From IMG/VR virus record IMGVR_UViG_3300017527_000330, positions 1 to 54,423 of that record: a stretch of 54,423 nucleotides of DNA. One strand, given 5' to 3'. Shown here piece after piece: positions 1 through 54,423 of the stretch. Below the pieces are notes generated by a model. It ran no database searches. It worked only from the letters and a program-made list of their open reading frames with translations, and was not told the DNA's origin. The stretch is from a virus. Position 1 is the stretch's first letter, and each line of letters opens with the position of its first letter. Both the position numbers and the translations under genes were made by a program.

Positions 1-66
1 ACCCATAACAAAAATTTTTCAAAGAGATTGGGAAATAGTTAGAAATGGAATAGGGAGGAAATCATA
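1..66. other. Left-edge intergenic sequence
   Basis: A short AT-rich stretch before the first gene. It holds only the ribosome binding site AGGAGG just upstream of the ATG at 67. No open frame or hairpin is evident, and whatever precedes it lies outside the window. Confidence 0.6.
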
Positions 67-711
67 ATGTTAGATGTAATCTTAGGTGGCGTCACAGGTT
101 TAATTGGATCTGTCGTAGGTGGCATATTCAAATATAAAACTATGAAGGCCCAAATCGAATTAAAGAAGAATGAATTTGCTCATGAAAAAGAAATGGTTAA
201 AGCTGAATCAGAAGCCATGATCGCGGAGGCTAAAGCCAACATTGCTATTACCAGAGCACAGGTTGAAGGTGCTGTGGATCTGAAGGATGCAGAAGCTTAT
301 GTTGCATCTCAGAAAGAAGGTAATAAGCAAATGTTCAGTAGCGTTTGGGTGGAGAAACTATTCACTGTTCAAGGTAAATGGCAATTTTTTACATTACCTT
401 TGGGAATGGTTATCGCGTTTTTATTTGGGTTCACTGATTTTTTACGAGGAATCATTCGCCCCGCGCTGACAATATATCTTTGTGGAGCGACCACATGGAT
501 AACACACATGGCCTGGACTATTATGCAAGCTAATCAGATTGGTTTAACAGCAACCGCTGCATCTGAGATTTTCTTACAGGTGACATCCATCGTTACCTAT
601 TTGACTGTCAGCTGTGTTACTTGGTGGTTTGGTGATAGACGAATTGCAAAGACTATCATGGAATTACATGGTGCTGATCGTACTAAGATTGACGACGAGA
701 TCAAGATATAA
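67..711 (+). CDS. Holin-like 3TM membrane protein (GTA-holin family type)
   Basis: The 214-aa protein starts with a short glycine-rich hydrophobic segment (residues 5-20). A charged, Ala/Glu/Lys-rich helical region follows (about 25-85), then two or three transmembrane segments (about 108-130, 133-153 and 170-190). Near the C-terminus is the motif WWFGDRRIAK, which with the preceding membrane hairpin is typical of the three-TM holin family first named from gene transfer agents. This motif is the main evidence for the family. A holin would permeabilise the inner membrane for lysis, but no endolysin is seen nearby, so a structural or other membrane role remains possible. The start is supported by AGGAGG about 8 bases upstream. 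A TATAAATA sequence overlaps its stop codon, just before the next gene. Confidence 0.6.
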   Translation: MLDVILGGVTGLIGSVVGGIFKYKTMKAQIELKKNEFAHEKEMVKAESEAMIAEAKANIAITRAQVEGAVDLKDAEAYVASQKEGNKQMFSSVWVEKLFTVQGKWQFFTLPLGMVIAFLFGFTDFLRGIIRPALTIYLCGATTWITHMAWTIMQANQIGLTATAASEIFLQVTSIVTYLTVSCVTWWFGDRRIAKTIMELHGADRTKIDDEIKI

Positions 712-714
712 ATA
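707..714 (+). promoter_or_regulatory. TATAAATA late-promoter-like box
   Basis: The octamer TATAAATA, identical to the T4 late promoter core, overlaps the stop codon of the membrane protein and lies 32 bases before the next ATG. It is followed by GAGAACAAAC, a version of the AGAACAAA motif that recurs between genes in this window. The match is seen in the sequence; promoter function is inferred, and in such an AT-rich genome a chance match is possible. Confidence 0.3.
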
Positions 715-745
715 GAGAACAAACATTAAAGAAAGGAACAGAGAA

Positions 746-1309
746 ATGTATCAGAATGCTATTAATGAATTGTTAGAGAAAAATTTAACGAAGAGAGCTT
801 ATGCTCTCTGGAAACAATTGAATGCGATGTTTCCAAATATATGGGACTTGCCAACTTCATCCACTGGTAAATATCATCAGAAAAAAGGTGGTCGAGTCCC
901 ATCATGTGCAGAACATGTTTACGAAATGCTTTATGCAGCGAACAAAGTCCTCAGAATGTTTGGGGTTAACAAGAGAACTTCAGATTGTGATGTCATTCTT
1001 TTGGGTGTTGTTTGGCATGATGCTATTAAATACGGTAAGCACGGAACAGAAAAACATACAAATAAAAAGCACGATAAATTAATGGGTGATGTGATTTCTG
1101 AAAATGAATCAACTTTAAAAGAAATCTTGACTGATGATCAGGTTAATATTTTAGAGTTGATGATTCGATTTCATAGTGGAATGTGGAGCACTGACAATCC
1201 AAATAAAAGTCATATTGATTTCAGCAAGTTTCCACCACATGTTTTATTCATTCATTCATTAGATATGTTAAGCACAGCGGATTGTTTAAAAACCAACTTG
1301 GATGATTAG
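746..1309 (+). CDS. HD-domain metal-dependent hydrolase
   Basis: The 187-aa protein carries the ordered ligands of the HD superfamily: a His in EHVYEM (about residue 57), the WHD pair in VVWHDAIKYG (about 90), further His residues in HTNKKHDK and RFHSGMWS, and a distal Asp in SLDMLSTAD. HD proteins hydrolyse phosphomonoesters or phosphodiesters of nucleotides and related substrates. The substrate cannot be told from sequence, but nucleotide turnover or degradation of signalling nucleotides would suit a phage. The start is supported by AAAGGA upstream. Its position next to a membrane protein and tail genes gives no further clue. Confidence 0.65.
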   Translation: MYQNAINELLEKNLTKRAYALWKQLNAMFPNIWDLPTSSTGKYHQKKGGRVPSCAEHVYEMLYAANKVLRMFGVNKRTSDCDVILLGVVWHDAIKYGKHGTEKHTNKKHDKLMGDVISENESTLKEILTDDQVNILELMIRFHSGMWSTDNPNKSHIDFSKFPPHVLFIHSLDMLSTADCLKTNLDD

Positions 1310-1322
1310 CGGGGATAAATAA

Positions 1323-2015
1323 TTGACAGAATGCCTTGGACTTACACAGACTGAAGTCATTTCTGTAAGCCTAGTTCCAGAGCTTCAACACTGGTTTTAC
1401 AGATTTGTAAATGGATCAACAGTTAATAAGAATGAAGTCCCTGCGCCTGTAAATATCGAAGCTATGTGGATGCCAACTGGATCTTTCATAGAAATGTTGT
1501 TCAATGAACGTTATCGTGAAAATTTCTATGAGTATCGTTATTTAGATACATCAGTCCCTTCCAGTTGGCCATCAAAGGTTCGATCTCGTTTAATGCTCTA
1601 TGGTGCAGCCGCTAAGTATCTTGAATTAAATTCATCTGGAACGAACTCCTTTCTATTACAGAAGGATGATTTTACTTTGCTGGATACCTTATTAAGATAC
1701 AGACTAGATTCAACTGGTGTTACTATAATCGATTCTACCGCTATAGTGACAGCAACGTTCGATTCAACCGCTGGAATTTTAATTGTAAACTATGATACTT
1801 TATCAACAAGTCTTTCGAAATTGATTTACCTTTATTTGAAATTGAAAATTTACGGGGATATATCTCGATATAATAATTTGATTATTGTTTCGAGGACAGG
1901 TAATAATCCATCCCCAATTGTTTTAGAAAATATGTATGAGCTATTTTTAATCGACGCATATTTCAACGCCGTGAGTGCTAGATATATACGGAATGTTGGT
2001 GGCTGTTCACAATAG
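1323..2015 (+). CDS. Uncharacterised virion-associated protein
   Basis: A 230-aa protein that I do not recognise. It starts at TTG with GGGGA about 7 bases upstream. It has no membrane segment and no catalytic motif, and is a mixed alpha/beta protein with a Ser/Thr/Asp-rich middle in which the tripeptide DST occurs three times, as it does throughout the fibre proteins downstream. It sits 12 bases before the next baseplate-type gene and is probably co-translated with it. A baseplate or fibre-attachment role is inferred from position only. Confidence 0.5.
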   Translation: MTECLGLTQTEVISVSLVPELQHWFYRFVNGSTVNKNEVPAPVNIEAMWMPTGSFIEMLFNERYRENFYEYRYLDTSVPSSWPSKVRSRLMLYGAAAKYLELNSSGTNSFLLQKDDFTLLDTLLRYRLDSTGVTIIDSTAIVTATFDSTAGILIVNYDTLSTSLSKLIYLYLKLKIYGDISRYNNLIIVSRTGNNPSPIVLENMYELFLIDAYFNAVSARYIRNVGGCSQ

Positions 2016-2027
2016 GAGGAATAAAAT

Positions 2028-4079
2028 TTGGCTTTTAATATAGATATCTTTTGGGACATTCTAAGATCAGCAGCAGGTGCAAATCCGACTACCCTGACTG
2101 ATACTTTAAATGCCACTGCCAAAGATGAGGCTGCTCGTTCGGATGATTATTTTGGTCTTGTTATTGATCAATTGTCATATAATACAGCTGACTATAAAAG
2201 ACTAAGAAGCTTCCTCGTCGATTTATATTCTGCACAAAAATCCGTTGTTAAAACATCTGCTGGTCTTTCTGATCCATGGTCTATGAGCAATTCAGATTTA
2301 GATGAATTGTTTAGAAGTTTTGGATATGATCATTCCGTTCCTCTAAGAGATTTCGATGAAAACCCTTTACCAAATAAAGTTCAGTTGATGCTGGACCTTG
2401 TAAATCTATATAAGGTAAAAGGAACCCCACAAGCTTTGGTTGATGTATTACAATATTACGGATTAACCGAAGTCGACATCTTTGAATTTTTTCTCCGCTT
2501 GGAAGATCCGAATACAACCATTTTTCGTGGCGAAGCTATTGCTGGAACATCAGTTAACCCAGGAATTTTAGATGTTGAATATCCAGAGTTTACTACAGCT
2601 GATCCACATTGGTTTTACACAGAACAACAGATTTTAGATTTACATGCAACTAATGACATAAACCTTCCGTCGAAAACCCCGTATATTGGTATTCGACCAG
2701 TTATCGATGCACAAGGTCCAGAATCTGCAATTCTTAGCAGAATCATTCAAGATCAATATGGAATATATGCTGGTGGTGGAACCCTTGAACAAAATGCTGA
2801 AATACGAACAACTGCTGGTACATCATCACTGCTAGCATTGTATATGAGTATTTTATACGTATTTAATACGTATTATCCAACGGGGGCTCCAGCCGATTTA
2901 TTTTTGTGTTATGATGGAACAGATACCAATTATATAGAAATCAAATCAAACTTTGAATCTATATCGGGACAACCAAAAACGAGAGAAGAAATATTAGTTA
3001 AGTTGGATGCTTACTATGAAGACTTCACAAGAATTCAACCTTCCAATTTTCTACAAAACCTTGGAGATGCTGAAGCTCTTTTAGTAATTATCGACCCATC
3101 TCTTAAAGATGATATTGATGATTTGTTGGATACAGATCCACCGCTTGATGTTTTAAGTAGTCTTATCAATGACTTAGCGATATGGGTTCGAAATAATATA
3201 GGATTTGGTTTTATCAATTTTTCTTATATGATTGATGGTCTTTCTGCTTTCTTTGAAGATTTAAAACCTGTTGTTAATTTCTTTAAACCGTATCGAGCTC
3301 GATATATTCTACTCGAAGCCCTTCAATTTAAAAATAGACTTTTCAATAGTCTTGTCCTTGAAGATGAGTTTGGCGGAATTGAAATTGAACATAAGGCGTA
3401 TGACTTTGCCACAGCAAATGGTATTCCTTGTTGTGCTATTGAAATCGATTCTACAGACGTGTCAACCATTTGTATAGATTCAACTGGTTCAGATAATTTG
3501 TATTATCAAAGAGATACGTATGATTGTGGATCATATTATGATATAGGAATCGTAGTTGACATTCCAATAGACTTTCAATTTGAATTGCATGATAAATATA
3601 GAAGTGCGTGGACGTGTATTCCATATGATGCTACGAATGCAGATCTTATTGTTTCAAATATAGATGTCGAAGGAGAAGAATACAAAGCGTATTTCGCGGA
3701 TTCAACTGCTGCTATTATAAATGCTGCATATTTTGAACATATACAAACGGGTGGAATTCTTGATTATGATGACGGTGGAACATTTGATTGTGTAGGTGGT
3801 CAAGATATCTGTGTTATAGAGATATATCAATCCAGTTCGAGTTCATCAGTTTCTTTTTCGAGTTCAAGTTCATCAAGTTCGTCGAGCTCAAGTTCAAGCT
3901 CAAGTTCAAGCTCAAGCTCTTCGGAAAGCTCAAGTTCATCAAGTTTCTCATTTAGTTCGAGTTCAACGTCATCAAGTTCATCCAGCTCAAGTGAAAGTCT
4001 TTCTGCTAACACTAGAATAACTGATGCTTTGTTTATAAGAGAAACAGATGATAATGAAAGAAGAATTATCGATCCTTAA
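2028..4079 (+). CDS. Baseplate/tail-fibre connector protein with C-terminal poly-Ser tract
   Basis: The 683-aa protein has a TTG start behind a perfect AGGAGG. Its N-terminal third contains a segment of the form KGTPQALVDVLQYYGL (about residues 130-145), which resembles phage tail proteins that join the baseplate to the fibres (P2 gpI-like and similar). The middle is mixed alpha/beta. From about residue 601 the chain becomes a poly-serine tract broken by Val, Phe, Glu and Thr, followed by a short tail rich in charged residues. The same type of linker occurs in the next two fibre proteins. The assignment rests on this motif, the size and the position directly upstream of the fibres; the exact baseplate role is not determined. 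Confidence 0.55.
   Translation: MAFNIDIFWDILRSAAGANPTTLTDTLNATAKDEAARSDDYFGLVIDQLSYNTADYKRLRSFLVDLYSAQKSVVKTSAGLSDPWSMSNSDLDELFRSFGYDHSVPLRDFDENPLPNKVQLMLDLVNLYKVKGTPQALVDVLQYYGLTEVDIFEFFLRLEDPNTTIFRGEAIAGTSVNPGILDVEYPEFTTADPHWFYTEQQILDLHATNDINLPSKTPYIGIRPVIDAQGPESAILSRIIQDQYGIYAGGGTLEQNAEIRTTAGTSSLLALYMSILYVFNTYYPTGAPADLFLCYDGTDTNYIEIKSNFESISGQPKTREEILVKLDAYYEDFTRIQPSNFLQNLGDAEALLVIIDPSLKDDIDDLLDTDPPLDVLSSLINDLAIWVRNNIGFGFINFSYMIDGLSAFFEDLKPVVNFFKPYRARYILLEALQFKNRLFNSLVLEDEFGGIEIEHKAYDFATANGIPCCAIEIDSTDVSTICIDSTGSDNLYYQRDTYDCGSYYDIGIVVDIPIDFQFELHDKYRSAWTCIPYDATNADLIVSNIDVEGEEYKAYFADSTAAIINAAYFEHIQTGGILDYDDGGTFDCVGGQDICVIEIYQSSSSSSVSFSSSSSSSSSSSSSSSSSSSSSSESSSSSSFSFSSSSTSSSSSSSSESLSANTRITDALFIRETDDNERRIIDP
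3831..4004 (+). repeat. Poly-serine coding microsatellite
   Basis: Low-complexity DNA built from AGTTCA, AGCTCA and TCGAGT units encodes a nearly pure serine tract inside the connector protein. Mixed serine codons (TCA, TCG, AGT, AGC, TCC) show that serine itself is selected rather than one replicating triplet. Confidence 0.85.
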
Positions 4080-4136
4080 AAAATAATTAGAACAAAATAT
4101 AAAGAGGTCACAATATATATAAAAGAGGTTTAAAAA

Positions 4137-7100
4137 ATGGCTAAACGAATAATTGACTTAGCATTACCAACCATCCCTCTTGTGGGGACGGAATTGCTAG
4201 AAGTGTCGGAGGGGGGCACCCTATCTGTTAAAGTTGCTATAAATCAAATATTAACTCAGCTTTATGCAGACGGTTCAGTAATATTAACAACAGATTCTAC
4301 AACAGGAATTACTGTTCTTGGCGACATTCATTGTGATGATCTCTTTACCTCTGGTGATACGATTCATGTTGGGACTGGTCAAATTAAATCAACAGCTGGA
4401 AATATCGAACTTTATGACACATTAACAAAAGTTGCTACATTTGATTCTGGTGGTTTGCAATTACAATTTGGTACTGACGCTAATGAAATTTCGATTGATG
4501 AAACGTTGGGTGGAGATTCAAATAATGCTATTCCAACTGAGAAAGCTGTTAAAACATATGTTGATAAAATTCCTAATTTAACAAGTGAACCAACAGGTTA
4601 TCCAAACAGAATTGACTCTATCATATCGATGGATTCAACTAATACTAATAGATTTCAAATAGCTCCAACAGGTGGAAGTTTTGATTATTATATCAAAGGT
4701 GTTCAATACACTGTTTCTGGACCAGATACTATTGATCTAAGTGATGATCAAGGATTGCACTTTATTTATTATGATGGTGTAACATTAACAGAATCTATTG
4801 TGTTTGATGCAACATTTTTGAGAGATAAAGCATTTACTGCTGTTGTCTATTGGGATACCACGGCAGCTGTTCATATTTATATGGGAGATGAACGTCACGG
4901 TCTTGTAATGGATTGGGCTACACATGCTTATCTACATAATACCAGAGGAACTGTATGGAACGCTGGATTATCTCTGACTGATATAGTTGCAGACGGAACT
5001 GGAAATCTAAATATCTATGCAGAACTTGGTTATAGTCAGGGTGTTATATATGATGAAGATATAAAACTTGTCATTATGGATCATGCATCTCCAGCTCAAA
5101 TTCCAATTTTTTATCAAATTAATACAACAGGAGAGTGGAGGGTAAAAACGACAGATGACTTTCCTGTATTAAATGCGGGGTCCACCGCTGATTATAGCGG
5201 TACCAGACTTGCGTATAATCACTTTGACGTTGGGTTTGGTATCTGGAGTTTAGTAGAAGTTGTAGATGATGGTTACGTCCTGATGCATTTCTTCGCTACA
5301 AATGATGAATCTCAGGGAGTCATTGGAATTGTTGGACAAAATGAGTATGCTACACTCGAAGAGGCTCATGATGGTGCACAAGTTGAACTACAAAGTTTAA
5401 TTTTAACTGATTTACCATTTGTAGAATTCACTCCTATTGCCACAACAATTAATAAAACAAGCAGTAGTTTTATAAATACTCCTAAATCAGCAATAGTTTC
5501 AACAGATACAGGTTCAGACTTTATTGATTGGAGAGGAGTGCAGGGTCAATCAAGAGGATCAGTTGCAATCAGCGATCATGGAAATTTAACTGGTCTTGGA
5601 AATGATGATCATATGCAATATATTTTAACATCTGGATTAAGAGCTTTTATTGGAACTGTTTCAGGAATCACTCCAACAATAGATTCACATCTTGCAACTA
5701 AGGGGTATGTTGATAATGCAATAGGTGGAAGTGTTGTCCATAATTCAACCATGGGTCTGCAAGGTGGACTAGATTCAACAGCTGATGAATACTATCATTT
5801 AAGTGAAGATATTTATAATGGTCTATTCTCTGAGAGTCCAACAATTGGTCTTGGAACTCCAGGTGGATCAAGCGTTAAAATAGATTATGGTGCAAGTGGA
5901 CCAGTTGAAATTCATCATCTAGGAACCAAAGTTTTAGAATCTACATCTGATGGTATCAAATTAAATCTTGGTGCTTCAACAATTAATGAATTTTCAATAG
6001 ATGGAACCTTGATAGGAGATTCCGATACAGCAGTTCCAACTGAGAAAGCTGTTAAAACATATGTTGATAATGCTATTGGTTCTTTAACCACTGATCATGA
6101 TCAACTCAACAATCTTCAAGGTGGAGATTCAACAACATCCGAATTTTATCATTTAACAAAAGATGCTTCTGAAGTTGTAGATCTTGGAACAGCAAATCAA
6201 ATGTACTACGCTAATGCAGACGGTGTTATTACACAGACTAGTTCTATGACATTTGATCCTGATAATCAAGGTGATCTTATTCTTGGTGCGAATGAATATA
6301 CCTATACTCGACTGAAAAATTATGGGTATATGGGTGTGTGGATCGATGGATCTGGTGTAGGTGTTGATGATGAAGAATATGCAGGTTTGTATATAGAAAG
6401 TGGTAAATCAAGACTTGGTGGATCTAAACTTACTAATGTGTATGCTAATAACGGAGATAAGGCAATTGAATTAAATGTTTGGGATGGTAATAGCACTATT
6501 GATACTATCGTCCTCGTCGAACATACTCAAGTAACGATAGGAGATGGAACTGCGACTATTAATCTTGAATTTAATGGTGTAACAATTAATGAATTTTCAA
6601 TTGATGGAACATTAGTTGGAGATTCGGATAATGCTATTCCAACTGAAAAAGCTGTTAAGACATATGTTGATAACGCCATCGGTGGAGCTGTTGATCATAA
6701 TTCAACCATGGGTCTACAAGGTGGTGACTCCACGGCTGATGAATTCTATCATTTAACTCAATCAATTCACGATGGTCTATTTTCTGGAAGTCCTCTGATT
6801 GGAGTAGGTGATTTAGCAACTGATAATCTTCAAGTTGATTATGGGGTGCATACTATTACAGGTACCGTCCGAAGCGCTGAAATATCTGCATATGTTCAGG
6901 CATTAGATATTGATGGTCCTAATAGTGCAGTGATGATCGGTAATCAAGCTGATGTTCATATGAAGATGGGAATTGGATCTGCACCAAGATTTAGAGTTAT
7001 GTCTGGAAGTGACGTTTATATTCAAGCAACATCTGACGGTGTTAGTATTGGTAATTTATCTGCTGGAAGTTCGGGTCTATCTATTGATCATACTGGTGGA

Positions 7101-10100
7101 TCACAAGAAGTTCGCATGAAATTTAAAGGTGGCAATTTCTTTTGGCTACAAGATCAAGGTCACGCTTACGATGATCAATTAGTGATCGGTGACTGGGATA
7201 ATCATGGTTTTGTCACTGGTATAGTATTTTATATTGGTGGTACAAAAGAAGCTCAGATCTCAACTGATGGTTTAGAGTTGAAGTCTGGTACAACTGTTAA
7301 CGAATTTTCAACTGATGTAACATTGGTTGGAGATTCGGATGAAGCTATCCCAACTGAAAAAGCTGTTAAGACATATGTTGATAATGCAATAGGTGGATCA
7401 GTCAATCATAATTCAACATCAGGATTACAAGGTGGAGATTCAACTGCTGGTGAGTTTTACCATGTTACTCAAGACATGTTTGATAGTTTATATACTGGAA
7501 GTCCAATAATCGGTCTTGGAAGCCAATTGGGAACCAACCTTGAAGTTGATTATGGAAATGATGTTATCACATTTGATATTGACGGATTAAATATTTTAAC
7601 TGTCGAAGAACCAGCTACTTCATATGATTATAATATGGTCATCACCAATGCTGGTCATAGCGGTGGTGGATTAAAAATCAATTTAGATGATCACCTTTCA
7701 AGTGAAGATTACTATGGTCTTGAAATATCAATGATTTCCACTGATGTATCTGGAGGTTCTGCATACAGTTATGTCGAAGGTTTAGATATATTCGTTAAAT
7801 TGGATTCTCCTGATACCACTGGAGCTGATCAACCTGATATAGTTGGAACTTGGATTGCGGCTCGTTCAAATGGAACAGGACATTATGGATTAATAGATGG
7901 TGTTGATGCTGACGCAAGGCATGCTGTTGGAGCTACTGTAGAATATCTGACAGGACTTTCAAGTTATACAGATAACCGTGGTGTTATCAATGAAGATTTC
8001 ACAGGTATTGATTCTAATAATCAATTCTGGTCTGGATCTGCTAAAAATGTATATGCTTTTGATGGCTTGCTTCAAACGTGGGGTGGTGCCACTATAGATG
8101 ATGCTTATTTAATGCATCTAAAATATAGATCTGGAGCAACAATCACTAATAATGTTTGGGGTATTCACGTAGAAGACACTGATGCTGTTGGTCTTAGGAA
8201 CCGTTTAGAAGGTAGTTTGGAGTTAGGTATTGGTACAGCTATCTCCGAATTCTCGATTGATGGAACATTAATTGGGGACTCAGATAATGCTATTCCAACT
8301 GAAAAAGCTGTTAAGACTTATGTTGATAATGCAATAGGTGGAAGTGTCGTTCATAATTCTACCACGGGTCTTCAAGGTGGAGATTCAACCTCTATTGAAT
8401 TCTATCATTTAACTAAAGACATTCATGATGGTTTATATTCAGGAAGTCCTTTAATTGGACTTGGAAGTGTGTCAGGAACAAATCTTGAAGTTGATTATGG
8501 TAATGAAATCATTGAAATGGCTGTTAATAATTATAAAATTTTCCATAGTCATTATGATACAGACGAAGACAACATCTATATTATCAGACTAGGTGATGCA
8601 GAAGCACCACATGCCACAGGCTTGTTTATAGCTGATAATATATCAACTCCTGCTGATAGCAATATCTCTTTCGTTATAGATGGTGATGCTGAATTAGATA
8701 TTACTGAAAATGGTATCTCCTTATTAAATGGTGTAAGCGTTAATGAATTCTCAATAGACGAAACATTATCAGGAGATTCAGATGCAGCAGTTCCAACTCA
8801 GAAAGCTGTTAAAACATATGTTGATACTGAAATTTCAAATTTGATGGAGGCTGGAAATGTAGTTCTATCAAATGGTGATACCACAGCTGACGTTGTATTT
8901 CTTCAACAACAAGGAACTACCTTATATTCTCAAACTTGGTCACTTGAATATACTGGTATTGGTTTTCCATCACATTATTTGGGTATCGTATTTGATAAAA
9001 CCGTTGATGGATTTAAAGTATTATTTTCTGGAGAAATTGATTCAGACGATTATATTTTATCCTGGGTTGTTATTGATTCGTTGATTGGATCGAGTTCATC
9101 TAGTTCATCAGTTAGTTCGAGTTCATCTAGTTCGAGTTCATCAGTTAGTTCGAGTTCATCTAGTTCGAGTTCATCAGTTAGTTCGAGTTCATTTAGTTCT
9201 AGTTCTAATTCGAGTTCAAGTTCATCAGTTAGCTCAAGCAGTTCATCATGTGGAGTCTTTGATGGTATATGGGAAGAAATATTTGATGATACTTATTGGG
9301 AACCAGAAGATCTCGGTGGTGGTATGACTTTGGGATACTGGGACTCGACAGCAACTAACTGGGTTTCTGAAACTCCAGGCGGTGGTGAATATTATGTGAT
9401 ACTCAGTGAATTAGGAAGTTGGGCTACAGGTTTCAGACCTTCAAGCATTAGAGTAACGTTTGGTGGTCCCGCACAACTACTGGATATAGTAGATACTAAC
9501 AGTAATTCATTACTGGGTGGAGGAATATTTGCTCCAGTTAACGGTCAGGCATATAATTTAGATTGGAGTAATGGTTTTGATATGTATGAATTTGCTGGAA
9601 TTTCGTTTGGTAGTGGTCCATTTACAGTTGATGATATTGAATTTTTTGATAGTACTTCATGTGCTAGTATAAGTTCTTCAAGCATTTCGGTTAGTAGTTC
9701 AAGCGTATCTAGTTCTAGCAGTTCAGCCCTTTATCCTGCATTAACATTTATAGATGCAGATGATCAAGGTGGAGATTATCTTGATGTTTGGGGTGATGCA
9801 AGTTTTATTTATACTGCGACTGATACCGATGGACTTAGAAGTTATTCAGTAGATAGTACAGGAGGCTTAACAGCTATAGATGTAGATGATCAAGGTGGTA
9901 ATTATTTTGGAGTTTGGAGCGATGGAACTTACATTTATGCTGCCTGTTCTGCGGATGGTTTAAGGAGTTATTCAGCGGATAGTACAGGTAATTTAACATT
10001 TATTGATGTAAATAATCAAGCTAGTTCATATTCTTGTGTTTGGGGAGATGGAAACTTTGTTTATACTGGTAGTCACGGTGTATCCCGAAGATTAAGAAGC

Positions 10101-10631
10101 CACTCTGTTGATGGATCTGGTAATCTAACATATATAGATTCATCTGATCAACTTACTGATAATTATCAGAATATTTGGGGTGATGGAACTTTTATCTATG
10201 CTGTTTGTGGACTTGCTGGCCTTCACAGCTTTTCAGTAGATAGCACAGGAGGCTTAACATCTATAGATGTAGATACTCAATTTTCTGATACATTTAATGG
10301 TGTTTGGGGAGATGGAAACTTTGTTTATGCTGCTGCTAAGAATAACGGATTAATGAGTTATTCAGTAGATGGTGCAGGTAATTTAACATTTATTGATTCT
10401 GATTATCAAGGTAGTGATACATATAGTGGTGTTTGGGGTGATGGAACTTTTATCTACTGTGCTTGTACGGATGGAGGAATTAGACGTTATACTGTAGATG
10501 GAGGTGGTATTCTATCATTTGTAGATGAAGATTATCAAGGCAGTTTTTACATTGATGTTTGGGGTGATGGAACTTTTATTTATTGTGCCTGTTTTGCAGA
10601 TGGACTAAGAAGTTATACCATTAATCCATAA
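4137..10631 (+). CDS. Giant tail fibre with module repeats, poly-Ser linkers and C-terminal beta-propeller
   Basis: A 2164-aa protein. Residues 1-1600 contain six copies of a fibre module whose core reads PTEKAVKTYVD, mostly preceded by an EFSIDGTL-like segment. Several copies are followed by a segment ending LQGGDSTADEFYHLT. Such repeats are typical of trimeric phage tail fibres. Other segments, such as the one around CDDLFTSGD, recur in the next fibre. A poly-Ser tract at about residues 1652-1704 leads to a small beta-rich domain. A second Ser tract (about 1844-1863) leads to seven repeats of about 42 residues (about 1869-2164), each with a GDGTFIY-like strand and a SYSVD-like strand, predicted to form a seven-bladed propeller at the tip. 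Function: host adhesion. The start has an AGAGG site 7 bases upstream. Confidence 0.85.
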   Translation: MAKRIIDLALPTIPLVGTELLEVSEGGTLSVKVAINQILTQLYADGSVILTTDSTTGITVLGDIHCDDLFTSGDTIHVGTGQIKSTAGNIELYDTLTKVATFDSGGLQLQFGTDANEISIDETLGGDSNNAIPTEKAVKTYVDKIPNLTSEPTGYPNRIDSIISMDSTNTNRFQIAPTGGSFDYYIKGVQYTVSGPDTIDLSDDQGLHFIYYDGVTLTESIVFDATFLRDKAFTAVVYWDTTAAVHIYMGDERHGLVMDWATHAYLHNTRGTVWNAGLSLTDIVADGTGNLNIYAELGYSQGVIYDEDIKLVIMDHASPAQIPIFYQINTTGEWRVKTTDDFPVLNAGSTADYSGTRLAYNHFDVGFGIWSLVEVVDDGYVLMHFFATNDESQGVIGIVGQNEYATLEEAHDGAQVELQSLILTDLPFVEFTPIATTINKTSSSFINTPKSAIVSTDTGSDFIDWRGVQGQSRGSVAISDHGNLTGLGNDDHMQYILTSGLRAFIGTVSGITPTIDSHLATKGYVDNAIGGSVVHNSTMGLQGGLDSTADEYYHLSEDIYNGLFSESPTIGLGTPGGSSVKIDYGASGPVEIHHLGTKVLESTSDGIKLNLGASTINEFSIDGTLIGDSDTAVPTEKAVKTYVDNAIGSLTTDHDQLNNLQGGDSTTSEFYHLTKDASEVVDLGTANQMYYANADGVITQTSSMTFDPDNQGDLILGANEYTYTRLKNYGYMGVWIDGSGVGVDDEEYAGLYIESGKSRLGGSKLTNVYANNGDKAIELNVWDGNSTIDTIVLVEHTQVTIGDGTATINLEFNGVTINEFSIDGTLVGDSDNAIPTEKAVKTYVDNAIGGAVDHNSTMGLQGGDSTADEFYHLTQSIHDGLFSGSPLIGVGDLATDNLQVDYGVHTITGTVRSAEISAYVQALDIDGPNSAVMIGNQADVHMKMGIGSAPRFRVMSGSDVYIQATSDGVSIGNLSAGSSGLSIDHTGGSQEVRMKFKGGNFFWLQDQGHAYDDQLVIGDWDNHGFVTGIVFYIGGTKEAQISTDGLELKSGTTVNEFSTDVTLVGDSDEAIPTEKAVKTYVDNAIGGSVNHNSTSGLQGGDSTAGEFYHVTQDMFDSLYTGSPIIGLGSQLGTNLEVDYGNDVITFDIDGLNILTVEEPATSYDYNMVITNAGHSGGGLKINLDDHLSSEDYYGLEISMISTDVSGGSAYSYVEGLDIFVKLDSPDTTGADQPDIVGTWIAARSNGTGHYGLIDGVDADARHAVGATVEYLTGLSSYTDNRGVINEDFTGIDSNNQFWSGSAKNVYAFDGLLQTWGGATIDDAYLMHLKYRSGATITNNVWGIHVEDTDAVGLRNRLEGSLELGIGTAISEFSIDGTLIGDSDNAIPTEKAVKTYVDNAIGGSVVHNSTTGLQGGDSTSIEFYHLTKDIHDGLYSGSPLIGLGSVSGTNLEVDYGNEIIEMAVNNYKIFHSHYDTDEDNIYIIRLGDAEAPHATGLFIADNISTPADSNISFVIDGDAELDITENGISLLNGVSVNEFSIDETLSGDSDAAVPTQKAVKTYVDTEISNLMEAGNVVLSNGDTTADVVFLQQQGTTLYSQTWSLEYTGIGFPSHYLGIVFDKTVDGFKVLFSGEIDSDDYILSWVVIDSLIGSSSSSSSVSSSSSSSSSSVSSSSSSSSSSVSSSSFSSSSNSSSSSSVSSSSSSCGVFDGIWEEIFDDTYWEPEDLGGGMTLGYWDSTATNWVSETPGGGEYYVILSELGSWATGFRPSSIRVTFGGPAQLLDIVDTNSNSLLGGGIFAPVNGQAYNLDWSNGFDMYEFAGISFGSGPFTVDDIEFFDSTSCASISSSSISVSSSSVSSSSSSALYPALTFIDADDQGGDYLDVWGDASFIYTATDTDGLRSYSVDSTGGLTAIDVDDQGGNYFGVWSDGTYIYAACSADGLRSYSADSTGNLTFIDVNNQASSYSCVWGDGNFVYTGSHGVSRRLRSHSVDGSGNLTYIDSSDQLTDNYQNIWGDGTFIYAVCGLAGLHSFSVDSTGGLTSIDVDTQFSDTFNGVWGDGNFVYAAAKNNGLMSYSVDGAGNLTFIDSDYQGSDTYSGVWGDGTFIYCACTDGGIRRYTVDGGGILSFVDEDYQGSFYIDVWGDGTFIYCACFADGLRSYTINP
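9091..9248 (+). repeat. Poly-serine coding tandem repeat
   Basis: A roughly 33-base unit containing GTTAGTTCGAGTTCATCT is repeated in tandem about two and a half times, followed by degenerate copies. It encodes Ser runs punctuated by Val and forms a linker between the repeated shaft and the next folded domain of the large fibre. Confidence 0.8.
9741..10628 (+). repeat. Seven-fold repeat encoding a predicted beta-propeller
   Basis: Seven consecutive units of about 126-129 bases each encode the pattern LTFID..DQ, then VWGDGTFIYAA, then GLRSYSVDSTG. Seven copies running to the C-terminus match a seven-bladed propeller of the LVIVD/YncE type. A tip receptor-binding or sugar-binding role is inferred. 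Confidence 0.7.
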
Positions 10632-10664
10632 AAATATATAAAAAACTCAGTCTCGAAAGAGATG

Positions 10665-10678
10665 GTCATATAAATGAC
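10665..10678 (+). promoter_or_regulatory. Leader hairpin next to a fibre-gene ribosome binding site
   Basis: GTCAT and ATGAC form a 5-bp stem with a 4-base loop directly before GGAGATA, the ribosome binding site of the 923-aa fibre. The third fibre gene has an equivalent hairpin-plus-GGAGATA leader at 14066-14092. Confidence 0.4.
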
Positions 10679-10692
10679 GGAGATATAAAACA

Positions 10693-13464
10693 ATGGCAAA
10701 ATTTAAACGAGGGAATTTAAACCTCAAAACCGATAATAAAGTTATTTTAAGCACTACGCTTGAAACCTTTCTTAAATTTGATGGTGCGGCTTTATTACTT
10801 AATGCTCCAGGTTCGACGATACAGTTATCTTCAGATGACGTTATTATAGATGGAAGTTTAGCGTTAAGTCTTGGTACATCAATTAATGAATTTTCAATTG
10901 ATGGAACATTGGCTGGAGATTCAGATGATGCTATCCCAACTGAAAAAGCTGTTAAGACTTATGTTGATAACTCTACTGGTGGAGCAGTCAATCATAATTC
11001 AACTAGTGGTCTGCAAGGCGGAGATGCAACATCGATTGAATTCTATCACCTCACACAACAGATTCATGATCAAATAGATTCAACACCAACAACACTTCTA
11101 TTCTCTGGTGGTGTTAAAATAGATGGTCATTCCGCTATGGGAACTGCTGATATAGATTACCCAGGATTTCCAACATATGAAGCTATTTTAAGACTTGAAG
11201 AAACATTTGGAACTGGAGCTACTGGAGCTGGTAGTGGTATTACGATTAGTATAGAAAATCTTGCAGATGATGCATTTGTTTCTACAACTGGTATCAGTGC
11301 TGCTGTGCAAAATAGCACTTCAATTTTACATGGTGAAATGACTGGTGGTAGTTTCTTTGCTAACATAACAACTGATGGTGCTACGGTTACTACAATTACT
11401 GGAGTGAAAGGAAATGCAGCAGGTGTCTCAAACAATGCAACTATTACAAATGCCATTGGTGGAGATTTTTATACCGTCTCTTCATTTGGTGTGGTAAATT
11501 CTGTAGTTACTAATATGATGGCTGGACAATTCCAACTTCTCAAATGGGGAAGTGGGGATGTCAGTATTACAGATGGTTATGGAGTATTAATTAAAACTCC
11601 TAGTTTCACTCCAACAGGAACATCTACTAATTTATATGGTTTATATATTGAAGATCAATCAACAGTCGGGTTTATAAATGATTATAATCTATATTCTGCT
11701 GGTTCTGGCACTGAGAATAAATTTGAAGGTAATGTTGAAATAGAAGGAAGTCTTACAGTAGACATTATCACTCCAACTGACTCTACCGCAGGTTTAACTA
11801 TTGTTGGAAATATTTATTGTGATGATCTATTTACATCTGGTGATACCATTCATGTTGGTTCTGGACAGATTAAATCTACAGCAGGGAATGTTGAACTGTA
11901 TTATACTGGAATTAAAGTATTTGAAACTGATTCAACTGGAATTATTGTAACTGGTGATGTTTCTATTGTACAAACTCCAACTGAACCAGAGCATGCAACA
12001 AATAAATCATACGTTGATTCATTAGTTGGTGGAGAAACATTCTCTGGTGTTGTTAGTATATCAGATGCCGCAGCAACAGTTGTCGTTGTCTTTGATACAC
12101 CACAGGTGGATGATAATTATTCAATAACCACGAATATTATTAACACTGTGGATTCACCTCCATCAATCTATGGTCACATGACCACAGCATTTGATGCAAA
12201 TGGTTTCACTGAGATATTCTCAGGTCCAATGGATTCAGGAAATTATGAGTTGCATTTCATCGTTTCTAGAAATGAATTGGAAAGTTCTAGCTCATCGACC
12301 AGTTCAAGTTCATCGAGTTCTAGTTCAAGTTCATCGAGTTCTAGTTCAAGTTTATCGAGTTCTAGTTCAAGTTCATCGAGCTCGTCAGAAAGCTCAAGCT
12401 CAAGTGAATCTGTCGACGATTCAACTGCTGGTTGCCCAATCACATATTACTTTGATGGATACTCAGCTGATGGAAATGAGTGGCAGAATCCTTCTAATAT
12501 GGTTGACGGTTCTCTATCAACAGCTGCCGCTGCACAACAGAGTTCTGAACCAGATAATCAGCTGTGTAACTCAAACACATGTCCAGGAACAGATCTTGGA
12601 GCCATATTCTCAGTAAGTATCAGAGCTTATGGAAATAAGGGTCAAACAGGAGCACCAACATTTACAATGCAACCAGTATTTACTGGAACACCTGGATTTG
12701 CATACGATCTTACAGTAAATGGTATAGGTTCTTTTCCAACTCCTCAATGGAGTAATTGGATAAACATCGAAGCTGACGCAGCAGGTCCAGGAACAGGAAA
12801 CTGGACGTGGACTGATGTTGTTAATTTGGGTGTTAAACTTAGATCAGTTTATTCATCATCTGGTCCAGGCGATGTTAATTCTATAAGAAAGGTCGAAATT
12901 AGAGTAAATTGTGGAAGCAGCTCTAGCTCAAGCTCAAGTTCATCAGTCAGTTCATCCAGTTCATCTTGTACTGCACAATATGTTGAGACAGCTGGGCCAG
13001 CGCATTGGACCACATTTGATGGTACTTGGGATGGCAGTAAATATGTAGGTACAGCCAACGGAAATTGGAAAATAACACTTATTAATCCAACTGGAACTCC
13101 GACATATCCAATATCGATCAGATTAACTGTTTATAATGATCCTGGTTGGAATCCACAGTTAAACTTAATTACCGTCAAGGATACAATGGGTAATGAAATA
13201 TACGACGACTCCACAGGAGGAATATTCTTAGCTGGTGATGGAGTACCAACTGAAATAGCTTTTACACCAACATATGTTAGTGATGGTGAAGCTGGTTTTT
13301 ATGACTTAGATGAGATTCATTTAGATGGTGGTGCTAATAAATTTTATATAACCAGTGTTGAATTATACGAAGACTGTGGTGGAAGCTCATTTAGTTCAAG
13401 TTCAACAAGCTCAAGCAGCTCAAGCAGCTCAAGCTTCTCAACTGAGGGTGAAGGTGAAGGTTAA
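10693..13464 (+). CDS. Tail fibre protein 2 with galactose-binding-like C-terminal domains
   Basis: A 923-aa protein starting MAKFKRGNLNLKT, an N-terminus shared with the third fibre (MAKFKNSNIELKT). This probably marks a common attachment domain. One copy of the PTEKAVKTYVD / LQGGDATSIEFYHLT module lies near residues 65-115. A block around CDDLFTSGDTIHVG is nearly identical to residues 80-100 of the first fibre. A poly-Ser tract (about 531-575) is followed by a domain with the pattern EWQNPSNMVDGSLST, which resembles discoidin/F5-F8-like carbohydrate-binding folds. A second Ser tract then leads to another beta-rich domain and a final Ser-rich tail. Function: host adhesion. The last 11 bases overlap the next gene. 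Confidence 0.8.
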   Translation: MAKFKRGNLNLKTDNKVILSTTLETFLKFDGAALLLNAPGSTIQLSSDDVIIDGSLALSLGTSINEFSIDGTLAGDSDDAIPTEKAVKTYVDNSTGGAVNHNSTSGLQGGDATSIEFYHLTQQIHDQIDSTPTTLLFSGGVKIDGHSAMGTADIDYPGFPTYEAILRLEETFGTGATGAGSGITISIENLADDAFVSTTGISAAVQNSTSILHGEMTGGSFFANITTDGATVTTITGVKGNAAGVSNNATITNAIGGDFYTVSSFGVVNSVVTNMMAGQFQLLKWGSGDVSITDGYGVLIKTPSFTPTGTSTNLYGLYIEDQSTVGFINDYNLYSAGSGTENKFEGNVEIEGSLTVDIITPTDSTAGLTIVGNIYCDDLFTSGDTIHVGSGQIKSTAGNVELYYTGIKVFETDSTGIIVTGDVSIVQTPTEPEHATNKSYVDSLVGGETFSGVVSISDAAATVVVVFDTPQVDDNYSITTNIINTVDSPPSIYGHMTTAFDANGFTEIFSGPMDSGNYELHFIVSRNELESSSSSTSSSSSSSSSSSSSSSSSLSSSSSSSSSSSESSSSSESVDDSTAGCPITYYFDGYSADGNEWQNPSNMVDGSLSTAAAAQQSSEPDNQLCNSNTCPGTDLGAIFSVSIRAYGNKGQTGAPTFTMQPVFTGTPGFAYDLTVNGIGSFPTPQWSNWINIEADAAGPGTGNWTWTDVVNLGVKLRSVYSSSGPGDVNSIRKVEIRVNCGSSSSSSSSSSVSSSSSSCTAQYVETAGPAHWTTFDGTWDGSKYVGTANGNWKITLINPTGTPTYPISIRLTVYNDPGWNPQLNLITVKDTMGNEIYDDSTGGIFLAGDGVPTEIAFTPTYVSDGEAGFYDLDEIHLDGGANKFYITSVELYEDCGGSSFSSSSTSSSSSSSSSFSTEGEGEG
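12283..12408 (+). repeat. Poly-serine coding repeat in fibre 2
   Basis: Repeated AGTTCAAGTTCATCG units encode an almost pure serine linker of about 40 residues. Shorter Ser tracts occur in the same gene at about 12914-12966 and 13381-13440, each at a domain boundary. Confidence 0.8.
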
Positions 13465-14059
13465 AAAACTGTTAATGCTAAGTTGTGGTATCGACTCCAC
13501 ATACTTAGCATGGAAAATGGTAATGGATAAAACTCCAGATCTTCATTTTCATCACGTATCACTGAGGACAAGAGAACCACTATGGAAAAAACAAGATGAA
13601 CGTGTAGAACCCATTCTTTCTTATTTAAGAGAGATTCACGATTTTGAATATACTGAATCTATGTTCGAATATTCTTATCCTCACATGGGTTTTGATAGTG
13701 ATTTGTTGCTTTTAGTAGCTCAAAAAGTCTGTCAGATGTTCAGTCATTTCAAATGGATAGAAGTTTATATGGGATGGAATCCAACAGATATGACCAGAAG
13801 GCTGGTGGCTGATAGGGCTAAAAGAAACGTAACACCTAACATATGGTCTGCTCTTGTTGAAAGCGCTAGGAATAGACAGTACATCGATCATAAATTACAC
13901 TTTCCTTTAATTGAACAAAATATTGTTAAGATAGACATGATGAAAGAAATACCAAAGAAATTATTGGATTTGACATGGAGTTGTCGAAATGCAAACAATT
14001 GTGGAATATGTCAGACCTGTAAAGATATAGAACAAGCCAAAAAAATAATCGGCTCTTAA
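13454..14059 (+). CDS. queC: QueC-like 7-cyano-7-deazaguanine synthase
   Basis: With the GTG start chosen here the protein is 201 aa. It has a PP-loop ATP-pyrophosphatase motif LSCGIDST (residues 9-16) and a C-terminal zinc site Cys177, Cys183, Cys186, Cys189 in the form CGICQTC, the arrangement that distinguishes QueC from other PP-loop enzymes. QueC converts 7-carboxy-7-deazaguanine to preQ0 using ATP and ammonia. One oddity is that the usual SGG of the PP-loop is SCG here. The start is set by GAGGG 5 bases upstream of GTG 13454. GTG 13448 is an alternative, and the frame stays open further upstream, but only in the shadow of the fibre gene. The gene overlaps the end of fibre 2 and is probably translationally coupled to it. 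FolE2 at 42540-43376 catalyses the first step of the same pathway. Confidence 0.8.
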   Translation: MKVKKLLMLSCGIDSTYLAWKMVMDKTPDLHFHHVSLRTREPLWKKQDERVEPILSYLREIHDFEYTESMFEYSYPHMGFDSDLLLLVAQKVCQMFSHFKWIEVYMGWNPTDMTRRLVADRAKRNVTPNIWSALVESARNRQYIDHKLHFPLIEQNIVKIDMMKEIPKKLLDLTWSCRNANNCGICQTCKDIEQAKKIIGS

Positions 14060-14065
14060 CGAGCG

Positions 14066-14080
14066 GTCTAATATATAGAC
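14066..14080 (+). promoter_or_regulatory. Leader hairpin next to a fibre-gene ribosome binding site
   Basis: GTCTA and TAGAC form a 5-bp stem around ATATA immediately before GGAGATA and the ATG of fibre 3. It matches in position and layout the hairpin before fibre 2, with different bases in the stem. Confidence 0.4.
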
Positions 14081-14092
14081 GGAGATAATAAA

Positions 14093-17000
14093 ATGGCAAA
14101 ATTTAAAAATAGTAACATAGAGCTAAAAACCAACCAAAAAATCCTATTGGGTGATTCTCAAGATGTGTCCATATCATATGATGGGTCTGCTATGATGTTA
14201 GATACCACAGCGATTATTGTAACTGGTACTGTGGCCGCTAATTCATTTGCTGGAGATGGTTCACAACTTACTAACGTACCACCAACAGATCCATATGGAA
14301 ATAATACTGAGGTTCAATATAATGACAATGGAGTGTTTGGGTCAAGTCAGCATTTTGTATTTACAGGTACTGCAATCAGGGTGGGAACAAGTGGAATTTA
14401 CATGTCTGCTTTTGGAGATATCGGTAGAGCTAATAATGATATATTCGTAATTGCTGGTTCTGAAGGAAATCCTACTGGACGTTCTTATCTGCATCTTATG
14501 AATTCTGGTGGCGCTCTTCTTAGAGGAGCAGAGGGAAGTACATTTGGTGTTAATGGAAGTGGACAGGATGTGACACTTCAAGCTGGCGATGGAGCAGGAA
14601 CAGGTGATGGTGGAAATATTGTTCTTACTCCAGGTGATGGAACAGCAAGTGGATATGTTAAGATTGTTGTTGGTGGTGTTCAAGTTGGTATGATTGGAGA
14701 AACATTACAGCGTATTGGTAAAGCATCTTCAGCTGGTAGAGTGGATGTTGGTGACACAGAAATATCAGCAACTGTTGGATCGACTGAAGTTCTGTCGCTA
14801 TTAGAAACAGAACAAATACTTGGTGAAATTGATGATTCAAGAATTCATGTTAGACCTCAACAAAATCAATTAGATATTTATGGTGGATCTAATATAGCCA
14901 TCAATGCAGGTTTCGCGTCAACCAATATATATTATTCTGGAACTAAAGTATTTACAACAGTTTCTACTGGTATTGATGTACAACCTACATCTGGAACGGA
15001 TGCTTATGTGAACTTAAGGCAATCAAATGGTACATTAAGAGGAGCATTTCAATGTAGTTCTGATGAAACTTATCTACGAGTGGGTTCAAGTAATGATATT
15101 GCAATCAGGATGAAAGATTCTGAATATGTCAGATTGTATTACAATGGAACCTCAGTCTTCTCAACCACATCTGATGGTATCAGGTTGAATCTTGGTGTTA
15201 TTAATATTAATGAATTTTCAAGCGATGGAACACTGATTGGTGATTCAGATACAGCCCTTCCAACCGAGAAAGCTGTTAAGACCTATGTTGATACTCAAAT
15301 TATTGCGATAGATCAAATTTCTCAAGACGATTCATATATCAGAGTTGTAGATGATGGAACAGCAGCTGGATATATTGAGATTGTAGCTGATGGTGTTCAA
15401 GTATCTTATTGGGATGCTGAATCTTCTACCATTAGAATAGGTAAAGAATCAGGTGCTGGAAGAATCGCAATTAGTGATACAACAGTTTATACAAGTATCG
15501 GAACAACTGATGTACTAACAATATCAGAAAATTTACAAAGATTGGGAGTCAGTGCAAATACATACGCACAGGTTAATCAACCAAGTGATTATTTTAATGT
15601 TGTTGCTGCTGGTTCACAAGTTTTTATCGCAGCAGCAAATTTACAAAGATTAGGTGCTGTTAGTGCTACAAATGTGACAACAACAGTAGCAACAAATACA
15701 ATTGCTATTGAAGCAAATAATGTTGAAGTTGCATCGTTAACAGAAACATTGCAAACACTTGGTGTTTCTGGAGATTCAAGAATTGAGATAAGTCAAGCAG
15801 CGGATTCAGTTGATATATATTGTGGTTCAACAAATATTCTTGCGGCAAACTTGAATGGAGTCACTGTAACTGGTGATCTTCAAATAACTGGTGATCTTAT
15901 TCTTGACAGTACATCAGCTCTTACTGCAAGCGAAGTTCAATACGATAATATCACACCTTCAACATACAACACTGTTCAAGATGGAATGGACACATTAGGT
16001 TCACCAGGTTTGATTTCTGGTGGTGTTATCACTGCTGATGGAACCGCAGCTGTAAATGTAACAGCTGGAACAGGTATGTTGAGAACAACAAATGATGAGT
16101 TTGCTGACATTGAATTTATAGATTTTGCTGAGAGTTTAAGTTTAGCAATTACAGAAGATGAGACAAAAAATATTGTTGTATATTACAATGGAGGAAGTCC
16201 TGTAATTCAGGCTGTTGATATTGGTGCTGGAAACGTGTTTGAATATTTCATACTTGGTCAAGTCGGAAGAGCTGGAGATGAGTTGTTTATCTCAAATATT
16301 AGACAGAGGATCAGCAACTTTGCAATCAGAAGTTTGGCAAGATTGAATGGAACTAGAGCTGTTGAAAGAGATGGAAATACTGGTCTTATTATTGGAGAAT
16401 CTGGTGATGGTGATAGATATGTAACAATGACAAGCGGAGACGTATGGTCACTAATAGATCTTGACTCAATATCTTCATTTAACTCTGGAACAGGAGATTC
16501 ATTCACAACCATTTATAGAGATTCGCCTAGTGGATATGTCGAAACACCAGGACAAACTCAATGGGATATGGAGAAATACGATGATGGTTCTGGAACTTTA
16601 AAGGATCTATCTAAGAATAAATTTGGGGTAAGATGGTTCTGGTATATTCCAAGCAGTGCGGATATGTCAATGGTTTATGGTACAGGAAACTGGAAATCAT
16701 TAGCTGAAGCTGAAGCAGAACCAGTTCCAACCGAAGTTCCGAGTATTATTTCTGAATATGGAGTTTTAATTGGTAAAATCATATGTCAAAAGGATGAGGA
16801 TATAGCTGCCGAAGTTTCATCAGCATTCGATGAAGTATATAACTTTGCTGCTACTACTAACCATGGAAACTTATCAAATCTTGCATCACCATATGATGAT
16901 CACACTCAATACTCACATATTGATGGTCGAAGGGATTTTACAGGAACAGTTGGTGGTCTTCCTCCTATTTCATCTAGCGATTTTGTGACTCTTGATTACA

Positions 17001-18385
17001 TGGTCAGACTAGGTACACCTGAACAGAGACTTTTCTACAATGTTGATCAAACTGGTCATCTTGATATCCATGTTGAACATATTAGAGATCTTCAGTTTGC
17101 TGACTTCGATGACGATATCCCAACACCTGCATGGCAAGAAGGTAGAGTATTTTGGGATAAAGTTAATCACACATTTGGTGTTTATAATGATATACCAGAA
17201 ATTACGCTTCAGGTTGGACAGGAATCTCATTTAAGAGTAAGAAATATATCTGGTCAAACAATTCCCGATGGTTCTCCTATTTATATTACTGGAGCAGATC
17301 AAGGGTTGCCAACTATTGACCTTGCAAAGGCAGATGATATTAGTACTTTAAGTTCTGTATCTATAGCTACTCACTCCATAGAGAATAACACTAATGGATA
17401 TACAACTCTTACTGGAGCAGTAAATGATGTAGATACATCTCAATTTAATGCTGGAGACCCTTTATATGTATCTGATTCTACTGCTGGTATAATCACTAAT
17501 CAAAGACCTAAGTCTCCAAATATCGCTCATAGAGTTGGAGTTGCAACTCAGATAGGATCAATGGGAAGACTTGTTTCAGATTCACATCCATCGACAGATC
17601 AGATGCAGGTTCTAACTTATACATTGCCTTTAAAAGGAGTTGTTGACGCTATACTTCCACTAACAGGAACTTTTAGAGAGATAGATTCTGGAGAAACTGG
17701 AGATGTAGGCGCATCATTTGGTGTTAGCAATCAACATCTCTATATTTATGTTAATAGTTTAACTGGATCTGGAGACGTATCAATAGTCGGAGCCCAGCTT
17801 TCGGAGAATAGCTCCGTTCAGGATTCAACTGGAGAGGAAGTAATTACAATAGATCAAGCAGGAACATATTATCAAACAAGTTTTAAATGGTGGGAAGTAG
17901 ACTCTATAACCATTCCACCAGGAATTTCAGCAATTAATTATGATTATGGAGTTATTGGTTATCCAGATATGGGCAACAGAAACTTCAGTATCATTGGTTA
18001 CAGGTGTGATGCTTATGCAGATAAAGATGGAGCTGATTTCTCTCTTCTTATTGATAGAGTTAAAGATGATGGAGATAAGAAAATGAGTGTTGTTCCATTA
18101 GAAAATATGGGTGTTCAAGATGAGGGAGTCGGAATTGTTGATAACTTAAGAACGGGAGAATATGATAGAAGCTTTTTGCCCAATACTTCAAATTTTTGGG
18201 AAGCAAATTCCGTATTGACTTTAAAACAGTTAGATTTCAATACTTATTTTACAAACAACGAAAACGATATACTTTCAAAAGAGAAGAATGAAGGGATGTT
18301 TATAAGGATAGAAGGAGAACCAGGAGGAGGAATAACAGATGTAGATTTTATTATATTGTATTTATACTATGAACTGTTACCATAA
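14093..18385 (+). CDS. Tail fibre protein 3
   Basis: A 1430-aa fibre protein. Its N-terminus is homologous to that of fibre 2, and one PTEKAVKTYVD module lies at about residue 395. The first half is a beta-rich shaft with recurring short motifs (SLTETLQTLG, ISENLQRLG, AAANLQRLG). From about residue 1030 there is a domain with HLRVRNISGQTIPDGSPIYI and a Gly-Asp-Pro-Leu-Tyr-Val-Ser segment, a combination I recognise as recurring in many phage fibre and tail-spike proteins. Unlike the two preceding fibres it has no poly-Ser linker. Its C-terminal 250 residues are a beta-rich domain that probably forms the tip. It is an adhesin or side fibre; receptor specificity cannot be inferred. Confidence 0.8.
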   Translation: MAKFKNSNIELKTNQKILLGDSQDVSISYDGSAMMLDTTAIIVTGTVAANSFAGDGSQLTNVPPTDPYGNNTEVQYNDNGVFGSSQHFVFTGTAIRVGTSGIYMSAFGDIGRANNDIFVIAGSEGNPTGRSYLHLMNSGGALLRGAEGSTFGVNGSGQDVTLQAGDGAGTGDGGNIVLTPGDGTASGYVKIVVGGVQVGMIGETLQRIGKASSAGRVDVGDTEISATVGSTEVLSLLETEQILGEIDDSRIHVRPQQNQLDIYGGSNIAINAGFASTNIYYSGTKVFTTVSTGIDVQPTSGTDAYVNLRQSNGTLRGAFQCSSDETYLRVGSSNDIAIRMKDSEYVRLYYNGTSVFSTTSDGIRLNLGVININEFSSDGTLIGDSDTALPTEKAVKTYVDTQIIAIDQISQDDSYIRVVDDGTAAGYIEIVADGVQVSYWDAESSTIRIGKESGAGRIAISDTTVYTSIGTTDVLTISENLQRLGVSANTYAQVNQPSDYFNVVAAGSQVFIAAANLQRLGAVSATNVTTTVATNTIAIEANNVEVASLTETLQTLGVSGDSRIEISQAADSVDIYCGSTNILAANLNGVTVTGDLQITGDLILDSTSALTASEVQYDNITPSTYNTVQDGMDTLGSPGLISGGVITADGTAAVNVTAGTGMLRTTNDEFADIEFIDFAESLSLAITEDETKNIVVYYNGGSPVIQAVDIGAGNVFEYFILGQVGRAGDELFISNIRQRISNFAIRSLARLNGTRAVERDGNTGLIIGESGDGDRYVTMTSGDVWSLIDLDSISSFNSGTGDSFTTIYRDSPSGYVETPGQTQWDMEKYDDGSGTLKDLSKNKFGVRWFWYIPSSADMSMVYGTGNWKSLAEAEAEPVPTEVPSIISEYGVLIGKIICQKDEDIAAEVSSAFDEVYNFAATTNHGNLSNLASPYDDHTQYSHIDGRRDFTGTVGGLPPISSSDFVTLDYMVRLGTPEQRLFYNVDQTGHLDIHVEHIRDLQFADFDDDIPTPAWQEGRVFWDKVNHTFGVYNDIPEITLQVGQESHLRVRNISGQTIPDGSPIYITGADQGLPTIDLAKADDISTLSSVSIATHSIENNTNGYTTLTGAVNDVDTSQFNAGDPLYVSDSTAGIITNQRPKSPNIAHRVGVATQIGSMGRLVSDSHPSTDQMQVLTYTLPLKGVVDAILPLTGTFREIDSGETGDVGASFGVSNQHLYIYVNSLTGSGDVSIVGAQLSENSSVQDSTGEEVITIDQAGTYYQTSFKWWEVDSITIPPGISAINYDYGVIGYPDMGNRNFSIIGYRCDAYADKDGADFSLLIDRVKDDGDKKMSVVPLENMGVQDEGVGIVDNLRTGEYDRSFLPNTSNFWEANSVLTLKQLDFNTYFTNNENDILSKEKNEGMFIRIEGEPGGGITDVDFIILYLYYELLP

Positions 18386-18400
18386 GAAAGTGAGGAAATA

Positions 18401-18874
18401 ATGAAAAAAAAGAATTCATGTGGAAATTGTAATGCATGTTGTAAAATTTTGAGAATAGAGAAAAGATTTTTATCTTGGAGAGACACAGATAAAAATGCTA
18501 ACGAAATGTGTGATAAACTTATTAATAACAAATGTAAAATCTATGCGACCAGACCAAAACCTTGCAGAGATTTTAAATGTTTATGGCTGGCATTAAAGGA
18601 TTCTGAATTTAATAATCCGAACTGGATACCGAATAAAATTGGATGTGTTGTTACAAATGCAGAGGAAAATAATAAACATCATATTATAATCAAAGAGTTG
18701 GAGGAAAATTCATTAGATTTTAAAAATCTAACCGAAGAGCAGGAATCATACTTAAAAACTATATTTTCTTTAATGGAAAATGCAAAGAGTAAAAATAATG
18801 ATTGCGATGTTTTGCTTCAACCTTTTGGCAGCGATGGTAGCTATATTTTAAAACATAAAGGGAAAATAGACTAA
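18401..18874 (+). CDS. YkgJ-type CxxCxxCC cysteine-cluster protein
   Basis: The 157-aa protein opens with CGNCNACC (residues 7-14) and continues with CKIYATRPKPCRDFKC (about 46-61). This is the signature of the YkgJ family of putative zinc- or iron-binding proteins (CxxCxxCC followed by IYxxRPxxC). The biochemical role of the family is not established; metal-cluster binding is the usual proposal. The gene follows the third fibre by 15 bases with GTGAGGAA as ribosome binding site, so it is probably in the same transcript. Its presence in a virion-gene neighbourhood is unexplained. Confidence 0.7.
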   Translation: MKKKNSCGNCNACCKILRIEKRFLSWRDTDKNANEMCDKLINNKCKIYATRPKPCRDFKCLWLALKDSEFNNPNWIPNKIGCVVTNAEENNKHHIIIKELEENSLDFKNLTEEQESYLKTIFSLMENAKSKNNDCDVLLQPFGSDGSYILKHKGKID

Positions 18875-18960
18875 ATAAATGTCTGCATAAACTTCCGTAA
18901 TGTCGAGAACATTTTTCGAAAAGTTATAACAAACAATAAATGAAAAGGAGAAATATTATC
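18875..18960. other. Short intergenic gap
   Basis: Contains no convincing hairpin or open frame. The last bases carry AAGGAG, the ribosome binding site for the next small gene. Confidence 0.5.
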
Positions 18961-19194
18961 ATGCCTACAAAGAAAAACGAAACACCCGAAGCACCACAAA
19001 GTCAGATGGTAGAATTAAATCACGTGAAGGCCGTTGCCAATAAGGTTTTCTCTGAATTTACAAACCAAGAATTGGGAAACAAGGTCAGCCAGTTTAACAT
19101 GCAGGGTCTTGTCAATATCTTTCTCGGAATGGTTCAGAATCCTGATAGTCTGAAGGTGCAAGCGCAGCCACAACCTGAAAAGAAGGATTCGTAA
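18961..19194 (+). CDS. Small acidic/Gln-rich protein, unknown
   Basis: A 77-aa protein starting MPTKKNETPEAPQ. I place the start at 18961 because AAGGAG lies about 9 bases upstream; an earlier ATG at 18940 would read through that site. It has a charged N-terminus, a helical middle (about residues 15-60) and a Gln/Pro/Lys-rich tail, and resembles a small structural or chaperone protein. No family is recognised. By eye its codons are richer in G and C than those of the fibre genes, like the metallophosphoesterase gene that follows, so the two may be expressed together. Confidence 0.55.
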   Translation: MPTKKNETPEAPQSQMVELNHVKAVANKVFSEFTNQELGNKVSQFNMQGLVNIFLGMVQNPDSLKVQAQPQPEKKDS

Positions 19195-19221
19195 AATTCA
19201 GAATCACAACGGGAGAAACTT

Positions 19222-20472
19222 ATGACAATTGAGAGCTTTTTTACACCTCCGACAGATGTCGATTTATCTGGACTACAAATTGAAATCCTTGAGCTTAAGG
19301 CTCAAGGAGCAACTCACATTTCAATATCAAGAGATTTAGATTGTAGTACCCGATATGTTCGACAAACAGTACAGAAGTATGGTCATTTATTGGATAATGT
19401 AACAACTTCAGAAATGACTAAACAAGCGTTATCATTGGAAATGAGAAATCAAAGACTCAGAGATCAGCAGAGGACTGAGAGAAAAGTAAGGGGTGAATTT
19501 CGTTATACCTCCGCTATTGGAGAATACGCCTCAGAACTCTCGAAGGCCTTGCAGGGAAGAGGATTATATGCTCCTGTCTTTCATCGGGCATACAATCCAA
19601 ATGCACAAGGCGTCATTCAAGTTAGCGATGCTCATTTCAATGAACTCATCAGTATGCCGCACAATCAATTTGATTTCACAGTTGGTTCCCAAAGACTGAA
19701 GAAGTTCGCTTTAGAATCGAAGCGAATTCTCGGTGCCTATAATATTAAGAAAGTCCTTGTCGCATTTACAGGCGATATGATCAATTCGGATAGACGCTTG
19801 GATGAGCTTCTTAATATGGCCACCAATAGAGCACGTGCAACAGCTTTAACGAGCATTCTGTTAGAGCAATTCCTGATGGATCTAAATAGGAATTTTAATG
19901 TTGAAGTGACCTACGTCAGTGGTAATGAAAGTAGGCTCAACAAAGAGATCGGTCATAGTGATATCAGCGTATCAGATAATTATGATACTATGATCTTTGA
20001 AATGTTGCGTTTGATGTTCCGTAAAACGAAAGGAATGGTATTCTTGGAAAACCCGATACAAGAGCATGTCATCAAAGTGTTAGATAAAAATATACTTATA
20101 ATTCACGGCCATTCAATTAAAAACGGAAACGTAACGACTCAGATTCAAAAGATCAAAACCAAGTGGACTGATCACATCGGTGAGAAAATTGATTTTGTTA
20201 TTTGGGGTCATTATCATGCAGCTCAGATAACCGACCTTCATGCTCGATCTGGAAGTCTCTGTGGTGGGAATGATTATTCCGATCATGGGCTTCAGCTTTC
20301 TACCAGAGCTTCTCAAAATGTTTACATTGTTAGAAAAGACGGAATAAATGGAATGAAAGTTGATCTGCAAGATGTGTCTGGTATAACTGGATACAAGATC
20401 GAGAAAGAACTGGAAGCTTATCATGTGAAATCTTTTGAGAAGGTTCCAGACATGAGACTGAAGAAAATATAA
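19222..20472 (+). CDS. HTH-metallophosphoesterase fusion
   Basis: A 416-aa protein. Residues about 15-55 look like a helix-turn-helix (ILELKAQGATHISISRDLDCSTRYVRQ, shown here in part). From about residue 130 the calcineurin-like phosphoesterase motifs follow in order: SDAHFNE (DxH), TGDMINSD (GD), SGNES (the GNH position), IIHGHS and WGHYHA (GHxH). The usual GNHD/E is GNES here, so the catalytic His appears replaced while the metal ligands Asn and distal His residues remain. Activity may be altered. Family members act on nucleic acids, nucleotides or phosphoproteins; with an HTH a DNA-linked role is plausible. The GC-rich codon use resembles the sheath gene. GGGAG precedes the start, and a strong terminator hairpin follows. 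Confidence 0.7.
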   Translation: MTIESFFTPPTDVDLSGLQIEILELKAQGATHISISRDLDCSTRYVRQTVQKYGHLLDNVTTSEMTKQALSLEMRNQRLRDQQRTERKVRGEFRYTSAIGEYASELSKALQGRGLYAPVFHRAYNPNAQGVIQVSDAHFNELISMPHNQFDFTVGSQRLKKFALESKRILGAYNIKKVLVAFTGDMINSDRRLDELLNMATNRARATALTSILLEQFLMDLNRNFNVEVTYVSGNESRLNKEIGHSDISVSDNYDTMIFEMLRLMFRKTKGMVFLENPIQEHVIKVLDKNILIIHGHSIKNGNVTTQIQKIKTKWTDHIGEKIDFVIWGHYHAAQITDLHARSGSLCGGNDYSDHGLQLSTRASQNVYIVRKDGINGMKVDLQDVSGITGYKIEKELEAYHVKSFEKVPDMRLKKI

Positions 20473-20480
20473 GGCAAAAA

Positions 20481-20518
20481 AAGAAGTGGGGGCGATCAGC
20501 TGTGTCGTCCCCCTTCTT
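20481..20518. terminator. Bidirectional terminator hairpin
   Basis: The arm at 20481-20495 pairs with 20505-20518: AAGAAG, one bulged T, then GGGGGCGA against TCGTCCCCCTTCTT, giving 14 bp including one G-U pair and a 9-base loop. A-rich sequence flanks the left arm. It separates the plus-strand metallophosphoesterase gene from the convergent minus-strand membrane protein gene and should stop transcription from both. Confidence 0.75.
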
Positions 20519-20524
20519 CACTTC

Positions 20525-20647
20525 TTAATTTAACGGTGCCACTTTGATTCTTCGCTTTCTTGGGACGAAGTACCCATTCTTATATCCGAACCATAATATG
20601 AATGATTCGAGCGCCACCGTTCCTACGATGATTAAGAATGTCAGCAT
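20525..20647 (-). CDS. 40-aa single-span membrane protein
   Basis: A very short protein starting MLTFLIIVGTVALESFILWFGY, a single transmembrane helix, and ending in a basic tail (PRKRRIKVAP). The start is supported by AAAGGAT five bases upstream. A longer reading in the same frame, from 20767, lacks a ribosome binding site and overlaps the preceding gene. It is the second gene of a two-gene minus-strand island. Function is unknown; small basic-tailed membrane proteins in phages often alter the host envelope or affect lysis timing, but nothing here proves that. Confidence 0.6.
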   Translation of the reverse strand: MLTFLIIVGTVALESFILWFGYKNGYFVPRKRRIKVAPLN

Positions 20648-20657
20648 GTTATCCTTT

Positions 20658-20831
20658 CTAGAATGACCAAACTCTATTGCCATCCTCTGAAATTGTGAAA
20701 TTGTTGAACTGATTGTCAACGTTTTCACGATTCTTGCCAGTTTTTTCCCGTTGGTCGATTTTATCAATCAAACGAGATTCGAATTTTTCCTTCCGATGAA
20801 GCTGATTTCCTGCATGATTCTTATTAGCCAT
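20658..20831 (-). CDS. 57-aa basic protein, unknown
   Basis: The protein starts MANKNHAGNQLHRKEKFESR; the ATG at 20831 lies behind a strong AGGAGGATATAAC. A longer reading to 20882 would begin inside the promoter-like repeat and is unlikely. The product is strongly charged (Lys, Arg, Glu, Asn), without hydrophobic segments or recognisable motifs. It is the first gene of the minus-strand island and lies about 47 bases downstream of the 21-bp promoter-like sequence. Function is unknown. Confidence 0.6.
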   Translation of the reverse strand: MANKNHAGNQLHRKEKFESRLIDKIDQREKTGKNRENVDNQFNNFTISEDGNRVWSF

Positions 20832-20877
20832 TGTTATATCCTCCTGGCGTTTAGGGGTTAGTGCGTAAATAGTTTCT

Positions 20878-20898
20878 ATCACTTATTAATATATATAG
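20878..20898 (-). promoter_or_regulatory. Promoter-like 21-bp element, copy 1
   Basis: On the plus strand this reads ATCACTTATTAATATATATA followed by G. The identical 21 bases occur at 24144-24164. Both copies lie 45-55 bases upstream of a minus-strand gene that opposes the surrounding tail genes. The AT-rich core (TATATATATTAAT on the minus strand) suggests a promoter. No clear TTGACA box is seen. Confidence 0.65.
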
Positions 20899-20979
20899 AT
20901 AGAACTGTATTCCGAAAAAAACTAGAACAAAAAATAAATGGATGTAGAAAGTTCAAAATCTAAAAGGGATAAAAAAATC

Positions 20980-21693
20980 ATGACAAAACATTCAAAAAGT
21001 AAGGATATTGAAGTCATAGCAGCTGAGTTCTATGGAGACAACTGCTTGGGTGATGCAACTGGTCAGAATAATTCTCAGGATCGAAGACCCAAAGGGTGGG
21101 TGGAAATCTGGGAAGAAGACCCAAAAACGGGGGCCAAAAAGCTTGTAAATAAAAGTAATCTTATCGTTTATCAAGGACGAGAAATGGTTGCTCAAAGAAT
21201 TTTTGATGTAAATAATGTAACAGCCCAAGGCATCAATCCATCGTTTCCAACAAAAGATGAATTTTTATATTGGATGGGTTTTGGTTCTGGTGGAGTTCGA
21301 CCAGCAGATCCTTTAGTACCAACACCACCAACTCTTACAGATACCGATCTTAATTCGTTGGTTATGATTAGTGCGACAGATTCTTCTGCGGCTGATTATC
21401 ATGTTGCGGGTGGGGATTATCCAGACACTGGATTTTACAAATATCCCTTTGATAACGTCGAGTTTGAAAGAGATTATAACAACGAAGATAAATGGTTAAT
21501 AGGAAAAATCACGACCACATTAGGAACAGCTTTAGCAAATGGAAAGCAGATAAGCGAAGCTGGTCTATATTCAGCTGAATCAAGAATCCCAGGATATAAT
21601 GGACAGTTCAGCATGTTTGCTCGTGTCACATTTCCAACCTTAATAAAAACGGTAGATAGACGAATCGTTTTTATTTGGTATATTTATACATAA
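20980..21693 (+). CDS. Putative virion/tail protein upstream of sheath
   Basis: A 237-aa protein starting MTKHSKSKDIEV. I chose ATG 20980 because AAAGGGAT lies about 10 bases upstream; ATG 20938 would add 14 residues and lacks a good site. The protein is beta-rich, with the segment QISEAGLYS and a C-terminal strand pattern (FARVTFPTLIKT followed by FIWYIYT) like that of phage virion proteins of neck or baseplate type. I do not recognise a named family. Its position just ahead of the sheath gene suggests a tail or neck component. Confidence 0.5.
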   Translation: MTKHSKSKDIEVIAAEFYGDNCLGDATGQNNSQDRRPKGWVEIWEEDPKTGAKKLVNKSNLIVYQGREMVAQRIFDVNNVTAQGINPSFPTKDEFLYWMGFGSGGVRPADPLVPTPPTLTDTDLNSLVMISATDSSAADYHVAGGDYPDTGFYKYPFDNVEFERDYNNEDKWLIGKITTTLGTALANGKQISEAGLYSAESRIPGYNGQFSMFARVTFPTLIKTVDRRIVFIWYIYT

Positions 21694-21797
21694 AAGTTAT
21701 AGGTTATTTTCAATTTTATATTTTATAGATGGACCTGGAGGAAAGGAAGAAAAAACGGATAGAACAAAAAAACGATATTAATATGGAGGAAGAAACC

Positions 21798-23750
21798 ATG
21801 GCGAATGTTTCCCCAGGTGTTTATACCAAAATTATTGACCTTTCAACCTTTGTACAGGTTGTACCCGCTTCCATCGGAATGGTTTGCGGTTTTTCGAGAA
21901 AAGGTCGAGATAACGAAATGATCTTTGTAGGGTCCCGTGCAGAATTCGTATCTGAATGGGGTGATCCAAACATTAACGATTTTGGCAAGAATTATGGTCA
22001 AGGTCCTTATGTTGCTTACAACTTCTTAGGTGAATCTGGTGCATTATACTGGATGCGTGTACTTCCAGATGATGCTGCTTTTGCACATTTCCGATTGGAC
22101 ACTCAATTGGCTGCTGGTGATGCTACTGCTTCTATCAGTATAACCTACGTTGATGCTGCTCTTAATACGGAAGGTGAGATTCAAACAAATCTAGAAACTG
22201 TTGGTGATGTTAAACCTCTAGCGTTCTTGTATCCAATTGGACGCGGAGACTATTATAACAGTCTTGGAATTCGTATAACTGAAGCGGCAAATCCAACATT
22301 AACTGGTGTCTATACATTGGATATCTATGAGAAACAGTCTGATGGTGATGACGTTATCATCGAGTCTTTTGCAGTTTCTTTTGATCCAAATGCCGTTGAT
22401 AGTGGTGGAGATTCGTTATTTATTGAATCTGTTCTTGAAACATATTCCACTGTTCTTAGAGCTCAAATGCAATTAACCAGCGGTGAATGGTCAGATGGAT
22501 ACGACCTTATCGCCAGAAGTTATGACAATGAAATCGGTGCTGTTGAAGTTGATATCACTGGAGCTACCATTTCAGATGATAAACAGGACTTTTCTGATTG
22601 GCAAAAAGCTGCGCCAATTGGAAATGCCAACTATGTTGTCATAGCCAAAGACGCCCGAGGTAATGAAGTTTGGGGTTGGTTGGGTGCATCCAGTGGTGTT
22701 GATAACGAAGAAATCACTGTTTATCCATCAAGAAATTTGACAGGAGCAACTCCTGGATGGATAGGAGCTACTGGAAGTTTCGTGGAAACTGATCCTATCA
22801 CTTATCATATTCGCGAATCCAATGTAAGTGTTGCAGATGCATTCACAAGTGCTATTCCTGTTCCACTTCGTAAGGGATCTGAGGGTAGCTTACGAACAGC
22901 TACGGGTTCTGTTGACACAATGATAGCCGAGCAATTGTTAGAACAAGCTTATACTGGTATCATTGATGATAATATCACTGATCCAGAGTTGATTTACTTT
23001 TCGTTGGTTTTCGATGCTGGTTATCCAGCTGACGTTAAGAGTGCAATCAGCACACTGGTTCAAACCAGAAGAGATTGTGTTGGTATCATCGATAATGGTG
23101 ATAACTCCACAGTCAACAATGCATTGGCAACAAGAAACAACATTAACACATTTAACAATTTCTATGTTGCAATGTATGAACCATATAATAAGGTTTCTGA
23201 TCCGTTCACTGGATCTGACATATGGTTTTCACCAATCTATCATATGTCGTATTTGATTCCAAGGAATGATAATGTTGCAGAAATCTGGTTTGCAGCTGCT
23301 GGTTTTAATAGAGCATCAATTGATACTATCAAGGATTTGCGTTTCAATCCTCGTTTGGGTCAGAGAGATCAACTTTATTTAAAGCAGTTGAATCCAATCG
23401 TTAAGTTTGCACAGGGTTATGTTGTTTGGGGTCAGTTGACATCTCAGGCAAAACCAAGTGCATTGCAAGATTTGAATATTGTTCGATTGGTTCTGTTCTG
23501 CAAGAGAGCGTTAGAACAGTTCTGTCGTTTCTTTATTTTCGAACAAAATGATCAGGTTACATGGGGTCAGGTTGCCAGCGCCATTACTGATTTCTTGGAA
23601 GTCATCAAGAATCGAAGAGGTTTGGATGATTATCAGGTTGAAGTTGGAGCTACCGATTATGAAAGAAAGACCAAAACCTTTCATGTCAACGTTACCTTGA
23701 CACCAACCAGAGTTGTTGAGAAGATTGAGTTGAATTTCTTCATCAAATAA
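21798..23750 (+). CDS. Tail sheath protein (gp18-like)
   Basis: A 650-aa protein starting MANVSPGVYTKIIDLS; the PGVY near the N-terminus is typical of contractile sheath subunits. The C-terminal half carries the sheath domain, including SALQDLNIVRLVLFCKRALEQ and ending VTLTPTRVVEKIELNFFIK, the usual final strands that link neighbouring subunits. The ATG at 21798 is preceded by GGAGGAA; an earlier in-frame ATG at 21729 would add a charged leader and is unlikely. The tube gene follows, as in T4 (gp18-gp19), with an inserted phosphatase gene. Codon use is richer in G and C than in the fibre genes, as expected for one of the most abundant virion proteins. Confidence 0.93.
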   Translation: MANVSPGVYTKIIDLSTFVQVVPASIGMVCGFSRKGRDNEMIFVGSRAEFVSEWGDPNINDFGKNYGQGPYVAYNFLGESGALYWMRVLPDDAAFAHFRLDTQLAAGDATASISITYVDAALNTEGEIQTNLETVGDVKPLAFLYPIGRGDYYNSLGIRITEAANPTLTGVYTLDIYEKQSDGDDVIIESFAVSFDPNAVDSGGDSLFIESVLETYSTVLRAQMQLTSGEWSDGYDLIARSYDNEIGAVEVDITGATISDDKQDFSDWQKAAPIGNANYVVIAKDARGNEVWGWLGASSGVDNEEITVYPSRNLTGATPGWIGATGSFVETDPITYHIRESNVSVADAFTSAIPVPLRKGSEGSLRTATGSVDTMIAEQLLEQAYTGIIDDNITDPELIYFSLVFDAGYPADVKSAISTLVQTRRDCVGIIDNGDNSTVNNALATRNNINTFNNFYVAMYEPYNKVSDPFTGSDIWFSPIYHMSYLIPRNDNVAEIWFAAAGFNRASIDTIKDLRFNPRLGQRDQLYLKQLNPIVKFAQGYVVWGQLTSQAKPSALQDLNIVRLVLFCKRALEQFCRFFIFEQNDQVTWGQVASAITDFLEVIKNRRGLDDYQVEVGATDYERKTKTFHVNVTLTPTRVVEKIELNFFIK

Positions 23751-23768
23751 TAGGACAAAAAAAGGTAG

Positions 23769-23800
23769 AAAATGGGGTCACTAAGTAGTGGCCCCATTTT
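23769..23800. terminator. Bidirectional terminator hairpin after sheath
   Basis: AAAATGGGGTCAC (23769-23781) pairs with GTGGCCCCATTTT (23788-23800): 13 bp with one G-U pair and a six-base loop, flanked by A and T runs. It lies between the sheath gene and the convergent minus-strand membrane protein gene, so it should terminate both. Confidence 0.85.
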
Positions 23801-23811
23801 CAGTGAATAGA

Positions 23812-24093
23812 CTATTCAGCGGTACATGGTTCTGGTTTTATTTCGACCACAACCTCGTTTGCTGCTTCCTCGATTTCACCATTTAGGTACATATGTTTGC
23901 AACCGAAGGCTGCTGCACCTACACCGACGAACAAAAGTTTGGGTAGAAGTAGACCAGATGCAACAAACGAAAGACCAGCAACTACCGTTCTGGTTTTCGG
24001 TGGCATCTGTTCCCATTTTTGGACCCCTTTCTTTATAAGGTTGGCAGTTCTAATGAGACGATTTTTGGATTCTTCGGGTAATACGAATGGCAA
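23812..24093 (-). CDS. Small membrane protein, unknown
   Basis: A 93-aa protein with a TTG start behind GAGGAGGTGA. It has a basic amphipathic N-terminus (about 1-33), one or two hydrophobic segments (VVAGLSFVASGLLLPKLLFV, about 37-56, and VGAAAFG) and an acidic tail (EIEEAANEVVVEIKPE). It is the only gene of the second minus-strand island and is preceded about 51 bases upstream by the same 21-bp promoter-like element as the first island. It is not recognised. Shared control suggests it is made at the same time as the 57-aa and 40-aa proteins. Confidence 0.6.
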   Translation of the reverse strand: MPFVLPEESKNRLIRTANLIKKGVQKWEQMPPKTRTVVAGLSFVASGLLLPKLLFVGVGAAAFGCKHMYLNGEIEEAANEVVVEIKPEPCTAE

Positions 24094-24143
24094 ATAAATT
24101 CACCTCCTCTCAATGGAATAAAAATAAAATCAATAACCTCTTG

Positions 24144-24164
24144 ATCACTTATTAATATATATAG
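24144..24164 (-). promoter_or_regulatory. Promoter-like 21-bp element, copy 2
   Basis: Identical over 21 bases to 20878-20898 and placed at nearly the same distance from a minus-strand start codon. Flanking bases differ, so the conserved block is not simply a recent duplication of a longer stretch. Confidence 0.65.
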
Positions 24165-24228
24165 CTGTGTGACTTTAAGGAAAAGGTAGAACAAAATTAA
24201 AAGGTATAGACTCAATGGAGATTTATGC

Positions 24229-24777
24229 ATGAACTTAAATGATTTCGCTAAACAATTATCTGAATTCTATGATGATTTGCGTCAAATAGCAGATGAGGCA
24301 GCTGGTGGTTTTGCAATCGATTCACCTGCTCCACCAGTCATGAAATCATATGATGCAAAAAAGAAAAAGAAAGAAGATCCTGATCCACTTGAAGAAGGTG
24401 GAAGATTCAATAGAGTTATGATAGATTTTGATAAAACTATTTATTCAGCTAAGTCCGGATGGAATGATGGTCGACTGGAAGATGATCCATTTCCAGGTGC
24501 CAAAGAGTCCATTGATGAATTAAAAAAGAAAGGTTATGAAATTGTTATTTATTCAACCAGAGCTAGTGAAGCTGCTGCTCAAGAATTTGGCAATAACCTT
24601 GAAGACGAAATACAAAATATAAAAAATTATTTAGTTAATAATGGAATATATTTTGACCGTATAACTGGCGAGAAACTCGCCGCTGATTTTTATATTGACG
24701 ATAAAGTTGTCCTTATAAAAAATGGAAATTGGAAGGACGTAATGTCTCAGATTAAAAAAAGAGAGAAGAGTTTATAA
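24229..24777 (+). CDS. HAD-superfamily phosphatase
   Basis: A 182-aa protein. After a helical N-terminus and a Lys-rich stretch (about residues 44-50), the HAD motifs appear in order: MIDFDKTIYS (motif I, DxDxT with nucleophile Asp, about residue 64), VIYSTRA (motif II, about 100) and ADFYIDDKVV (acidic motif IV, about 143-152). HAD enzymes of this small type remove phosphate from nucleotides, sugars or nucleic acid ends. The gene sits between sheath and tube, an unusual insertion into an otherwise conserved pair. GGAG lies upstream of the ATG. The substrate cannot be inferred. Confidence 0.7.
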   Translation: MNLNDFAKQLSEFYDDLRQIADEAAGGFAIDSPAPPVMKSYDAKKKKKEDPDPLEEGGRFNRVMIDFDKTIYSAKSGWNDGRLEDDPFPGAKESIDELKKKGYEIVIYSTRASEAAAQEFGNNLEDEIQNIKNYLVNNGIYFDRITGEKLAADFYIDDKVVLIKNGNWKDVMSQIKKREKSL

Positions 24778-24797
24778 TTTAAACGGAGGATATAAAG

Positions 24798-25517
24798 ATG
24801 GCTCTAAAGAATTCTTTTGCAAAAGTGCCAAACAATCGAATGACTCGAAACTTTGGTGGTACAATCACTGGTGTTGCAGATCCATATTTGACTGGATATC
24901 ATTTCATCTATCTGGCTGCTATACCAACCGATCTTGTTTTATACACGGGTTTTGATGACAATCGTGATTTGGGTTATTATCTAGCGGGTGCCTGTCTTTC
25001 GGTAACGCCTCCAGGTGGAACACTTAACAAGGTAGAATATACTGGTTTGGGTGGCATCAAATGGGCCGTTCCTGGAAACGTCGATTATGGAAACTCTGTG
25101 TCTGTTAAATTCTTAGAATTCAATGGAACTCCAACTACGAACATCATGCATGGTTGGGTTAAAATGATTCGAGATTACAGAACTGGTGTATCCAATCTGC
25201 AAGATGGTGATTCATTATCAGGTTATACCAAAGCAACATATGCCTGTATCATGTATTACTGGACAACTGCTCCAGATGGAAAACAGGTTGAATACTATGC
25301 TGCTTATGATGGTGTTTTCCCAACGAAAGATCCACAAGATCTTTTCACGAGTGATGTTGAAACTGTTGGTCGTTTAGATGTTGAGGTAGAGTTTAACGTC
25401 GATTATGTATGGCACGAAAATTGGGTTAAAACCAAGTGTCAGTCTCTGGCCGATGATGTTTATGCAGCCAAACAAACAGTTGAAAATTATGGTCTCAGAA
25501 TAGACGCTGGTACCTAA
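24798..25517 (+). CDS. Tail tube protein (gp19-like)
   Basis: A 239-aa beta-rich protein starting MALKNSFAKVPNNRMTRNFGG, with GGAGGA upstream. Its size, its position shortly after the sheath gene and before the tail chaperone and gp25 genes, and its strand-rich sequence fit the inner tail tube subunit that forms the DNA channel. No single motif proves it, so the call rests mostly on gene order and general composition. Codon use resembles that of the sheath, consistent with an abundant product. Confidence 0.7.
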   Translation: MALKNSFAKVPNNRMTRNFGGTITGVADPYLTGYHFIYLAAIPTDLVLYTGFDDNRDLGYYLAGACLSVTPPGGTLNKVEYTGLGGIKWAVPGNVDYGNSVSVKFLEFNGTPTTNIMHGWVKMIRDYRTGVSNLQDGDSLSGYTKATYACIMYYWTTAPDGKQVEYYAAYDGVFPTKDPQDLFTSDVETVGRLDVEVEFNVDYVWHENWVKTKCQSLADDVYAAKQTVENYGLRIDAGT

Positions 25518-25572
25518 AGATAAGTTTTTGAAACGCTAAAAATAAATAGAGAACAGAAAGGAGATGTAACCA

Positions 25573-26361
25573 ATGTTCACAGGATTTAAACATAAGTTTC
25601 CAGAGTATGAGGTCATTACACCACATACAAACCGTTCGTTTCGATTAAGATCAATGACAGTACAGGAGGAAGAAAGGCTGAAAGGTAGCCTTCTTTCTCC
25701 TTCGGTTGTGACTGATCATCTTAATCGATGTATTTTTGATTGTGTCGTACAGAAGCCAGAAAGCATCAGAACATTTGATGACTTTCTGACACAATGCACA
25801 CTCAAAGACAGAGATGCATTACTATATGGACTTTATCATATAACGTATGAAGAGGTTCGTAATTACGATGTCTCATGTGGTAAATGTGGTAAAACACATC
25901 CTATCACAATTAAAGCGTCATCAACATTTAACATGAACCCATATCCAGAGGATAGAAATATCCTGGACGAAAGACTGACGGTTCAGTTGCCTGTTTTGGA
26001 TTCTGTCACTGCGACTATTAAACAGCCGACTTTGAAAAATGAAGTTGACGCGATGAAATTTGCTGGTTCAAATGGTCAGTTGCTCGATCTTGTTACTGAA
26101 ACTTTGATCATCGAAAGTTTCGTTGAAAATGTTGATGGTGCAGATTCAGCAGTTTATTCTTCTAGAGAAGATATTGTTGATGCGTACAGATCATTAACAC
26201 CAAATGATAAAAGAGCTATCTTTAAGGAGTATAGAAGTAAACTGGGCAGCTACGGCATAGAGTTGAAGATGAGAGCAACTTGTGTTCATTGCGGTGAAGA
26301 GGAGGAATTAGACCTGGATTTGGTCGATAACTTTTTTCGTATGGTACACACACTCGACTAG
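25573..26361 (+). CDS. Tail assembly chaperone / gp26-like protein (zero-frame product)
   Basis: A 262-aa protein with two zinc-finger-like pairs, CGKCG (about residues 97-101) and CVHCG (about 236-240), of the kind seen in T4 gp26-related baseplate or tail assembly proteins. The start has AAAGGAGAT upstream. The last codons run NFFRMVHTLD-stop. Just before that end the sequence AAC TTT TTT CGT allows a +1 slip into an open frame of 69 more codons (26339-26548). This layout, a short form and a frameshifted long form between the tube and baseplate genes, is characteristic of tail assembly chaperones that coat the tape measure. Confidence 0.7.
   Translation: MFTGFKHKFPEYEVITPHTNRSFRLRSMTVQEEERLKGSLLSPSVVTDHLNRCIFDCVVQKPESIRTFDDFLTQCTLKDRDALLYGLYHITYEEVRNYDVSCGKCGKTHPITIKASSTFNMNPYPEDRNILDERLTVQLPVLDSVTATIKQPTLKNEVDAMKFAGSNGQLLDLVTETLIIESFVENVDGADSAVYSSREDIVDAYRSLTPNDKRAIFKEYRSKLGSYGIELKMRATCVHCGEEEELDLDLVDNFFRMVHTLD
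26329..26341 (+). promoter_or_regulatory. Predicted +1 ribosomal frameshift site
   Basis: The zero frame reads AAC TTT TTT CGT. A +1 slip of the Phe tRNA from TTT to TTC lets translation continue at GTA (26339). The +1 frame is open only from just upstream (a TAG in that frame ends at about 26311), so the slip must occur between there and the zero-frame TAG at 26359. TTT CGT is the same core as the influenza PA-X +1 site. A -2 slip would give the same frame but fits the tRNAs less well. Confidence 0.7.
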
Positions 26362-26548
26362 TGATGATGACATCGAAAGATATAAATCGAATTGGAATGA
26401 AGAGGTTTATTCAGCAGTTGAAATGTTGAAGCAACCTTATGATACGGTTATGAATATGCCAGTTCAAAAGCTCAAAGGAATGCTACGATGGAAAAATAAA
26501 CTTGAAGAGGATAAAGAAAAAATACTTAAGGAGCTAAAAAATGGCTAA
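26339..26548 (+). CDS. Frameshift extension of the tail assembly chaperone
   Basis: Read in the +1 frame, this segment encodes 69 residues beginning VWYTHSTSDDDIERYKSN and ending KEKILKELKNG. The long form would be about 324 aa (255 + 69). The extension is charged and helical, with an NMPVQKLKGMLRW segment like the C-terminal parts of other tail chaperone extensions. It has no start codon or ribosome binding site of its own near its beginning, it fills the otherwise gene-less 179-base gap before gp25, and it overlaps the gp25 start by 8 bases. It is therefore best explained as a translational extension rather than a separate gene. Confidence 0.75.
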   Translation, partial: VWYTHSTSDDDIERYKSNWNEEVYSAVEMLKQPYDTVMNMPVQKLKGMLRWKNKLEEDKEKILKELKNG

Positions 26549-26975
26549 TATCTTACAAAGATTTGTTAAGTCAACCAGAGGTACTGATGTACAGCCTCAC
26601 GATTATATTCCTTATATTTCCTCGATAGGTGATTTCAAAAGAATCCGAAATATAGATGTTATTCTAAACTCTTGGAATAACATCTTATTAACTCCATTGG
26701 GATCTTATATTGCAGATCCAGAATTTGGTAGCAATCTTTATAAACTCATTTTTGAGCCAGCTGATGGTGGAACTGTCGACGCGATTAAACAAGAAGTACA
26801 AACGAGAATTGAAAACTATGATGCCCGTGGAGAAATTTTAGATATAACTGTTGTACTTTTACCAAATAAAAAAGGATACAATGTTAATCTTCAATGTGAA
26901 TTCAAGGGTGAGCGTGGTGAGATAACGGTTAAATTTGATGATTCAACAGTGCCTCTAGAGGGACAAGGAACATAA
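26541..26975 (+). CDS. Baseplate wedge protein gp25-like
   Basis: A 144-aa protein of the GpW/gp25 family. The diagnostic segment LLTPLGSYIADPEFGSNLY lies at about residues 50-68, with conserved PLGSY/DPEFGS residues, followed by an alternating helix/strand domain. In T4-like tails gp25 joins the wedge to the sheath and starts sheath assembly. The length is close to that of T4 gp25 (132 aa). AAGGAG precedes the ATG, which overlaps the end of the frameshift extension. Its stop codon overlaps the next start (TAATG). Confidence 0.9.
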   Translation: MANILQRFVKSTRGTDVQPHDYIPYISSIGDFKRIRNIDVILNSWNNILLTPLGSYIADPEFGSNLYKLIFEPADGGTVDAIKQEVQTRIENYDARGEILDITVVLLPNKKGYNVNLQCEFKGERGEITVKFDDSTVPLEGQGT

Positions 26976-27634
26976 TGACTAACGCCAACGATAAATTTAA
27001 TAATATATACGCATACATAAACGAATATCAACGGATGATATATGAGATATATGCGGATGATATTGTCTCTTGTTTATGTACTTATTGGCATATCGATGGT
27101 GATGATACAATTTGGGAAGACGAAGATGTATTCGCTGGATCATATGATCGAGTTGGTGAATTCAGTGGTGTTAGATGGAATAAAATTTTATTAATGCCTA
27201 TGTATTATGCAGAGGAAGTTACAACAGCTTTTGATGGTTCGGATATTGGTCTTGTCAAAGAAAATGAAATGACTTTCGTAATGCCAAGCATTTATAATAT
27301 TGTGCCTCTACCAAATGATAAAGTAAAGTTTGAGCAAAATTTTCTCCGACCAACAAATGATGTCTATCCAATTTTCAATGTCACAGCACGTGAGAAATCT
27401 GTTAATACTGATTTTACATTTTGGAAAATCAAAGTTAAAATTGAACAGAGCATAACAGAAGATCAATTAGATCAACAGGTTGAAGATACATATGTGTTTT
27501 ATGATTATGATAAACACATTCACACAGTTCCAAATTCAACTTTTTTAACCAGGATTTTATATAAAAATGAAATGTTGAGAGATCGATTAAAAAATATATT
27601 CTATGATAAAAATAGTGGATTCTATTATATCTAA
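26975..27634 (+). CDS. Putative baseplate/tail protein, unknown
   Basis: A 219-aa protein starting MTNANDKFNNIYAYINEYQ, with its start overlapping the gp25 stop. It is rich in aromatic and acidic residues, has no membrane segment or catalytic motif, and looks like an alpha/beta virion protein. Its place between gp25 and gp6 suggests a baseplate wedge component such as the gp53 position in T4, but I see no sequence motif that proves this. Confidence 0.5.
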   Translation: MTNANDKFNNIYAYINEYQRMIYEIYADDIVSCLCTYWHIDGDDTIWEDEDVFAGSYDRVGEFSGVRWNKILLMPMYYAEEVTTAFDGSDIGLVKENEMTFVMPSIYNIVPLPNDKVKFEQNFLRPTNDVYPIFNVTAREKSVNTDFTFWKIKVKIEQSITEDQLDQQVEDTYVFYDYDKHIHTVPNSTFLTRILYKNEMLRDRLKNIFYDKNSGFYYI

Positions 27635-27652
27635 GGAGATTGGAGATTAGAA

Positions 27653-30115
27653 ATGGCTGAACAAACAACATCACAAGAGGTTTATAAAAGTAGAGATCAA
27701 ATTAGATCTCAAATTATAGAATTTCTACAAACTTATTTAGAACTGGAGAATGTAGATTTAACGAAGTCATCTTTTTTATCCTTCATGGTTGAAATTTTGT
27801 CTACCATAACTTCTAATGTTCTTTTCTACCAAATATCAACTTATAAAGAATTCTTCCTGACCAAGGCTCAACTTCCATCATCCATTTACAACTTAGCGGC
27901 TTACTTGGGTTATAGTGCCGAAACAGCCGATCCAGCAAACTTAGATGTTTTATTTTCTGTTCCTTTAACTTTTGAAGATAACGTTGCTGTATTCACAATT
28001 CCTGAAGGCTTCCAAGTGAAAGGAACTGATGATATTGCATTCACTTCTTACTGGTCTACTGAAGTCACTGTCACTAATAATTCGAGTGTTACAGTTGTAT
28101 TAACCGAGGGTACGAAAGTTTTTAATATGCCTGTGACCATTGACAATGGAATTGCTTTCTTTGTTTTACCTTTCTTACAATATCATACGGATATTCAAGA
28201 GTTTCAGATAAGTGAGGATATTCAAGTTTATCAATTTATTTCATTAGATGTAGAAGTTGATGGTGAAATCGCTATAATCACAGTGGAAGTTAAAGAACCA
28301 GGACAAGCTGGTTATACAACATATATTGAAGTACCAAGTCTTTTCTTAATGGAGCAAACGACAAAAGGTTATGTTATCAATAGAACAGACGATGGTTTTC
28401 GTTTGCAATTTGGAAATGGACTTATTGGTTATCAGCCTCCAGGTGGTTCTCAAATTAATGTAACAACTCAATTGACTGAAGGTGATGAAGGAAACGTTGT
28501 TGCTGGAACTGTTCGTCAGGGTGAGAGAATATATACCACAACGATGGGTGGTCTTAATCAAGTTGTCAATTATGAAATTACAAATACTGGACCAGCTGTC
28601 AATGGTGCAGACGAAGAATCACTGGATGAAATTCGACGAAATGCTATAATCAATCTAACTGCTCTTGAACGTCTTGTGTCAGAAAGTGATTACGTAAATG
28701 CTAATATAATTATTGATGACTCTCCATTGAATGCAAATTCTCTTCCAGTTCTTAAGAGATCGGATATTAAAGTTAACGAAATTTCTCTCTTTACCACATT
28801 AAATTTTAATGGGGAAATTGTCCCATCCAGAAATCTATTTCAACATTTTTCAGATTTATATATTCCAAAGCATACAGTGATTAATCATCGAGGAACGGAC
28901 TATTATACAATCTTTGATATGTATGTCGAACAATTGAATACCATTGCCACGTATGTTTATATTGTGACGGAGATAGAACAGATACCGACTCTTGTTACCA
29001 GCTATGGGTCTTCATATGACATTAATGCAACCAAATTAACTGTCACACAAAATGGTCCTGCTGCAACTTTTACTTTAGATTATACTTCATCAGAAACTGA
29101 TTTTGATATTACTGAATGTGAAATCGAAGTTTTAGAAACTGGACAAGATTATGATATGGTTAATGATTCAACAGCGAATCAATTCACTATGTTCTTTCCA
29201 GATTATACAGTTCTACCTGCAAATGAGAACACATATTATTTCACAATTAGTCACCCATCTGAGGGGCTCATAGGTCAGTATCAAGCAACTTTTACATTTA
29301 GAAAGGATCTATCAGACTTTTCAACTTCAAATGTTGCATTCGATTCTACAGGATTCATTGTGTACGATATTCCTGTGATTGAAAAAGAGTGGTACGATGG
29401 TGTTGATCAAACTTTATTTGAAACAACAGTACTTCAAAAACTGATAACAGAGGTTGTTTTCAAAGATTATAAGATGTTAACTGACTTTGTTAATTTTAAA
29501 TTAGCCAACACAACTGGTGAGATGGAGAACATGCAACTGAATGACGTAGATACGCTACCAGCTATAGATATCCTGTGTGACCCTCCAACATTTGGAACCC
29601 TCGGAGATCGTTATATTGTTTTGAATGGTCAGGGCGATTTTGAAGGACATGATAATGATATAGCCACTCTTACCGATGCAACTGCTATGACATGGGCCTT
29701 TATTACTCCAAAATCTGATTGGATGATTTTCGTGGAAAATAAAAATCGCAAGTATATCTATTCTGTATCTGGTTGGGTTGTGCCGAATTATACCATTCCA
29801 CTTATTTTAGAAATTGATGTTTTTAAGGATTCAACTTATTCGGGGACCAATGGTAATTTGCGGGATGCTGTAAGCGAGGCCATCTTCGATGCGTTTACAG
29901 ATCGGTTTGGCATCAATCAAAATATCTATCGATCTGAAATCGTAGATGTTATTCAAGATGTTGAAGGTGTTGATCATCTTACCTTGAGACAACCAAAATC
30001 AAGTATCTTTTTTAATTTTGATATTAATGAATTCGATCAAGAAACTCTTCTTCAATATGGTCCAGAATATATATACTTTGACGAAGACAATATGATCATA
30101 AGGGTATTCTCATAA
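27653..30115 (+). CDS. Baseplate wedge protein gp6/J-like
   Basis: An 820-aa protein. The N-terminus (SFLSFMVEILSTITSNVLFYQ, about residues 40-60, followed by REFF-like KEFFLTKAQLPSSIYNLAAYLGY, shown in part) matches the conserved start of gp6/baseplate-J proteins. A segment DGFRLQFGNGLIGYQPP (about 242-258) and ADEESLDEIRRNA (about 318-330) are also typical of the J family. The protein forms the wedge ring that triggers contraction. GGAGATT lies upstream of the ATG, and its stop overlaps the next start. It is longer than T4 gp6 (660 aa). Confidence 0.9.
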   Translation: MAEQTTSQEVYKSRDQIRSQIIEFLQTYLELENVDLTKSSFLSFMVEILSTITSNVLFYQISTYKEFFLTKAQLPSSIYNLAAYLGYSAETADPANLDVLFSVPLTFEDNVAVFTIPEGFQVKGTDDIAFTSYWSTEVTVTNNSSVTVVLTEGTKVFNMPVTIDNGIAFFVLPFLQYHTDIQEFQISEDIQVYQFISLDVEVDGEIAIITVEVKEPGQAGYTTYIEVPSLFLMEQTTKGYVINRTDDGFRLQFGNGLIGYQPPGGSQINVTTQLTEGDEGNVVAGTVRQGERIYTTTMGGLNQVVNYEITNTGPAVNGADEESLDEIRRNAIINLTALERLVSESDYVNANIIIDDSPLNANSLPVLKRSDIKVNEISLFTTLNFNGEIVPSRNLFQHFSDLYIPKHTVINHRGTDYYTIFDMYVEQLNTIATYVYIVTEIEQIPTLVTSYGSSYDINATKLTVTQNGPAATFTLDYTSSETDFDITECEIEVLETGQDYDMVNDSTANQFTMFFPDYTVLPANENTYYFTISHPSEGLIGQYQATFTFRKDLSDFSTSNVAFDSTGFIVYDIPVIEKEWYDGVDQTLFETTVLQKLITEVVFKDYKMLTDFVNFKLANTTGEMENMQLNDVDTLPAIDILCDPPTFGTLGDRYIVLNGQGDFEGHDNDIATLTDATAMTWAFITPKSDWMIFVENKNRKYIYSVSGWVVPNYTIPLILEIDVFKDSTYSGTNGNLRDAVSEAIFDAFTDRFGINQNIYRSEIVDVIQDVEGVDHLTLRQPKSSIFFNFDINEFDQETLLQYGPEYIYFDEDNMIIRVFS

Positions 30116-31260
30116 TGGATAAATTGGATGTAATCAATCAAAAAATTAAATTCAATCCAGTTCTCATTCATCGTTTAATAGCACGAGAAGCTGGAAGACA
30201 TATTAATGGTTTGAGTGAACCGTGCTATTCTGTTGATACTAAAAAATTTCAATACATTGTATATCGAACTCTTGGTGTTGACGAAAAAGATTGGAAGGCT
30301 GCTGCCAAAGAAAGCGAAGATACACTTGGACCAAAGGGTAAAGGTGATACTTCCAGAGTTCCATTCACATTTGCTTTAACCTATTTAGTTTATCGTTATA
30401 TCAAATCAAATAAAATCAAAATGGCACATGATGTTTTATTGTATCATTTGGTTAAAACGTATGGAAGCTTGCGTGAAAAGTATTTTCCAAAGTTCTGTGA
30501 TAGTGATACCTTTAGATATACCATTGATAATCTTGTGAAAGTTCATGCATTTTATCGAGAGAAAACTGTAGCTGGTGCATTGATATATTGGGCTGGAGCC
30601 ACGAATAAAAGATGGTTTCAGAAAATTAAGAATAGTAAAGAATGGAATCCTGAATTGATGCATGATTACATGGTGGAAATCCGCAATAAAGTTAACCAAA
30701 GTACAAGAAGCTTTACTCAGTCATATATGAAAAACATCGAAGATGGTAAGAAAGTGTCAGCTGAGAGAGAAGCGGAAAATGAAGATGAGAAAAATCTTCT
30801 TCAGACTACAACATCTGCATCAGGCAAAGCTGCAATCGAAAAATATCTAAAGAGTGTTTATGTTTATAAAAGTAAGGATGATAAGGCAGCTGTCGAAGCT
30901 AAAAAGTTCAGTCGTGTTAAAAATAATTTAGCAGAAATAGTTATCCCATCGCTTCTTGATAAATCGTTTGAAGAAAATATTAAAACGATTTTAACCAATT
31001 TTTACAAGGAACTTATGACTCAACGTATGGACGCGCGAAGTATGTGTGGAGAGAAAATGATCAGATTAGTTAGAAAACTAATGCTCATCAGAAATTACAA
31101 AGATACTTATGCTTTTAAAAGTCTTGTCGTAAACCTAACGGATTCTATAGTTGATAGATTAGATCCGATGGCGAGAAAAATGACCGTAAGAGATAGAGTA
31201 AATCTCGACACATTCGTTGCTCTATATATCACCATCCGCTTTAGAAATCTATTCTGTTAG
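30115..31260 (+). CDS. Unknown protein, end of plus-strand tail operon
   Basis: A 381-aa mostly helical, basic protein starting MDKLDVINQKIKFNPVLIH, translationally coupled to gp6 (ATAATG overlap). A central region rich in Lys, Glu and Ala (about 210-270) looks like a flexible coil. It has no recognised domain. Coupling to gp6 argues for a baseplate or tail assembly role. The gene ends by overlapping the convergent minus-strand gene by four bases, leaving no room for a separate terminator. Confidence 0.5.
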   Translation: MDKLDVINQKIKFNPVLIHRLIAREAGRHINGLSEPCYSVDTKKFQYIVYRTLGVDEKDWKAAAKESEDTLGPKGKGDTSRVPFTFALTYLVYRYIKSNKIKMAHDVLLYHLVKTYGSLREKYFPKFCDSDTFRYTIDNLVKVHAFYREKTVAGALIYWAGATNKRWFQKIKNSKEWNPELMHDYMVEIRNKVNQSTRSFTQSYMKNIEDGKKVSAEREAENEDEKNLLQTTTSASGKAAIEKYLKSVYVYKSKDDKAAVEAKKFSRVKNNLAEIVIPSLLDKSFEENIKTILTNFYKELMTQRMDARSMCGEKMIRLVRKLMLIRNYKDTYAFKSLVVNLTDSIVDRLDPMARKMTVRDRVNLDTFVALYITIRFRNLFC

Positions 31261-32687
31261 AATATAACTCTTACCCCACCTGGAATTAAATCGATTAAAT
31301 TATCTGCAATTGCTTTAATATCTTGATTAACTCTTGCTGGCACTTCTTCTCCTGGTTCGGTTATATCCAATTGTGTTTTATCCTGAGTTGGTGATAAATC
31401 AGCTCTCTGACCGTCTCTATTTGATGACCAGTGCAATCTTTCTTTATTCGTTAAACCTCCAGCACCAGAAGGATTACTCTTCGTTCTCTGTATTGATGCT
31501 GGACTTTGATTCTCCTGATTATTAACACCTGCAAAATCTGTCAAACCGTGAACCCCAGTTTTTTCTTCAGACATTGCCTCCAGATATCCTTTAAGAGTTG
31601 GTCTGTTTCTTGACGCAGAAGCATTCGATAAAATACTGTTAAAAACACTACCAAAATCTATTCTGACATCAACAAGACCCATTCTTTGTTTCCATGCAAT
31701 TTGTTGTTGATCACCACCTTTTACAACTGTAATACTTGAAATATAACCAGGATCAAGATCGTAAATTCCAGGTGAATAAAATCTATGGATAAAAGGCCAT
31801 GAATACGATCCAGCTCCAACTGATGTTGGCAAGCCAAGCAGCAATAAAGCGGCGATTGGTCCTATGATATATTTTGATGTTACTTGTTTACTATTAGGAT
31901 TAGGATTATATAACCTAATTGTCATTGTATATGATGGTGTGTAGGTACTGTTTTTCCAGAGCATTGGAAAATCGATTCTTCCACCAGCAGCTAAGACATC
32001 TACATTTTTCATTATTCGATTAAGTGTTGGACTTGTATTTCCAACTGCACCAGCCAGATCACCTAACGTATCTTTAAGTTTTCCAGCACCACCAAATATT
32101 TTTCCAGTTATTCCACCCTGTGCTTCACCAGTGTTAATTACCTTTTCCATGGTTTCTGTGAAAGATCTTCCACCAAACATTTGAGCTACACCCGCCATAC
32201 CTTCGGATGCAACATTGGTTATTTTTTGAAGAAAGTTTTCTCCGTATTCATTGGTAAAAGTATCAGTTGGAAAATTATCTGCTAAATAGTTACAGGATAA
32301 AAATCCAGGTATACCTGGAGTTCCTTGTTTAAGTTGAAAACCCAATCGCGCAAGCTGTTCTACATAACTACCTCTTTTTCCAGTCCTTGCTACATCAGCA
32401 GCTGTATATGTATCTGGCAAAGTAGCCATAGCTGGAGTTCGACTCATTAAATCAAGTCCTTTCGTGAAACTTGGAATTCCAGGTTGGATGTGCACTATTG
32501 GCATTGCATTGTTAATGACCTTTTGTTGTGAAGACCTATTAAACGTTTGGTTTCCTGTAAGCTCTTGTATCGAAGAACCTGCAAGATCGACTGCACCAAT
32601 TGGTGGTGCTCCAATAATAAAATCTATTGTCTCGTCAAATCCTCCGCTCTTTGATGCTGCTTTTGGTTGTGGTACTCCACTAGCCAT
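31257..32687 (-). CDS. Putative baseplate/tail-tube-associated protein
   Basis: A 476-aa protein starting MASGVPQPKAASKSGGFDE, with AGGATTAA upstream. The N-terminal half is rich in Gly, Ala and Thr. The segment PSYTMTIRLYNPNPNSKQ (about 251-268), then a hydrophobic stretch, then GYISSITVVKGGDQQQIAWKQ (about 315-335) and a VDVRIDFGSVFNS strand recall proteins that cap the tube or join hub and tube (gp48/gp54-like). This likeness is weak. It is the last gene of the minus-strand tail block behind the tape measure gene. Confidence 0.5.
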   Translation of the reverse strand: MASGVPQPKAASKSGGFDETIDFIIGAPPIGAVDLAGSSIQELTGNQTFNRSSQQKVINNAMPIVHIQPGIPSFTKGLDLMSRTPAMATLPDTYTAADVARTGKRGSYVEQLARLGFQLKQGTPGIPGFLSCNYLADNFPTDTFTNEYGENFLQKITNVASEGMAGVAQMFGGRSFTETMEKVINTGEAQGGITGKIFGGAGKLKDTLGDLAGAVGNTSPTLNRIMKNVDVLAAGGRIDFPMLWKNSTYTPSYTMTIRLYNPNPNSKQVTSKYIIGPIAALLLLGLPTSVGAGSYSWPFIHRFYSPGIYDLDPGYISSITVVKGGDQQQIAWKQRMGLVDVRIDFGSVFNSILSNASASRNRPTLKGYLEAMSEEKTGVHGLTDFAGVNNQENQSPASIQRTKSNPSGAGGLTNKERLHWSSNRDGQRADLSPTQDKTQLDITEPGEEVPARVNQDIKAIADNLIDLIPGGVRVIF

Positions 32688-32700
32688 GTTTTAATCCTCC

Positions 32701-35700
32701 TTAGTTGTCTACATTTCCCATTGATATTTGATCCATTGTTGGTTCCATCATCATTTTAGATTGATTTCCTCCACCACCTCCACTACCCATTTGAGTAACA
32801 GCATTTGTAATATTATTGGAGGTGTTGACAGATGAAGCTACAACAGAACCTGCAACTTTATTTGCTGCTTCAGTAGCAGAATCTTTAAATTGAATGCCCA
32901 TCTCCTTTAACGCATTGGCTGTTTGAACTCCACCAGCCAGAAGTTCTTGAGAGTGTTGACGAATCCAAGCTTTTTTCTCAGGAGACGCTTTTTGATATAT
33001 CTCTATTAATTTTGCTCTATTTTTATTATATTCTTCTGCTCCTTTATCAAGCCATTCTGTACCTTTAGCTTTGGATTTTTGATAAAGCTCGGCAGTTGTT
33101 TTAGTAGCTTTCTCTTTTAATTTGTCGGGTTCTTCTCCTTGTAACCATTCTTTGATTGCACCAAATGTCGACTTAAACCAACCGACTGCTTCTTTTGATG
33201 TTTCTTCTGATCTCTCTGAGATCTTTTTGGCCTGATCTTTAACGGTATCAACTGCTTGTTCAGCTTTTTCTTTAATCTTATATTTTTCAGCCATCTTTTT
33301 CGCTTGATCTATTGTTAGACCTACATACTCTTTAGCTTCTCCACCATATTTATCTGCGTATTCTTTAGCTTTAGCAGTCGTCATACCAACTATCACTTCT
33401 GTTTTGGCTTTAATTTCCTTTGCATAATCGGCGGATATCTTTTTGGCTTGATCATATGTTTTATCTACATACTCTGTGAAGTGTCCACCATTTTCTGCGG
33501 CAAATTTCTTTGCAGACTCTAGATCTAGAATACCAAGAAGTTTCTTTGGTTGACCTTTATCTCTCCTTTTGGCCCAACTTGTTTCATGTTTCTGTACCTT
33601 TTTTTGATGTTCTTCAATGGTGTCTTTCGTTCCAACCTTTTGTAAAAATGCTAAGAAAGATTTTTCTTTCTTTCTACCAAATTCTTTTGGGTCTATACCA
33701 ACTGAAGCTTTCCAATATCGAACTCCGTATGAAACTGAATGTCTCCATCTTAGTCTGGCTTTTTCGATTTCATCAATGCTATATTGTGCATATATAGCAT
33801 TATTCTCTTCGACAACTTCCATCTGACCAGCTTTAACAGCTTCAGCAGCTAGTGCAGTCCCACCCCAAGTTTGTTGACTTTTTAGCATAGTGGAGACTTT
33901 TATACCAACTTTTGCTTGATATGCTGATTCTCCCGTACCAGTTTTCATCTCTTTCGACATTCTTTCTCTTATCTGATTTAATGTCTCCATTCCTTTCTTT
34001 TGAGCATTTTCTTTGTCCTTGAAATAAGGGTCCATTATATATGGTTTGATTATGTTATTATTAATCCATGTACCAAGAGCAGCACCACCAATAGCAGCAC
34101 CAAGTGGACCCAAAAACGCTGGAGATGTTAAAGCTGATAGCAATGGACCACCAGCAGCCATGAGACCAGCCATTCCAACACGAATCGCACCACCTTTAGC
34201 GAAGAGACTCGTGATAAAACCAATTACACCTTTTTTGAATCCGCCCATAAGAGGCCCTATAAAACTCATTGCCAAACTAGCTATACTTCCTAATGAACTA
34301 AAGAAACCTCCGATAAGTCCCATTGTTGTTCGTCTTTTTTCTCTTTTGTCATGTAATTGTAAATACTTAGCTGATTCAGCTGTAAACTTAAGAAGTTTCT
34401 TATCTTTTTTATCTTTTGCTTTTTCTTTATTTACAAAAAATTCATCGTAAACATTTTGAACTACCAAATCAGGTTTTATTCTTCGGCCCATACCTTTTTG
34501 ATTTTTAGGTAATCGTTTCTTATTCTTTTTTTGACAAAAATAAATAGGTAGACACTTTTGTTCCTTTTTGGCTCCTGACATTCCACCTGTTTCGTCTGCT
34601 TCACTAAGTCCACCAAATAAGCGTTTCCTTTCTTTAGCTCCAGGTAATTGTCCAAGCGTCTTTTTTCCTATCCAGTCTTTCAATCGTCCAGGACCAGTTA
34701 CGCTATAGTCAGCAATTTTACCAAGAGTTTCAGTACCTCCTATGGCACCTTCGAAGATTCGCTCTGCTTTAGATCCTTTTAAGAACATTGAATCTTTAAA
34801 CTTTCTAGCACCCTTCATTGCAAGCCTTCCAGCTCCTCTTAGGATAGCCATTGTTACACCAGCGAGACTCCAGGTACCACCTAACTTAGATGGGTCCATC
34901 ATGGGATATCTTTTTCCCGTAACATGTGATGATAAATCACGGACTGCTATTGCTGTTGCTTTCGTATAGATCATAATTGCATCTAAACGAGGCATTGTTT
35001 GAACAAAGATAGCACCAAGATTCTGATTGATTGCCGTAAATGGCTGTTTTGATTTAGATAAATGTTTTTTATAACCACCTCTAGGTCTCCAGAAAAAGTA
35101 TGTGGCTTTCCACATACCACCAAATGTAGCACTCATCCCTTTCATTGCTGTCATGGTCATTCTATAATATGGATGTTGTAGTAAAAATTTGCTGTACCAT
35201 TGATCAAACTTTCCAACTTGAGCTCCAACTGCACTCTGAACTGCTGTTAGAGCTAATAGAGTTTTTTCTTCTGTTGACTTATCATACTTTTCATATTTAT
35301 CTCGGTTCGCTAATTTCATTGCACCCAAATTATCTTTCTTTCTAACGATTTGCGCTTGTTTAGATTTAGCTTGAGCTTGAGCTGGTGTTAATTTCTTTCC
35401 AGCGGTACCACCACCTCCTTCCATATCATCATCCATTCCATCTGGCATTGAACCGCCTTTAGATTTTTTCTTGAAGATACTGGAGATACCTTCTGCCATT
35501 TTATCTTTGGTTTGTTTGAATATACCAGTTTCCATAAACTTAGAAGCGAAATATCCAAATATTGGAGTAGAAGTTGCCAATGCCGATGCAACCATATTTT
35601 GTCGATTGATTTTAAAGTCTTCTGATATAGCATTACCATATTGTTTAATGGCATCTGTTGCAGCCTTTGCAGTTCCGAGGGTTGCAGTCTCAACACCTTT

Positions 35701-35949
35701 ATTAAGAGAGTCAATAGTAGATTTCAGACTATTTAAAACTCCGTTCATTGAACCAGCTATTTCTTGCGAATCACCACCTTCTGCGATTTTTCTGTCGGTT
35801 TCGTTCATACGTCGAGTGGTTTCCTTACCCATCGCATTGACCGCTTGACTTACATTGCTGACTTGTGAGATTCGAACTTGTTGATCATCAGCTTTTTGAG
35901 TTAAACTTCCTCTATCCTTTCCTGAATCCTTTCCTGAATTTTTTGGCAT
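32701..35949 (-). CDS. Tape measure-like protein
   Basis: A 1082-aa protein with an acidic/Gln-rich helical start (about 1-150) and basic stretches. A strongly hydrophobic middle (MGLIGGFFSSLGSIASLAMS and following, about 545-640) has several membrane-like segments. A long helical C-terminal region contains LEA-like units such as TTAKAKEYADKYGGEAKEY (about 850-1000), and the end is Ser/Asn-rich. Great length, long helices and central hydrophobic segments that can enter the host membrane are typical of tape measures. At about 1.5 angstrom per residue the predicted tail would be about 160 nm. Unlike in T4, the gene lies on the strand opposite to the sheath and tube genes. Confidence 0.65.
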   Translation of the reverse strand: MPKNSGKDSGKDRGSLTQKADDQQVRISQVSNVSQAVNAMGKETTRRMNETDRKIAEGGDSQEIAGSMNGVLNSLKSTIDSLNKGVETATLGTAKAATDAIKQYGNAISEDFKINRQNMVASALATSTPIFGYFASKFMETGIFKQTKDKMAEGISSIFKKKSKGGSMPDGMDDDMEGGGGTAGKKLTPAQAQAKSKQAQIVRKKDNLGAMKLANRDKYEKYDKSTEEKTLLALTAVQSAVGAQVGKFDQWYSKFLLQHPYYRMTMTAMKGMSATFGGMWKATYFFWRPRGGYKKHLSKSKQPFTAINQNLGAIFVQTMPRLDAIMIYTKATAIAVRDLSSHVTGKRYPMMDPSKLGGTWSLAGVTMAILRGAGRLAMKGARKFKDSMFLKGSKAERIFEGAIGGTETLGKIADYSVTGPGRLKDWIGKKTLGQLPGAKERKRLFGGLSEADETGGMSGAKKEQKCLPIYFCQKKNKKRLPKNQKGMGRRIKPDLVVQNVYDEFFVNKEKAKDKKDKKLLKFTAESAKYLQLHDKREKRRTTMGLIGGFFSSLGSIASLAMSFIGPLMGGFKKGVIGFITSLFAKGGAIRVGMAGLMAAGGPLLSALTSPAFLGPLGAAIGGAALGTWINNNIIKPYIMDPYFKDKENAQKKGMETLNQIRERMSKEMKTGTGESAYQAKVGIKVSTMLKSQQTWGGTALAAEAVKAGQMEVVEENNAIYAQYSIDEIEKARLRWRHSVSYGVRYWKASVGIDPKEFGRKKEKSFLAFLQKVGTKDTIEEHQKKVQKHETSWAKRRDKGQPKKLLGILDLESAKKFAAENGGHFTEYVDKTYDQAKKISADYAKEIKAKTEVIVGMTTAKAKEYADKYGGEAKEYVGLTIDQAKKMAEKYKIKEKAEQAVDTVKDQAKKISERSEETSKEAVGWFKSTFGAIKEWLQGEEPDKLKEKATKTTAELYQKSKAKGTEWLDKGAEEYNKNRAKLIEIYQKASPEKKAWIRQHSQELLAGGVQTANALKEMGIQFKDSATEAANKVAGSVVASSVNTSNNITNAVTQMGSGGGGGNQSKMMMEPTMDQISMGNVDN

Positions 35950-35960
35950 TTTCTAATCCT

Positions 35961-36839
35961 CTATTTTATATTTGACAGAACTTTCGCGACTCTTTGATCG
36001 ACTGGAACCAGTTCTACCATTACAGCTGCAACTTCTGATAGAGCCCATAGCTCTTGTGCAGGGGAGGTATAACTATTTCTTTCTCTAAATGTTTGCATAT
36101 AAGCCTTATTTAATGGACCAAATATATGATAGTATTTTCCATAGTATCTCATTAATAAATTTGGATTTGTTGGAAAATTTCTTGTTATCATAAATATATC
36201 TTTCATTAGATCATCAGCTTCTTCTTCATCTAAAGAAGTTGTCTTTCCCACTTCGTCCCATAATGCATTCATATATTTCTTGTGGAGATTTGTTGAGAAA
36301 ATTCCTTCCATTGGTTTTAATGCTTTAATAACTGTGCTTGCATTAAATCCTTTACAAGAAAATATATCATCGAAGTATGAACTATAATATTTCATGAAAG
36401 TTGGGGTCATGATTTTCATAAATCCATTCATATTATCTTGAGCTGATAAATGCATGCATTCGTGAAGCGTTGTTTTCACAAGATCTTTATTGGATGATAC
36501 TCCCAACCAATTAGAATTATTATCAATGAATATAATTACTTTACCCAATTCGCCAGAATAAAGTCCTTGAACATTTTTGGACCAATCTTTTGATAAAAAC
36601 TTTTTTGCTAGAAAACTGGCAATCCCTTTATCCATTAATGCTGGTACGATGTTACCAGTCTGCACCAACCTTTTGATATTCTTAGCATGAAACTTTCCCC
36701 ATGGTGTCGCCAAGACAGCCTCAAAGAACTTCAGTTTTAATTTATCTGAAGAGTATAATTTTTTTCCATGAAAATCAAATGGCAATGGTTCCATATTATA
36801 TGGTAACGCCCATAATTCTTGTATAGTTTGTTGTTCCAT
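35961..36839 (-). CDS. Zincin-like putative metallopeptidase
   Basis: A 292-aa protein with the zinc-peptidase motif HECMH (residues 126-130) inside a helix, TTLHECMHLSAQ. A run of acidic residues further on (DEEEADDLM, about 203-211) could supply the third ligand. There is no signal peptide. Other features are not recognised. It is packed between the terminase (2 bases away) and tape measure genes, so a role in virion maturation such as trimming a structural protein is reasonable but unproven. The HExxH motif alone can arise by chance; its helical setting makes this less likely. Confidence 0.55.
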   Translation of the reverse strand: MEQQTIQELWALPYNMEPLPFDFHGKKLYSSDKLKLKFFEAVLATPWGKFHAKNIKRLVQTGNIVPALMDKGIASFLAKKFLSKDWSKNVQGLYSGELGKVIIFIDNNSNWLGVSSNKDLVKTTLHECMHLSAQDNMNGFMKIMTPTFMKYYSSYFDDIFSCKGFNASTVIKALKPMEGIFSTNLHKKYMNALWDEVGKTTSLDEEEADDLMKDIFMITRNFPTNPNLLMRYYGKYYHIFGPLNKAYMQTFRERNSYTSPAQELWALSEVAAVMVELVPVDQRVAKVLSNIK

Positions 36840-36841
36840 TT

Positions 36842-38602
36842 TTATCCTCGATCCAATATATCCATTATATTATAAAACCCTTCCTCATTTCCATCTGTTC
36901 CCAGCTGACTTTTAAGTTTCTTCAGGAGAACAGCGTTCATATGACCCATTGATGAATCCTCTGGCACGTCGATGGATGTCATCGGAGATCCACCCATATT
37001 CATATTCAAAACATCCTCCAAGTCTTGTATAGTCTCAGATGATCCTGTTGCTAATAACAACGGTGGATCATATTTTCGAACGTAGTAACATAGAGAAGCT
37101 GCGATGGCAAGGTCATCATGACAACCAGCATCTGCTTCAATTCTTCCATTGGTTTTACTAACCAATGATGTCAATTCTAATGCTAATCTTTCAGATTTAA
37201 TACTTTCTGGATATTGAGTTACGAATGAATATAAAGCGTCAATCATAAGAGGACGAGTTTTTGCTGTGGTCGATAATCCAGGAACAAGCTTTGACTCACC
37301 TCTTTTCTCTTTATATAATCTCATTGCGTATGATGAACTATTCATATGCTCAATAACTTGGTTACCATATGAGTTCGATTCTACTACAATCGTTCCTTCA
37401 TATAATGAAGCGGCTGCTTTAACCACTTCGATAAATTCCATGACTTTAAGTTTTCCTCGATATTCCCACACCTGATCCATAGACTCATAATCCCAAACTA
37501 CAATTGCTGACTTATCCTCACCATGTTCTGGGGCTGTGTCGACTCCCATTATATAATGAGTTTCCTTTTTTGGTTTCTGGAAACACCAAGCTTCTCCATT
37601 GAAAAGCTTTAATTTTTCCATTGGCTTTTGAACACTATTTTGAACTTTCTCTAAAGTCTCAGATTCAAAGAATGCACCCTCAGCTGGCAAGAATTTAAGT
37701 TCTAATTCCTGTGCAATTTTCTTTGGATCATTATCAAACAGTTCACATTGTGTGTTATACCAATCAGGATCATCAGCTAATTCGTCAATCATTTTCCAGT
37801 GAACCACAAATGGTGCAAATAATCCTTCACCAGAAATAGCTCTGAGATACCTATTAAAATACCATTGTCCTGGACCAACTGTTTTATTCGGAGTTGAAAT
37901 AACAACGGTTCCAAATGGAACACCTTTCTTCTTAGCATGCATTTGATTAGTTGATAGCGCTGGTACAATACTGGTCCATGCTGAGTCAACATAGTCAATA
38001 AATGCGGCCTCATCCACGATTAAGAATGTGATGGCCTTACCACGAAGAGTCTTATTTGGAGCCTTTGGGTTGACTGTTGCTACATAAACTTTGCTTCCAT
38101 TTGTCATGATAAAAGAACGTTCCGTCTTTTTGGCAAAGCCTCTACCAAGAGCGCCTTTCTTAGGTTTCAAAAAGTTAGGAAGCTTTTCAATCATACCTCG
38201 AATCATTCGAGCGAAGTCAGTTGCTTCGTTTCCATCTTTTGAAATGATACCAACAACAACATTGTCATGAAAAGTGCATAACCATGCAGTATAAGCCTGT
38301 ACAATTGTAGAGAAACCAGTCTGTCGACTTTTCAATAAGAGAACGTGTTTTCGCATTTCAACTAAATCAATAAACTCTAACTGTTTACGATAAGGGGTCA
38401 TCAACTCATCGCCACCTGGAAGTTCCAACAAAATATATTTTTGAACGAAATATTCGAAGCTCTTTTTACATCTCAAATATTCCATCACATACTTTTTAGC
38501 TGAAAACTTTAGATGCTGTGGTCGCTCTTTCTCTATTCGCTTGTCGATCACCTGTTCTGTCTTTTTAACATCAAACTCGACAGCATCAACTATTGTGTCC
38601 AT
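36842..38602 (-). CDS. Terminase large subunit
   Basis: A 586-aa packaging ATPase-nuclease. The ATPase motif is KSRQTGFST (residues 91-99): it lacks the GKT lysine and instead has a lysine at the first position, like the deviant Walker A of lambda gpA. Walker B is FLIVDEAAF (about 193-201) and the coupling motif VISTPN is at about 237-242. The nuclease domain begins YIMGVDTAPEHGEDKSAIVVW (about 347-367), with the acidic residues expected for an RNase H-like fold. GGAGG precedes the ATG. It sits at the middle of the minus-strand block with hub and tape measure genes. No small subunit gene is visible in the window. Confidence 0.92.
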   Translation of the reverse strand: MDTIVDAVEFDVKKTEQVIDKRIEKERPQHLKFSAKKYVMEYLRCKKSFEYFVQKYILLELPGGDELMTPYRKQLEFIDLVEMRKHVLLLKSRQTGFSTIVQAYTAWLCTFHDNVVVGIISKDGNEATDFARMIRGMIEKLPNFLKPKKGALGRGFAKKTERSFIMTNGSKVYVATVNPKAPNKTLRGKAITFLIVDEAAFIDYVDSAWTSIVPALSTNQMHAKKKGVPFGTVVISTPNKTVGPGQWYFNRYLRAISGEGLFAPFVVHWKMIDELADDPDWYNTQCELFDNDPKKIAQELELKFLPAEGAFFESETLEKVQNSVQKPMEKLKLFNGEAWCFQKPKKETHYIMGVDTAPEHGEDKSAIVVWDYESMDQVWEYRGKLKVMEFIEVVKAAASLYEGTIVVESNSYGNQVIEHMNSSSYAMRLYKEKRGESKLVPGLSTTAKTRPLMIDALYSFVTQYPESIKSERLALELTSLVSKTNGRIEADAGCHDDLAIAASLCYYVRKYDPPLLLATGSSETIQDLEDVLNMNMGGSPMTSIDVPEDSSMGHMNAVLLKKLKSQLGTDGNEEGFYNIMDILDRG

Positions 38603-38630
38603 ATATCCTCCAGAGTCTTATTAATTTGTT

Positions 38631-39911
38631 CTACTTAACTCGGTTGGTTCTGATCAAGTGTAATGTAACACCACACTCCCAATCTCTTGTTGCTCTTATA
38701 AAATGCACCAAAGAAAATTTCATAACATAATCACCAGTTAGATCTCTGACATCTGTAATTTGTGAATTAAATTTTGCACCATTTCCAACGTTCATCAAAT
38801 TTTCTAATATTAACCACTTTTCCAAATGGATTTTTAATAATGACATTTGTGCAAAATATTTCGAATAGATTGCTCGAATGAACGTTTCTTCATCGTCATA
38901 TCCAGTGTGATCTTTAAAATAACTCACTCGTTTTTCTTGTCCTTGTTGACTAAAAAAAAGTTGATCTTTCTTTGTTGTTATACCATATTCATTTGCAAAG
39001 TCTGGAGTATCAACTTCGATAGCTTTATATAATTCATCTCGAGGTTTAACAACATGAACCATCTTAGTTCCATATAACGAAAATGCTGTATTTGCAGTGA
39101 ATTCAGTTTCAACTGGATTATATGTGTAGAATGTTTTCCCATCAAATACATCCAATAAACCTTCTTCTTTTGAATCAGATGCTAATTGTGTGACGGTTAT
39201 CTTACCGAATTCTTTACTCTTTGTTAAATTTTTAATAATTATTCTCGGTTTAATTTTTGCCAACACTGCACTATTTGATTTCCTCTCAATTTTTGTAGAT
39301 GAAGAAGTTATTGCAGCCAGTCCATTAAAGAACCCAAAAGTTCTATTTAAATATTTTAATGCTTTATATAAAGAAGATGGCGGAACAATTATTTGATCAT
39401 AGGGAGTTACATTTTCATTAGATGTATCGTATTCTAATTTGGCTCCAGCTTGTTCAGCTAAATCAGTCACAATAGCCCTAAGTGTTGTTTCCAAATATAC
39501 ACCGTTGACGAATGTTGTCATGGCACTATACGCCTCAATTGGGACAGCACGAATTCTTGTGGCTGAACGAATTTTATCTGGTATCTGAGGTTGCTGATCT
39601 TTCAAAAGAAGATCATATTTTGATCCTAAAGCCATCAAGTTCGTTTGTATAATTTCATGTGGTATATTTTCTGATGTTCCAAAACTTTTGATTTCTAATT
39701 GAATTGGATCTTGGCCGTATAGTTTATCTAATATCATATCATCAGGATCAAGAAAGAAATCAAGTATATAGGTTCTGTATGGTGTTTCCACAGAGGATAC
39801 AATAGACATTTGCTCTAAATCATTTGTTAGATCCACCTTTCCAATCTTACACGACAATTCATAGTTTCGAGATGGATTCCAATAAGTCGATCTTTCTTCT
39901 GTTCCTGGCAT
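38631..39911 (-). CDS. Baseplate hub protein (gp27/gpD-like)
   Basis: A 426-aa protein. Its centre, with a TLRAIVTDLAEQAG helix (about residues 143-156) followed by IIVPPSSLYKALKYLN (about 173-188) and FGFFNGLA, is the pattern of late-control-D/gp27-like hub proteins, which form the ring that connects tube to spike. The start is preceded by GAGGAG. A TATAAATA box lies 20-27 bases upstream of the ATG, after the terminator of the preceding gene, so a promoter here is plausible. Its TAG stop is part of a TAGAACAAAT motif upstream of the terminase gene. Confidence 0.65.
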   Translation of the reverse strand: MPGTEERSTYWNPSRNYELSCKIGKVDLTNDLEQMSIVSSVETPYRTYILDFFLDPDDMILDKLYGQDPIQLEIKSFGTSENIPHEIIQTNLMALGSKYDLLLKDQQPQIPDKIRSATRIRAVPIEAYSAMTTFVNGVYLETTLRAIVTDLAEQAGAKLEYDTSNENVTPYDQIIVPPSSLYKALKYLNRTFGFFNGLAAITSSSTKIERKSNSAVLAKIKPRIIIKNLTKSKEFGKITVTQLASDSKEEGLLDVFDGKTFYTYNPVETEFTANTAFSLYGTKMVHVVKPRDELYKAIEVDTPDFANEYGITTKKDQLFFSQQGQEKRVSYFKDHTGYDDEETFIRAIYSKYFAQMSLLKIHLEKWLILENLMNVGNGAKFNSQITDVRDLTGDYVMKFSLVHFIRATRDWECGVTLHLIRTNRVK

Positions 39912-39930
39912 ATTATCGTACTCCTCATAT

Positions 39931-39938
39931 TATTTATA
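39931..39938 (-). promoter_or_regulatory. TATAAATA late-promoter-like box before hub gene
   Basis: The minus strand reads GGGAACAAAATATAAATAATATGAGGAG in this area (shown here only as its parts GAACAAAA, TATAAATA and GAGGAG). The octamer equals the T4 late promoter core and follows a terminator hairpin, as expected for a new transcription unit. Confidence 0.45.
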
Positions 39939-39948
39939 TTTTGTTCCC

Positions 39949-39992
39949 AAAAAAAAGAAGAAGGGGGAGCAATGCAGGACTCCCCAATCTTC
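39949..39992 (-). terminator. Rho-independent terminator after the DUF932-like gene
   Basis: On the minus strand GAAG plus GGGGAG pairs with CTCCCC plus CTTC, with a 10-base loop (40% A/T) and a small internal bulge. This is followed by a run of about eight T. It lies directly after the stop of the DUF932-like gene at 40004. Confidence 0.75.
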
Positions 39993-40003
39993 CCCCCTAT
40001 GCC

Positions 40004-40996
40004 TTATTCTGTCGGCATTCTTTGTTGTGTTTCCAGCATGTCTCCAAATTGCTGTGGTAACACTAAAATACTTTCCGCGACATTCTCCAGCAATTTCTTA
40101 AGGTTAAGATTTTGTTGGAGGCATGAATATCTGATTATGGCTAAAAAGAATTGCCACGTTGTCAAAGTTCCATTGTTTCTTACATCATCCAGGAATTCCT
40201 GGAGTTTGTCTCGTTTCTTTTCTGATAGTCTGTCTATTCCTTCTAAGACAGCGTATATATTATCCTCATTTAACTCATTAGCCATATTCGTTTGAATTAA
40301 TTCTTCGATACTACCTGCGAAACCTCCAATGTAACTCCCAATTCCATATCTCATGGCTGTTGTTGAATGTTGGGAATGAACCATTCTCATCTTACCTAAT
40401 TCAAATGCAAAATTAGATCTGTAGCTCTCGCCTCTGACACTTAATCCAAATTGAACTGTAGCTGCTCTCGATCCATCGTAGCTATTTCCAACTATAAGAG
40501 TTGGATATACGTTGCCAGCTTCATATGGGTGTGCACGATTCATAATGGCTACGTAATTTCGAAGGATGCACATATCTGGTGAAAGAATAGTTTCTTCATC
40601 ATACAACATGTTATCTTCCACGCCTTCAGATAGAGATCGTAAACTTTGTTTGACCCTTTCTGTTACAACATCATGTCCTTGAAATTTATATACGTGACTG
40701 ATACATCGGCAATATCTGAACTTATCCCACGCTGGCTTCTTGGTGAAAATGGCAATATGTGGTGCTGTAAAGCCATCGGTTTCGTGTTCGGGTATTTCTT
40801 CTGATTCATTATCATCATTTAGATCAGCTAACGTTTCTAACGAACAGCTGAGATCATGTGTAGGAGCGGATTGTGTAACCAGAGTCCTATAGACAACTTC
40901 ACCAAAGCGATCACCATACGAATATAGTCCTTGATTAGCATGGGAGCAATCGAGTCCCATTTCCGCTGCTTTTTCCTCAAATTTTGTTTGCGTCAT
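40004..40996 (-). CDS. DUF932-like protein
   Basis: A 330-aa protein starting MTQTKFEEKAAEMGLDCS behind AGGAGGAA. The segment TLIVGNSYDGSRAATVQFGL (about residues 166-185) resembles the NSHDGS signature of DUF932/phage-plasmid proteins; the rest is less clear. The C-terminal third is helical and charged. DUF932 proteins occur in phages and plasmids and have no established function. It ends the RNA polymerase/FolE2 transcription unit, as a strong terminator follows. Confidence 0.5.
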   Translation of the reverse strand: MTQTKFEEKAAEMGLDCSHANQGLYSYGDRFGEVVYRTLVTQSAPTHDLSCSLETLADLNDDNESEEIPEHETDGFTAPHIAIFTKKPAWDKFRYCRCISHVYKFQGHDVVTERVKQSLRSLSEGVEDNMLYDEETILSPDMCILRNYVAIMNRAHPYEAGNVYPTLIVGNSYDGSRAATVQFGLSVRGESYRSNFAFELGKMRMVHSQHSTTAMRYGIGSYIGGFAGSIEELIQTNMANELNEDNIYAVLEGIDRLSEKKRDKLQEFLDDVRNNGTLTTWQFFLAIIRYSCLQQNLNLKKLLENVAESILVLPQQFGDMLETQQRMPTE

Positions 40997-41006
40997 AGGT
41001 TTCCTC

Positions 41007-41741
41007 CTACGATAAAATTTCTAGTACAACAGATTGTACAAAGGAATGTAGATAAAAATCATAATAGAAATTCTTATCAATTTCCTCAGTATCCATGTAA
41101 TAGAGTGTGTTTTTCTTAATCTTTATTTGCCCGAAAGATTTAAATATAATTTCAACTTCGTCTTCATCAACAGGGATAGCAAATATATTCAAATCCTGTT
41201 CTTTGTCGAATGAAACCTTGAATTTATCAAGGTTTGATAATACTCCACTTTTATTTTCAATGTCGACAATTTTAATCAGCTTTTTGTAATACTTTTTGAT
41301 TCCATCATATAGGCTGGGGACACCTTTGATCTTAACCTTGTTTCTCAAATTATCAAAGGCTATGTACTTACCTCGATCAATGGAAATTAAAACAATATCA
41401 TATCTGTTCTGCATTGCAAGAGGTAAAACACTCTTGTCGAGTTCCATTAATCTTTTTGTGGTGATTAAACCGTCATACTGTCTAATCAAAATGTCAGATT
41501 CTTCTATCTCGTTGAATGTAATATAATCGTCAATTATTCGGGTAGTTGTTTCACGCAATCTAGATTTAATTGATTCGTTATCCCTCATTATTTTTCCGAT
41601 TTGTATATTTCGTTTTAGTTTATTTTCTCTGTCGATATGTGTCATATCATATCCAAACTTATGTAAAAGATTATAATGACACGCTTCGATATCATACGAG
41701 AAAACGTCTCTGACAATTAAACGATCTGAATTAAGTTTCAT
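41007..41741 (-). CDS. Unknown protein A downstream of FolE2
   Basis: A 244-aa protein starting MKLNSDRLIVRDVFSYDIEACHY (the first 20 residues are the most conserved-looking). I chose ATG 41741 because GGAG lies 6 bases upstream; ATG 41753 lies inside the previous gene. The start overlaps the end of the preceding gene by 11 bases, so translation is coupled. The YDIE in residues 14-20 looks like the first exonuclease motif of family-B polymerases, and RQYDGLITTK follows at about 88-97, but no further polymerase motifs are seen. I would not assign a function. Confidence 0.5.
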   Translation of the reverse strand: MKLNSDRLIVRDVFSYDIEACHYNLLHKFGYDMTHIDRENKLKRNIQIGKIMRDNESIKSRLRETTTRIIDDYITFNEIEESDILIRQYDGLITTKRLMELDKSVLPLAMQNRYDIVLISIDRGKYIAFDNLRNKVKIKGVPSLYDGIKKYYKKLIKIVDIENKSGVLSNLDKFKVSFDKEQDLNIFAIPVDEDEVEIIFKSFGQIKIKKNTLYYMDTEEIDKNFYYDFYLHSFVQSVVLEILS

Positions 41742-42528
41742 ACTCAACTCCATCCAAACAGAGCTTGGTTATTGCTGTGTCAATTTCAAGTTGATGTGAC
41801 ACATCCTTGATACCACCTTGTCTGTCGGTTAAACATTTTAGAAGACCTTGAAAATCTGTAAAATCAAACTTTTTACTTTGATGATAAAGTATTGATAGTT
41901 TTTCTTTGTCTAATCTATTGCTGAGTATTCGCTCTTCAATTATATTATGTAGATCATAACTCTTAAATTTGCATTCAACATCACCACGTTTTATTAGAAA
42001 CTGTCCAACTGGAATCATGAAGTCTAATACATCTTTGCAAATATTAACGATAAACTTTTTCCTGACACTGTAGCCCTTCAAATATGTATCACCCCCGATG
42101 GAATACAATATTTGATAACCATTATTATATACAAACATATCAATGGGGTCGGCATCGATGACTGGAATAATGCTAGCATTTTCTATGATTTTAAGATGTC
42201 GTTTATCGAATTCTTTAAATCGTTTTCCTTGATCGTTTGGGATAGTTACCACAATTGATTCATTCGGGTCAACACCATTCATGTTGATTCTAACTGGTCC
42301 GACTGAACTAACTCTGGCTGAGTATTTGGAAAACCAATTTGCAAATGTTATAATGCTGAAATTATGAGTGGTTTTTTCTAATTCTAATTTTTCATCCAAA
42401 TTTTCTGATACACATTCAGTTGCTGCGGGTATCGGTGTTCGATCAAGAAGATCTAAACTGTTGATATCCTCTGCACCTTCGGGGGTGAAGTTGTCAAAAA
42501 TATTTTCAAAGTCTTTTTGGCTTCCCAT
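41731..42528 (-). CDS. Unknown protein B downstream of FolE2
   Basis: A 265-aa protein starting MGSQKDFENIFDNFTPEG. The start at 42528 is fixed by AGGAGG at the right distance; the longer reading from 42585 would overlap FolE2. It is mixed alpha/beta and rich in Asp, Lys and Ile, without membrane segments or a recognisable motif. It lies between FolE2 and protein A and shares their transcript. Function is unknown. Confidence 0.5.
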   Translation of the reverse strand: MGSQKDFENIFDNFTPEGAEDINSLDLLDRTPIPAATECVSENLDEKLELEKTTHNFSIITFANWFSKYSARVSSVGPVRINMNGVDPNESIVVTIPNDQGKRFKEFDKRHLKIIENASIIPVIDADPIDMFVYNNGYQILYSIGGDTYLKGYSVRKKFIVNICKDVLDFMIPVGQFLIKRGDVECKFKSYDLHNIIEERILSNRLDKEKLSILYHQSKKFDFTDFQGLLKCLTDRQGGIKDVSHQLEIDTAITKLCLDGVEYET

Positions 42529-42539
42529 AAATTTTCCTC

Positions 42540-43376
42540 CTAAATATAGGTAGTTTCGTTGAAACCACCCTTCTTCCCTTTCCAATTTATTGCTATAGCA
42601 TTAGATGTATGTATTGATTCTTCGTGGGTACATTTCACAAACCAGTCGATAATGTCTTTGGTAATTTCCAATCTATGAGATATTTCTCTGATAGAATCTT
42701 CAACAAATTGTGGATAACTTTTAGCTGTCCCCGCAATCCATTTTTCATCACCCCTTTTGATTATTGGGTAAGGTATTGTTCTAACAGCGTTCTCCACCAA
42801 ATCAATAATATCTTCTAACCATACATACGCTCTTGGGTGTGTTTCGAGAAGTACATCAGCAAATGCTCTTTGAGCATGTGGATAACCATACTTACCTTCT
42901 TCAGTTAATGCCGCTGAACAAGGGCAATATGCTGAGTATTGAACTCTAACACTTTCATAAAACTTGAATTTCTTTTCAGTATAAACACTTTTGAAACTGC
43001 ATTTATAATACTGTGGAAATTCATTATTTGATAATGGTGACTTTTTTATCTTTGGTATTTTGAATTTAAATTTTATCGATGCAGTTGGTGAATCCATTGC
43101 ATACGTAAAATCTTTAAGTATACGTTCTATTGTGGTTCTTTTAAGAGGTTCTGTTAAATATTTTTGCAAGATTCTTATAAATCTTGACATGGATATACCT
43201 CTTATACTTTTATCGAGTTTACAGACCATCTCGGTTTTTGCATGGACCTGACAGGAGCCAGGAATCCCGTCCCTCAACATTAAGAAGAACGGGATTTCGA
43301 CATTATCAACGCCAACCCGATGTATCACCAAACTACGATTTGGTCTTTCGTTTTGGATATCAGGTAGATAGTCCAT
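42540..43376 (-). CDS. folE2: GTP cyclohydrolase IB (FolE2/MptA type)
   Basis: A 278-aa protein. The start MDYLPDIQNE is the usual FolE2 beginning (LPDxQ), followed by VGVDNVEIPF (21-30), RGISMSRF (59-66) and the active-site region YCPCSAAL (150-157) with the downstream PHAQRAF (166-172). The Cys of CPCS and the His of HxQR are the metal/catalytic residues of type IB cyclohydrolases. It converts GTP to 7,8-dihydroneopterin triphosphate, the entry to folate and 7-deazaguanine synthesis. ATG 43376 has GGAG 6 bases upstream, inside the end of the RNA polymerase beta gene, so the two genes overlap by 17 bases. Together with QueC at 13454 it indicates a deazaguanine pathway. Confidence 0.9.
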   Translation of the reverse strand: MDYLPDIQNERPNRSLVIHRVGVDNVEIPFFLMLRDGIPGSCQVHAKTEMVCKLDKSIRGISMSRFIRILQKYLTEPLKRTTIERILKDFTYAMDSPTASIKFKFKIPKIKKSPLSNNEFPQYYKCSFKSVYTEKKFKFYESVRVQYSAYCPCSAALTEEGKYGYPHAQRAFADVLLETHPRAYVWLEDIIDLVENAVRTIPYPIIKRGDEKWIAGTAKSYPQFVEDSIREISHRLEITKDIIDWFVKCTHEESIHTSNAIAINWKGKKGGFNETTYI

Positions 43377-46300
43377 GGTAATCTCCATTGTGATCAACAC
43401 CTAAAACAGTAAGATACGAATTCAATAGTCTGACAGATTCTGGTATTGGATCTTTGATGTCTGTCTCTATAATATTCTTGGGATCTATAAGACCTTTTAT
43501 ATAAGTGTTTTTAGTGTCGAAACAATCTGATTTAAGTGTGAACATTTCGTATAGGTTTTTCATTGCATCATGACCAATGAAACATGCAGTCTCCATTTCA
43601 CCACAACGTTGTCCACCTTTATGTTTTCGTCCACCTAGAGGTTGCAGAGTACGTTTTGCATAAGAACCTATCCCTCTGGCGGCAAGTTTATCATCAGCAA
43701 TATGCGTCATGCGGAAGCAATATATATATCCAACTGACACTGGATTCGTCACATATTTCTGTGATGGTGGATCATAAACCCTATATTTGAACTGAGAGTT
43801 TGTATATTCCATTGCAGCTTTGAGATCTTCAACTTTGATACTTTCAAATGGTGGTTGGATCACTGAAAAGTTTTCGATCCATTCTTTATCAATCTCATCT
43901 GGAAACTGTTCGATGAACTGTTCCAAATACCACCCAGTTTCAGTCTTATCGATGATTCGTATAAATTCGATAAAGTAATCTCGGAGAGCTGCTATATCAT
44001 TATTTTCTAACATTGCCAAAGCTTGGGTTTTAAGATCATGGACTGCCATTCCCAAATGAAGTTCATACAATTGTCCAATATTCATTCGAGAAATTATACC
44101 CAATGGATTCACACAGATATCTAGGTGACGTCCATCTTCTAATCTTGGCATTTTATCTTCTGGCATGATCGTTGAAATGACACCTTTATTTCCATGACGA
44201 TTCCCAATTTTATCACCAACTTTGATTGGCTTCATTTGAATTCCGTACATTTCAACATGGATTCCATCGATCTTTTCTTTCTTCATTTTATATTTACCAA
44301 CATTATTGAAATGAAGATGATCTTTGATGAAATCTGTAGCTATATCTTCTGGCAACTTGCTTTCAACAATCTTCTTGAGTTTATCTTGTTCGTCCTGTTG
44401 CTTTTGTAGGAATTTTTCGATCCACTCTCTATAGATTGGAACTTCCTCATTCCACGCATTTGCATATATATTAACGTCAGTGATGATAACACGTTTAGCA
44501 GTTTCCAGAATTGTTGGTTCATGAAAAGACGAGAAATGATCTTCTATTGTTAATTTCTGCATCTTGGCGTATACAGCTCCAGGTTCCAACTGAGAGTTGG
44601 GTGTTGGGAGCGGTTCATACACATTATGGCGTCCAAGGCGGTCCAGTAAAACTCTGTCAGGTTTCATTGTAAAAGATAGATCGACAAAGTGTACTGATGT
44701 TAGGGCTTCGCTTTCAAAAAGCCTATCTGATATAACAATACCATCCTCATAATTATATCCATAATGAATCATGATTCCTGCTAAAAGATTTTTACCAAAG
44801 ACTATATTTCCATCCTGGCAATAATCGCTTTCCGCCAGTATGTCACCAGCTTTAAACTTTTCACCTTCGTTAAAATACGTCCTCATGATATCGATATTTT
44901 GGACGTATATCTTTCGACTGGAAACATCAAAGACATCTCCAGTTCCATCGTCATAAAGTACAACCATGTGTCTTTGTGATAAATATAAAACCTCTCCACT
45001 TTTTGGTGCTATCTTAATGAAGTCAGTATACTTTGTGTATAGGTGTTCACAACCTGATTGAATCATAGGTTTGTCAAATGTCTTCAAAAGAATCGCTTGC
45101 CTCATTTGTGATGATGCCATTTGAAGTCTGGTCTGGTCATCATGCTCACAGAAAGGTGTGAATGAAACAGGTATGGAAATAGGTTGTTTCTCACAGTATT
45201 CGTCCGTGAAGCGCATGTTTTCATCCAGTGGGACGTTAGGTATTAGATTCTGAAGAACACCACAATTCTCCCTATCAGGCGTGTCTACAGGGCACATTCT
45301 GCCAAACATTGTTGGATAGATATCACGCAGATGTCTTGGTATATTTTCTCGCTTAAAACCGCCTGGACCGAGCAGACTTGCACGACTTAATTTCGTTAGC
45401 TTATCTATTGGATTAATACTGAAATCAAACTGTACGATCTCAGATACGTTGCAAGATGTGATCAGTTGTTTCGTGTTGGTATTAAACTTTGGTTTTCGAA
45501 CATCTCTATTGCTTAAACACATGTCGAAAATTATTTTACAGACATTGCTATAGATAGCATATTCAAAACATCGTACTCTTTTATTTTTAAGGATTGTGTC
45601 ATCTTGCTCACCACGTTTCAAAGCGATGATTATATCTTCAAGAACCGATCCTGTCTGCAAAAATTCTCTTGTGAATATATCGACCTTTGGAATAAGATCA
45701 AGAGAATATATAATGTCATTTCCTTTTGGGATTGTATTATATTTGGTGTAATGTCGTCCCAACTCCTTGATGAAATCATCTTGGGTATATCCAATTGATT
45801 CGTCGAGATACATCTTGATATCAAATAAGAATTTATCATAGATGTTATCCTCGGGTTGATCTTGTCCGATTATCGTTTCTAGATCCTCTTTCATCATTTC
45901 TTTGACAATTTCTGGACCATAAAACGACATCATGATCAATCCAAGTGGAACTCGTTTTCCCAAGTAGCCACACATGACGTATGGCATGTCTTTGGTTGGG
46001 TATACTAACAATGTACCAACATTGGTTCTCATCTTCAACGTTTCGCCTCTCATAACAATTGGAATATCAAAGAGTTGAAACAATGGAACCTTTTTTCTAC
46101 CATTGATGAATAAGTAGTTATTATCTATGAGTTTTGGAATATAAAGTTTTAATTCTATCTGAGATGAGCCCTTCGAAAATTTCATATGTAAGATTGAATA
46201 CAAAGTTTTCGAGAGCTCACCTTTTATGTTGCGTGAGCTCTTTATCTCAACTTTATCAATCGCAAACCCGATTTCTCCGACAGGCTGAACTATTTCCTGG

Positions 46301-46395
46301 ACAACAGGAAGAATTCTTTCGTAATCTCTTCTTCGTAATGTGAAGATGTTATTCTCTTCATCCCTAATCTTGTAATTTGGGTTTATTAAATTCAA
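43360..46395 (-). CDS. rpoB: RNA polymerase beta subunit, unsplit
   Basis: A 1011-aa protein with a TTG start behind AGGAGGGAA. Beta-subunit landmarks appear in order: SLLGPGGFKRE (340-350), MCPVDTPDRENCG (367-379), HYGYNYEDGIVISD, KVGDKIGNRHGNKGVIS, NPLGIISRMNIGQLYE, and near the end GGRKHKGGQRCGEME. All belong to conserved catalytic regions, so the protein should be active. It is shorter than E. coli RpoB (1342 aa) but not split, unlike the beta parts of phiKZ- and AR9-type phages. At the rifampicin site the E. coli Ser531 position is kept (Ser340), but the His526 position aligns with Lys335, which predicts poor drug binding. Confidence 0.95.
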   Translation of the reverse strand: MNLINPNYKIRDEENNIFTLRRRDYERILPVVQEIVQPVGEIGFAIDKVEIKSSRNIKGELSKTLYSILHMKFSKGSSQIELKLYIPKLIDNNYLFINGRKKVPLFQLFDIPIVMRGETLKMRTNVGTLLVYPTKDMPYVMCGYLGKRVPLGLIMMSFYGPEIVKEMMKEDLETIIGQDQPEDNIYDKFLFDIKMYLDESIGYTQDDFIKELGRHYTKYNTIPKGNDIIYSLDLIPKVDIFTREFLQTGSVLEDIIIALKRGEQDDTILKNKRVRCFEYAIYSNVCKIIFDMCLSNRDVRKPKFNTNTKQLITSCNVSEIVQFDFSINPIDKLTKLSRASLLGPGGFKRENIPRHLRDIYPTMFGRMCPVDTPDRENCGVLQNLIPNVPLDENMRFTDEYCEKQPISIPVSFTPFCEHDDQTRLQMASSQMRQAILLKTFDKPMIQSGCEHLYTKYTDFIKIAPKSGEVLYLSQRHMVVLYDDGTGDVFDVSSRKIYVQNIDIMRTYFNEGEKFKAGDILAESDYCQDGNIVFGKNLLAGIMIHYGYNYEDGIVISDRLFESEALTSVHFVDLSFTMKPDRVLLDRLGRHNVYEPLPTPNSQLEPGAVYAKMQKLTIEDHFSSFHEPTILETAKRVIITDVNIYANAWNEEVPIYREWIEKFLQKQQDEQDKLKKIVESKLPEDIATDFIKDHLHFNNVGKYKMKKEKIDGIHVEMYGIQMKPIKVGDKIGNRHGNKGVISTIMPEDKMPRLEDGRHLDICVNPLGIISRMNIGQLYELHLGMAVHDLKTQALAMLENNDIAALRDYFIEFIRIIDKTETGWYLEQFIEQFPDEIDKEWIENFSVIQPPFESIKVEDLKAAMEYTNSQFKYRVYDPPSQKYVTNPVSVGYIYCFRMTHIADDKLAARGIGSYAKRTLQPLGGRKHKGGQRCGEMETACFIGHDAMKNLYEMFTLKSDCFDTKNTYIKGLIDPKNIIETDIKDPIPESVRLLNSYLTVLGVDHNGDYHGLST

Positions 46396-46419
46396 ATTAT
46401 TCCCTCCTAATTGATAAAG

Positions 46420-49074
46420 TTATACTTTTTCGCCTCTTAATATAGCATCCATAATCCCTGAATAATTACCAGAGTTTATGATACCGTGTAGAATGCTTTT
46501 TCTTGGATTGGAAAAAGACATTGCCAATAACCAACTTTCCTGATCTGGCACTGATTGAATGCTGTGGAACTTTGGTTGATATTTATGTCTCTCTGGATGC
46601 AGTCTCCATTTTTTCATACCGACCCACATCAATTGAGCAACAACACATTCGTAGTGAACTTGAAATACGTTTCTATCATATACAGAGAATAGATTATGCA
46701 CCAAGTCTTCACACGTGGTATCTTTATCAAACTTATGCAACATTGTTGATACCGAAGAAAGATCACCAATGATGTCTTCCTGTTTCATATCTTTTTTGTC
46801 TGTGCTGTTTTTAATGATCGCTGATCCAGATGTATGGAAGGTTCGTAGAACGAGTTGGGTCGACTTCTCACCGAGAGTCTGAGCAGCAATAATTCCAATA
46901 TATGAGCTGTTCAATGTTTTATGAGACTCTCCGTAACATGCTCTACAAACTTTATCATCTTTGCAATATATTGGACTTCTAATTTTTATCTTTGTACCTA
47001 TGAACATGTCACAATTATCTCTTGTGATTAAAAGTCCATCTTTCGTCCAGCGGTTTACTAAAGATTCCGCTTTCTTTGCATCTGTCACTTCTACTTCAAG
47101 ACAATCCTCTGTTCCGCAATTGTCTATATCGGATAATTGAAGATTGGCACATGTAAATATAAGTTTTCTTGATAGATATCCAGAGGTTCCAGTGTTGAGA
47201 GCTGTATCCAACAATCCTTTTCGACAACCATAAGTTGAATCGAAAAACTCCGATTGTGTTAACCCATCTGTTAGATTATTGATGATAGGTTTATCATGAA
47301 TTTCTCCGCTAAAGTTTGAGATATATCCACGAGACAAACACAGCTGACGAGCTTGATCCCAACTACCACGAGCACCAGATTCAATCAAGTAGGCATACCT
47401 GAAATTATCTCTAAGAAATTGTATCACGTCTTCTGAACTAGACCTTCTTAAAGATTCGTATATGTCTCCAGTGTCGTAAATATGCTCCTTTACTTTATCA
47501 ACATCTTCTATCAAAAAGTCGTCCAATGCTAAAGTGCATCCTGATAGTGTTGAATAGTAAAATCCCTTCTTCTTTATCATATCCAATGTGTCAACGATAC
47601 TTTCTGGATAGCCTATTCGCACCTCGTCCAATATCTGTATTAAGCGCTTTTCGTTGACTGTACCCTTTACTGGTGGGTATCCATCAGGTAGCAATGAATT
47701 GAAATAGTCAATACCACTGAAATCATCCGTATCAAACTTACCATTGGTTAAGAAATAAATCCCCAACACAATATCCTGACTTGGCAATGTGGTTAACTGC
47801 TCATTAGCAGGGCTGACTAAATTCTTTGTGACAAACATCTTATCTTTAACTTCTTGAATCGTTTCTTCGGACAGTGGAATATACATGGCCATCTGATCAC
47901 CATCGAAGTCTGCATTAAACGGATGGCAGATTAATGGATGAACTTTGATAACCGAGTCCTTGGAAACCAATATGTTAAATCCCAACATCCCCAACCTATG
48001 TAATGATGGCTGTCTGTTTAGGATACACACTTTACCTTTTATGATCTCTTCACAAATTGGCAATAATTTCAAATGATTAAACTTAATACATCTGTTGATA
48101 TACATCAGGGCTGTTGGCAATTTCTTGAACATACCTAACCCGATGATTCGCTTGGCTATTTGTAGCTTAAAGATCTCCAAGATCATTTTGTATGGCAGTA
48201 CACATTGGTCAAGCGAGAGGGCTGGTTCTGGTACGATTACTGCACGTCCAGAAAAATCAATCCTTTTGCCTAGGATGTTCCCTCTTATCAAGCCTTCCTT
48301 TTTGGCAAGCTTCTCTAATATTTTTTCGTGTAACTCTTTAACATCTTTTTGTAAGTTTCTGAAGAAGGTGTAATAAATTGTTTTATCCCGAACTGCTTCC
48401 AAATGGGATGCTTGCATTACGTCCTTCTTATTTAATATCTGAATGTAATAGCGATTGATCTTATCCATTAACTGCTTTGATCCACTTTGAGTGGATGGAC
48501 GCAAGTCTGGTGGTAAGACAATGATCTCACGAATTAGAAAGTTATCTATATTCTTTACCAGCTTTCTCCAATTATCATCCTGTAAATCTTCATACATCAT
48601 TTCACTGAAAGTTTTAACAAGGACATGGATAGCTTCAGCTTTTTCGTACTTTGTTGCTGACTTTGGTATCTTCTCATCATCGTGGACAACAAATGTTTCA
48701 TCACCTATTACATATAGGATGCTCTTTTCATTTTTCATCAAATTATCTAAAGGAGTCTTAATTGCTTTACCACCCAATGATACAATCAAATCATACATGA
48801 GTGGATTGACGACAGGGATTGGGAGCACGATCTTTGCAAATCGTTTCCGTCTCTCATTACTATTTACGATGTCAACACCGCAGTCTTTACAATTACCTCC
48901 TGATTTTGAGATCCCGTAGTATGTACCACATTGACATGTATAGTTTTTTAAGGGACCGAATATCTGTTCCGAAAAGAGTCCTTCAGCATGAAAGAATCTC
49001 TTTTTAAATACTTTAACCGAAGTTATTGGTTGTAGTTCTTCACAAAATTTATTATAATCTAAAATATTTGGCAT
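46420..49074 (-). CDS. rpoC: RNA polymerase beta' subunit, unsplit
   Basis: An 884-aa protein. The start MPNILDYNKF at 49074 has GGAGG upstream; a longer reading from 49116 lies inside the preceding gene. Landmarks: an N-terminal zinc site with Cys47, Cys49, Cys62 and Cys65, LGKRIDFSGRAVI, the catalytic NADFDGDQ (387-394) with its three Asp residues, a bridge helix GARGSWDQARQL, STYGCRKGLLDTAL and SGYLSRKL, a second zinc site ending CRACYG, and the trigger-loop segment GEKSTQLVLRTFHTSG. It is much shorter than E. coli RpoC (1407 aa) but includes both catalytic halves in one chain. Its start overlaps the end of the E2-like gene by 16 bases. No sigma or alpha subunit is seen in the window. Confidence 0.95.
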   Translation of the reverse strand: MPNILDYNKFCEELQPITSVKVFKKRFFHAEGLFSEQIFGPLKNYTCQCGTYYGISKSGGNCKDCGVDIVNSNERRKRFAKIVLPIPVVNPLMYDLIVSLGGKAIKTPLDNLMKNEKSILYVIGDETFVVHDDEKIPKSATKYEKAEAIHVLVKTFSEMMYEDLQDDNWRKLVKNIDNFLIREIIVLPPDLRPSTQSGSKQLMDKINRYYIQILNKKDVMQASHLEAVRDKTIYYTFFRNLQKDVKELHEKILEKLAKKEGLIRGNILGKRIDFSGRAVIVPEPALSLDQCVLPYKMILEIFKLQIAKRIIGLGMFKKLPTALMYINRCIKFNHLKLLPICEEIIKGKVCILNRQPSLHRLGMLGFNILVSKDSVIKVHPLICHPFNADFDGDQMAMYIPLSEETIQEVKDKMFVTKNLVSPANEQLTTLPSQDIVLGIYFLTNGKFDTDDFSGIDYFNSLLPDGYPPVKGTVNEKRLIQILDEVRIGYPESIVDTLDMIKKKGFYYSTLSGCTLALDDFLIEDVDKVKEHIYDTGDIYESLRRSSSEDVIQFLRDNFRYAYLIESGARGSWDQARQLCLSRGYISNFSGEIHDKPIINNLTDGLTQSEFFDSTYGCRKGLLDTALNTGTSGYLSRKLIFTCANLQLSDIDNCGTEDCLEVEVTDAKKAESLVNRWTKDGLLITRDNCDMFIGTKIKIRSPIYCKDDKVCRACYGESHKTLNSSYIGIIAAQTLGEKSTQLVLRTFHTSGSAIIKNSTDKKDMKQEDIIGDLSSVSTMLHKFDKDTTCEDLVHNLFSVYDRNVFQVHYECVVAQLMWVGMKKWRLHPERHKYQPKFHSIQSVPDQESWLLAMSFSNPRKSILHGIINSGNYSGIMDAILRGEKV

Positions 49075-49511
49075 TGATTTCCTCCGTAAATTTCTTTTAG
49101 ACTTACTGAACGGCAAGCATCTGGAAGCTCATAACAATCATCTTCATTATATGTTCCAAGGCATATCACCAACGGTGCAATTAAATCTCTGTTGATTGGC
49201 ATACCTTTTAGTTTTCCCATACATACATAATTAGATACGGGGTCTTTATGAGGATGATGTTGATCTTCTCCAAGCTCGAGTTCCACTATATGTTTTCTTT
49301 GTACATCAGACATTAGACTAAATCTGGTCAACCTATATTTTTCACTCAGGTCCACCAAGTAAAATTCACCTTTATGTTGACAATGTGTTGGTTTAATAGA
49401 ACATTTAAATTGATATCTTATTCTTCCAGTAGAACATCCTATTACTGCTTTATCAAATTCAATCCACGTGTTTTCATTTCCAACTTTTAAATTGTTGAAT
49501 CTATTGGGCAT
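49059..49511 (-). CDS. E2-like (UBC-fold) conjugating protein
   Basis: A 150-aa protein. The key region is HHPHKDPVSNYVCMGKLKG (residues 85-103): HPH followed after eight residues by a Cys in a hydrophobic-Cys-Met-Gly setting. This resembles the HPH...CLG signature of prokaryotic E2-like proteins, with Cys97 as the likely catalytic residue. Strands before it (HIVELELGED) fit the UBC fold order. Its size is that of a minimal E2 domain. The start codon overlaps the stop of the second E1-like gene (TAATG). The call is mainly based on this motif plus the neighbours (two E1-like proteins, Ubl, JAB); fold prediction would settle it. I see no other close family match. Confidence 0.65.
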   Translation of the reverse strand: MPNRFNNLKVGNENTWIEFDKAVIGCSTGRIRYQFKCSIKPTHCQHKGEFYLVDLSEKYRLTRFSLMSDVQRKHIVELELGEDQHHPHKDPVSNYVCMGKLKGMPINRDLIAPLVICLGTYNEDDCYELPDACRSVSLKEIYGGNQCQIF

Positions 49512-50323
49512 TAAGCACCCCCGTATTCACGGAGATTATAAACATCAATGCATCCATCTTTTATATTCACCATATAGATACAATTATGTAGTAGCATTGC
49601 ATCCCGAAGAAATCCTATGGCTATAGAAAATGGAACGGTTTGTGGATAGTTGTGTTTGATATCTGGATTAAGTATCTTTCGAATGTTAATGTTATCACCG
49701 TCTCGAACATCATTTAAATCACTTGAAAAACAAGATGCTGACGCTATCTCTAAATGATTTTGAAGCACTGTATTCTTTTTCTGTTTAACTAAACATTTAA
49801 ATCCAGGTTCAACAGATTGAGTTGATAAAGGCATGTGAGTAGATAATTGATTCTTTTTTAAATATTGTATACCGTTTGACATTGTAACATCTTTTGCCAA
49901 ACGCCCCGCTTGAGATAATTCCTCCTTCTCAAGTTCAATTAAATACTTTCCAGGTTTGTCCTCATCAAATACAACTTCTTCGCAATCGATTCTGAGACTT
50001 TTACCAACAATTGAGAATTTCATATCGGTATCGATATTTCGATTTAAAACATCCCGACAATCGATCATCTCATCAACCGAAGGGAGGTCTATATCTTTAA
50101 TGTCTGCATTTACGGGAACGAATCTGCACTGTGAAATTTTGCTTTTAAGTGCGGTAACTTTCGGTTGGTTTACATCTATTTTGGTGTAGATCGAGTTTCT
50201 GAGATTTCTCTTTTCTACTATATCTGGGTCAACTGCGTAAATGGTATCAACGTGGTGTTGTAAATTACTCGCAATGTATCCACCAAGTGAACCGACCCCT
50301 ACGAGTCCGATTGTTTTTCTCAT
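49511..50323 (-). CDS. Second E1/ThiF-like protein, possibly non-canonical
   Basis: A 270-aa Rossmann-fold protein. The nucleotide-binding loop is GVGSLGG (residues 9-15), and VDPDIVEKRNLRNS (31-44) follows with the Asp pair and Asn-Leu-Arg that adenylate-forming E1/ThiF enzymes use. The second half lacks the cross-over Cys segment seen in the other E1-like protein; Cys residues are present (for example SASCFSS) but not in a recognised context. It may be an adenylating enzyme for another substrate, or a partner subunit, as in heterodimeric eukaryotic E1 enzymes. The C-terminus is YGGA. The start is separated from the Ubl gene by a 79-base gap with a hairpin. Confidence 0.75.
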   Translation of the reverse strand: MRKTIGLVGVGSLGGYIASNLQHHVDTIYAVDPDIVEKRNLRNSIYTKIDVNQPKVTALKSKISQCRFVPVNADIKDIDLPSVDEMIDCRDVLNRNIDTDMKFSIVGKSLRIDCEEVVFDEDKPGKYLIELEKEELSQAGRLAKDVTMSNGIQYLKKNQLSTHMPLSTQSVEPGFKCLVKQKKNTVLQNHLEIASASCFSSDLNDVRDGDNINIRKILNPDIKHNYPQTVPFSIAIGFLRDAMLLHNCIYMVNIKDGCIDVYNLREYGGA

Positions 50324-50362
50324 TTACATCTAATTCCCCTTTCTCTAGAGTGGGTTAATGTA

Positions 50363-50380
50363 GGGGACGGGATTGTCCCC
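50363..50380. promoter_or_regulatory. Hairpin between Ubl and second E1-like genes
   Basis: GGGGAC and GTCCCC form a perfect 6-bp GC-rich stem with a six-base loop. No T run follows on the minus strand, so it is more likely an RNA-stability or attenuation element than a full terminator. It could raise Ubl levels over the downstream genes. Confidence 0.45.
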
Positions 50381-50402
50381 CACGACGATAGTCAGTTACT
50401 GA

Positions 50403-51032
50403 TTAGCAGCCCTTATCGTAGGCCTCGTTGACGAACTCGACAACATCGCCTTCCGCGATAATGTAATCATTGGTGACTTCCTCACCGTTGACGAGCACGA
50501 TACGAGCGTAAGGATTGACGTTGAGTACCTGACCCAAGGTTTTCTCTACTTCGTAGATGGACTTTCCAACGACAGGATAGTTGTTGGACATGCTACCAGA
50601 AGAGATGGTGACCGTGATGTTAGAAGCACTAACACCGCGAGAAATCATACCCTTGAATTCCAGATTCTGGATGTCTCCATCAAGAACCTTGCTTTCTTTC
50701 TTGGAAGGATTTCCCATGGCCTCAGCCATACCGTTGGGAGCTTCAGAAACTTCTTCCCAGGCTTCGTCAGGCTCAGTATTCCAATCTTCATTGTCATTGA
50801 AGTCGCTGTTGAGATCAGAGAACATGTTCTCATCACCATTATCATCACCAGCGTCTTCAAAAGAAGCCTGACCAGTGGACATAAAGTAATTCCACAGAGC
50901 CTGAATCAGAAAAGGCTTTTGTTTCTTGCTCAGTCCGACGAATTCAGGATTCTCGTCACCAAGGTCAACGACCATTCTGCGAAGAGATTCAACGTTCATT
51001 TCATTAAGTTCAGTCCAGGTAAATTTTTGCAT
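50403..51032 (-). CDS. Ubiquitin-like protein with SAP/Rho-N-like N-terminal domain
   Basis: A 209-aa protein. Residues 5-50 (WTELNEMNVESLRRMV, then LSKKQKPFLIQALWNYF) look like a small helix-extension-helix of SAP/Rho-N type, often nucleic-acid binding. Residues 58-96 are an acidic linker. Residues 138-209 form a beta-grasp domain of ThiS/MoaD type: ITVTISSG, a central helix, ARIVLVNGEEV, then IIAEGDVVEFV. The chain ends DKGC, with Gly-Cys where ubiquitin has Gly-Gly. ATG 51032 follows AAGGAG. Flanking E1-like genes, an E2-like gene and a JAB gene argue that it is conjugated. Three 60-base lines I counted in this gene are 42-48% GC, against 27-32% for two lines in the neighbouring E1 gene, so it may be highly expressed. 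Confidence 0.8.
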   Translation of the reverse strand: MQKFTWTELNEMNVESLRRMVVDLGDENPEFVGLSKKQKPFLIQALWNYFMSTGQASFEDAGDDNGDENMFSDLNSDFNDNEDWNTEPDEAWEEVSEAPNGMAEAMGNPSKKESKVLDGDIQNLEFKGMISRGVSASNITVTISSGSMSNNYPVVGKSIYEVEKTLGQVLNVNPYARIVLVNGEEVTNDYIIAEGDVVEFVNEAYDKGC

Positions 51033-51036
51033 TTGT

Positions 51037-51783
51037 TTAATTCTCCTTATTGATTTTTGGTTTTCTAATGTGGGAACCACATTGAAGTTTTTCAATATCA
51101 AAGTAGGCTTCGCCTATTTGATTATTTATATCTATGTTTCCGACTAACAAATTGTAATAGGCACATGACATAAGGGTAGCGACCATGATGTTTGTGAAAA
51201 GCAACTGAGGCGCTGATTCTTGTAGCTCCTCACATGACAATTCATAAGGTGCCTTATCGCGAGGATTCTCGATCTCGGGATGATAAGCACACAAATCAGC
51301 AGTGATCTCTTTACCAGCTATCTTCTGAAAGATTTGTATGTTACCAACTACGACATCGTTCCCTCCTGATATAAGTATAATATCATTCAAATTTTTACAG
51401 TGTTTCGAAACTATCGACCTTGTTTTATGATTGTCAACGCCCATGAAGACTGTATCACCTTCGACAAGATGTGTTTTCATATTGTCTCCAGATAGATATT
51501 CTTCAATACAATCAAAAGCAAAATTATCTAAAGTATATCCTGGAGGGACATACTTATCATACTCAGATTTTAATTCAAGCATTTTTATTCGTGCTTTGTT
51601 TCCGAGGTTCGTGAAATTTTGCCTTGGTCGATTTAACGAATCGTATGTATCTCCATCAATGCACGTGATGGTAATCTTCTTATTTTGCAGCATTGTAAAT
51701 CTGGCATACTTCGCTATAAACAGAACCAGCCATGATCCAATGCCACCCAATCCAATTATTTTTATGTTGGTATCTTTTGTCAT
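51037..51783 (-). CDS. E1/ThiF-like activating enzyme
   Basis: A 248-aa protein starting MTKDTNIKIIGLGGIGSW, with the ATP-binding loop GLGGIG (11-16), Asp43 and Asp45 in IDGD, NRPRQNF (51-57) matching the E1 Arg/Asn region, and GVDNHKTR (115-122). A Cys in LSCEELQESAPQ (Cys184) lies where the thioester or persulfide Cys of this family is expected, and the sequence around it resembles PRTRC-type ThiF proteins. It should adenylate the Ubl C-terminus. The start is one base after the stop of the JAB gene, and AAAGGAT serves as ribosome binding site. A longer reading exists upstream, but it lies inside the JAB gene and is not supported. Confidence 0.85.
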   Translation of the reverse strand: MTKDTNIKIIGLGGIGSWLVLFIAKYARFTMLQNKKITITCIDGDTYDSLNRPRQNFTNLGNKARIKMLELKSEYDKYVPPGYTLDNFAFDCIEEYLSGDNMKTHLVEGDTVFMGVDNHKTRSIVSKHCKNLNDIILISGGNDVVVGNIQIFQKIAGKEITADLCAYHPEIENPRDKAPYELSCEELQESAPQLLFTNIMVATLMSCAYYNLLVGNIDINNQIGEAYFDIEKLQCGSHIRKPKINKEN

Positions 51784-51784
51784 G

Positions 51785-52987
51785 TTATCCTTTGAGCGCC
51801 ATCGCGTCTTCCATGGTAAATTTCTGTGCTGCATGCTCAAGTTCACATGAAGGACAAATGTTTCTCTTTTCTGGATCATCAACAAAGAACGTAGTTCCAC
51901 AAGTACATTTGATTGAATTACTCAAAGCACTCTTCTTGATTGATTGGAATTCAGTGTATGACAGCGCCCTGTTCTTCCGCTTGACACCATCTTCATCTAT
52001 CTCTCCAGGTTGAAATGTGGGTTTATCATGTTCGAACATTCCACCCAAAGGTGCACTGAAGTCATGGTCACCATAATAAGGTGGTATATCCTGGTCAAGA
52101 TTAACTGGATCTAAATCATCTTCAAACTCAATATCCTCTAACAATGATTGAGTCTTCAACTCTTTGAACACACATTCCTCACAGGGTGCCAACTTTTTTC
52201 CAGTGTTAGTCTCCCCCATCTTATTCCAATCATCCCAATTAAACGTTGTTTGTTTTTGGGTTGCTGGAGCTGTGTATCCACTTCTGGCCCACATTGCTGT
52301 GTACATTGGTGTAACCAGCTTTTTATATTTTGGGATTTCAACAATAGTGCTTTCATCAAGGACTTGATACATATCTGATTGTTGCACTTTTTGTTTTGTC
52401 AGTCTAATACCTTCAATATAATGACATGGATCAACTAATATTCGCTTTCCGTTGACAACTACAGATGCAGATATCGAACAGAAAGGCAACTGAGTGACAT
52501 GTCCAACGGTGATATGCAACCCATCAAAATACCTCTCATCGTTTACATCTGTTCCAGAATGAAAAGCTCCAAAGTCTGCATGACTGTGTATTGTTCCGCA
52601 ATTTAGGTATGATGGACCAATAACTATATCGTATTTACAACCTCCACCACTCACTCTTTGGTGTGGAACCGTATAATCGATTTTCTTTAAATTTGGTTTT
52701 GTTGGGTGAGTCTTCAAATTCAAAATCGTTCCAGCTTCACTTCTGTGTTCCTTGAAGATCATACCGAAGAATCCAACAACTTCACCAAATGTTTTTGCCT
52801 TGATCTTTGGCAGATTCATTCTGGCATATTCTGGCAATACTTCACCCATGTCTATCGTTTGAACCTGTACCATTGAATCTATCAAACCTGTTTTCTTTTT
52901 AAGATAAATATGTTTTGACACAATGTAACATGCGTCATCTTCAGGTAAGACATCTGGCATCTTATCGAAATAATAAACTGGTATCAT
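51785..52987 (-). CDS. JAB/JAMM-domain peptidase with C-terminal zinc ribbon
   Basis: A 400-aa protein. The JAMM motif IHSHADFGAFHSGTD (133-147) gives His134, His136, Ser144 and Asp147 in the exact H-x-H-x7-S-x2-D pattern. A Glu around residues 80-84 may be the catalytic acid. The motif context (HSH...FHSGTD) is very like PRTRC protein A. After a linker with a Cys pair (CEEC), residues 361-381 hold a zinc ribbon, CTC and CPSC. JAMM peptidases cleave isopeptide bonds or mature Ubl C-termini. It is the first recognisable gene of the Ubl cassette and lies one base from the E1 gene. No signal peptide. Confidence 0.9.
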   Translation of the reverse strand: MIPVYYFDKMPDVLPEDDACYIVSKHIYLKKKTGLIDSMVQVQTIDMGEVLPEYARMNLPKIKAKTFGEVVGFFGMIFKEHRSEAGTILNLKTHPTKPNLKKIDYTVPHQRVSGGGCKYDIVIGPSYLNCGTIHSHADFGAFHSGTDVNDERYFDGLHITVGHVTQLPFCSISASVVVNGKRILVDPCHYIEGIRLTKQKVQQSDMYQVLDESTIVEIPKYKKLVTPMYTAMWARSGYTAPATQKQTTFNWDDWNKMGETNTGKKLAPCEECVFKELKTQSLLEDIEFEDDLDPVNLDQDIPPYYGDHDFSAPLGGMFEHDKPTFQPGEIDEDGVKRKNRALSYTEFQSIKKSALSNSIKCTCGTTFFVDDPEKRNICPSCELEHAAQKFTMEDAMALKG

Positions 52988-53008
52988 AAAAAAACCTCAT
53001 TGGGTTGT

Positions 53009-53032
53009 GATGGGAGACTCATGCCTCCCATC
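53009..53032. promoter_or_regulatory. Hairpin upstream of the JAB gene
   Basis: GATGGGAG and CTCCCATC form a perfect 8-bp stem with an 8-base loop in the gap before the JAB gene. No T run follows on the minus strand. It may end or process the upstream transcript. Confidence 0.45.
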
Positions 53033-53042
53033 GGGTTATTGT

Positions 53043-54423
53043 TTATTCTTCCATCGCTGGAAGAAATTCGTCACTGGTAATGTTGTACGCTATATGGTCT
53101 TGTTTGAGAGTGTTCCTTTTAGATAACTGATCACTTGTCACAAAGTTGTAAAATCTATTTTGGGGACCCATTAATTTATATACTTTAAATGACTTTTTAT
53201 CCCTCGTTGATTTCTTCAACATTCTTGGTGTCGGAATAGTCAACATTCCTACTTTGATATGAACTTGTGACAACCAAGACTTCCCAACTTTATATGGCGA
53301 ACTGTAATATGTATACGAGACCATTGGTCGATAAAAGCAATCATCCATCGGCATATATGCAGAACCATTCGTCAAAGAACGATTATCAAGTGAATAGCAT
53401 ATATCATAAAATCTCTGTGCTTGACCGATATACCCAACATGATCATACGCATTACCTGTGCTATTTTGATTATTACCAAGAGTTAAATTTGTATTGAACA
53501 ATGATCGAAATGAACCCATCGAACTGTCCAATCTAACGGTCATTTTGGTATGCAAACAAGTCTCTGCAAATGTTTCAAAGTATGGACTCTCATTTATATT
53601 TCTGAGTCTGTCATACATATCTTTGGTCATTCCATTGGTGTGTTGACCCGTTTCATACGCAGCTTTAAAGAGCTCTACTTTATAATCATCTCTATTAGCA
53701 TCATCTTCTTTATGATCATCGTGGCGAGTTAGAATCGGAGTTCCAATTTGACCAAAATATTGATCTCCATATATAACCATAAAGTCATGCATTGCAGGTT
53801 GACGAACTTTCTCTTTATAGAATTCTATTTTACCATCGGTTAGATTAGCACGATGAAAAACTTTGAATCCTTTTTCGACAATATCATGCCACATGGTATA
53901 TCCACTTTTTAATATACATAGCTCTCGTCCGTTAATGTCAGCGAAACAAACAATTTCGTCGACAACCTTTTTGGCGAAATATGGAATCTTACCAACATCT
54001 GCTTTGATGAAATCACCAGCTTTGAGATCTCCAATTTCTTTTTTAACATGACTGATACCATTTAAGTAATGTCGTCCTTCACTATCAATCATTGGATGGA
54101 AAATCAATCGATCATGATCATCTTTTACAACAGCATATAAGACTCCTTTTGGAGCTGAAAATCCTTTACTCATTGGATTTCTTTTTTGTGATTTATCCAA
54201 TGATTCTACTTGTTTGGCATACTTTTTATATCTATCTATGATCATATCAGCCGTTGTGTTGGGCATACCATTTGTTATATAGTCCTCATTCCGTCCAGTA
54301 GAGACATAAATCATATTTTTCTCAGAACGTTCTTCTATAGTTATAAAGTCATAAATCTTTTTGACTGACGGTGGAACATTCCTTCGGGGGTCCCAATCGG
54401 ATGATAACAAGATTTCATCACCA
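53043..54423 (-). CDS. Unknown large protein, cut by the right window edge
   Basis: At least 455 residues from the first TTG at 54410, but the frame stays open to the end of the window (Gly-Asp-Glu-Ile before that TTG) and no good ribosome binding site is visible, so the true start probably lies outside. The protein is rich in Asp, Lys, Tyr and Met, has no membrane segment, and contains no motif I recognise. It may belong to the same transcript as the Ubl cassette, from which a 55-base gap with a hairpin separates it. Confidence 0.55.
   Translation of the reverse strand, partial: GDEILLSSDWDPRRNVPPSVKKIYDFITIEERSEKNMIYVSTGRNEDYITNGMPNTTADMIIDRYKKYAKQVESLDKSQKRNPMSKGFSAPKGVLYAVVKDDHDRLIFHPMIDSEGRHYLNGISHVKKEIGDLKAGDFIKADVGKIPYFAKKVVDEIVCFADINGRELCILKSGYTMWHDIVEKGFKVFHRANLTDGKIEFYKEKVRQPAMHDFMVIYGDQYFGQIGTPILTRHDDHKEDDANRDDYKVELFKAAYETGQHTNGMTKDMYDRLRNINESPYFETFAETCLHTKMTVRLDSSMGSFRSLFNTNLTLGNNQNSTGNAYDHVGYIGQAQRFYDICYSLDNRSLTNGSAYMPMDDCFYRPMVSYTYYSSPYKVGKSWLSQVHIKVGMLTIPTPRMLKKSTRDKKSFKVYKLMGPQNRFYNFVTSDQLSKRNTLKQDHIAYNITSDEFLPAMEE

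Follow-up and report, generated by a model that had tools for sequence, protein, structure and literature searches.

Candidate early promoters facing late-type motifs in conserved antisense gene islands beside the tail sheath gene of an uncultivated phage clade

The window analysed here, the whole stretch of 54,423 bases and itself an IMG/VR record, carries on its plus strand a contractile-tail module with sheath and baseplate genes, and on its minus strand the terminase and the beta and beta' subunits of an RNA polymerase. The nearest named relatives of the sheath include those of Yersinia phage phiR1-37 and the Bacillus phages PBS1, AR9 and BpSp. Set into the plus-strand tail region, as a sequence-only reading had noticed, are two islands of very small minus-strand genes, each behind the same 21 bases. 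The islands flank the sheath gene. The features on which the argument depends are the following.

20481–20519, minus strand: island 1 terminator hairpin, followed by a run of seven T on the minus strand (fold z -3.3 minus, -3.7 plus)
20525–20647, minus strand: island 1 gene b, 40-aa protein (MLTFLIIV...) with one hydrophobic segment (Kyte-Doolittle 2.12, residues 2–20)
20658–20831, minus strand: island 1 gene a, encoding a charged protein of 57 aa (MANKNHAG...), with AGGAGG upstream as a strong Shine-Dalgarno sequence
20878–20898, minus strand: candidate early promoter element of island 1 (exact 21-mer; weight-matrix score 33.5; alignment with AR9 early promoters)
20923–20929, plus strand: TAGAACA, candidate late-promoter core divergent from the island 1 element and 26 nt from it (GAACA enrichment and orientation; likeness to AR9 AACA)
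20980–21693, plus strand: virion structural-type gene divergent from island 1 (PHROG 5417 / 19418)
21760–21766, plus strand: TAGAACA, candidate late promoter of the tail sheath gene, upstream of its ATG at 21798
21798–23750, plus strand: tail sheath gene between the two islands (PF04984, PF17482, PHROG 19666, E 2e-77)
23768–23801, minus strand: island 2 terminator hairpin, where the sheath gene and island 2 converge (fold z -6.0 plus, -5.3 minus)
23812–24093, minus strand: island 2 gene, starting at TTG and encoding a 93-aa protein with one hydrophobic stretch (orthologs in the relatives G006 and G007)
24144–24164, minus strand: candidate early promoter element of island 2 (exact 21-mer; weight-matrix score 30.1; alignment with AR9 early promoters)
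24187–24193, plus strand: TAGAACA, candidate late-promoter core divergent from the island 2 element and 24 nt from it (GAACA enrichment and orientation)
43360–49116, minus strand: RNA polymerase beta (1011 aa, 43360–46395) and beta' (898 aa, 46420–49116), identified by PHROGs, AR9 matches and the NADFDGD motif in beta'

Read on the minus strand, the repeated sequence is CTATATATATTAATAAGTGAT. The two copies are identical, both lie on the minus strand, and they are the only ones in the window, where shuffles give a chance expectation of 0.01 and where a search allowing up to three mismatches returned nothing further. The spacing of about 50 bases to a small gene that had been described is also accurate, as the element lies 46 nt upstream of the ATG at 20831 in island 1 and 50 nt upstream of the TTG at 24093 in island 2, the latter preceded by AGGAGG.

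Judged by their conservation, the island genes are real genes under purifying selection, with dN/dS of 0.13–0.30 where it could be measured. The 57-aa protein has an ortholog in G007 at 50% identity (pN 0.35 against pS 0.76), the 40-aa protein has orthologs in both G006 and G007 (dN/dS 0.13–0.30), and the island 2 protein is 46% and 62% identical to its counterparts in G006 and G007, respectively (dN/dS 0.24). Searches of the island proteins against Pfam and PHROGs gave nothing convincing, a nucleotide search with the region found no match in named phages, and relatives of the island 2 protein, absent from named phages and from IMG/VR when sought by peptide patterns, were found solely through the element. 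The suggestion that these are envelope-targeted proteins is borne out only in part: the 40-aa and 93-aa products have a membrane-like segment, but the 57-aa product is charged and looks soluble. More generally, a membrane-like segment is found in 12 of 30 first genes behind the element compared with 58 of 639 genes (p=1.3e-5); most first genes have none.

Both islands end in strong hairpins (z -3.3 to -6.0), that of island 2 having 16-nt arms that are 94% complementary. These had been taken to be bidirectional, and although they do fold on both strands, the T-run of an intrinsic terminator follows the stem on the minus, or island, strand only, so that they would serve primarily as terminators of the islands. 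The position and T-run of the island 1 hairpin are kept in G006 and G007, and both also have counterparts of the island 2 hairpin. In these two nearest relatives, the islands flank the sheath gene as they do in the window and encode orthologous small proteins; in farther relatives the island positions are approximately kept and other genes are carried.

The exact 21-mer is present in nine other IMG/VR contigs; the reversed 21-mer has no occurrence in IMG/VR. Records were gathered through the element or a shorter 17-mer core, the latter used solely for collecting loci, with specificity judged by the full profile and the 21-mer; among the matches listed, a relative of the window's sheath is present in 13 of 17 such records, with 50–84% identity in 12 cases. 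A profile built on the element yields about 81 non-redundant sites in 14 related uncultivated contigs (1.3 Mb, all of them fragments, including pieces of 223, 248 and 312 kb), with up to 19 sites per genome, compared with 0–0.6 per genome in Markov-shuffled sequence; one record, G005, duplicates part of G006 and is excluded from the counts, and genes were called with a simple script. The sites are nearly all intergenic, and many lie 30–55 nt before a start codon, while some have no called gene close downstream. No intergenic site in the window, G016, G009 or G003 scores between 8 and 14, and the element sites thus form a discrete class. Over 78 sites the information is confined to positions C0 through A19, giving 20 informative positions with an AT core at positions 1–15, and the single most informative base is G18, the G of a TGA. 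The genes behind the element extend well beyond tail islands: element-led operons in relatives include a topoisomerase and a Dda-like helicase among their contents, and the element also stands upstream of a probable polymerase specificity subunit considered below. The idea of a regulon dedicated to the two islands is thereby contradicted.

Most element sites in the relatives are on the other strand from the tail sheath gene. Measured against gene opportunity, this bias is significant in G017 (p 0.0007), G016 (0.009) and G009 (0.04) but not in G006, G012 or G011, and exceptions were seen in G012 and G011; with significance in only some genomes, it is a tendency rather than a law.

A second motif faces the element. 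When upstream regions were set against their own reverse complements in an unsupervised comparison, GAACAAA was the most strongly oriented 7-mer (111 versus 33). Where the element stands back to back with a gene on the opposite strand, a GAACA pointing away from it lies within 100 nt in 39 of 48 cases, compared with 4 of 48 for the wrong orientation and 1 of 33 at non-divergent element sites. The bare string TAGAACA is not enriched in the window (14 occurrences, 11 expected); it is its position that is. These counts, together with the spacings of 26 and 24 nt at the two islands, suggest that the start of each island probably belongs to a divergent pair made up of an early and a late promoter.

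The obvious comparison is with AR9, which like phiR1-37 is a jumbo phage with its own multisubunit polymerases (PMC5312081; PMC7598289). AR9 early promoters, mapped by dRNA-seq, read AAATATATATTAT-6N-G, and since early transcription is insensitive to chloramphenicol it has been assigned to the virion polymerase; late promoters, used by the non-virion RNA polymerase, read AACA-6N-TA/G, and divergent early/late pairs have been mapped by primer extension (PMC5312081). When the 35 annotated AR9 early promoters were extracted and aligned with the element, the two were found to have TATATATTA in register and to share a TGA with its G at the mapped AR9 start, with G in 97% of element sites at the position equivalent to AR9 G+1. 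They also have in common an AT-rich core, the lack of a -35 element and an arrangement in divergent early/late pairs at structural genes, and AR9 early genes, like element-led genes, are mostly unknowns. By this alignment, transcription of the islands is predicted to start at the G of TGA, at 20880 and 24146 on the minus strand.

The correspondence is not an identity. In the element the start is one nucleotide closer to the core, the invariant stretch is longer, and at the core edges CTA takes the place of AAA and A the place of T. The AR9 consensus does not occur in the element's clade, nor the element consensus in the AR9 group, and such exclusivity would be expected if polymerase and promoter drift together. 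AR9 early promoters are also found on both strands (27 plus, 8 minus), most of them on the strand of the sheath, where in the clade described here most lie opposite it. The GAACA motif resembles AR9 late promoters in its AACA core, in its location upstream of structural genes and in pointing away from early promoters, but it is extended to TAGAACAAAA, and the TA/G start is only weakly seen and appears one nucleotide closer. Some of the phiR1-37 promoter sites that were read combine a TATATTAT-like core with a TGATA-like start downstream of it, but their flanks differ, and the promoters annotated near the sheath do not bracket it with antisense islands. Promoters of the phiKZ virion polymerase have a phage-specific AT-rich early element near -10, with the start 6 nt downstream (PMC5312081; PMC7598289). 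This likeness is one of description, and phiKZ late promoters (TATG) are unlike GAACA.

Five of the larger records (G003, G012, G013, G016 and G017) contain two beta-type polymerase genes; the window fragment has a single pair. By its beta subunit this pair comes closest to the non-virion enzyme of AR9, and the beta' of the other pair is nearer the AR9 virion enzyme. No early element lies upstream of the window pair within the window, which counts against its being an early-made non-virion enzyme, as this should have an element somewhere. In G016, G003 and G012 the element precedes a gene for a 479–481-aa protein, with one 125-aa gene in between in G016, and this gene in turn precedes a beta'/beta operon that has GAACA in front of it (G016, 155297–155337, locus L161; G003, 61651, L189; G012, 75487, L177). 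The GAACA between the two suggests separate times of expression for factor and polymerase, and its presence in front of the second polymerase pair would fit that pair being late. A structural model of the 479-aa protein, of low confidence (pLDDT 48.7), has as its top two hits among 350,542 PDB chains those of the AR9 non-virion polymerase (nvRNAP), with the size of gp226 (Foldseek probability 0.84–0.85, E 0.09–0.11); hhalign gave a probability of 7. The protein may be a promoter-specificity subunit of the gp226 type, and if so, an early promoter would make the factor that opens the late ones.

Two further observations concern the polymerases. In the window, beta and beta' each come from one unsplit gene, whereas AR9 has its subunits split, and a single-piece beta' is also present in annotated Rhizobium phages such as RHph_TM30. 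One of the top polymerase matches in the phage collection, 'Acinetobacter phage MD-2021a' (L350, CAKLQF020000005.1), is in the stretch read a piece of bacterial chromosome with ribosomal protein genes, rpoB and rpoC; polymerase searches there can thus be led astray by their best matches, and several others that look alike were ignored.

It seems very likely to us, on sequence grounds, that the elements are early promoters read by a multisubunit RNA polymerase packaged in the virion of a jumbo phage, that a late promoter stands back to back with each of them, and that they drive early cassettes in the tail region. This fits the sequence-only view of a promoter-like element heading an early regulon among late genes, and it draws on the intergenic copies in relatives, the AR9 alignment, the divergent late-type motifs and the early-type genes downstream. 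In the manner of AR9 and phiKZ, there would be two phage-encoded multisubunit RNA polymerases. The packaged enzyme would enter with the DNA and recognize CTATATATATTAATAARTGA without a -35 box, and initiation at the G of TGA would leave 5' leaders of about 50 nt on short island transcripts ending at the hairpins near 20480 and 23768. At a later stage, the second polymerase with its gp226-type subunit would use the GAACA-type promoters, 24–26 nt from the elements, to transcribe the tail genes in the opposite direction.

Other readings of the element have to be weighed against this one. Early phage genes are often read by the host polymerase, and an AT-rich, -10-like core some 50 nt before the genes could be taken for a host promoter of the sigma-70 type, with TATATT as its -10 box. 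We consider this highly unlikely, as the 78 sites have no conserved -35 element, there being no strong upstream information but only a mild AT preference, while the 20 nearly invariant positions amount to more than a -10 box. Moreover, a sigma-70 promoter scan returned sites in chance numbers only, and the 21-mer is missing from 257 Gb of bacterial and archaeal genomes (84,980 species genomes). A promoter active in the middle of infection or continuously, served not by the packaged enzyme but by the non-virion polymerase together with an alternative factor, would suit the kinship of the window polymerase with the AR9 non-virion enzyme, the GAACA motifs found inside some element-led operons and the many continuously expressed genes of AR9 (PMC5312081). 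It has only a slim chance of being right, given that the long AT-rich core and TGA start match AR9 early promoters, whose activity does not depend on protein synthesis, and that the element precedes the probable gp226-like subunit that the second polymerase would need.

The strong variation of island content between relatives, with element and position persisting, might instead point to a DNA site with a part in replication, packaging or the exchange of cassettes, marking the places where accessory genes are inserted. That the element is placed directionally, mostly 30–55 nt before start codons, that it is coupled to an oppositely pointing GAACA, as fits a promoter, and that the islands end in terminators and not in a second copy make this exceedingly improbable.

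Systems of the kind proposed are already known from AR9 and phiKZ; the novelty lies in the promoter code and its distribution, and in the conserved islands flanking the tail genes. An AR9-type two-polymerase logic is thus indicated in a clade with a different promoter code, and this code can be read, so that in a group of uncultivated jumbo phages the sequence by itself suffices to call early and candidate late genes, down to tiny early proteins overlooked by gene finders. The conserved early islands of the tail region are places to seek proteins that target the host as infection begins. It is tempting to go further and speculate that temporal class is partly written by strand across the genome, with early promoters nearly all opposite the tail module and fused with late promoters into compact switches, such that the first transcription is one-directional and the antisense islands provide a fixed site for swapping host-takeover genes, but this broader scheme we regard as doubtful.

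Two minor observations may be added. In relatives, several island proteins begin with M(K/R)xKxDFxTNSSS, the mark of a multicopy family in early cassettes, whose members in G009 (L172, in the island downstream of the sheath) and G008 lie next to a relative of a radical-SAM-like gene. Elsewhere in the window, a 234-aa open reading frame (13355–14059, plus strand) that overlaps a 923-aa gene has a 52-residue match to the C-terminal portion of QueC-like queuosine proteins (PHROG 1550), possibly a stand-alone Cys-rich segment.

Follow-up and report, generated by a model that had tools for sequence, protein, structure and literature searches.

Can a phage encode a complete ubiquitin-like conjugation pathway and, if so, what would such a pathway do beside the genes of the phage's own RNA polymerase? 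The question is raised by a viral DNA of 54,423 nucleotides (IMG/VR record IMGVR_UViG_3300017527_000330; the whole stretch is called the window below), in which a sequence-only reading had proposed that five minus-strand genes form a full conjugation cassette overlapping the RNA polymerase genes. All five open reading frames are indeed found in the window, in the order JAB, E1a, Ubl, E1b, E2. Once the start of RpoC had been corrected by alignment to the ATG at 49074 (the first four relatives with the cassette have an RpoC that is 57-85% identical to that of the window), the overlap of the E2 and rpoC genes came to 16 bp. The start of Ubl was corrected to ATG 51032 and that of E1a to ATG 51783, not 51900. 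The features of the locus are these:

51785 to 52987, minus strand: JAB/JAMM metalloprotease, 400 aa, N-terminal domain plus C-terminal Cys-rich segment (motif and profiles)
51037 to 51783, minus strand: E1a, ThiF/E1 adenylyltransferase, 248 aa, Cys184 at 51232-51234 (Pfam ThiF, 1e-9)
50403 to 51032, minus strand: Ubl precursor, 209 aa, with Rho_N-like domain, acidic linker, beta-grasp domain and tail DKGC
50874 to 51032, minus strand: Rho_N/SAP-like helical domain of Ubl, about residues 1-53 (model pLDDT 89-98, three helices)
50406 to 50621, minus strand: beta-grasp (ubiquitin-like) domain of Ubl, residues 138-209 (model and Foldseek)
49511 to 50323, minus strand: E1b, second ThiF-like protein, 270 aa, C-terminus REYGGA at 49514-49531 (Pfam ThiF, 8.7e-9)
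49059 to 49511, minus strand: E2-like protein, 150 aa, HPH at 49248-49256 and Cys97 at 49221-49223 (motif and weak profile matches)
46420 to 49074, minus strand: rpoC, beta' subunit of the phage multisubunit RNA polymerase, 884 aa (RpoC alignment)
43360 to 46395, minus strand: rpoB, beta subunit, 1011 aa (PHROG RNA polymerase beta families)

The claim that the cassette is complete held up well for JAB, E1a, Ubl and E1b, and less well for E2, which has a motif and weak profile matches in its favor but not the fold. The JAMM motif HxHx7SxxD had been read correctly: it lies at 52547-52588 in the window and recurs in 59 of 61 sequences, with H134, H136, S144, D147 and an upstream E84 each conserved at 1.00. 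Direct searches with JAB gave only E 0.22 against TIGR03735 and 0.011, under the cut-off, against Pfam Prok-JAB; the comparison with PRTRC_A gave 98.6% in hhalign (E 1.5e-15), and every PDB match of the JAB profile was an RPN11-type deubiquitinase (best E 0.003). E1a carries the positioned Cys that had been noted, which is C223 in the 287-aa open reading frame and C184 in the real protein. This residue, GxGGxG, D..D, R93-Q94 and K102/K106 are invariant or nearly so, and nearly all of the catalytic residues are conserved at 0.97-1.00 among 61 sequences. E1a aligns with PRTRC_ThiF over 215 columns (hhalign 99%, E 4.8e-18) and matches TIGR03736 at 2e-5, yet under that model's cut-off; its PDB matches are UBA5 and MoeB.

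The third protein had been described as a ThiS-like Ubl whose residues 138-209 should adopt a beta-grasp fold. Members of the family match TGS in 41 of 58 cases and ThiS in 32 of 58 (the window Ubl itself matches ThiS weakly, at 0.011). The model places the elements in the order strand-strand-helix-strand-strand-strand, and its top Foldseek matches are almost all of the ubiquitin/SUMO/NEDD8 type (probability mostly 0.8-0.99, best E 0.017), which favors the beta-grasp expectation. The N-terminal domain gave PDB profile matches to Rho (best E 0.003), and a Rho_N match was obtained in 44 of the 58 members (best 3.8e-13). Extra Ubl matches in three contigs (L077, L080 and L108) were considered as second Ubls and rejected as Rho_N-only proteins.

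The Ubl tail is Lys-Gly rather than Gly-Gly. K207 and G208 are invariant, and between 0 and 67 residues follow them: nothing in 39 sequences, C in 17, and other short tails in the rest, with the 67-residue extension found in contig L074. In contig L105 the Lys-Gly is followed by a second Rho_N-Ubl unit, a head-to-tail tandem that resembles polyubiquitin. Such extended and tandem tails are as expected for precursors that are processed by a protease. In 55 of 60 contigs, moreover, no other cassette gene is as strong a codon outlier as Ubl, which suggests that Ubl is highly expressed and abundant, as would fit a stoichiometric modifier. Its codon use was considered as a copy of that of the capsid gene, with which it agrees only partly (r 0.13-0.65 between the two codon shifts in the four phages computed).

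The second E1-like protein predicted by the sequence-only reading is likewise real: E1b and E1a both score above the Pfam ThiF cut-off and match each other at 97.3% in hhalign, and E1b gave weak PDB matches to Cap2 and BubCD. It retains the Rossmann motifs and lacks the catalytic motif; a regular-expression search of 64 sequences found no Arg-Gln after D.D in any of them. No SCCH or UFD domain was identified. The E1b and E2 genes abut or overlap, and E1b has a conserved end of the PETG(A/G)A type (REYGGA in the window) whose terminal Ala is present in 62 of 64 sequences. The idea that this tail is a by-product of a ribosome-binding site or of the gene overlap was rejected, since the Ala is encoded by each of the four Ala codons and the E2 start offsets range from -7 to +14. 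The C-terminal region of E1b was also considered, by eye, as a second Ubl; hhalign did not support this (probability 0.9%).

The proposed E2 is a more difficult case. H86 and C97 are invariant among 57 aligned sequences, P87 and N88 exceed 90%, and most members read HPN where the window has HPH; HPN followed by Cys is the canonical order of ubiquitin E2s, and the motif arose in only 4 of 3150 shuffles. At E<10 the family profile found just three matches in the PDB, all of them ubiquitin E2s aligned at HPN..C. A tighter profile brought no improvement, with one E2 among five weak PDB matches, and the Pfam family matched by the most members, UQ_con, was reached by just two of the 57 (best E 0.0059). 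The predicted fold runs from a beta-meander through HPN and Cys to a helix, without an N-terminal helix. A UBC fold had been expected for 49059-49511; the model (pLDDT 91) gave no significant Foldseek match, the best being E 0.45 in the PDB and E 0.034 among viral models (BFVD). The PDB match of highest probability (0.66) was 8ow1_P, presumably an RWD-type kinetochore protein, and it was not counted as proof of an E2 fold. E2 is also the least conserved cassette member (27% mean identity). With the motif in place but the fold match insignificant, E2 is, as judged from sequence and model, the weakest part of the cassette.

The same gene order was sought in other phages, among the distinct relatives with enough sequence upstream of rpoC. 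JAB-E1a-Ubl-E1b-E2 stands ahead of rpoC in 60 of these 63 contigs, and only two contigs split the set: L093 has E1b-E2 without JAB-E1a-Ubl, and L096 has the reverse. This shared order is more than chance would give, and the distances among cassettes correlate with those of RpoC (r 0.55-0.80; p 0.001 in a Mantel test). All six genes are under purifying selection (dN/dS 0.03-0.52 in close pairs), and the adjacency of rpoB and rpoC is kept in contigs L002-L005. A Gp23-type capsid gene (PF07068) is present in all eight large contigs (203-322 kb) found via RpoC or the cassette, so the clade is probably that of the RNA-polymerase-encoding jumbo phages termed mReC. The marks of that group (Weinheimer and Aylward 2020) are seen here as unsplit RpoB and RpoC, a PF03237 terminase in the window and the PF07068 capsid in the large contigs; no PF07068 gene was seen in the window, itself a fragment. 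One contig labelled Thermoplasmatales (L186) was considered as an archaeal system; it contains the whole phage cassette with rpoC and was taken to be a mis-binned phage contig. Searches of isolated phages with E1a, JAB and E1b returned partial relatives and no full cassette.

We consider it probable that the five genes form a reversible ubiquitin-like conjugation system of the PRTRC-like kind, and that it is a core-genome component in this clade of jumbo phages. JAB would trim an abundant Ubl precursor, exposing its C-terminal Gly, which E1a would adenylate before taking the Ubl on Cys184. E1b, itself without catalytic activity, may pair with E1a and pass the Ubl on to E2; the latter would carry it on Cys97 and transfer it to target lysines, from which JAB could also remove it. 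Conjugation would thereby put a nucleic-acid-binding Rho_N domain onto the target. Since the operon continues into rpoC-rpoB and varies together with these genes across the clade, transcription complexes are proposed as the most likely place of action. That viral transcription complexes are the target is a guess from gene position and the Rho_N domain, and adjacency to rpoC may reflect a shared transcript only. The most specific version, in which a heterodimeric E1a-E1b and a Rho_N-bearing modifier serve a clade-core tagging system directed mainly at the phage RNA polymerase or transcription complexes, and so control transcription covalently, is tentative and, taken whole, doubtful.

The conjugation reading is supported by the synteny, the RpoC-tracking distances and the essentially invariant catalytic residues of JAB and E1a, as well as by the adjoining or overlapping E1b and E2 genes, both of which are missing from the bacterial relatives. 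It is weakened by the unmatched fold and low conservation of E2, the Lys-Gly tail, the partial agreement of the Ubl codon shift with that of the capsid gene, and the fact that no E3-like gene was identified. One could suppose that homologous parts merely share a conserved operon, for example with E1b-E2 separate from JAB-E1a-Ubl, as the contents of L093 and L096 and the unproven E2 fold might suggest; all five genes nevertheless occur together in nearly every contig, the set being split in those two exceptions only, and we think this explanation unlikely. A sulfur-carrier pathway appears quite improbable; in it, Ubl, E1 and JAB would yield a thiocarboxylate of the ThiS/Urm1/TtuB type that serves to thiolate tRNA or nucleotides, and the E2-like protein would have some other identity. 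E1a and E1b do resemble MoeB and Uba4, the Ubl is ThiS/TGS-like, and folE2, a nucleotide-modification-type gene, is located near the cassette. However, the Ubl lacks a Gly-Gly tail, its apparent abundance and tandem precursor suit a modifier better, and the invariant His..Cys protein nearly always accompanies the set.

Two further roles concern what the tag would be used for. The cassette could mark host immune proteins, or JAB could strip host Ubl tags such as those of Bil-type defence, and bacterial Ubl systems are described as acting in phage conflict (PMC10097602; for Bil, as cited in PMC12660748). Stripping tags, however, needs no complete conjugating set, and a cassette that spans the clade in conserved order and is for the most part inherited together with RpoC is unlike patchy accessory genes; its conservation favors a core role over an optional one, and we regard counter-defence as improbable. 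Rather unlikely, too, is a role in virion morphogenesis, in which a late, abundant Ubl would be joined to proteins of the virion or take part in assembly. High Ubl expression is predicted, the strand that encodes the cassette also carries the terminase and virion genes farther downstream, and Salmonella phage Arash has a related E1 that is called a structural protein, a label that is annotation only. Lambda-type phages provide a partial parallel in tail protein I, a Ubl, and tail protein K, a JAB, which are also phage-encoded; a role of this kind has been proposed for the lambda tail protein I with its JAB. That pair is sited among tail genes and has neither E1 nor E2 (PMC1779556), and the genes immediately next to the present cassette encode RNA polymerase subunits rather than tail proteins.

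No description of the cassette was found in the limited range of literature searched, papers on mReC and huge phages included. Bacterial Ubl conjugation is best known from defences or plasmids; here what appears to be a complete set forms a stable core operon in one clade of phages and is linked to their RNA polymerase. Should the set conjugate, these phages would be using ubiquitin-like tags in their own biology; the tandem precursor, which resembles polyubiquitin, and an E1 that may consist of two parts would then bear on the origin of features seen in the eukaryotic systems. The cassette is small enough to be rebuilt in E. coli and is thus directly testable.

The closest relatives of the phage E1a and JAB are PRTRC proteins, not those of Bil/Bub or CBASS. 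The PRTRC plasmid system, which we equate with operon type 6d (Iyer, Burroughs and Aravind 2006, PMC1779556), had been suggested as a parallel, and the homology of PRTRC_ThiF to E1a and of PRTRC_A to JAB agrees with this; both systems have a standalone E2-like gene. PRTRC_C and the phage Ubl both end in (A)G-x-K-G; in hhalign, an 11-residue tail is all that aligns between them (probability 8.7%). The identification of E2 with PRTRC_B was rejected (hhalign probability 0.33%), since in PRTRC_B the Cys comes first with a conserved His downstream, whereas in the phage protein His-Pro-Asn precedes the Cys. The phage cassette also differs from PRTRC in the Rho_N domain of its Ubl, its added second E1 and its RNA polymerase neighbors. 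ParB, PRTRC_E and PRTRC_F gave no match for the flanking open reading frame or in PHROG and Pfam scans of the window open reading frames, of which NCBIfam covered a part, the contig being a fragment. Chromosomal JAB-E1-Ubl operons in metagenome-assembled genomes (Methylomirabilota, Planctomycetota and others) have an E1 that is 31-46% identical with an adjoining JAB, and several encode a small Ubl with a P(A/S)G(E/R/K)KG-type tail akin to the phage Lys-Gly; their Ubl is short and without Rho_N, and they lack E1b and an HPN-type E2. An AAA+ ATPase adjoins two of these loci. Bil/Bub and CBASS Cap2-Cap3 share E1, E2 and JAB parts with the phage cassette; they are cellular and otherwise arranged, and the phage parts are separate genes. 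In eukaryotes, the heterodimeric E1s NAE1-UBA3 and SAE1-SAE2 combine one catalytic with one degenerate half and work with an E2, and it is to these that the putative E1a-E1b pair may be likened.

The five cassette genes form a compact head-to-tail series that leads into rpoC (start codons were adjusted after comparison with aligned relatives), and their anatomy, judged from sequence and predicted structure, is that of a reversible cycle of conjugation by a ubiquitin-like protein (Ubl):

51785-52987, minus strand, JAB
51037-51783, minus strand, E1a (ThiF/E1 enzyme)
50403-51032, minus strand, Ubl
49511-50323, minus strand, E1b (second E1-like protein)
49059-49511, minus strand, E2-like protein
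start ATG at 49074, minus strand, rpoC

All five genes occur in the order JAB-E1a-Ubl-E1b-E2 in 60 of 69 distinct RpoC-bearing contigs; a contig end cuts the locus in another six, and the set is incomplete or absent in L093, L096 and L091. The five proteins are under purifying selection, measured in close pairs, and the distances of each correlate with RpoC distances (r 0.55-0.80, Mantel p 0.001). The cassette is absent from the loci of more distant RpoC lineages (L109, 40% identity; L113-L116, 31-32%), and searches of the full L109 and L113 records with Ubl, E2 and E1a gave no match. Extra ORFs recur in the Ubl-E1b and E2-rpoC gaps of L065, L112, L123 and other contigs, and the window lacks them: one type of about 80 residues is PC4-like by eye (the L065 example has no Pfam match), another of about 190 has ARGVAICS as a conserved motif, and directly before rpoC lie one or two of about 70-80 residues.

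The JAB motif E..HxHx7SxxD is unchanged across intact sequences, and the JAB profile is related to PRTRC_A and also, at a best E of 0.003, matches RPN11, a deubiquitinase of the proteasome. In E1a the ATP-binding glycines, aspartates, Arg-Gln, lysines and C184 are invariant or nearly so among 61 sequences; a PRTRC_ThiF match spans its length, and in the PDB it matches UBA5 and MoeB. From its motif context, C184 is read as the counterpart of the thioester cysteine in MoeB/Uba4-type enzymes.

The Ubl consists, from N to C terminus, of a Rho_N domain (matched in 44 of 58 members, best 3.8e-13, with mostly Rho factors as PDB matches), a linker of low prediction confidence, and a beta-grasp domain. 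The last had been proposed in the sequence-only reading and is supported by TGS matches in 41 and ThiS matches in 32 of the 58 members, and by a Foldseek search whose top matches were nearly all ubiquitin-like proteins (best E 0.017). L108 (2161-2523), L077 (2052-2489) and L080 (2792-3118) also encode separate Rho_N-only proteins, which lie upstream of the cassette by a few kilobases. The C-terminal Lys-Gly (KG) is unchanged throughout the alignment; in 39 members nothing follows it, 17 have a Cys there, and the remainder carry other tails. The L074 Ubl (6143-6772) has 67 residues beyond KG, which by eye resemble repeat motifs of homing-endonuclease type. L105 (5744-6703) encodes a tandem fusion of two Rho_N-Ubl units, with an internal AGRKG and a complete second unit with its own KG; the units differ in sequence and are therefore not a simple assembly duplicate. 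This jumbo-phage protein looks like a polyubiquitin-like precursor. A protease would be needed for such extended and tandem precursors, and JAB is encoded next door. The Ubl gene has a GC3 of 0.47 versus 0.15-0.33 in the window's other genes, and in 55 of 60 contigs it deviates more in codon usage than any other gene of the cassette; high expression is suggested by this, though not proven.

E1b retains the Rossmann glycines and a D-C-R-D-type motif; the Arg-Gln after the D.D motif is absent in all members. Its C terminus is PETGAA or a near variant; 62 of 64 sequences end in Ala, for which four different codons are used. A two-part E1 is possible, with E1b as its degenerate half. The E2 gene is directly 3' of the E1b gene, and the two appear as one added module because they are adjacent and both absent from bacterial JAB-E1a-Ubl relatives. 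In the E2-like protein, H86 and C97 are invariant (57 sequences), with Pro-Asn after the His in more than 90%. Its profile gave only three PDB matches at E <10, all ubiquitin E2 enzymes aligned at the motif (E 0.08-1.3); a tighter profile gave one E2 among five matches, and UQ_con, the family matched by most members, was matched by only 2 of 57. The confident model (pLDDT 91) places strands, HPN, Cys and helix in E2 order, without the N-terminal helix. A fold search gave no significant match to a UBC or any other fold; the protein is called E2-like by its motif and not by its fold.

The window is the entire IMG/VR record, a 54,423-base fragment of a virus, with genes for terminase, tail sheath, baseplate and tail-fibre proteins and FolE2, and with RpoB (1011 aa) and RpoC (884 aa) both unsplit. 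Using RpoC and the cassette, relatives of up to 203-322 kb were retrieved; all eight such large contigs strongly match the T4-type capsid family PF07068. A clade with just such marks, the RNA polymerase-encoding jumbo phages mReC, was described by Weinheimer and Aylward (2020), whose paper makes no mention of ubiquitin, ThiF or JAB; by these shared marks the window is taken to be mReC. The gene of the FolE2-type GTP cyclohydrolase (42540-43400, minus strand; PF02649, 3e-59) and the end of rpoB overlap, and the enzyme could feed 7-deazaguanine (queuosine-type) modification of DNA or tRNA. Viral transcription is the leading guess for the target of the putative conjugation, given that the cassette is linked to RNA polymerase across the clade and that the Ubl carries a Rho_N domain; roles in virion assembly, in counter-defence or in sulfur transfer remain the rival readings.

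No full cassette was found among GenBank phage records searched with E1a, JAB and E1b. PRTRC plasmids have the K-G tail too, along with homologs of E1 and JAB, but the Cys-His order of PRTRC_B, the PRTRC E2, is reversed relative to the phage E2-like protein (compare PMC1779556); the cassette is not classed as PRTRC because this defining part was tested for and not found. JAB-E1 pairs are present in Salmonella phage Arash and Bacillus phage KLEB27-3, and a metalloprotease-ThiF pair in the crAss-like phage cr111_1 (L163, 3773-8319), where the start of an upstream ORF looks Ubl-like by eye. In Arash (L006, 1519-4539) the JAB and E1 genes are preceded by one whose NMCVG motif resembles that of PRTRC_B by eye; its product and the E1 are both annotated as structural proteins. 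Bacterial MAGs carry JAB-E1, often with a short Ubl that, unlike the phage protein, lacks Rho_N. At one Planctomycetota locus (L199, 1814-5864), which also holds a 279-aa protein assigned to no family, an AAA+ ATPase with a proteasomal-ATPase OB domain adjoins Ubl and JAB-E1, a hint that proteolysis may be linked to a Ubl in bacteria.

Follow-up and report, generated by a model that had tools for sequence, protein, structure and literature searches.

Related ubiquitin-like systems

Conjugation by ubiquitin-like proteins (Ubls) in bacteria is known chiefly as a weapon against phages. In CBASS, the E1, E2 and JAB functions of Cap2 and Cap3 act on a single C-terminal Gly or Ala, and other single-Gly modifiers are known, e.g. 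Atg8 (both in the accessible part of PMC10097602). The CBASS modifier is a cGAS-like enzyme that has no ubiquitin fold, and Cap2 has E1 and E2 in one polypeptide; the phage cassette described here has a modifier with the ubiquitin fold, and its enzymes are encoded by separate genes. In phage lambda, the tail protein I is a Ubl that lies beside the JAB-containing protein K (accessible part of PMC1779556).

In eukaryotes, polyubiquitin and the SUMO and NEDD8 precursors have residues past the last Gly and are sometimes in tandem, as are the phage proteins. The human UBB precursor ends in one extra Cys, and eukaryotic Ubl precursors are processed mostly by cysteine proteases. Eukaryotic modifiers end in diglycine, whereas the phage Ubls end in Lys-Gly.

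The PRTRC cassette consists of a JAB protein (PRTRC_A), an E2-like protein (PRTRC_B), a ubiquitin-like protein (PRTRC_C) and PRTRC_ThiF, and the gene order B-A-ThiF is common to it and the phage operon. The cultured Bacillus phage KLEB27-3 has a gene annotated as hypothetical, gp199 (OM634661.1, 718-1422), which encodes four near-identical Ubl units and is found near PRTRC_B-, PRTRC_A- and PRTRC_ThiF-like genes. It scores 61 bits against the PRTRC_C cut-off of 45.95. These PRTRC_C-type units end in KG and are joined AGVKG/MART (the slash marks the joint), with seven residues after the last unit. In Salmonella phage Arash (OQ632216.1), a 66-amino acid open reading frame at 107-307 looks like a Ubl and ends in GTKG; it is in a different frame from the annotated gene at 102-320. 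A plasmid search with this Arash modifier gave no match.

In PubMed Central, a search that did not extend to most subscription papers, no paper on such phage systems was found, and nothing on KLEB27-3, Arash or CysO/JAMM. A survey of jumbo phages (PMC7824862) does not mention ThiF, JAB, Ubl or PRTRC in its accessible part.

Organization of the locus

The window is the whole 54,423-base viral record IMGVR_UViG_3300017527_000330. The cassette and polymerase genes are on the minus strand (Table 1), and are transcribed in the order large protein, JAB, E1, Ubl, ThiF2, E2b, RNA polymerase beta' and beta. The Ubl open reading frame has 209 codons, starts with the ATG at 51032 and stops with the TAA at 50403-50405; the sequence AAGGAG sits immediately 5' of the ATG. 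The phages of this family are uncultured. When the Ubl was searched against proteins of cultured phages, the only two matches were chance ones, both to Gordonia phage Sour records (E 0.2).

Beside the polymerase genes is a FolE2 GTP cyclohydrolase (42540-43400, 3.2e-59); together with a weak QueC match at 13355-14059 (0.0043), it hints at 7-deazaguanine metabolism.

Table 1. Features of the cassette and polymerase region, in positions of the window
Feature	Coordinates	Strand	Evidence
Rho_N-ubiquitin-like fusion (Ubl), 209 aa, ending DKGC	50403..51032	minus	
Rho_N/SAP-like N-terminal domain of Ubl, residues 1-53	50874..51032	minus	Fold model, profiles
Acidic disordered linker of Ubl, residues 54-137	50622..50873	minus	Low pLDDT, sequence
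Beta-grasp (ubiquitin-like) domain of Ubl, residues 138-208, ending Lys-Gly	50409..50621	minus	VIA-align, alignment
Codon for optional terminal Cys of Ubl (TGC)	50406..50408	minus	
E1-like adenylating enzyme, ThiF family, PRTRC_ThiF-like	51037..51783	minus	Pfam ThiF 8.8e-10
JAB/JAMM metalloprotease with C-terminal Cys-rich part	51785..52987	minus	Active-site residues; Prok-JAB weak, 0.011
Second E1-like protein, ThiF2	49511..50323	minus	Pfam ThiF 8.7e-9
Small E2-like protein, E2b, H-P-[N/H] ... C	49059..49511	minus	Motif, VIA-align
Large protein, C-terminal part only, cut by contig end	53043..54422	minus	E2 domain in relatives
RNA polymerase beta'-like subunit	46420..49074	minus	tblastn to annotated phage beta' genes, at most ~30% identity; synteny
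RNA polymerase beta-like subunit	43360..46395	minus	Sequence, synteny; family by recognition, not profile search

Domain structure of the fusion protein

The initial annotation described the protein as a Ubl fused to an SAP/Rho-N-like domain, with a probable N-terminal domain, an acidic linker and then the beta-grasp domain, and proposed fold prediction as a check. An AlphaFold2 model built from 41 aligned sequences finds the N-terminal domain to be structured. It has three helices (residues 6-11, 14-27 and 39-53) and is confidently folded, with pLDDT mostly 93-98 over residues 1-53. Residues ~60-137 are without structure (pLDDT mostly below 55), and the beta-grasp domain is at ~138-207, its beta-beta-alpha-beta-beta elements spanning 141-202. 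The overall pTM of 0.36 is low, as expected for two domains joined by a flexible linker. Acidity of the linker is present in the window protein and its close relatives, but is absent from most other relatives; thus the three-part description fits the window protein, but the acidic linker is not general.

The beta-grasp domain aligns with the ISG15 C-terminal domain, ubiquitin, MoaD and TtuB with Z scores of 8.1-8.7 over 61-79 residues (VIA-align). The VIA-align matches listed are mostly ubiquitin, ISG15, SUMO, MoaD, TtuB and Ras-binding domains of the same fold; all rows listed belong to this one domain, and the N-terminal domain is absent among them. A Foldseek search gave no match at E of 0.001 or below for the Ubl model (best 1.6e-3). 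A hidden Markov model (HMM) of the ubiquitin-fold domain, built without the window's clade, matches the window Ubl with an E value of 2.8e-21.

The N-terminal domain is matched by Pfam Rho_N in 28 of the 41 aligned sequences (E up to 0.1, best 8.6e-10) and by Pfam SAP in three. The window Ubl itself is matched by neither, and the Rho_N evidence for this protein alone is modest. When PDB sequences are searched with a profile of 32 N-terminal domains, two Rho transcription termination factors rank first, with E values of 0.018 and 0.046. A further HMM, built from N-terminal domains of relatives outside the window's clade, has a sole match among the 793 stop-to-stop open reading frames of the window, and this is the Ubl (E 4.5e-8). 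By these comparisons, the window domain is homologous to the Rho_N-matching domains of its relatives, and the proposed fusion to an SAP/Rho-N-like domain is borne out by the fold and by the Rho_N profile in relatives. The likeness to Rho is in the N-terminal helical domain; the 209-amino acid phage protein lacks the ATPase part of Rho and has the domain fused to a modifier instead. With six basic and seven acidic residues, the window domain is about neutral in charge, which does not favour nucleic acid binding.

Of the 63 phage Ubls whose N-terminus is present, 61 have the Rho_N domain. This count comprises 60 found by script and L005, whose domain is in its longer copy L003; L004 and L153, which have the N-terminus cut by contig ends, are outside it. 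The two Ubls without a Rho_N match are L044 and L165, and L044 is also the only viral Ubl whose fetched stretch contains no polymerase. In related cassettes from bacterial contigs, 0/15 Ubls have the domain. The fusion to this Rho_N-like domain is real and general in the phage lineage, and together with the polymerase linkage it is the interesting part of the locus.

At four loci (L146, 3058-3498; L147, 3149-3532; L150, 3783-4124; L177, 3149-3532), the E2-bearing large gene is directly preceded by a separate gene for a small protein that combines a Rho_N-like domain with an acidic tail and has no ubiquitin fold.

The C-terminus and tandem precursors

The window open reading frame does end in DKGC, as initially annotated. 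Sixty-five distinct phage Ubl open reading frames, including that of the window, were compared at this end. They come from viral-contig scans with Ubl, E1 and beta' queries, plus L085 from a genome scan, and copies that share the last 120 residues were collapsed. The sequence X-Lys-Gly closes the beta-grasp domain in all 65 (63 by script; L155 and L156 by eye), and none of the domains ends in diglycine. Nothing follows the Lys-Gly in 41, Cys follows in 17, and seven have other tails: R, F, LL, LA, DRKGC, VILTK and one of 67 residues. Where a single residue is found after Lys-Gly, it is Cys in 17 of 19 Ubls. An alignment of homologues had been proposed to see if Gly-Cys is conserved; the Gly is invariant, but the Cys is not. 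Of the two outcomes named initially as refuting, a variable C-terminus without a conserved Gly and the lack of a structured N-terminal domain, neither occurred. The conserved Lys-Gly before the Cys is probably the working end of the modifier.

The distribution of the KGC end was followed on a 64-row beta' tree, which comprises loci that have both genes, a beta' score of at least 1000 bits and a Ubl end not already represented. KGC, scored in 18 rows with L022 (DRKGC) counted, requires 13 changes on this tree, at least 10 of them forced by well-supported branches. On a more careful 40-row tree, nine changes are required and at least six are forced. In the window's four-member clade, two members have Cys and two do not. 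As the Cys was gained or lost at least 10 times, it is not essential, and by the above counts it is favoured despite being dispensable. One possibility is that Cys is a small residue that the JAB removes well. Gly-Cys as a defining feature of the family was rejected; it is a minor, optional feature. Production of the Cys by read-through of a TGA stop is also not favoured, in that 22 of the 23 KG-ending loci stop at TAA or TAG, the exception being L044.

At one locus (L174, 6714-7730), two complete Rho_N-Ubl units are found in one frame, joined PAGRKG/ADETATS. If Ubls made in this polyubiquitin-like tandem form are to act as single units, a protease has to separate them. The joints in L174 and in KLEB27-3 gp199, which come after Lys-Gly, point to the JAB cutting at this position and suggest that Gly-Cys is a cap to be removed and does not reflect a new chemistry. 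This agrees with the initial suggestion of a need for JAB trimming, which is the natural reading of an extra residue on a protein whose gene lies in a cassette with a JAB. A second Ubl of the same family was searched for elsewhere in the genome and was not found in any of six records (6/6); the two matches per record in this search are the two halves of one gene.

Partner proteins

The JAB has the JAB/JAMM pattern E ... HxH-x7-S-x2-D, and residues E84, H134, H136, S144 and D147 are invariant in 40/40 sequences. The Prok-JAB match, weak in the window, is 5.6e-6 in the relative L007. In the E1, residues N51, R54, Q55, K63, D117 and C184 are likewise invariant in 40/40. The large upstream protein has an N-terminal Prok-E2_D (PRTRC_B-like) region in six of seven relatives tested (5e-5 to 5e-3); in the window, this region falls beyond the contig end.

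E2b has an H and a C that are invariant in 40/40, and a P that is present in all but L071. In a wider set, the motif HPN-x8-C is found in 49/63; the eight non-matching rows shown have altered spacing or, in L163, HCN. The window protein has HPH. In VIA-align, a model of the L020 homologue has E2 enzymes or domains in all 50 rows listed, with middling Z scores (4.2-4.9); its best Foldseek E value is 0.1, and thus above the 0.001 threshold.

ThiF2 keeps the nucleotide-binding glycines as well as D32, K55 and D88. Where the E1 motif is N-L-x-R-Q, ThiF2 has N-L-x-N (six rows checked), and without the RQ its adenylation activity is doubtful. ThiF2 matches PADLOC E1-E2 models (best 3.1e-8). Of 62 relatives, 61 have Ala as the final ThiF2 residue and 57 have Gly at position -3, at a fixed distance from the stop. 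A ribosome site of the next gene is unlikely to be the sole reason for this Gly/Ala end: loci that have ThiF2 codons GGC GCC and the next start elsewhere still keep Gly and Ala.

Linkage to the viral RNA polymerase

Eighty beta' loci, the best 80 of 97, were fetched, and the synteny count covers the 65 that have at least 7 kb upstream; the 15 with less upstream DNA were left out. At beta' scores of 1400 bits or more, all six cassette genes are found directly upstream of the polymerase in 55/55 loci, and in the same order, E2-JAB-E1-Ubl-ThiF2-E2b. The adjacency to a viral RNA polymerase, noted initially for the window, is therefore conserved in the close relatives. In the five loci at 1200-1400 bits, two have all six genes and three have JAB, E1 and Ubl; the remaining loci are L165, with four genes (all but ThiF2 and E2b), L162, with these two alone, and L160, with no cassette gene. 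Below 1200 bits, the JAB-E1-Ubl set is found in 0/5 loci. A search of whole records with an E1 alignment recovered the expected gene for L165 and a weak match (1.8e-5) for L162; the records of L160, L179, L164 and L182 gave no match. Since the cassette is absent beside some of the next-closest beta' genes, it is not a general requirement of the polymerase.

The Rho_N domain, ThiF2, E2b and polymerase linkage go together. Synteny and the presence of Rho_N are not independent tests, because these phages share one ancestry.

A contig binned in the MAG of a Thermoplasmatales archaeon (L085) has the full phage operon with Rho_N-Ubl and polymerase; its host assignment is uncertain.

Relationship to PRTRC and bacterial cassettes

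The order B-A-ThiF of the phages KLEB27-3 and Arash is also that of the phage operon, the B gene of Arash having been recognized by eye only. The NCBIfam cut-offs are 101.8 bits for PRTRC_A, 131.45 for PRTRC_B, 144.75 for PRTRC_ThiF and 45.95 for PRTRC_C, and no phage-operon component tested passes them. Against PRTRC_A, the L007 JAB scores 45.5 bits (5.9e-12) and the window JAB 11.1 bits. The E1 is related to PRTRC_ThiF over its length, below the model cut-off (L007, 4.7e-9 and 35.9 bits; window, 1.3e-5 and 24.6 bits). The E2 region matches PRTRC_B and Prok-E2_D weakly (PRTRC_B, 16.8 bits in L020). There is no PRTRC_C match of the modifier, and no NCBIfam match of any kind for the window, L007 or L015 Ubl; a profile comparison of the Ubl with the KLEB27-3 and Arash units gives a probability of 32. 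As the cut-offs are not reached and a PRTRC_C match is lacking, the phage cassette is not filed under PRTRC. It also differs from PRTRC in that the modifier carries a Rho_N domain and follows the E1, and in that ThiF2, E2b and the RNA polymerase are added.

Relatives of the E1 are also found in 22 loci other than L085 on bacterial contigs (L086-L107; NC10, Planctomycetota, Verrucomicrobia and others), which may include misbinned viral contigs. Many have four-gene E2-JAB-E1-Ubl cassettes whose E1, JAB and Ubl are homologous to those of the phage operon and often follow its gene order. The bacterial Ubls keep [K/N]G in 15/15, most with varied tails. The 22 loci differ in that neither E2b nor a polymerase was matched in them, and ThiF2 only twice and weakly.

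Proposed function

From these comparisons, it appears reasonably likely that the gene encodes the modifier of a phage-borne Ubl conjugation system that uses a JAB/E1/E2 route, with the Rho_N domain aiming it at transcription. The JAB would cut after Lys-Gly and so remove the Cys where present and separate tandem units. The neighbouring E1 would activate the C-terminal Gly, as an adenylate and then probably as a thioester at Cys184, and an E2-like protein would pass the modifier to its target. A lone C-terminal Gly should be no obstacle, since CBASS uses a single Gly or Ala. The JAB is kept where the Ubl ends at Gly, and therefore it presumably also strips the modifier from targets.

The most likely role of the Rho_N-like domain, which occurs where cassette and viral RNA polymerase are linked, is to keep the modifier, free or conjugated, on RNA, DNA or the polymerase; the initial annotation had likewise proposed that it would bring conjugates to DNA or RNA, possibly to the polymerase. 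The transcription machinery, viral or host, is thus the best candidate for the target. The aiming role and the target, both of which we infer, are the weakest steps of the explanation. The best reading of the locus is that a PRTRC-like conjugation system became permanently associated with a viral RNA polymerase. Here it is the phages that own a complete-looking system, with a JAB, two E1-like and two E2-like proteins, beside the polymerase in all 55 close relatives.

A bolder proposal, which is tentative and rather doubtful, is that a whole lineage of large phages has a Ubl system dedicated to transcription, a covalent on/off switch reversible by the JAB. Rho_N would dock the modifier on a transcription complex of the phage or its host, polymerase subunits or factors bound to them would receive it from the two E1/E2 pairs, and the JAB would take it off again. 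If transcription complexes are modified, this would be a new mode of viral transcription control, and the tandem precursors would be a counterpart, in viruses of bacteria, of polyubiquitin processing.

Alternative explanations

The Ubl could instead be a sulfur carrier, with a Gly end that becomes a thiocarboxylate, a Gly-Cys akin to CysO-cysteine and a sulfur product such as a modified nucleotide. The E1 is of the ThiF/MoeB type, the fold of the Ubl matches not only ISG15 but also MoaD and TtuB, and the window has FolE2 and the weak QueC match. In the CysO pathway, the JAMM protease Mec+ hydrolyses the CysO-cysteine adduct, so that Gly-Cys is a cleavage point there. But the operon keeps two E2-like proteins that sulfur carriers do not need, the Pfam matches of the cassette proteins (E1s and JAB) include no rhodanese domain, and the tandem precursors better fit a protein modifier; a sulfur carrier is thus quite improbable. 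Sulfur transfer that depends on the Cys, which the initial annotation had raised, also finds the Cys missing from most relatives while the cassette genes are kept. The same evidence bears on another suggestion made there, of a different activation chemistry. A terminal Cys acting as a working thiol, by acyl shift to a thioester or in a metal or redox role, could alter activation, and the lone residue after Lys-Gly is Cys more uniformly (17/19) than expected of a neutral residue. Yet 41 of 65 Ubls end at Gly, and at least 10 forced switches, including those in the window's own clade, took place while the E1, the JAB and both E2-like genes stayed. This makes a working thiol extremely improbable.

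Two other alternatives keep the modifier and change its target. Head or tail proteins, or a packaged polymerase, might be tagged for virion assembly, with Rho_N binding packaged nucleic acid. In Arash, the PRTRC-type E1 (gp246) and gp248, which is E2-like by eye and without an NCBIfam match, are annotated as 'structural protein', and phage lambda also has a Ubl, its tail protein I, beside a JAB peptidase (accessible part of PMC1779556). We regard a virion role as unlikely: no paper naming Arash was found in PubMed Central to ground its annotation, and in the window's group it is polymerase genes that are the neighbours. The modifier might also serve in counter-defence, disabling host proteins or competing with host Ubl defences such as Bil and CBASS. 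Host systems of this type act on phages (accessible parts of PMC10097602 and, for Bil as cited there, PMC12660748), and ThiF2 has its match to PADLOC E1-E2 models. The presence of the cassette in fixed order in 55/55 close relatives speaks against counter-defence and leaves it of quite low probability. Anti-defence genes are usually patchy in distribution.

Under the bolder proposal above of a system dedicated to transcription, ThiF2 may itself be a second conjugated partner, by analogy with the CBASS cGAS, whose C-terminal Gly/Ala its own C-terminal Gly/Ala recalls. The polymerase relative L162, which has ThiF2 and E2b and no E1, JAB or Ubl within 10 kb, suggests that ThiF2-E2b can be a module of its own.
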